Origin: a virus
Length of the DNA stretch: 20,169 nt
Reading direction: 5' to 3' (one strand)
Virus record (IMG/VR): IMGVR_UViG_3300025849_000288
Location: 1-20,169 of that record
In this document: piece by piece, positions 1 to 20,169 of the stretch
How the letters are laid out: each line of letters starts with the position of its first letter
Numbering within the stretch: the first letter of the stretch is position 1
The notes under the pieces: generated by a model
Told to the model about the DNA's origin: nothing
Databases searched by the model: none
Seen by the model: only the letters and a program-made list of their open reading frames with translations
Position numbers and translations under genes: made by a program

Positions 1-305
1 TGCGTAGAGGTTTATTGTACGAATCGTCTTTTGCTTTTACAGTTGAAGATGATGAGTGGACTCAAGATGGTGATGTCCATAAAAGAAGCATTAATAAAAT
101 CGGCAGGTTATTTGATGTTTCTATAGTAGGTGTTGGTGCTTATGCTAATACCGATGTTGCACTACGAGCTTTGGAACAAATCAAGGAAGATATTTCCGAG
201 AAAGTAGAAGAAGTAATAGTGGAGCAAGTTGAATGCGATAGTGAAGAAACACTTAATAAAATCGAAATGTTACAAAATGAATTAACACTAAAAAGTAAAC
301 TCTAA
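1..305 (+). CDS. HK97-family prohead protease, C-terminal part only
   Basis: The gene is cut by the left edge; the reading frame is open from base 3, so the real start lies outside the window and the internal TTG at 15 should not be taken as a start. The visible residues read RGLLYESSFAFTVEDDEW, then RSINKIGRLFDVSIVGVGAY and NTDVALRAL. This is the typical end of the HK97/caudovirus prohead protease core (RG.SF.F.V.....W, LFDVS.V..PAY..T.VA.R). An acidic, coiled tail follows, rich in E and K. The catalytic His/Ser part is not in the window. The protease matures the procapsid by cleaving the capsid N-terminal delta domain and then itself. The stop codon is four bases before the capsid gene, the expected order for HK97-type heads. 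The family call is firm; completeness cannot be judged. Confidence 0.85.
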   Translation, partial: RRGLLYESSFAFTVEDDEWTQDGDVHKRSINKIGRLFDVSIVGVGAYANTDVALRALEQIKEDISEKVEEVIVEQVECDSEETLNKIEMLQNELTLKSKL

Positions 306-309
306 AAAG

Positions 310-1575
310 ATGAAAAACTCTGTAGAATTACGTCAAGAAAGAGCAGGATTGATTGCTGATGCAAACACTCTACTCGAAACTTGTAAAACTGAAGCTCGTA
401 ACTTCAGCGAAGATGAAAAAGTATCTTACGATGCTAAATTGGTATCTATTGACAACCTTAAAAAAGACATCGACTTGGTGGAACGTCAAGAAAAACTAAA
501 CGCAGAAGTTGTTGCAACTCCTGTATCTCACTCAACTCAAAACGTATCTGAGTCAAAAGAATTGAGAAACTTTTCTTTTGTAGACGCTTTTAACGCTGCA
601 AAATCAGGTCGTGTAGAAGGATTAGTTAAAGAGATGGATCAAGAAGCTCGTAACGAGAACCCTTCTCAAAACTTCAAAGGAGTAGCTATCCCTTACTCTG
701 CACTAGAAATTCGTGCAAACAATACAGCTCTAACAGCAAACTCATTCCCTGTACAAACAAAGTCATTTACTGACGATATGTTTGCAGCATCTGTATTAGT
801 AGGTAATGGTGCTAATGTATATACAGGATTGTCTGCTTCTCAGAAAGTGCCAATCATTGAAGGTATTACTGCATCTTTTATTCCTGAAAATGGTTCTACT
901 GCAGCAACTCCTGCAGGTACAATCGGTGGAGGTCAGTTAGACCCAAAGCAAGTTATTGCTGCTACTAACATCTCTAACGCTACTGTTACTCAGAACGCTT
1001 CTGTAGAGGCTGCATTCAGAAAAAACTTCGCAACTGCAATTATGGCTCAGTTTGAGAATAACTTGCTAGGTGCTGTAAGTGCAACTAACGGACCTGCTTC
1101 TATTTTTACTGAAGGTACACTTGCTACTGCAACTTGGACAGATGCATTAGCATTGGCTCGTGTACAAGAGATGTACAACAAAATGATAGCTCAGTCAAAT
1201 GATGTAAACAAAGACTCTATTAAGCTTTTACTTAACGGAGATGCTTACGCTGACTTGGTAACTCAAATTAGTGGTCAGTCAGGATCAGCATTTAACGCTG
1301 GTAATGCAAACTTAGCTGATAAGACTGTTCTTAATGTACCTTACGCTATCTCTAAAAACGTAGGTAATGGTGCTAACGATACAAGAGCAAGAGCTTTAAT
1401 GTTGGATATGGACAAAGTACACCTAGGTTTCTTTGGTGGTTTGGATCTATTAGTAGACCCATACAGCCAGTCTTTGAACGGTGGTACTCGATTAGTATTA
1501 AGCACTCTTGTAGATGGTTTGATTTCACAATCAAGTGGAAAAGAAGCAGCAGTAAAATGTGTTGCAGCAGCTTAA
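310..1575 (+). CDS. Major capsid protein, HK97 fold
   Basis: The 421-residue protein has the size and layout of an HK97-type major capsid precursor. About 100 N-terminal residues are charged and helical (ERAGLIADANTLLE, then YDAKLVSIDNLKKDIDLVER), as in the delta scaffold domain removed by the prohead protease. The rest is a Gly/Ala/Asn-rich shell-forming part (VPIIEGITASFIPENGST, GGGQLDPKQVIAATNIS, and GFFGGLDLLVDPYSQS near the end). It lies directly after the protease gene. Its codons contain more C-ending forms (aac, gac, ctc) than neighbouring genes, as expected for the most highly translated late gene, and a dedicated terminator follows it. It assembles into the icosahedral head. The exact cleavage site cannot be read from sequence alone. 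Confidence 0.95.
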   Translation: MKNSVELRQERAGLIADANTLLETCKTEARNFSEDEKVSYDAKLVSIDNLKKDIDLVERQEKLNAEVVATPVSHSTQNVSESKELRNFSFVDAFNAAKSGRVEGLVKEMDQEARNENPSQNFKGVAIPYSALEIRANNTALTANSFPVQTKSFTDDMFAASVLVGNGANVYTGLSASQKVPIIEGITASFIPENGSTAATPAGTIGGGQLDPKQVIAATNISNATVTQNASVEAAFRKNFATAIMAQFENNLLGAVSATNGPASIFTEGTLATATWTDALALARVQEMYNKMIAQSNDVNKDSIKLLLNGDAYADLVTQISGQSGSAFNAGNANLADKTVLNVPYAISKNVGNGANDTRARALMLDMDKVHLGFFGGLDLLVDPYSQSLNGGTRLVLSTLVDGLISQSSGKEAAVKCVAAA

Positions 1576-1598
1576 TAATAGCTTATAGTTTAAATTAA

Positions 1599-1625
1599 AA
1601 AGGGAGTCCTTCGGGACTTCCCTTT
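1599..1625 (+). terminator. Hairpin terminator after the capsid gene
   Basis: AAAGGGAGTCC pairs with GGACTTCCCTTT around a TTCG loop, giving 11 base pairs with one bulged U. The closing pair forms the exceptionally stable C(UUCG)G tetraloop. The downstream stretch is only moderately U-rich (TTTACTTACAAT). The position, between the capsid gene and the connector gene, suggests partial termination that keeps capsid mRNA in excess. Confidence 0.8.
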
Positions 1626-1643
1626 ACTTACAATATTAATTCT

Positions 1644-2258
1644 ATGTACTTAGACCCAAACACAAACATACAAGGCGATTTAGTTCTATCAAACGATCCT
1701 ACAACACAAGTAGTTTCTGTATCTGAAATTAAAGACCACCTTCGTATAGATACAAATTATGAAGATACTTTGTTAGGTTTATATATAGATTCTGCTACTG
1801 AGATGGCAGAGAATTATTGTGGTAGACATTTTATTACACACGAATACAAATTGTATTTTAATAAAATTGTTAGAGAGGCTTCATTAATCTTTCCTGATTG
1901 TACTTTATTTACACAGAACGGAGGAAATGAACTTTACCCAGTTAAATGGAGTATTCCTGGTTTTGCATCGGATTTTTTTTCTGATAAAGCCTATTTAGAT
2001 GGTAAATCAAATCCTTCTATAGTAAAACTAGGAAGTGATTTTAGTGATTTAGGTTACGCACCTGATGGTTATGAAGGAGCTTTGTTTTGGTTTCATTTTA
2101 AAACAGGTTTTGGCGATGCAGCAAGTGATGTACCACAAGCAGTTAAACAAGCGATTAAGTTAATCGTAAGCGATATGTATTATTTTAGAGAAGATAGAAA
2201 GCGTAGCTTCCCTATGGCTTCTGAGATATTACTACAACCTTATAAATGTTACCACTAG
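1644..2258 (+). CDS. Head-tail connector protein, gp6-like family
   Basis: The 204-residue protein carries the hallmarks of the gp6-like head-tail connector family. Near residues 26-62 are VSVSEIKDHLRIDTNYEDTL, then LYIDSATEMAENYCGR; at the C-terminus is an alpha-helical MYYFREDR followed by LLQPYK. Family members form a ring below the portal that adapts it to the tail. Between these two parts is an insertion-like segment (about residues 70-150, with LFTQNGGNELYPVKW and PDGYEGALFWF) that makes it longer than the minimal ~100-residue family form, as is common in larger members. The ATG follows the capsid terminator by 18 bases with an A/T-rich leader. Confidence 0.85.
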   Translation: MYLDPNTNIQGDLVLSNDPTTQVVSVSEIKDHLRIDTNYEDTLLGLYIDSATEMAENYCGRHFITHEYKLYFNKIVREASLIFPDCTLFTQNGGNELYPVKWSIPGFASDFFSDKAYLDGKSNPSIVKLGSDFSDLGYAPDGYEGALFWFHFKTGFGDAASDVPQAVKQAIKLIVSDMYYFREDRKRSFPMASEILLQPYKCYH

Positions 2259-2261
2259 GAT

Positions 2262-2636
2262 ATGACATTTATTAGCAAAATAAAAGCAGGAGATTTTAAC
2301 CAAAAGATAAGGTTATTTACAGTAGGGAATAATAAAGATGCGTTTGGTGGTGTAACCGAATTCCGTAGTACTTTCCATCTTGTTTGGGCAAATAAAAATG
2401 TAAAAACTCTCAGAGATATTGAGGAAAAATTTGAAGGAGAAGAATTACAATCTTATGGTAGGTTTGTTTACACTATAAGATATTCAGATACGACTAAAAA
2501 TATTAAAGCTAATTGGGTTATTGAAGACCACGAAACAAGTGAACGCTATGAGATTTTAGGTTTTGTTATAGACCCTCGTAAAGAGTTTATTGAAATATTT
2601 GTTAAACAAGATTTACCAACGGAATCTCCTTTTTAA
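2262..2636 (+). CDS. Phage head closure protein (SPP1 gp16-like)
   Basis: The 124-residue protein follows the connector by three bases and fits the head-tail joining/head closure family. It begins with GDFNQKIRLFTVGNNKDAFG (the family pattern is L..RI.l........G), then has VWANKNVKTLRDIEEKFEGE and an E-rich beta C-terminal half ending YEILGFVIDPRKEFIEIFVK, matching the usual w.I.G...d....l.l.. end. In family members this small beta-barrel protein plugs or closes the portal-connector channel. Its place between connector and neck protein agrees. Confidence 0.85.
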   Translation: MTFISKIKAGDFNQKIRLFTVGNNKDAFGGVTEFRSTFHLVWANKNVKTLRDIEEKFEGEELQSYGRFVYTIRYSDTTKNIKANWVIEDHETSERYEILGFVIDPRKEFIEIFVKQDLPTESPF

Positions 2637-2637
2637 A

Positions 2638-3168
2638 ATGGCTAAACCAAAAAAGAATCAAAACTTTACAATAAAGGTAGAAGGAGTTGAAAGAGTTAAA
2701 AGAGGACTTAAAAAGCTAGGATTAACCGCTAAACAATCTCGAACTGAAATAAATAAGGCTCTTAGACCATCTGCAAATATGCTTTCAAGAGGTATTCGTA
2801 AGGCTTATAAGAACCAATTTAAAAGTAAGAACCCTGGTCGAAGATACGATCCAACATCCAAAAGCTATAAGCAAGGGATGAGAACGGCAGATACGATTGG
2901 AGTGATTACAGCAAGAAAGTCAAAGCAACCTGGGTTGTTTGTTGGACCAAGATTAAGAAAAGTAAACCCACACTATTTTAAAGGTAAGACAAGTAAGAAT
3001 CTTGCTGCAATGCAAATAGAAGGGTATAAGGATAGGTCAGGAAGTATAGTTAAATTTCCTAATGTATTTGAGATAACGGCAAAATCAATGGGAAGTCAAG
3101 TATCAGCAAAGGCTCAGAAAGACTTAGGCAAGTTGATAGATAAAATGATAAGAAAAGCAGGATTTTAG
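2638..3168 (+). CDS. HK97 gp10-like neck/tail completion protein
   Basis: I place the start at the ATG one base after the previous stop (MAKPKKNQNF..., 176 residues). A longer in-frame form from TTG at 2590 would overlap the upstream gene and add no family-like sequence. The protein is very basic. It opens with FTIKVEGVERVKRGLKKLG and LRPSANMLSRGIRKAYK, as in the HK97 gp10 family (i..G.del...l..l.......kal...a..l....k...p), and it has GPRLRKVNPHYFKGK and a family-like C-terminal helix. Gp10-type proteins complete the head-tail interface before tail attachment. The gene order supports the call. Confidence 0.8.
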   Translation: MAKPKKNQNFTIKVEGVERVKRGLKKLGLTAKQSRTEINKALRPSANMLSRGIRKAYKNQFKSKNPGRRYDPTSKSYKQGMRTADTIGVITARKSKQPGLFVGPRLRKVNPHYFKGKTSKNLAAMQIEGYKDRSGSIVKFPNVFEITAKSMGSQVSAKAQKDLGKLIDKMIRKAGF

Positions 3169-3990
3169 ATGTTTGCAGTAATAGGACAAAAAATATTTCA
3201 AAAATTATGTGATAATCTTCCCTTTAGAGTTGCTAACGGAGAGACTATTGGTGGTGAATTAATACAAAACACTCATTTAGCTACTACGCAATATTGGTTT
3301 GTGTATAATACACCCCCAAGGTATTATTATGCTTCAAACAATAAAATATTTTTTTACTCTACAGATGCTAATGCAGATGCAGGTATTTTTGCAAGTATAA
3401 ATATAGAAAATAATAAGAAATACATAATTGAAGCAGAAGGGTTTTCTCCGTTTACAACCACTTGGTCTATTGGAGGCTCACCAGGATCAAATAGTGTTTA
3501 TCAAAGTGGTGTAATACCTGAAGGTAACTTTAAGGTGTCTTTACCTTTTACATCAAATTCAACTGGCTACAGATTTCTTCAACTTTTTGCAAACTCAAAT
3601 AATATCAGCCAATCTTATTTAAGTAAGATTAGTGTAAAAGAAGTTGCTACCTCTTGTAAAGTAACACCTGTAATTATACCACAAGGAACAGAATACCCTG
3701 CGACAACTTACGAGATAGCAAACGTATCTAACTTTATGTCTAAAGGTGGTTCATTAAATTCTTGCGATGTATCAATAAACATATCTTGTTTTGCTGATGG
3801 GTACGCAACTACATATAACCAAGCTAAAGCAGTTGTAGAGGCTTTAGACTTGTACAAAGTTACTTATACTGAGGATGGACAATCCTATACGGCTAAATTT
3901 AGGTTTATAAACCTAGATGACGAGTATTATAAGCAACCCGAAAAATTCTACAAAAACTTAACTTTCAACTGTTTAATAATTAAAAACTAA
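3169..3990 (+). CDS. Tail terminator (DUF3168/gpU-like) with a large inserted sandwich-like domain
   Basis: This 273-residue protein starts immediately after the previous stop. Its ends look like a DUF3168 tail-terminator protein: N-terminal helix FAVIGQKIFQKLCDN (residues 2-16), then from about residue 164 KVTPVIIPQGTEYPATTYEI (family pattern P...PQG..yP...Y), and a C-terminal half with YNQAKAVVEALDLYKVTY and a final beta strand. Between them, residues ~22-160 do not belong to that family: GGELIQNTHLATTQYW at the start and SYLSKISVKEV at the end resemble the ELVTNGDF...W...IDNVSVKE pattern of carbohydrate-binding-module-like jelly-roll domains found in many phage proteins. The core should cap the tail tube; the insertion would be displayed on the outside near the neck. 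Core role fairly sure, domain fold inferred. Confidence 0.75.
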   Translation: MFAVIGQKIFQKLCDNLPFRVANGETIGGELIQNTHLATTQYWFVYNTPPRYYYASNNKIFFYSTDANADAGIFASINIENNKKYIIEAEGFSPFTTTWSIGGSPGSNSVYQSGVIPEGNFKVSLPFTSNSTGYRFLQLFANSNNISQSYLSKISVKEVATSCKVTPVIIPQGTEYPATTYEIANVSNFMSKGGSLNSCDVSINISCFADGYATTYNQAKAVVEALDLYKVTYTEDGQSYTAKFRFINLDDEYYKQPEKFYKNLTFNCLIIKN

Positions 3991-3996
3991 AATAAA

Positions 3997-4383
3997 ATGG
4001 CAATTTTAAACGCAACAAGTGTTACTTTAAGTATCGCAGGCGAGGTAATGGGACACTCTACTTCTTGTAGCCTAAGTATAACTAGAGACTTAAGAGACTC
4101 TACAACAAAATCAAGTGCAGGATGGTCTGAGTCTTTGGCAGGTCTAAAGTCTTGGGAAATGAACGGAGATGCTTTTGTCGATATAGCAGAAACAGATGCT
4201 CCTCTTGGAGATTGTTTTGATGCTTTAATTGCAGGTGTATCTGTAGCTGTAGTATTTACAGTAGACACACAGACTTATACTGGTAGTGGATTCTTAACTA
4301 ATGTATCTACAGATGCAGGTGTAGAAGAAAATGCAACCTTCTCTGTTTCTATTACAGGTACTAGCACTCTAACTAAGGCTTAA
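3997..4383 (+). CDS. Major tail tube protein
   Basis: The 128-residue protein (MAILNATSVTLSIAGEVMGH...) is Ser/Thr-rich and predicted almost all beta. It contains the tail tube pattern of TP901-1/HK97-like major tail proteins: a first strand ending in G..., SLSITRDLRDSTTKSSAGWS (I...RD..d.T.k...gw...), then GLKSWEMNGDAFVDI and a C-terminal half with YTGSGFLTNVSTDAGVEENA, FSVSITGTSTLTKA. Hexameric rings of this protein build the tail lumen. It lies between terminator and chaperone as expected. It is compact and carries no C-terminal Ig-like extension. Confidence 0.85.
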   Translation: MAILNATSVTLSIAGEVMGHSTSCSLSITRDLRDSTTKSSAGWSESLAGLKSWEMNGDAFVDIAETDAPLGDCFDALIAGVSVAVVFTVDTQTYTGSGFLTNVSTDAGVEENATFSVSITGTSTLTKA

Positions 4384-4407
4384 AAGTAATAATTAAATTT
4401 ATTTATA

Positions 4408-4707
4408 ATGAAAAAGGTAGAATTAGGCGGTCAAGAAAGACCAATAAGATTTAGTTATTTAGCTTTAAAAGACATTTGTAATAAGTGTGGATTAAAGTTA
4501 AGTGAAATGAATCAGTTAGGATCGGAGATAGACCACATTGGTATCATCACATTCTTTGGATTAAAAGCAGGAGCTAAAAAAATTGGCGAGCCTTTTAAGT
4601 ACAAAGTAGCTGATATTGAAGAATGGTTAGATAACGAGGAGTTTAATAAGATAAACGAAATATTTGAGGCTTTCCAACTTGACCAACCTCAGAACGAGGG
4701 AAAGTAG
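4408..4707 (+). CDS. Tail assembly chaperone, short form (gpG-like)
   Basis: The 99-residue product MKKVELGGQERPIRFSYLAL... lies between tail tube and tape measure, where every long-tailed siphophage encodes its chaperone pair. It has the usual features: a short beta start, helix LKDICNKCGLKLSEM, the middle IDHIGIITFFGLKAGAK and an acidic helical end (EEWLDNEEFNKINEIFEAF). It should bind the tape measure protein and hold it soluble for tube assembly. Its stop at 4705-4707 follows a perfect slippery heptamer, so a fraction of ribosomes make the extended form described separately. Confidence 0.8.
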   Translation: MKKVELGGQERPIRFSYLALKDICNKCGLKLSEMNQLGSEIDHIGIITFFGLKAGAKKIGEPFKYKVADIEEWLDNEEFNKINEIFEAFQLDQPQNEGK

Positions 4708-5075
4708 TTAAGGGAGAGGAGGTCGATGATGAATCGGGAGAAATTAACTGGGACAAACTCGAACAGATAGGATTAGGTAGAATGGGGTTAGGTTGTGATG
4801 AACTTTATAGCTTAACCCCACGAACCTTTAACAATCAGTTAATGGGATTTAATCAGTATCAAGAGCAACTGATGCGTGATAGATGGGAGCAAACAAGGAT
4901 GATAGTACATTCTTGCATTGCACCACACTCAAAGAAAACACTTAAACCAAAAGAGATCCTTCCTTTCCCTTGGGATAACAAGTCAAGAGGTAGAAAAATA
5001 ATAGCCTCTAACGAGCAAATAGCTAAAGATGTCGCTAGACATAAACAGGTATTACTAAAATTAAATAAAGAATAA
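4408..5075 (+). CDS. Tail assembly chaperone, -1 frameshift fusion (gpGT-like)
   Basis: The second frame is open from 4683 (a TGA at 4680-4682 closes it upstream) to the TAA at 5073-5075. It is in the -1 frame relative to the short chaperone. After slipping at 4698-4704, translation resumes at 4704 as VVKGEEVDDESGEINWDKLE and continues with IGLGRMGLGCDELYSLTPRTF, a pattern typical of T-part chaperones (W..l...G.G.lG....e...LTp.ef). The fusion would be 222 residues. An independent start at ATG 4782 would drop the conserved INWDKLEQIGLG part, which argues for frameshifting rather than a separate gene. The stop overlaps the tape measure ATG by one base (TAATG). Confidence 0.8.
4698..4704 (+). 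promoter_or_regulatory. -1 ribosomal frameshift slippery heptamer GGGAAAG
   Basis: G GGA AAG is in the zero frame of the chaperone gene, exactly X XXY YYZ, with the stop TAG as the next codon. The same heptamer is the known slip site of lambda gene G/T. A purine-rich stretch (GGGAGAGGAGG, 4712-4722) follows; its role, if any, is unclear. Confidence 0.85.
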
Positions 5076-7213
5076 TGGGTGGAATTAAGACTATATCGAT
5101 AATTGTAGCTGCCAATATAAAAGGGCTAGAAGCAGGTTTAGGTAAAGCAAATAAATCTATAGCAGGTTTTGCAGCAAACGCAGCTCGTATAGGTTCTACT
5201 CTTTCATTTGGTATTACAGCACCTCTTACTGCTTTAGGTACTTCAGCCTTTAAAGCGTTCCGAGACTTCGAGTCAGGAATGAATAGAGTTGCTATGGTAA
5301 CTCAAGCTAGTAAAGATGAGATTAAATTACTTACTTCTGAAGCCAAAAGACTTGGTGCAACTACTAGATTTACGGCAACAGATGTAGCAAAACTACAAGA
5401 GATTTTAGGTCGTAAAGGTTTTAAAACTGATGCGATAGTCGATATGACAGAGGCTATATTGAATTTGTCTATTGCAGCAGGAGAAGATTTAAACATTGCA
5501 GCGAACTCAGTAGCATCTACGTTAAACGCTTTTAATTTAGATGCATCAGAAGGAGCTAGGGTAGCAAATACTTTAGCACAAGCTACTGTTAATTCCACAC
5601 TTCAACTTAACACATTTACTACTGCGTTTGCCAATGCAGGTGCTTCAGCTAGTGCGGCAAATGTAGATATTGAGGAGTTGACCGCTATGATGGGGGTCTT
5701 AATTGATAACGGTATTAAAGCATCTAGAGCAGGTACATCGCTTAACTCTTTATTTATAACCTTAAAAGAAAAAGGTATTAGTTTATCTGATACTTTAGAT
5801 TTAGTTTCTCAAGGAGAATTAGGTTTAGAAAGAGCTACTGCTATTGCAGGTAAACGGTTTAGTAAGCAATTAATTATATTATCTAATAATAGAGATGAAG
5901 TAAAACGACTTACAGCAGAGTATAAGGGAAATACTACCGCAATGAAAACAATGGGTGATTTAGCAAAATTAACTGCGGATCACAAAATAGCATTGATGGA
6001 AAGTGCGATGAATGCAATGCAAATCGAAATGGGTAGTTTGATGGCTGAAGCCTTATTACCAATGATACGTAAAATAACAGAATTAGCACAAGCGTTTGGA
6101 AACCTAGATGTTAAAACAAAGAAGATGATACTTATAGCAGGAGCTATAGCAGCATCTTTAGGTCCAATTATTTTAATTGTAGGTGGTTTAGGGGGTGCTT
6201 TTGTAGCAGGATTAGCTGTATTAGGACCATTCGCAGTAGCTTTAGGTGTTATGGCTATTAAAATAGCTGCAATTTTGTTTGTAATTGACTTACTTATAAA
6301 AGGGTTTGGTGCATTAGCAACTTACGCTGATGAGAATCGAAAAGCAATAACAGAAAGATTTAAAAATACAGCAGCATCAATAGGTAACTTTTTTATAAAA
6401 ATATTTAATAATACTGTAAAATTTTTACAAAATACTGCGGCAAAATTTGGTATAAAGATTTTTAAAGACTTTCAACCTTCTAAAGAATTTGAAATAATAC
6501 CTGATGATGAATTAACAAAAATAACTTCTATCACAGATTCTTTTGAAAAGTTTAATAAAAAATATTCTAAATTTAAATCTAACATAGTTAAGGGTGTAAA
6601 AGATGCTTTTACATTTGATATGGGTGCAGATAACTCAGAATCTAAGGCTGATAAAAAAGAATTTGTAGCTTCAGAATTTGACTATCAAGCTGAATATCAA
6701 CAATACTTAGCAGATGTAGCAATGGCTGAAGCAGCTACACGAAGATTTCAAAATGCTACAATAGAGTTAGGTAAACAGATTTCAATGTCTTTTGCCGACT
6801 CATTTGCTGAGGTAGTTGTTAGTGGTGAAAATCTTAAAGAAGGTTTAACAAATATATTTGTTGATTTATTAAAGCAAATAGGTAAAATGATTATTAAAGC
6901 CTTAATATTAGCAGCTATTTTTGCAATGATTCCAGGTATGGGAGGTTTAGGTGCTACACAAGTTACAGGCTTTAAAGATATATTAGGCACTCTAATGGGT
7001 GGTGCTTTCGCAGATGGAGGGCAGCCACCTGTAGGTAAAATGAGTTTAGTAGGTGAACGAGGTCCTGAATTATTTGTACCTAACTCAAAAGGAACAATAG
7101 TACCTAATCACGCTTTAGGCGGTGGGTCAGCTCCAATACCTGATGTAAAAATATCGGGTAACGATTTATTAATTGTATTTGATAGAGCAGAACGTAGAAA
7201 AAATAGAAGGTAA
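5075..7213 (+). CDS. Tape measure protein, TP901 family
   Basis: The 712-residue protein begins with beta/helix elements (ISIIVAANIKGLEAGLGKAN) and has the TP901 tape measure core at about residues 65-230: FRDFESGMNRVAMVTQAS, EAKRLGATTRFTATDVA, AANSVASTLNAFNLDASEGA, and FANAGASASAANVDIEELTA. Two hydrophobic helical zones follow (about 345-410 and 600-625), as usual for a protein that is ejected and may contact the membrane. The end has the common tail motif GGAFADGGQ, MSLVGERGPELFVPNSKGTI and VPNHALGGG. It sets tail length; by the usual 1.5 angstrom per residue rule the tail would be near 100 nm. It overlaps the chaperone stop by one base. Confidence 0.95.
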   Translation: MGGIKTISIIVAANIKGLEAGLGKANKSIAGFAANAARIGSTLSFGITAPLTALGTSAFKAFRDFESGMNRVAMVTQASKDEIKLLTSEAKRLGATTRFTATDVAKLQEILGRKGFKTDAIVDMTEAILNLSIAAGEDLNIAANSVASTLNAFNLDASEGARVANTLAQATVNSTLQLNTFTTAFANAGASASAANVDIEELTAMMGVLIDNGIKASRAGTSLNSLFITLKEKGISLSDTLDLVSQGELGLERATAIAGKRFSKQLIILSNNRDEVKRLTAEYKGNTTAMKTMGDLAKLTADHKIALMESAMNAMQIEMGSLMAEALLPMIRKITELAQAFGNLDVKTKKMILIAGAIAASLGPIILIVGGLGGAFVAGLAVLGPFAVALGVMAIKIAAILFVIDLLIKGFGALATYADENRKAITERFKNTAASIGNFFIKIFNNTVKFLQNTAAKFGIKIFKDFQPSKEFEIIPDDELTKITSITDSFEKFNKKYSKFKSNIVKGVKDAFTFDMGADNSESKADKKEFVASEFDYQAEYQQYLADVAMAEAATRRFQNATIELGKQISMSFADSFAEVVVSGENLKEGLTNIFVDLLKQIGKMIIKALILAAIFAMIPGMGGLGATQVTGFKDILGTLMGGAFADGGQPPVGKMSLVGERGPELFVPNSKGTIVPNHALGGGSAPIPDVKISGNDLLIVFDRAERRKNRR

Positions 7214-7219
7214 GCGGAT

Positions 7220-9751
7220 ATGGCATCATACGGAAAGTATAAGGAATCAATTATAGAAGGTGAGAAGGGTACTAGTTGGTATGTTGAAGTTCATAAAAAA
7301 GATTACGTAGACTTTATAACTAATAACTCATTTATTAATGGGTTATCGGGTTGGACGAGTTTAAACACCTCACTAAATCCTTTAGGTGGAGTAAAGGTGG
7401 GTTCTCAAGCAGGTTCTTTTTCATATTTACAACAACAAAGCCTTAGTTGCGTAGATGGTACTGCGTACTATGTTACCATAAAAGTAAGTGGTACTAGCGG
7501 TAATTCATTTAAAGTAAGGCTAAATAGTGTAAGTTCATCAGATTATGTTACCTTGACAGGTGATGGTACTCATAAACTTCAAATTACAGCAGGTAACAAT
7601 TCTACTGATGGTTTATATATAATTAATAACGTAAATAGCGTTTTATCATCTTTTACTGTAGAATCAGTAAGTGTAAGTGAAACAGAATATAACACTCAAG
7701 ATTTACTACTTTCAGGAGAGGGTTTTCATATTACTTGGAATGGAGAAGGATCTACAAGGGATAGAACATTTATAGGTTCTGAATGTTCTTTAAATATGTT
7801 TGTTAGAAATGATGATGAAGAATTATTTTTATATAACATATTAGATAGTGGTTTTAAAAAATATTTTATTAGAATATTTAAAGGAAGCTCTAGTGTAAAC
7901 TCAAATATTTGGTGGTATGGATATATTCAACCATCTTTTGACGTTGTAGAAAACCTACCTTATCCATACGTTTCACAAATAAACTCTACAGACTCTTATG
8001 GTTACTATAAAACACAACCATTTACGCTATTTCAAGGAGGGGCAAATTATACTGTAGAGGTTGCTAAAAACTCAAACCATTCAATTTCTAAAATATTTTT
8101 AGATTTCATAAAGAATATGGAGTTATTTAGCACATCTACATCAGATGGACCTTGCCCTGATAATGTGCCATTAATAACTACAGGAATTAATTGGACTACA
8201 CAAGCTCAAAAAAATTTAACTTTTGATCCTGCTAATAGGTATTACTTTTGCAAAGGAGCTTACGCTGATAATAAAGACTTCCCCTTGGAATACAATGAAT
8301 TTGATGTTATAAAAGATGTCTCTAGAGTTATGAACTCTACTGGTTTCTTAGCAGAAGGTTCTTATTACTTTTTACAACCTAACATATACTTAAACAATAC
8401 AACTGCTACAAGTAAACTATATGAATACTATGACGTAGCATCGGCTGAATATTTTGTTAATCCTAGCCCAACCCCAACAACAGGGTCTAATGTATCAAGC
8501 CTACTTACTATAGACCAATCTAGTCACGCAATAGTAAATGGGTCTGCTTTTGTGTATGAACCTCCATTAAAATCGGCTTCTGTTACATTTGATTCTCAAA
8601 CAAAGCCTTTTGAGATGTCTCCTCAAACTGAATTAGACAACAATGTTGAATATATGTCGGGTCAGCTACTAGCTAATACGACTTATAATTTAAATTTCAA
8701 CCTAACTCGCTCTGAAGATATAGATTTAGATAATGTTAGCACTTCAAATAACGCAGGTTGGCTAGGTCAATCTAGCGGTATGAAGGTAGCACATAGTACA
8801 TTTTCTTGTACAATGGATTTAGAAATAAAAGTTACCGATGGTACTAACACTAAATATTTAGCTGTAGACTCTACTATAGGTTTTACGGATTATGGGACTT
8901 TTTACAGATACCCAAGGCTAATATGGACTGATTTACAAAGACCTATAACACTACATAGGGGTTATGGTTATCCTGATTCAAGTTACACTTATTATTCAGA
9001 GACTTGGAATAATAGTAATTCTGTTGGTAGTTACGCTAGTAATGATAACACTAATGGACCTTGTTATATTGAAGAAGATTGGATAGGTGGGCAGGGTTAT
9101 ACCCCTGGAGTTAAAAACTTTAGGGTTGACTTTAACTTTAGTTCTGATATACCTGAAATTGATTTTAATGGAACTGTTTTTGTAAAAATAGATGTTGATC
9201 CAATTAAATTAAATCAAAGGGGTACACACACTTTTCCAATGCAAACTTACGCACAAACTACTATATTTCCTTTAACAGCTAATACAAGAACTAATGTTAC
9301 AACTACTGTAAACGAATTAACTACAATACCTTACGTTTATAGTTCTACTCAAGTTGTTACATCTAAATATACTTCAACTCAAACAACAAATTCAGCCGTT
9401 GAAAATAAAGATTTAGGAGGTGTTAAAGTAGGTCAAACATCATCTAATCCTGCTTTTTCTGTTAGAGATTTTTACAATATTCCTATAGCTTCTTTTTTTC
9501 AAAGAGGTTTAGATGATAGTAGTTCGGCTGCCTTAAATCAGTTATTGGTTGATGAGTATTTAGATATGCAAGTTACACCTCTAAAAATACTACAAGGGGA
9601 CATACAAAGTAATGATATATCTCCACTTAAAATAATAAAATATTCAATAAACAATGATGGTAATTACGAATACTTTATGTTTTTAGGTGGTACTTTTAAA
9701 GCTCAAAGTGAAATTATGAGTGGTGAATGGTTTAGATTAAAAAAAGGTTAA
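7220..9751 (+). CDS. Tail-tip (distal tail/baseplate hub type) protein with an inserted sandwich-like domain
   Basis: The 843-residue protein follows the tape measure, where distal tail and hub proteins are encoded. Its start MASYGKYKESIIEGEKGTSW, then YVEVHKKDY, and after a gap LLLSGEGFHITWNGEG, STRDRTFIGSECSLNMFV, WWYGYIQPSFDVVENLPYPY form a pattern I recognise from Bacteroidota phage tail-tip proteins. Residues ~32-155 interrupt this pattern with a separate module (FITNNSFINGLSGWTSLN to SSFTVESVSVSE), again like a jelly-roll carbohydrate-binding-type domain. The remaining ~600 residues are beta-rich with many aromatic residues, consistent with receptor contact. No catalytic motif was seen. 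The general tail-tip role is well supported by position; the host receptor is unknown. Confidence 0.7.
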   Translation: MASYGKYKESIIEGEKGTSWYVEVHKKDYVDFITNNSFINGLSGWTSLNTSLNPLGGVKVGSQAGSFSYLQQQSLSCVDGTAYYVTIKVSGTSGNSFKVRLNSVSSSDYVTLTGDGTHKLQITAGNNSTDGLYIINNVNSVLSSFTVESVSVSETEYNTQDLLLSGEGFHITWNGEGSTRDRTFIGSECSLNMFVRNDDEELFLYNILDSGFKKYFIRIFKGSSSVNSNIWWYGYIQPSFDVVENLPYPYVSQINSTDSYGYYKTQPFTLFQGGANYTVEVAKNSNHSISKIFLDFIKNMELFSTSTSDGPCPDNVPLITTGINWTTQAQKNLTFDPANRYYFCKGAYADNKDFPLEYNEFDVIKDVSRVMNSTGFLAEGSYYFLQPNIYLNNTTATSKLYEYYDVASAEYFVNPSPTPTTGSNVSSLLTIDQSSHAIVNGSAFVYEPPLKSASVTFDSQTKPFEMSPQTELDNNVEYMSGQLLANTTYNLNFNLTRSEDIDLDNVSTSNNAGWLGQSSGMKVAHSTFSCTMDLEIKVTDGTNTKYLAVDSTIGFTDYGTFYRYPRLIWTDLQRPITLHRGYGYPDSSYTYYSETWNNSNSVGSYASNDNTNGPCYIEEDWIGGQGYTPGVKNFRVDFNFSSDIPEIDFNGTVFVKIDVDPIKLNQRGTHTFPMQTYAQTTIFPLTANTRTNVTTTVNELTTIPYVYSSTQVVTSKYTSTQTTNSAVENKDLGGVKVGQTSSNPAFSVRDFYNIPIASFFQRGLDDSSSAALNQLLVDEYLDMQVTPLKILQGDIQSNDISPLKIIKYSINNDGNYEYFMFLGGTFKAQSEIMSGEWFRLKKG

Positions 9752-9760
9752 AATATTATT

Positions 9761-11413
9761 ATGGATAAGAAAACTAGAGATATAAAAGCTATAAACGCTC
9801 GCTTAAATATTTTAGAAAGACAAATATCAGAAAATATTACTGAGGTTAGTTATGGTTCTCTTGATACCGAATTAGCAGTAGGGTCAATAATTTATAATAT
9901 ATCTCTTTCAGCAAACTTAAAAGGTAAAATACCTAAAGAAGAAAGATTTATACTTAGTTTTCCTGATGGTTCTAATCCATTAATAATACTTAATAAAAAA
10001 GAAGATTTAGAAACTACTGTTTCTACAATACCTGTTTACGTAGATGGTACTGATACCTGGGAGCAATTAATTTATCCATCAGTAACTTACCCAATAGGCT
10101 CTTTAATATCTGCTGTAAATTATGCAAGTAATGATACTAATTTTGCAGCAGGTGGAAATCAAGAGGTTCAATTTAATTCAGAGGGTCAATTAGGTGCTGA
10201 TTCCGACTTTATATATAATACAAGCACAGATACAATAGAAGCTCCTAACGCTACTATATCAGGTACTATTACAGGGGATGTTACAGGAGACTTAACAGGT
10301 AATGCAGACACAGCTACAGCTTTAACATCAGGGAATAAAACTATAAACGGTAATTTAGACGTAACAGGAAATATTACAGGAGATTTAGTTGATAGTACTT
10401 CAACAGTTTCCGTAGCTCAAATAACGGCTTCGGGTTTGATAACTGGAGGTGGTGGTTTTGAAGGTAACTTATCATCAACTAGTTCACTTGATAACGGTGT
10501 AACTGCAACGACTCAATCAGTAGGAGATGACACCACGAAAGTAGCTACGACTGCATTTGTACAAGCAAACTCAGGAAGTGCTACACCAGCAGGTTCAAAT
10601 ACTTTTGTACAATATAACAACAACGGAAGTTTTGGTGCTGACTTTGGAATGGCTTACAATAATACTACCTACTCTCTTACTGTAGCTAATAAAGTTAAGG
10701 GTACCCTTCTTGAAGGTAATCTTACAGCAATTTCCCTTCTTAATGATGGTGTAACTGCAACACCGCAGCCACTTAATGATTCTAGTTCTAAAGTAGCAAC
10801 GTGTAGTTTTGTTCAACAAGAAATTACCGACGCTGCCGTTACTCCAGGAGGCCCAAACTACTCTGTTCAGTTTAACGATAGTTTAGGTGGTTTTGGAGGA
10901 GAGTCTACTTTCACGTATAGCACTACTAGTAACACACTTTCTTGTGCAAACATAGACTCAAATTTTAGTGGTTCTTATGGTGATATAAAAGGTAAACTAA
11001 AAGGTGATAACATTGGTACAGGTATATATGCTACAGGCTCTGCAAAGTATTGGTATTTGACTCCATACGACTTTTTAGGTGCAACCTCAGGTTCAGGTGT
11101 ATTAACTAGTGCAGGTAATTATATGATGATGCCTAGTGCAAGTGCTTTTTATATGGTTTCATTACAAATTCCAGTAGGGTATAAACTTGTTAAAGTATTT
11201 ATAAAAGGTAATGTTGCGAACTCTTTTACTGTTCAGTCTTCTAGTTGGAGTTCTATATTCGGAGGGAGTTTCGGAAGTGGAACAATTAATACGGAGTTAA
11301 CTTTATTAACTCCAGTAAATTCAACAGAGGGTAATTACATAACATTAAGCGTAAACCCTTCAGGTTCTTATAACAGAATATATGGTGCTAGATTAACACT
11401 AGAGGAAATTTAA
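9761..11413 (+). CDS. Tail fibre/receptor-binding-type structural protein with internal repeats
   Basis: The 550-residue protein starts with a charged helix likely to form a trimeric coiled coil (residues 1-27, IKAINARLNILERQISE). An N-terminal domain to ~130 may attach it to the tip. Then come three copies of a VQFN..G.LGAD..F.Y unit (about 135-153, 282-300, 368-386), a TGDVTGDLTGNADTATAL segment (171-188) typical of phage fibre shafts, and two copies of a GVTAT.Q...D...KVAT..FVQ unit (about 246-268, 330-352). The last ~120 residues (YWYLTPYDFLGA to LTLEEI) form a separate Gly/Ser-rich beta domain that could be the tip. Repeats and position directly after the tip protein support a trimeric fibre; the binding target is unknown. 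Confidence 0.75.
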   Translation: MDKKTRDIKAINARLNILERQISENITEVSYGSLDTELAVGSIIYNISLSANLKGKIPKEERFILSFPDGSNPLIILNKKEDLETTVSTIPVYVDGTDTWEQLIYPSVTYPIGSLISAVNYASNDTNFAAGGNQEVQFNSEGQLGADSDFIYNTSTDTIEAPNATISGTITGDVTGDLTGNADTATALTSGNKTINGNLDVTGNITGDLVDSTSTVSVAQITASGLITGGGGFEGNLSSTSSLDNGVTATTQSVGDDTTKVATTAFVQANSGSATPAGSNTFVQYNNNGSFGADFGMAYNNTTYSLTVANKVKGTLLEGNLTAISLLNDGVTATPQPLNDSSSKVATCSFVQQEITDAAVTPGGPNYSVQFNDSLGGFGGESTFTYSTTSNTLSCANIDSNFSGSYGDIKGKLKGDNIGTGIYATGSAKYWYLTPYDFLGATSGSGVLTSAGNYMMMPSASAFYMVSLQIPVGYKLVKVFIKGNVANSFTVQSSSWSSIFGGSFGSGTINTELTLLTPVNSTEGNYITLSVNPSGSYNRIYGARLTLEEI

Positions 11414-11425
11414 AAATTAATTATT

Positions 11426-11605
11426 ATGGATCGCAATACAACAGAGGTAGCAATAGCACAAATTACAGCATTAGGATTAAGTTTTTCTGATGTGGAGGAA
11501 TCTTTACAAATAACTTCTCTTGTGTTAGCAGTTACATTTGGAATATACAAATGGGTAGCAGAAATTATTAAAATTAGAAACAATAGTAAAGGAGGGAGGA
11601 AATAG
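11426..11605 (+). CDS. Small membrane protein, possible holin or lysis-block protein
   Basis: A 59-residue frame, MDRNTTEVAIAQITALGLSF..., from ATG 11426 to TAG 11603-11605, sits 12 bases after the fibre stop behind the same kind of A/T leader (AATTAATTATTATG) as its neighbours. One hydrophobic helix is clear (residues ~28-48, LQITSLVLAVTFGIYKWVA), with a short polar N-terminus and a basic C-terminus (KIRNNSKGGRK). Size, single span, charged end and position between fibre and DUF5675 genes suggest a holin or related lysis protein, but no family signature was recognised. Confidence 0.6.
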   Translation: MDRNTTEVAIAQITALGLSFSDVEESLQITSLVLAVTFGIYKWVAEIIKIRNNSKGGRK

Positions 11606-11646
11606 GTTTTACCGCTACCTTTTCCCCTGTTTCTTCCTCTCCCTTT
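11588..11646 (+). terminator. Long imperfect hairpin, possible terminator
   Basis: The 19-base segment 11588-11606 can pair with 11626-11646 with two bulged C residues and a few G-U pairs; the loop is about 19 bases. It starts inside the last codons of the small membrane protein gene. Its 3' arm ends in TCCCTTTACTTA, the same 12 bases as at the capsid terminator, which suggests the same class of element. The U-tract is weak, so termination strength is uncertain. Confidence 0.4.
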
Positions 11647-11668
11647 ACTTATAACAAAAAAAAAAGTT

Positions 11669-11848
11669 ATGCAAGATTTATTAAATTACTTATTAGATAA
11701 TGGTGCTGAATTATTAATTGCCATTCTAGCAACTACTAAAATTATAGTTAGACTTACACCTTCGGTTAAGGATGATAAAATATTTGGATATATAGACGAG
11801 CTTATAGGTTTTTTTATTAAGAACAATGAGAAGAAACCTAACAAGTAA
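11669..11848 (+). CDS. Small membrane-associated protein of the lysis block
   Basis: A 59-residue frame, MQDLLNYLLDNGAELLIAIL..., from ATG 11669 to TAA 11846-11848. It has one hydrophobic stretch (residues ~12-29, GAELLIAILATTKIIVRL) followed by TPSVKDDKIFGYIDELIG and a Lys-rich end. The TP..KDD motif after a membrane helix recurs in short phage membrane proteins often annotated as holin-like, but I cannot assign a named family. Its stop overlaps the next start (TAATG), so the two are probably translationally coupled. Holin, antiholin or spanin-related roles are all possible. Confidence 0.6.
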   Translation: MQDLLNYLLDNGAELLIAILATTKIIVRLTPSVKDDKIFGYIDELIGFFIKNNEKKPNK

Positions 11849-12114
11849 TGGGTGTCTTTTCTAAGATAGCTATAAAAGGTATTTTCGCAATAGTACCTGA
11901 GATGTTTAAGGACCATAAAGGTAAATGGTCATCGAAGCGAACTGTATCGGGTGTACTAGCTGTAGCTTCAGTAAGTCAAATAGATACATTAGGCATAACT
12001 TGGCAAACACTTTGTTTAGCTTTAATTGCTGTATTACCACTTTGCTTTATGGGAGATCCAAAGTCCTGTAAATGCGATAAGAGTAAACTACAAAAGATAT
12101 TTAACAAGAAATGA
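11848..12114 (+). CDS. Holin-like small membrane protein
   Basis: The 88-residue protein is coupled to the genes on both sides by overlap (TAATG upstream, ATGA-type overlap downstream). It has a basic N-terminal part (IAIKGIF..., HKGKWSSKRT), a short hydrophobic stretch (~33-43), a clearer membrane helix (residues ~50-68, TWQTLCLALIAVLPLCFM) and a Cys/Lys-rich end (SCKCDKSKLQKIFNKK). This could give two spans, as in class II holins. Position directly before the DUF5675 gene supports a lysis role. Of the three small membrane proteins here it is the best holin candidate, but no decisive motif is present. Confidence 0.55.
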   Translation: MGVFSKIAIKGIFAIVPEMFKDHKGKWSSKRTVSGVLAVASVSQIDTLGITWQTLCLALIAVLPLCFMGDPKSCKCDKSKLQKIFNKK

Positions 12115-12518
12115 AAAAAGCTTATTTAAATCGAGTAAGCGAAACAGAAGAACAGACTCTAGGCTATCTTACTTTGTATGATGGTTTAGAGAAAGTTTTT
12201 GATTGTGTTACTTTAGAATTACCTTGGTTGGCTAATATGAGAAATGTTAGTTGTATTCCTAAAGGTGTTTATAAAGTTATTCCTAGAAAATCGCCTAAAT
12301 ACAAAAATCACTTTATATTAGAGGATGTTCGAGATAGAAAATACATACTTATTCATTCAGGAAACTTTAATACCGACACAAGAGGGTGTATTCTGCTTGG
12401 CAATAGGTTTGCACAAATCAACGCAGACTCCCTATTGGATATTGCAGCATCTAGAAGGACTCTCGATGAATTACTCGAAACCTGTGAAGGAAACGGATTT
12501 GAATTAACTATAGCCTAA
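12111..12518 (+). CDS. DUF5675 family protein, candidate lysis-associated enzyme
   Basis: The 135-residue protein matches the DUF5675 pattern along its full length: TLGYLTLYDG, FDCVTLELPWLANMRNVSCI, PKGVYKVIPRKSPKY, then ILIHSGNFNTDTRGCILLG near residues 79-97. The H82...T/R-G-C93 arrangement recalls the His/Cys active site of L,D-transpeptidase (YkuD) folds, so a peptidoglycan-related activity is a reasonable inference, but biochemistry for the family is not known to me. The gene overlaps the holin-like gene by four bases and ends the lysis block. No signal peptide is seen, so it would need a holin for export if it acts on the wall. Confidence 0.75.
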   Translation: MKKAYLNRVSETEEQTLGYLTLYDGLEKVFDCVTLELPWLANMRNVSCIPKGVYKVIPRKSPKYKNHFILEDVRDRKYILIHSGNFNTDTRGCILLGNRFAQINADSLLDIAASRRTLDELLETCEGNGFELTIA

Positions 12519-12525
12519 ATAAATT

Positions 12526-12840
12526 TTGCCTACACTACCAAAAGGACGAGGGAGAGTTAAGCCTGCTGACAAGAATAAATCTTGGGGAGGTGATACATCT
12601 TTTTATAATACATCTAAGTGGAGAAAACTAAGAGCTTGGTGGGTAAATAGTAATCCTATTTGTGTAGAATGTGAAAGTGAAGGAAGAACAGTTGTAGTTG
12701 ATGTAGTGGATCATATTGTTCCAATCAAACAGGGTGGAAGTAAACTTAGTTTAGGTAATTTACAATCACTTTGCCACTCTTGTCACAACAGAAAGACTTA
12801 TGAAGAAAATAAAGAGAACAACAATGGCAGGATTTGGTAA
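12526..12840 (+). CDS. HNH endonuclease
   Basis: The 104-residue protein has a complete HNH nuclease motif: zinc ligands C46-x2-C49 (PICVEC), the catalytic DH pair at 62-63 in VDHIVPIKQGG, N78 in LSLGNLQSLC, and C83-x2-C86 followed by HNRKT. The N-terminal SFYNTSKWRKLRAWWVNSNP is the usual helix before the first zinc pair in phage HNH proteins. The only reasonable start is TTG at 12526, as an in-frame stop lies four codons or fewer upstream. Phage HNH proteins often assist terminase in packaging; here terminase is not adjacent in the window, so a role in DNA processing together with the next gene is equally possible. Confidence 0.85.
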   Translation: MPTLPKGRGRVKPADKNKSWGGDTSFYNTSKWRKLRAWWVNSNPICVECESEGRTVVVDVVDHIVPIKQGGSKLSLGNLQSLCHSCHNRKTYEENKENNNGRIW

Positions 12841-13228
12841 AGTTAATAGATATAGAAGTGGATATGAGAAGGATGTTTGTGCTAGGCTTGATGACCTTGG
12901 GGTTCGTTTTGAATACGAGACTAAGAATCTTTATTATGAAGTATCGGAGCAAAGAAAATACACGCCCGATGTAATATTGCCTAATGGTATTATCTTAGAA
13001 TTAAAGGGAAGGTTTACAGCAACAGACAGAAAGAAAATGCTACTTGTTATAAATCAACACTCCGATTTAGATATACGGATGGTATTTCAAAGGCACACAA
13101 ATAAATTATTTAAAGGAAGTAAAACGACCTATTCTGAATGGTGTGAGAAACACAACATCAAATGGGCAGATAAACAAATACCAATAGAATGGATAAAGGA
13201 AAGCAGAGTAAAACAGCTGAAGAAGTAG
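12800..13228 (+). CDS. T7 endonuclease I-like Holliday junction resolvase
   Basis: The 142-residue protein aligns by eye with phage T7 gp3: YRSGYEKDVCARL, FEYETKNLYYEV, YTPDVILPNG, ILELKGRF, LDIRMVFQR, KTTYSEWC and a final IPIEW. The active-site set E23, D57, E67, K69 (counting from ATG 12800) matches the E/D/E/K of T7 endonuclease I. It cuts branched DNA such as four-way junctions, clearing recombination intermediates before packaging. A second in-frame start at ATG 12824 (MAGFGKVNRYRSG) would reduce overlap with the HNH gene from 41 to 17 bases and may be the true one. Its end overlaps the next small gene by 40 bases. Confidence 0.9.
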   Translation: MKKIKRTTMAGFGKVNRYRSGYEKDVCARLDDLGVRFEYETKNLYYEVSEQRKYTPDVILPNGIILELKGRFTATDRKKMLLVINQHSDLDIRMVFQRHTNKLFKGSKTTYSEWCEKHNIKWADKQIPIEWIKESRVKQLKK

Positions 13229-13329
13229 CCGAACAAGTATTTGGTAACTGGATTCAAGACTTAGAAGATAAGGATCAACCTGATGCTTGCGATATAGATG
13301 ATGAAGATTGCGAAGCTTGTGGTAGTTAA
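13189..13329 (+). CDS. Small acidic Cys-containing protein, unknown
   Basis: A 46-residue frame, MDKGKQSKTAEEVAEQVFGN..., from ATG 13189 to TAA 13327-13329, overlaps the resolvase end by 40 bases in another frame. The last 20 residues are strongly acidic with three cysteines in DACDIDDEDCEACGS (C-x6-C-x2-C). The final half lies outside any other gene, keeps an open frame up to the terminator and has sensible codons, so it is probably expressed. No family was recognised; metal binding is only a guess from the cysteine spacing. Confidence 0.5.
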   Translation: MDKGKQSKTAEEVAEQVFGNWIQDLEDKDQPDACDIDDEDCEACGS

Positions 13330-13336
13330 AAAAAAA

Positions 13337-13354
13337 GGGGGACTATTTGTCCCC
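13337..13354. terminator. Convergent-gene hairpin terminator, probably bidirectional
   Basis: GGGGAC pairs with GTCCCC around TATTT. It is preceded by a run of A (13328-13336) and followed by TTTATT, so both strands have a stem followed by a U-rich tract. It separates the end of the + strand late genes from the end of the - strand early genes. It covers the stop codon of the leftward gene ending at 13343. Confidence 0.8.
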
Positions 13355-13573
13355 TTTATTAGTTACATTCCATTCGTACTTAAACGGCTTACTTTCCTCC
13401 TCGTTAATTAGCTTCTCCAGGTACACAGCTAAATCCATAGCCTCCTCTTGAGCGTGTTTAAGCCACTCTAAACGACTCAGGTCTTGTCGCTCCATCGTAA
13501 CACCGTATTTCTTTTTACCTATCTCAGAACGCTTTAAAATCTTAAAGCACACTTCTTCTTCTATCTGACTCAT
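13343..13573 (-). CDS. MazG-like small protein (candidate nucleotide pyrophosphohydrolase)
   Basis: The 76-residue, mostly helical protein contains R15-SEIGKKKYG then LEWLKHAQEEAMDLAVYLEK. E43-E44-x2-D47 in a helix is the EExxD metal motif of all-alpha NTP pyrophosphatases (MazG/dUTPase-like), and the preceding GKKKYG...ME pattern is common to short phage members of that group. If correct, it would hydrolyse a non-canonical or surplus dNTP in infected cells. At 76 residues it is shorter than full MazG, so it would need to oligomerise. It overlaps the upstream gene by ATGA and is the last leftward gene; its stop lies in the convergent terminator. Assignment is by motif only. Confidence 0.5.
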   Translation of the reverse strand: MSQIEEEVCFKILKRSEIGKKKYGVTMERQDLSRLEWLKHAQEEAMDLAVYLEKLINEEESKPFKYEWNVTNKGDK

Positions 13574-13791
13574 CTTTCTTTAATTATATCGTAAAACACA
13601 GGGTCAATATCTTTGATCCTGATTTGTATTATCCCCCAGGCTTCTTTGACCTTACTATCATCGCCTATATCTAGCATACTACCTGTACCCGAATTGGCTA
13701 CGTTTGATGCGTTCTGTTCCAATAAAACATCTATTTTATCTCTAATAGATTTATCTTCATTGTACTTTGGTATGAGTTTCTTGTTTGTCAT
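13570..13791 (-). CDS. Unknown 73-residue phage protein
   Basis: MTNKKLIPKYNEDKSIRDKI... shows no family I recognise. It has a basic start, a Gly/Ser/Asn-rich middle (NASNVANSGTGSMLDIGDD) and a C-terminal half with VKEAWGIIQIRIKDIDPVF. It has its own promoter 17 bases upstream and is coupled to the MazG-like gene through an ATGA overlap, so the two form a separate two-gene unit. A role in the same process is inferred only from this coupling. Confidence 0.6.
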   Translation of the reverse strand: MTNKKLIPKYNEDKSIRDKIDVLLEQNASNVANSGTGSMLDIGDDSKVKEAWGIIQIRIKDIDPVFYDIIKER

Positions 13792-13807
13792 AATGTTTTA
13801 GTTTTTT

Positions 13808-13837
13808 CAAATGTAAATAAAAAAAAGGAAGAATCAA
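13808..13837 (-). promoter_or_regulatory. Bacteroidota-type promoter for the two-gene unit
   Basis: On the - strand, TTG (13837-13835), a 19-base spacer and TACATTTG (13815-13808) match the Bacteroidota sigma consensus TTG-N(17-23)-TAnnTTTG. Transcription would begin near 13801, giving a leader of roughly ten bases before the ATG at 13791. The -33 TTG falls at the base of the loop of the terminator described next. Confidence 0.65.
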
Positions 13838-13854
13838 AACTGACTCCTCCTTTT
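13819..13854 (-). terminator. Strong leftward intrinsic terminator
   Basis: On the - strand AAAAGGAGGAGTCA (13854-13841) pairs over 14 positions, including two G-U pairs, with TGATTCTTCCTTTT (13836-13823) around GTTT, followed by a continuous U run (13826-13819) and TATTTA. It ends the main early transcript after the nuclease-like gene. On the + strand two of the pairs become A-C mismatches, so it works best leftward. Confidence 0.85.
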
Positions 13855-13906
13855 CCAATTAACCAAACAATGAAAACCAAGTTATGAACTACTAAATCAC
13901 AACGAC

Positions 13907-14338
13907 TCAAATATACAAAACTTTTCCTTTATCGTAGTCTAAAAACGTAATATATTTATAAATAAAATTTCTTCTACGAAAATCAGTTGTTTCGGGCATA
14001 GTTTTCCAAAACCATTTATCTATAGTAACCTTATTTAGATTGTAGACAAGTACACTATCATCATCAAAGAAGTTTAGATACAGACCTTGTGATGCTTTTT
14101 CGTTCTTAGTACGTCTTAGTATTCTCTCATATTTGTGCATCTCCAGTAGTATGCCCTCGCTATACTTATCCCTAGCAAAATCTAAAGTAAAGTTTCTTTG
14201 CTTCATTTCGCAATAGAACTTCCTGTCATCCCACTTGTAAGTAAAATCCCAAAAATCATACTTTCCCTCGCAAGGGACACAATCAATTTTATACTTACTA
14301 GCAAATCGGTCTAACAAGTTTAGTTCTTTTTTAGTCAC
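13907..14338 (-). CDS. Unknown protein, possible PD-(D/E)XK nuclease
   Basis: The 143-residue protein starts with GTG (14338-14336), overlapping the upstream stop by eight bases; no ATG is placed better. It has many aromatic and basic residues. The segment YDFWDFTYKWDDRKFYCEMK (about residues 27-46) has a D followed by a beta hairpin and E-x-K, the spacing of PD-(D/E)XK nucleases, and it is preceded by a helix (LNLLDRFASKYKI). The remainder (ILRRTKNEKASQGLYLNFFD, WKTMPETTDFRRRNFIYKY) would fit a small restriction-type fold. I cannot name a family. As the last gene before the strong terminator it belongs to the main early transcript. Confidence 0.6.
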   Translation of the reverse strand: MTKKELNLLDRFASKYKIDCVPCEGKYDFWDFTYKWDDRKFYCEMKQRNFTLDFARDKYSEGILLEMHKYERILRRTKNEKASQGLYLNFFDDDSVLVYNLNKVTIDKWFWKTMPETTDFRRRNFIYKYITFLDYDKGKVLYI

Positions 14339-14666
14339 CTTTATCTAATTTAGTTAATATATCTAGCTCTTGCTTCAACTCAATAACAGCGTTCGCCATC
14401 TCAAATTCCCTAGCACTAGCTAACATCTTTTCTCTCTTATACGTTTTCATCATAGTATATATATAGGTAAAAGCAAAAGCACTTTCCTCAAAGACAGTCA
14501 ACCTAGGCTTTAGTTTATTTGCCATAGGATGGTCCTTAAATTGCTTATACATTTCTACCACCTCTGCTTGATGTGCTATAAACTTATCAAGGCTATCTAA
14601 CTCATCCATACTAGGATCGGCTTCCCTTAATAAATTTATTGCTTTCATTGTTATTTCGTCTGCCAT
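14331..14666 (-). CDS. Unknown helical protein
   Basis: The 111-residue protein is predicted nearly all helical (MKAINLLREADPSMDELDSL, KFIAHQAEVVEMYKQFKDH, REKMLASAREFEMANAVIEL) with a likely coiled coil at the end (ELKQELDILTKLDK). No family recognised. It begins four bases after the upstream stop and overlaps the next gene, whose GTG start lies inside its last codons, so the two are translationally coupled. It may be a small oligomerising adaptor, which is inference only. Confidence 0.6.
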   Translation of the reverse strand: MADEITMKAINLLREADPSMDELDSLDKFIAHQAEVVEMYKQFKDHPMANKLKPRLTVFEESAFAFTYIYTMMKTYKREKMLASAREFEMANAVIELKQELDILTKLDKGD

Positions 14667-14670
14667 AGCT

Positions 14671-14928
14671 TTAGTCCATACACCATATAGGGGTCTTATC
14701 CCCTACATAGGAATTAATAGTATTATAATCTAGATATTCCATTGCATTTATATCTGACATATTCTCATCAGACATAAGTATATCAATGCACTTTTGGTAT
14801 GAGTAAATTAACCTTTGTGAATGGTGACAAATACCTATTACAGCATCATCAAAACCATCAGCAATAAGTAAATCCTCATCCTCCCAAAACTCAAGTATTT
14901 CTTCTAGTTTGTTCATATTATTCAACAT
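14671..14928 (-). CDS. Conserved phage protein of unknown function (ADGFDDAVIG type)
   Basis: The 85-residue protein has LLIADGFDDAVIGICHHSQR, LIYSYQKCIDILMS, then MEYLDYNTINSYVGDKTPIW. I recognise this as a common short phage protein pattern (adGfd.Ai.G.......vY....i...L......A.e...fN....y.G..TP). Its function is not known to me. Two starts are possible: ATG 14928-14926 (overlapping the upstream gene by 11 bases) or ATG 14916-14914 (MNKLEEILEFW); the second fits the conserved part equally well. Confidence 0.65.
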   Translation of the reverse strand: MLNNMNKLEEILEFWEDEDLLIADGFDDAVIGICHHSQRLIYSYQKCIDILMSDENMSDINAMEYLDYNTINSYVGDKTPIWCMD

Positions 14929-15217
14929 AACTTACATCAGCCCCCCAATCCTTAAGGCATTTTACTACTTCTTCGTCTATTTCAAAAACACCATCATAAT
15001 CAACAAGTTCATTACCTTCAAACCATAAACCACCCTCTCCGTAGTAATCTTCTCCTCCGCTTTCTTCATCATATAATTCAAAAGAACCACGTTGATCATC
15101 TTTATCCCAAATTACAATATATTGCATTGTTCTTTTCTCTCTATCAACGTGAGGGGTGTGTGTACTTTCCCACCCTACATATCTTACTTTCTTAAAATCT
15201 TTTTTTAGTTGACTCAT
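14918..15217 (-). CDS. Unknown acidic protein
   Basis: The 99-residue protein has a basic N-terminus (SQLKKDFKKVRYVGW) and a strongly acidic, Gly/Tyr-rich remainder (SFELYDEESGGEDYYGEGGL, VDYDGVFEIDEEVVKC). It is probably beta-rich. No family recognised. It starts two bases after the helicase stop and overlaps the next gene by 11 bases. The acidity could suit interaction with a DNA-binding protein, but nothing in the sequence proves this. Confidence 0.6.
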   Translation of the reverse strand: MSQLKKDFKKVRYVGWESTHTPHVDREKRTMQYIVIWDKDDQRGSFELYDEESGGEDYYGEGGLWFEGNELVDYDGVFEIDEEVVKCLKDWGADVSYVE

Positions 15218-15219
15218 AA

Positions 15220-16143
15220 TTAAAATGTTTGGTTAGTTCTTCTTACTTTATCTAATGGGTCTACTAGACTACCATTTTCATTCAGATACTCGAATCTACG
15301 TTTTTTATACGAATAAAACAAGTTGATAGGGTCTAACTCAGGTGTAGGCACTCCGACAAGTTTCTGAAACTTAATCTTTTGTACGTGAATTTCAGTTACG
15401 TTCCAATTATCACTCTGTGGATTTCTATGAAACACAAGGAAGTTATCCGCCCTATTGCCAAACATAGCACCAAACTCTACATCGCTCATATTTGGAGCAG
15501 GTCTAGTACCATCATCGTTTCTTCTCCTATTCGCAGCAGTACCTGGATGAACCACAAGGTAAAACATAACATTAAACTTTTTAATAAACCGCCTAATATT
15601 ACTCAAAGCATCATAATAATACTCATACTTAGATTGCTTCTCTGCGGCTTTTAAATCATTCAAAGGATCAAGAGATACACCATCGTAATGCTCTACTTGC
15701 ATCATATCGCTAAACGATTGCAGCACATCCTCTACGGTAGGTGTCTCATCAAATGTAAGTACGGTAAAGTGCTTGTATGCCCAATCAATAGACATCAAAT
15801 AATCGTCTTGATTCATCCTATCCGAAAAGTCTTTATCTGCTGTTTTACCACAATACATCTCAGCGATGTCTATCATCAAATCACCCACAGGTTCGTTCTC
15901 AGGACAATACATTAACCACCTATAACCATATAGCTTAGATGCCATTATCATAAGAAATAATTGTGTAGTTGTTTTACCAATGTTAGCAAAACCAGTCATT
16001 ATTGTAAGTTCACCTTTACGAAACGTATAGTGAGGATTAAGAGGGTTTATACCCGTAGATTTACCTTTAGTGTACCCTTTGGAGTATATCTCCTTACAAT
16101 AGCTTACTACCTCCTCACGAGAGGTCATTCTATAAAGAGCCAT
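15220..16143 (-). CDS. DnaB/Twinkle-type replicative helicase core
   Basis: The 307-residue protein has a RecA-like ATPase core without an N-terminal primase or DnaB-N domain. Walker A is GFANIGKTT (51-59), preceded by FRKGELTIMT as in DnaB/Twinkle (rpGel.vv.G.P..GKT). A catalytic Glu lies in MYCPENEP (79-85), Walker B in YDGVSLDPLNDL (153-164), a sensor-like strand in VMFYLVVHPG (192-201), and GNRADNFLVFHR (229-240) matches the DnaB ADN..L..R motif. It should unwind DNA at the phage fork as a ring. The start overlaps the organiser gene stop (TAATG), consistent with a loader-helicase pair made together. Confidence 0.85.
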   Translation of the reverse strand: MALYRMTSREEVVSYCKEIYSKGYTKGKSTGINPLNPHYTFRKGELTIMTGFANIGKTTTQLFLMIMASKLYGYRWLMYCPENEPVGDLMIDIAEMYCGKTADKDFSDRMNQDDYLMSIDWAYKHFTVLTFDETPTVEDVLQSFSDMMQVEHYDGVSLDPLNDLKAAEKQSKYEYYYDALSNIRRFIKKFNVMFYLVVHPGTAANRRRNDDGTRPAPNMSDVEFGAMFGNRADNFLVFHRNPQSDNWNVTEIHVQKIKFQKLVGVPTPELDPINLFYSYKKRRFEYLNENGSLVDPLDKVRRTNQTF

Positions 16144-16769
16144 TATGATTTCATCGCTTGAAGTTGACCACCTAAATAATCTGAATCAGGTTTAGTTTGC
16201 TTGTCTCTAGAAACCCATCCTGAAGCTGCCATCTTCCAATTCTTCATTTTATTCTTACCTACCTTCCATCCATTGGACTCGTAGAAATAATAAAACTTTT
16301 CGCCATCTTTTTTATTACTTCCTTTTAGTATAAAGTAATCAACTACTTCTTTTATACTTTTAGGTTTAGCTTGTTCTTTAGATTCTTTTACAGATAATTG
16401 AGTTGGTTCAGAAATATCACCATCCCAATTTAAATCATTATCGTTAAGTAGCTTTAATATAGACTTATGTACTCTGTTATTAGCGTTAAGGTTTGATCCA
16501 TACTGAAATTCTATAAACCCAGTTAAATACCACCTTCCGTTTTCTAATATTGATATTCTTAATTTATCTTCATTTACTTGTACAAGAAACTTATTAAGGT
16601 CAATTTCATCACCTATAAGCATCTCAAATAATCTTTTGTTTGGTTTGAATATTCCTGCGTGATTACAATTATCACAAATATATATCCAAAATAGTTTCTG
16701 AGTTAGAGATAAGTCTAAGTACCAATCTTCTTCCCATTTCATCGTGTCGGTAAATCGTTTAGCCATCAT
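16143..16769 (-). CDS. Replisome organiser / helicase-loader-like protein
   Basis: The 208-residue protein has an N-terminal part typical of phage replisome organisers and DnaD-like proteins: MAKRFTDTMKWEEDWYLDLS, LFWIYICDNCNHAGIFKPN, with a winged-helix look up to about residue 110. A linker of E, K and P follows, then SIKEVVDYFILKGSNKKDGE, KFYYFYESNGWKVGKNKMK and WKMAASGWV. The last pattern (a.kFy.yYes.GW.vgk..mk.Wk.A...W) is frequent at the end of phage replication initiators. Two adjacent ATG codons are possible starts (MMAKRF). It probably recognises the origin or loads the helicase encoded next to it. A terminator hairpin separates it from the upstream SSB-like gene. Confidence 0.7.
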   Translation of the reverse strand: MMAKRFTDTMKWEEDWYLDLSLTQKLFWIYICDNCNHAGIFKPNKRLFEMLIGDEIDLNKFLVQVNEDKLRISILENGRWYLTGFIEFQYGSNLNANNRVHKSILKLLNDNDLNWDGDISEPTQLSVKESKEQAKPKSIKEVVDYFILKGSNKKDGEKFYYFYESNGWKVGKNKMKNWKMAASGWVSRDKQTKPDSDYLGGQLQAMKS

Positions 16770-16810
16770 TCCTTAGTTTAGTTTGGTTAATTGTGTAGAA
16801 ATAAATAAGA

Positions 16811-16830
16811 GAGGGGTTGTTACACCCCTC
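16811..16830 (-). terminator. Hairpin terminator or attenuator inside the early block
   Basis: On the - strand GAGGGGT (16830-16824) and ACCCCTC (16817-16811) form a perfect 7-base-pair stem around GTAACA, followed by TCTTATTTATTT. It lies after the SSB-like gene and before the replisome organiser. No TAnnTTTG promoter box is visible in the following 40 bases, so the helicase genes would depend on read-through. Confidence 0.7.
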
Positions 16831-16835
16831 CAATA

Positions 16836-17195
16836 TTAAAATGGTAAATCATCAGCTTTATGGAACTCCTCTTTTGGAGCTTCAGTCTTAGCCGCTTCGT
16901 TACCTCCTGCATTCGTAAATACTTTCCAAGCCTGGAGGTCAGTATAGAATCTATCATTGTATTCTCTAGACTCTACGTTAAAGCTAACATCAACCTTTTG
17001 ACCTACCTTGTTGTACTTTAGAAAGTTCTCTACCTTCTCCTCTCCGAACACACTAAAGAAAACATCCTTTGGGTATTCGCTTGTAGTTTGCACTACGAAA
17101 CCTAGCTTCTTCCAAGTTTTTCCACTTGACTTAGCTGTTCCTTCTTGTACATCAGTAATTTTAGTGATTGTACCTGTAATTTGTAAGTTACTCAT
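16836..17195 (-). CDS. Single-stranded DNA-binding-type protein, DUF3127
   Basis: The 119-residue protein begins with the OB-fold pattern LQITGTITKITDVQEGTAKS, WKKLGFVVQTTSEYPKDVFF, and VGQKVDVSFNVESREYNDRF, ending in a flexible tail with KADDLPF. This matches DUF3127, a Bacteroidota OB-fold family, and the D-D-L-P-F tip is the usual SSB partner-docking tail. It should coat ssDNA during replication and recombination and recruit partners through the tail. It is coupled to the upstream gene by an ATGA overlap and followed by a terminator, which would favour high expression of this first segment. Confidence 0.85.
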   Translation of the reverse strand: MSNLQITGTITKITDVQEGTAKSSGKTWKKLGFVVQTTSEYPKDVFFSVFGEEKVENFLKYNKVGQKVDVSFNVESREYNDRFYTDLQAWKVFTNAGGNEAAKTEAPKEEFHKADDLPF

Positions 17196-17449
17196 AATTC
17201 AGAATTTAATTGATTATACTCGTTAACAACTTCTTTGACGAAGTTAGCAAATTTTTTTGAATTTAACATTTCTTCTACTAAAATCTCTCTTAGTATCTCT
17301 CCATCGGTTCGTACATAGGCTCTTGTAATAAGTTCTTCTTCAGGTTCAAAATCCTTATCTTTAACTTTACACTCTGCCGATATAATAATGTACTCATCAC
17401 AATTCTCTGTGATTTCTTCGTGTGCTACATCTAGTCTATCTATTTTCAT
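17192..17449 (-). CDS. Unknown acidic protein
   Basis: The 85-residue protein (MKIDRLDVAHEEITENCDEY..., then KDFEPEEELITRAYVRTDGE, ILREILVEEMLNSKKFANFV) looks like a small alpha/beta fold with an acidic middle. No family recognised. It overlaps the DnaA-like gene by 14 bases upstream and the SSB gene by four bases downstream, so it is translated within the replication block. Any role in replication rests on this context only. Confidence 0.6.
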   Translation of the reverse strand: MKIDRLDVAHEEITENCDEYIIISAECKVKDKDFEPEEELITRAYVRTDGEILREILVEEMLNSKKFANFVKEVVNEYNQLNSEL

Positions 17450-17852
17450 AAAGATTCATAATTTCATCAGTTTTATCTTTAATGGTTAAACCTGATGTTA
17501 ATATTTCAGAAATTCTAGTTTTTCTATCAATGCTAAATATGTGCTGTATATCACCTTTAAACATAGATTTTAAAAACTGATAATCTTTATCGTACTCAGT
17601 TAATATCTCAAAAGTTTTGTTTGAATGAAGTACAGTTGAATGATCCCCATTAGTTAGTAAACCTATCTCAGATAACGTCAAGTCATCACTCATACAAAGG
17701 TAGTACCGAAGGGAATGTCTAGCGTTGGTTATGTTTCTTAACCTAGACCTACCCAATACTTCTGAATTTGTTACTCCCCAGTACCTTGTTACTAATGATA
17801 ATCCTTCTTTTAATCTTCTTTTACCATAAGGTGTTGCTTTCTTGCTTCTCAT
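17436..17852 (-). CDS. Free-standing DnaA domain IV-like DNA-binding protein
   Basis: The 138-residue protein contains the DnaA C-terminal duplex-DNA-binding domain: VTRYWGVTNSEVLGRSRLRN (about 21-40), ITNARHSLRYYLC, LTLSEIGLLTNGDHSTVLHS (about 58-77). GDHSTVLHS is the DnaA signature (xDHTTVxHA) that reads DnaA boxes. The ATPase domain III and other DnaA parts are absent. A basic N-terminus (MRSKKATPYGKRRLKEG) and a C-terminal helical extension (~90-138) complete it. It may mark the phage origin, compete with host DnaA, or act as a repressor. It overlaps genes on both sides by a few bases (ATGA with the exonuclease gene). Confidence 0.85.
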   Translation of the reverse strand: MRSKKATPYGKRRLKEGLSLVTRYWGVTNSEVLGRSRLRNITNARHSLRYYLCMSDDLTLSEIGLLTNGDHSTVLHSNKTFEILTEYDKDYQFLKSMFKGDIQHIFSIDRKTRISEILTSGLTIKDKTDEIMNLYENR

Positions 17853-18625
17853 AATTCTTCGTGTATAATGTGGTTAGTTGCTTTAGTTTCTGTTTCGCAA
17901 AACATTCTTTTCTTCTCTAATAAATCTATGTACTCTTGTCTACCTGAATCTAGAAACATCTCAGAACACCTAAATATACCTATTTGATGTGGTGCATTAG
18001 ACTCAATTACAATAAATACAAACTCCTTTGCACCAAAACCATCCATATAGAATGCAGCTTGTCTATTGTAAGCGTAACGATAAGCACTCTTTTTAAAGTC
18101 TGCTACATCTTTTCCTGTGGTCTTGATGTCTACTAATACATCACCACCATCTACAAGAATATCTGCTTTACCTTTGCACTTTGTCATTGTGTTAAAGTCT
18201 ATCCAACACTTAGGAACTTCAGTCTGACAATTATCTAAAATGTCTTTAACATCCTTACAAGCCAACAACTTGTTCTTAAGTTTAAGTGCTAGAGCGTATT
18301 GATCCATAGTCATAAGATACTTGCGACCACTTGCACAATCTTCCTCTAGATTTAACTTCCAAGCTTTATTCATCTTGCTAGTCATTCCCTTATCTCTTTC
18401 AGGTCTATCTTCAGGATTAAACACCACAAAGTTTTCTTGGTATTTCTCTGGCTCTAATATAAGCGTGTGTACCAAAGCTCCGAACCTTAATGCAGGAGAG
18501 TCTACCTTGCCTCCGTTACGCATCTTCCAATAGTAAGCAGGACCTCTCTTAATGTAACCTAACTGAGAATTAGTCACATAATCATAGTCTCCGTAATATT
18601 CCTCGTCTGTGTTAAAAGTTTTCAT
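17849..18625 (-). CDS. RecE/ExoVIII-type PD-(D/E)XK exonuclease
   Basis: The 258-residue protein has the features of the RecE C-terminal nuclease/PDDEXK_1 group: an N-terminal YDYVTNSQLGYIKRGPAYYW, GALVHTLILEPE (49-60, with H53), KGKADILVDGGDVLVDIKTT (151-170, giving D155 and the D166-x-K168 pair), and RYAYNRQAAFYMDGF (183-197, with Q189) closing the active site. The enzyme would resect dsDNA ends to give 3' ssDNA for annealing. It lies in one transcript with the DnaA-like and SSB-like genes. No RecT, Erf or Red-beta-like annealing protein is recognisable next to it; the 159-residue protein upstream is the candidate partner. Confidence 0.85.
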   Translation of the reverse strand: MKTFNTDEEYYGDYDYVTNSQLGYIKRGPAYYWKMRNGGKVDSPALRFGALVHTLILEPEKYQENFVVFNPEDRPERDKGMTSKMNKAWKLNLEEDCASGRKYLMTMDQYALALKLKNKLLACKDVKDILDNCQTEVPKCWIDFNTMTKCKGKADILVDGGDVLVDIKTTGKDVADFKKSAYRYAYNRQAAFYMDGFGAKEFVFIVIESNAPHQIGIFRCSEMFLDSGRQEYIDLLEKKRMFCETETKATNHIIHEEL

Positions 18626-18630
18626 AGTAG

Positions 18631-18783
18631 TTATTCTTTAAGTTTATTGACTAATTTGTTTGCATCACCGTTAAATATCCACACTACAAAGCTACCTACT
18701 ATGTGAATTATAAAACACATCCAAATCCACCAAGGGGCATTAGCTATTGATAATATCCAGGCTATAATGATTAACAGCATCAT
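18631..18783 (-). CDS. Small membrane protein, unknown
   Basis: A 50-residue frame from ATG 18783-18781 (a second ATG follows directly) to TAA 18633-18631. The product MMLLIIIAWILSIANAPWWI..., with CFIIHIVGSFVVWIF and a polar end NGDANKLVNKLKE, has two hydrophobic stretches with a Trp pair at the turn, so one long or two short membrane helices. It overlaps the upstream stop by ATGA and ends five bases before the exonuclease ATG. This tight fit, plus full coverage of an otherwise empty 155-base gap, makes it a real gene. Possible roles such as membrane anchoring or superinfection exclusion are guesses. Confidence 0.65.
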   Translation of the reverse strand: MMLLIIIAWILSIANAPWWIWMCFIIHIVGSFVVWIFNGDANKLVNKLKE

Positions 18784-19259
18784 CCTTTTAACGCTTTAGT
18801 AATCTTAGACTTTTGCTCTACACTACACTCGTATCGCAACAGAGCTTGTTCTACTTGACTACCTTTACCCGACTTGATAGCATCGAGCATACTAGTCTCA
18901 ATATCCTTAGTCATCTTCTGTCTACTTGGTTTCTTATCTCTAATCCTAAGAGCATCTACCACCTCGCCAAAAGCCTTAACTCCTTGCTCTACATAAAGAG
19001 TAACCTGCGTACCTGTCCAATCTTGAACAAGTCCACTACCTGCTACCTTCTCGATTGCCTTTGCATTGGTTCGGTTAAGTATCATCGGTTTGTCAAACTC
19101 CTTAAAGTAAACTACAAAGCAATCTTCTTTCCTGCCTTGCTGTCCAGTTACTTTGTCTGTATCTAACTTAGTAATAGTAACCACCGCTTCTTTCTTTCCA
19201 TCAAGAGAGTAAGATCCAAGATAGTCGTAGTTAAATTGTTTTTTCCAATGTCCATTCAT
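18780..19259 (-). CDS. Conserved phage protein of the recombination block, unknown function
   Basis: The 159-residue protein has a beta-rich first part: HWKKQFNYDYLGSYSLDGKK, AVVTITKL, CFVVYFKEFDKPMILNRTNA, LVQDWTGTQVTLYVEQGVK, DALRIRDKKPS (to about residue 111). A helical, charged end follows (MTKDIETSMLDAIKSGKGSQ, VEQALLRYE). I recognise the pattern K.miLN.TN...i....gs.....W.G..i.Ly as a frequent phage protein often near nuclease/annealase genes, but its function is not known to me. Position before the RecE-like gene makes a ssDNA-binding or annealing role worth considering; nothing in the sequence proves it. Confidence 0.65.
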   Translation of the reverse strand: MNGHWKKQFNYDYLGSYSLDGKKEAVVTITKLDTDKVTGQQGRKEDCFVVYFKEFDKPMILNRTNAKAIEKVAGSGLVQDWTGTQVTLYVEQGVKAFGEVVDALRIRDKKPSRQKMTKDIETSMLDAIKSGKGSQVEQALLRYECSVEQKSKITKALKG

Positions 19260-19328
19260 AATATATAGTTGTTTAAATGTTACTTAGTTAATAAAGGGGG
19301 GGCGGTATAAATTCTTAGCACCACCACC

Positions 19329-19361
19329 GCTGTAAACGCAACTTTCACTTTGCGTGTTAGC
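19329..19361. other. Imperfect inverted repeat between two early genes
   Basis: GCTGTAAACGCAA and TTGCGTGTTAGC pair around CTTTCAC-type loop sequence: a perfect 6-base-pair inner stem (ACGCAA/TTGCGT) and further outer pairs with small bulges. It lies in the 107-base gap between the two first leftward genes. The tract after it on the leftward transcript is not U-rich, so it is not a clear terminator; an RNA element or a protein site is possible. The rest of the gap holds a C-tract (seven G on the + strand at 19296-19302) and no promoter box. Confidence 0.4.
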
Positions 19362-19366
19362 ACTTT

Positions 19367-19630
19367 CTAGTTTATTTTAATTAAGCTCTCATAAGATTGC
19401 TTTACAAAAGAATTAACCATCTCAGTAAATGGAACAGAACAGTTGTTTATTTCTTGTTTTCTTCCTGAAAGCATATATAATGTACATCTTATGATAGGAG
19501 GATTTCCACCATCATATACATTAGGGAAATATGCAAATGATATTTTTACATCTACACAAACTTCAGTATGGTTTATATTCCAACATCTAATTATCATAGG
19601 TCGAACCATTTCGATTAAATCTTCTTTCAT
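19367..19630 (-). CDS. Unknown protein, first gene of the leftward early block
   Basis: The 87-residue protein (MKEDLIEMVRPMIIRCWNIN..., VKISFAYFPNVYDGGNPPII, RCTLYMLSGRKQEINNCSVP, FTEMVNSFVKQSYESL) looks like a small alpha/beta fold: helix, strands, helix. No family recognised. It lies directly downstream of the probable early promoter, a place where phages often encode host-takeover or anti-defence proteins, but that is inference from position only. Confidence 0.6.
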   Translation of the reverse strand: MKEDLIEMVRPMIIRCWNINHTEVCVDVKISFAYFPNVYDGGNPPIIRCTLYMLSGRKQEINNCSVPFTEMVNSFVKQSYESLIKIN

Positions 19631-19670
19631 TTTGTAGGTTTTGATTGTTTAGTAATTGTTAATTCTTTTA

Positions 19671-19678
19671 CAAACATA
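19671..19678 (-). promoter_or_regulatory. Probable early promoter -7 box
   Basis: TATGTTTG on the - strand is a full match to TAnnTTTG, about 40 bases before the first early ATG, giving a leader of roughly 30 bases. No TTG lies at the ideal 17-23 base distance (the nearest is at 12), so a weak -33 element or activator help is likely. Confidence 0.5.
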
Positions 19679-19760
19679 ATAAAGTTTTTTCAATTAAAAA
19701 AATAAAATCGCCCAGGGGTTCATAAAAAACACGTTAAATGGAGAAAAAATGAGCAGGGGA

Positions 19761-19788
19761 CCCCCTCCCCCCTCCCCTCCCCTACCCC
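19761..19788 (-). other. G-quadruplex-forming tract
   Basis: On the + strand five C runs (5, 6, 4, 4, 4 bases) are separated by T, T, T and TA; the - strand therefore carries five G runs of at least four with loops of one or two bases. This is among the strongest quadruplex patterns possible and stands out sharply in an AT-rich genome. The odd palindrome GGGGACCCC (19756-19764) overlaps its edge. Confidence 0.8.
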
Positions 19789-20169
19789 AACGTATCGAGA
19801 AATCTATATATATACACATCTAAGTATTACAATATGTAATTAAGTAAGTATATCAGTTTTTAAAAACTAAAATAGTTAAATAACTATATATATTAAAACT
19901 TATGTAATAAAGCATTTAACTATCTAGATATATACCTTGCAACTAATTAAGTAAAATATATAGCTTTATGTATATTTGGGCCCGATTGAGCTAAAAATAT
20001 TTGTAGAAAAAAATTTGTTTTATTAAAATTTAATTTGTATTCACGTATACACGTACATTAAGGGCCTTAAAAATTTTTCTATTATTGTTCGCAACTTGTT
20101 TATAATTTATTACATTTACACAAAATCAACCGCAAGGAAGCAAACTAAACATTTAACAACTTAATTACT
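19789..20169. other. AT-rich non-coding region with palindromes and a direct repeat
   Basis: No credible gene is seen on either strand. Visible structure: perfect palindrome AGTTTTTAAAAACT (19855-19868); inverted repeat ATAGTTA-AA-TAACTAT (19872-19887) with a third TAACTAT at 19917-19923; palindrome TATCTAGATA (19921-19930); TTAAGG-G-CCTTAA (20058-20070); CACGTA twice (20042-20047, 20050-20055); and an 11-base direct repeat TAATTAAGTAA (19837-19847 and 19944-19954). A rightward TAnnTTTG box, TATATTTG (19971-19978), lacks a spaced TTG. A near match, TACATTTA (20111-20118), has TTG 23 bases upstream; either could start rightward late transcription beyond the window. Origin, operator or packaging functions are possible. 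Confidence 0.5.

Follow-up and report, generated by a model that had tools for sequence, protein, structure and literature searches.

The tail terminator ring is usually seen as a structural cap. Terminators are hexamers at the top of the tail (PMC11784142, PMC10721106), and in R4C the helices of the terminator lie at the ring periphery (PMC10276861). Larger terminators have been described, with sheath-contacting or duplicated C-terminal domains (PMC11784142). Among other virion proteins, modular Ig-like beta sandwiches decorate tube, capsid, baseplate and fibre proteins and are thought to aid adsorption, and the five classes of virion protein reviewed as carrying such domains omit the terminator (PMC9022992). 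In the lactococcal 936 phages, one carbohydrate-binding module (CBM) from the neck and one from the tail, expressed as GFP fusions, bound host cells (PMC6669499).

The DNA analysed here (the window) is the 20,169-nucleotide viral record IMGVR_UViG_3300025849_000288. An intact, ATG-initiated open reading frame on its plus strand (3169-3990) encodes a 273-residue, gpU-like tail terminator whose fold is split by an inserted domain. A PHROG search finds the tail-terminator family phrog_347 over residues 160-266 (E=3.6e-4), and residues 161-230 match, by tblastn (E 7e-4), a 138-residue Caulobacter phage protein annotated as 'tail terminator' in two of five matching records; the Pfam model Tail_completion_gp17 falls below cut-off (E 0.24). 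Synteny agrees with this identity. The gene order is capsid, gp6-like connector, head closure/completion, gp10-like, terminator, tail tube, chaperone and tape measure, such that the gene occupies the position expected of a terminator, between the head-completion/gp10-like genes and the tail tube gene, and Caulobacter phage TMCBR2 has the same order with an uninterrupted terminator. Contigs L001 and L002, from other metagenome records, encode proteins 99% identical to that of the window, indicating that the 273-residue frame is no assembly artefact. Nothing in the phage collection matches the capsid protein of the window, and for the tape measure there are distant matches only.

Several other features of the window were recorded. 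The gp10-like frame (2590-3168) overlaps the head-completion gene if started at the TTG at 2590, and the ATG at 2638 is the more likely start. Just before its stop codon, the chaperone gene (4408-4707) carries a lambda-type slippery heptamer, G GGA AAG (within 4697-4707), phased so that a -1 shift there would continue in the frame of the ORF at 4782-5075, as in a gpG/gpGT-like pair; the heptamer is kept in the window and in 12 of 12 relatives checked. On the minus strand, 17436-17852 encodes a small protein with the DnaA C-terminal DNA-binding domain (PF08299, E=6e-11) and no ATPase part, perhaps a phage origin-binding protein. The sign of the GC skew changes at about 13 kb (13000-13300), coinciding with the turn from plus-strand virion genes to minus-strand replication-type genes, which points to a sharp module boundary.

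Searching IMG/VR with the full-length terminator returned 13 full-length relatives, every one with the middle part, and insert-free relatives were retrieved by querying with the conserved core alone. A sequence-only reading of this DNA had proposed that one terminator is interrupted by residues ~22-160 and had suggested comparison with short homologues; such proteins exist, and all seven (L032-L038) place the interruption at one common position. They are 135-136 residues long, with cores that are 79-80% identical to that of the window in L032, L033 and L034 and 63-68% identical in L035-L038. The junction reads MFQVIGKKVVSILSGYVNFITANGSHKVFPVIIPQG in the closer three and MFAVIGQKIVTRLNSQSAFTTANGSNKVFPV in L035 (core 68% identical), with similar junctions in L036-L038, so that the empty sites show ANG or the like, two residues, then K/R-VFPV. 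In the window, MFAVIGQKIFQKLCDNLPFRVANG is followed by 139 residues and only then by KVTPVIIPQG. From this alignment the insert comprises residues ~25-163 (139 residues) and the core restarts at K164; the borders proposed earlier were right to within about three residues and are refined accordingly. Thus, on the plus strand, 3169-3240 encodes residues 1-24, the N-terminal helix and the start of the helix 1-strand 1 loop, ending in ANG; 3241-3657 encodes the CBM-like beta sandwich; and 3658-3987 encodes the remaining core (residues 164-273), which is 63-95% identical in relatives with or without the insert. Since those relatives do without it, the domain is in general dispensable. An intein was rejected, as the insert alleles begin with E, K, S or V, have no terminal His-Asn and have a jelly-roll fold instead of HINT.

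An AlphaFold2 model built from 20 sequences of the protein's own group (pLDDT 75, pTM 0.51, at which the mutual orientation of the domains is unreliable) has a helix at residues 2-14, an all-beta segment at 27-159 and the core at 164-273, the core blocks having pLDDT of 49-87. In comparisons by Foldseek and VIA-align, the discontinuous core (model residues 1..272) matches the GTA terminator 6tba (Z 13.8, 129 of 134 residues, 3.7 A) and T5 p142 8bcp (Z 12.4, 134 residues, 3.6 A), in agreement with the terminator fold of a lumen beta-sheet with two flanking helices. The N-terminal helix and the block from residue ~164 onward therefore form one terminator fold, as had been read from the sequence. 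The proposal that the intervening part is a separate, carbohydrate-binding-type jelly roll held up equally well when the structure was predicted and its folds searched: residues 24-162 align over about 125 residues with CBM4, CBM16, CBM22, CBM29 and a porphyran-binding CBM (Z 12.5-14.6), and nearly all of the best structure matches are CBMs. Identity to these structures is about 3-18%, so the likeness is one of fold. Pfam searches of five inserts gave no CBM models up to E=10, the families that the insert hit in Pfam and PHROG were all sub-threshold and mutually inconsistent, and a PDB profile search gave only the CBM16 of AlyQ (E=0.13); the insert is consequently named CBM-like by fold only. 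No conserved aromatic patch on a binding face was assignable in the insert, and its invariant W43, Y85 and F127 may be core residues. The top viral structure match of the whole model is BFVD entry A0A516M9I3 (281 residues, E=3e-10, most of both chains aligned), perhaps a further terminator with an insert, perhaps a protein of two domains.

Insert-bearing relatives are 83-95% identical to the window in the core and 26-74% identical in the insert. More than 15 diverged insert alleles are nonetheless open, in frame and 138-142 residues long, with 14 invariant positions. Between the window and L003, dS is similar in the two parts (0.24 and 0.19) and dN is 0.19 in the insert vs 0.03 in the core, giving dN/dS of about 0.8 and about 0.15, respectively, a pattern of relaxed or diversifying selection on the insert. 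In most pairs the insert dN is well below dS, for example 0.20 vs 0.96 for L009/L010, indicating purifying selection. Third-position differences at conserved codons are concentrated in the insert for L009/L010 (38/95 vs 7/103 in the core, p=1.8e-8) and L012/L024 (39/83 vs 9/104, p=2.6e-9), and run in the opposite direction for L073/L024 (15/119 vs 25/86) and L029/L030 (5/131 vs 15/103), the weaker p-values of these last two (0.004 each) to be weighed in light of the 14 pairs examined. Silent-site divergence that is unequal in both directions indicates that the insert has its own history and that its alleles recombine. A diversity-generating retroelement is not favoured as the source of this variation, given the many silent-site differences in the insert and the lack of a recognisable reverse transcriptase among the window genes scanned.

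In a tree of eight structural-module proteins encoded around the terminator, the insert-bearing genomes all lie to one side of a single branch (support 91); support in a tree of the terminator core only is too weak for placing gain or loss. The insert is absent from the terminators of lambda, T5, the GTA, R4C (140 residues) and the Caulobacter phage, making a single gain the simplest reading. One insert searched by tblastn against 50,697 phage records gave no matches, and thus at that sensitivity no cultured relative carries it. A match to an archaeal MAG in a scan of GTDB genomes was false, being a 943-residue membrane protein that shares a YPATTYEI stretch.

The terminator is not the only virion protein of this group with such a domain. 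The Dit-like hub protein of the window (7220-9751, 843 residues) has its own insertion at residues ~31-158 (7310-7693, plus strand), which is empty in five relatives (L067, L069, L071, L075 and L078), where a short SGTS or SGSS stands instead. The model here is of low confidence (pLDDT 66) and matches CBMs best, with Z up to 8.2, which would be weak if taken alone. A second, later hub site is filled in L064, L066, L067, L075 and L078 and empty in the window. Many relatives also encode a second tube protein, of 254-275 or 561-583 residues; no second tail-tube gene was seen in the window. In the long form (L073:1258-2994, with equivalents in L071, L072, L074, L075 and L078) an internal domain of ~175 residues splits the tube fold into two PF06199 stretches, and the protein ends in a C-terminal CBM-like domain. 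By HHalign, the terminator insert matches this tube C-terminal domain along almost its entire length (E=2.7e-9, prob 96%), with control comparisons to tube and terminator cores giving E above 0.1, and hub site 2 matches the same domain at E=1.3e-8. The direct match between the terminator insert and the hub insert of the window is weak (prob 18%, E=1.3e-3); against the pooled terminator inserts and tube C-terminal domains, the hub insert reaches prob 90% (E=1.6e-6). HHalign found nothing between the terminator insert and the internal domain of the 561-583-residue tube proteins, and for that reason the internal domain is treated as of a different kind. All second tube proteins (L065-L068, L070, L071-L075 and L078) were also seen to have about 100-140 extra residues at positions ~10-130, between the opening residues of the tube domain (MAIxNAS) and the remainder of it.

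Filled and empty sites are combined differently from phage to phage. Tentatively, and with a likelihood a little short of even, one diverse family of CBM-like cassettes fits fixed sockets in several virion rings, namely the helix 1-strand 1 loop of the terminator, two hub sites and the C-terminus of the second tube protein. The sockets would be filled or left empty independently and the alleles would recombine, so that from neck to tail tip the virion would present a combinatorial surface for glycan adhesion, in which the terminator is a newly recognised socket.

For the terminator insert itself, the fold, expected exposure, variability and lactococcal CBM precedent suggest that it is probably an auxiliary glycan adhesin at the neck. 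Because known terminators (lambda gpU, T5 p142 and others) are hexamers, a ring that closes the tail tube where it meets the head, with a CBM-like jelly roll in the helix 1-strand 1 loop of each subunit, would bear six extra domains around the neck. These would most likely serve as low-affinity grips, keeping the virion on polysaccharide of the cell surface or the environment until the tail tip finds its receptor, and swapping of domain alleles between phages would change binding specificity.

The same loop adjoins stopper and neighbouring-subunit contacts, and the idea that the insert is a structural clamp, steadying the terminator ring or the head-tail joint without binding glycan, is therefore kept as a rival, albeit an unlikely one. 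The 22-29 loop of T5 p142, taken to be the equivalent of the helix 1-strand 1 loop of the window, takes part in subunit contacts (PMC11784142), a TP901-1 model shows the helix 1-strand 1 loop in contact with the stopper ring (PMC10747895) and local stability was the role proposed for an Ig-like domain of the R4C adaptor (PMC10276861); the insert is also stably present across one clade. However, an interface would not be expected to change so much faster than the core or to be exchanged by recombination, cores 80% identical to that of the window manage without the insert, and hub and tube proteins bear related domains. That the domain changes fast, exchanges alleles and is dispensable is more easily reconciled with binding on the outside of the virion than with a joint inside it.

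Such binding could be directed at protein, either on the host surface or elsewhere in the virion, and not at glycan. Jelly-roll sandwiches of CBM-type fold are also known in protein-binding contexts, and the related hub domain matches, among other structures, the ephrin-receptor ectodomain 4bkf (Z 6.8), yet the prevalence of CBMs among the top matches of the terminator insert makes this improbable, though fold alone does not fix function. The chance is slimmer still that the insert is a tolerated passenger, acquired once by recombination, folding by itself and kept without real function. The existence of insert-free relatives and the weak constraint seen between the window and L003 are what such a passenger would show, but its alleles would not be expected to keep their frame, length and invariant positions through so much divergence, to be under purifying selection in most pairs, or to have similar domains recurring at other virion sites.

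If glycan adhesion by the insert is true, a fast-evolving domain of sugar-binding type lets the neck itself adhere, with no need of a separate collar protein. The natural occurrence of both filled and empty rings offers a direct way to ask whether neck decorations aid adsorption, and the multi-socket pattern provides a means of tracing the movement of adhesion domains among virion genes of uncultured phages.

Compared with described terminators, residues 1-24 and 164-273 of the window protein have the same fold and the same place in the gene order as lambda gpU, T5 p142, the RcGTA terminator and R4C gp18, and the 131-161 residues of those proteins are close to the 135-136 of the empty-site relatives, but all lack the 139-residue domain. 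What has been called the 'insertion domain' of the R4C terminator is not a comparable counterpart, since that whole protein has only 140 residues. In larger terminators the extra domains are sheath-contacting or C-terminal, whereas that of the window is CBM-like and follows helix 1. The insert shares the jelly-roll fold of CBM4, CBM16, CBM22 and CBM29 modules over 115-136 residues but has no significant sequence match to them and no attached enzyme, and the Ig-like virion domains belong to another fold family. The 936 phages likewise carry CBM-type domains, variable between phages, on the neck (neck passage structure), the tail tube (the tail extension TpeX) and an evolved Dit, although their neck CBMs end a separate, collar-forming fibre protein, unlike the domain within the terminator itself, and the sequence families and the phages are unrelated as far as seen. 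No carbohydrate-binding-type insertion in a terminator came to light in a limited search of the open literature. CBM or Ig domains are already known as decorations of neck, tail tube and Dit, and the new element here is the placement of such a domain inside the tail terminator.
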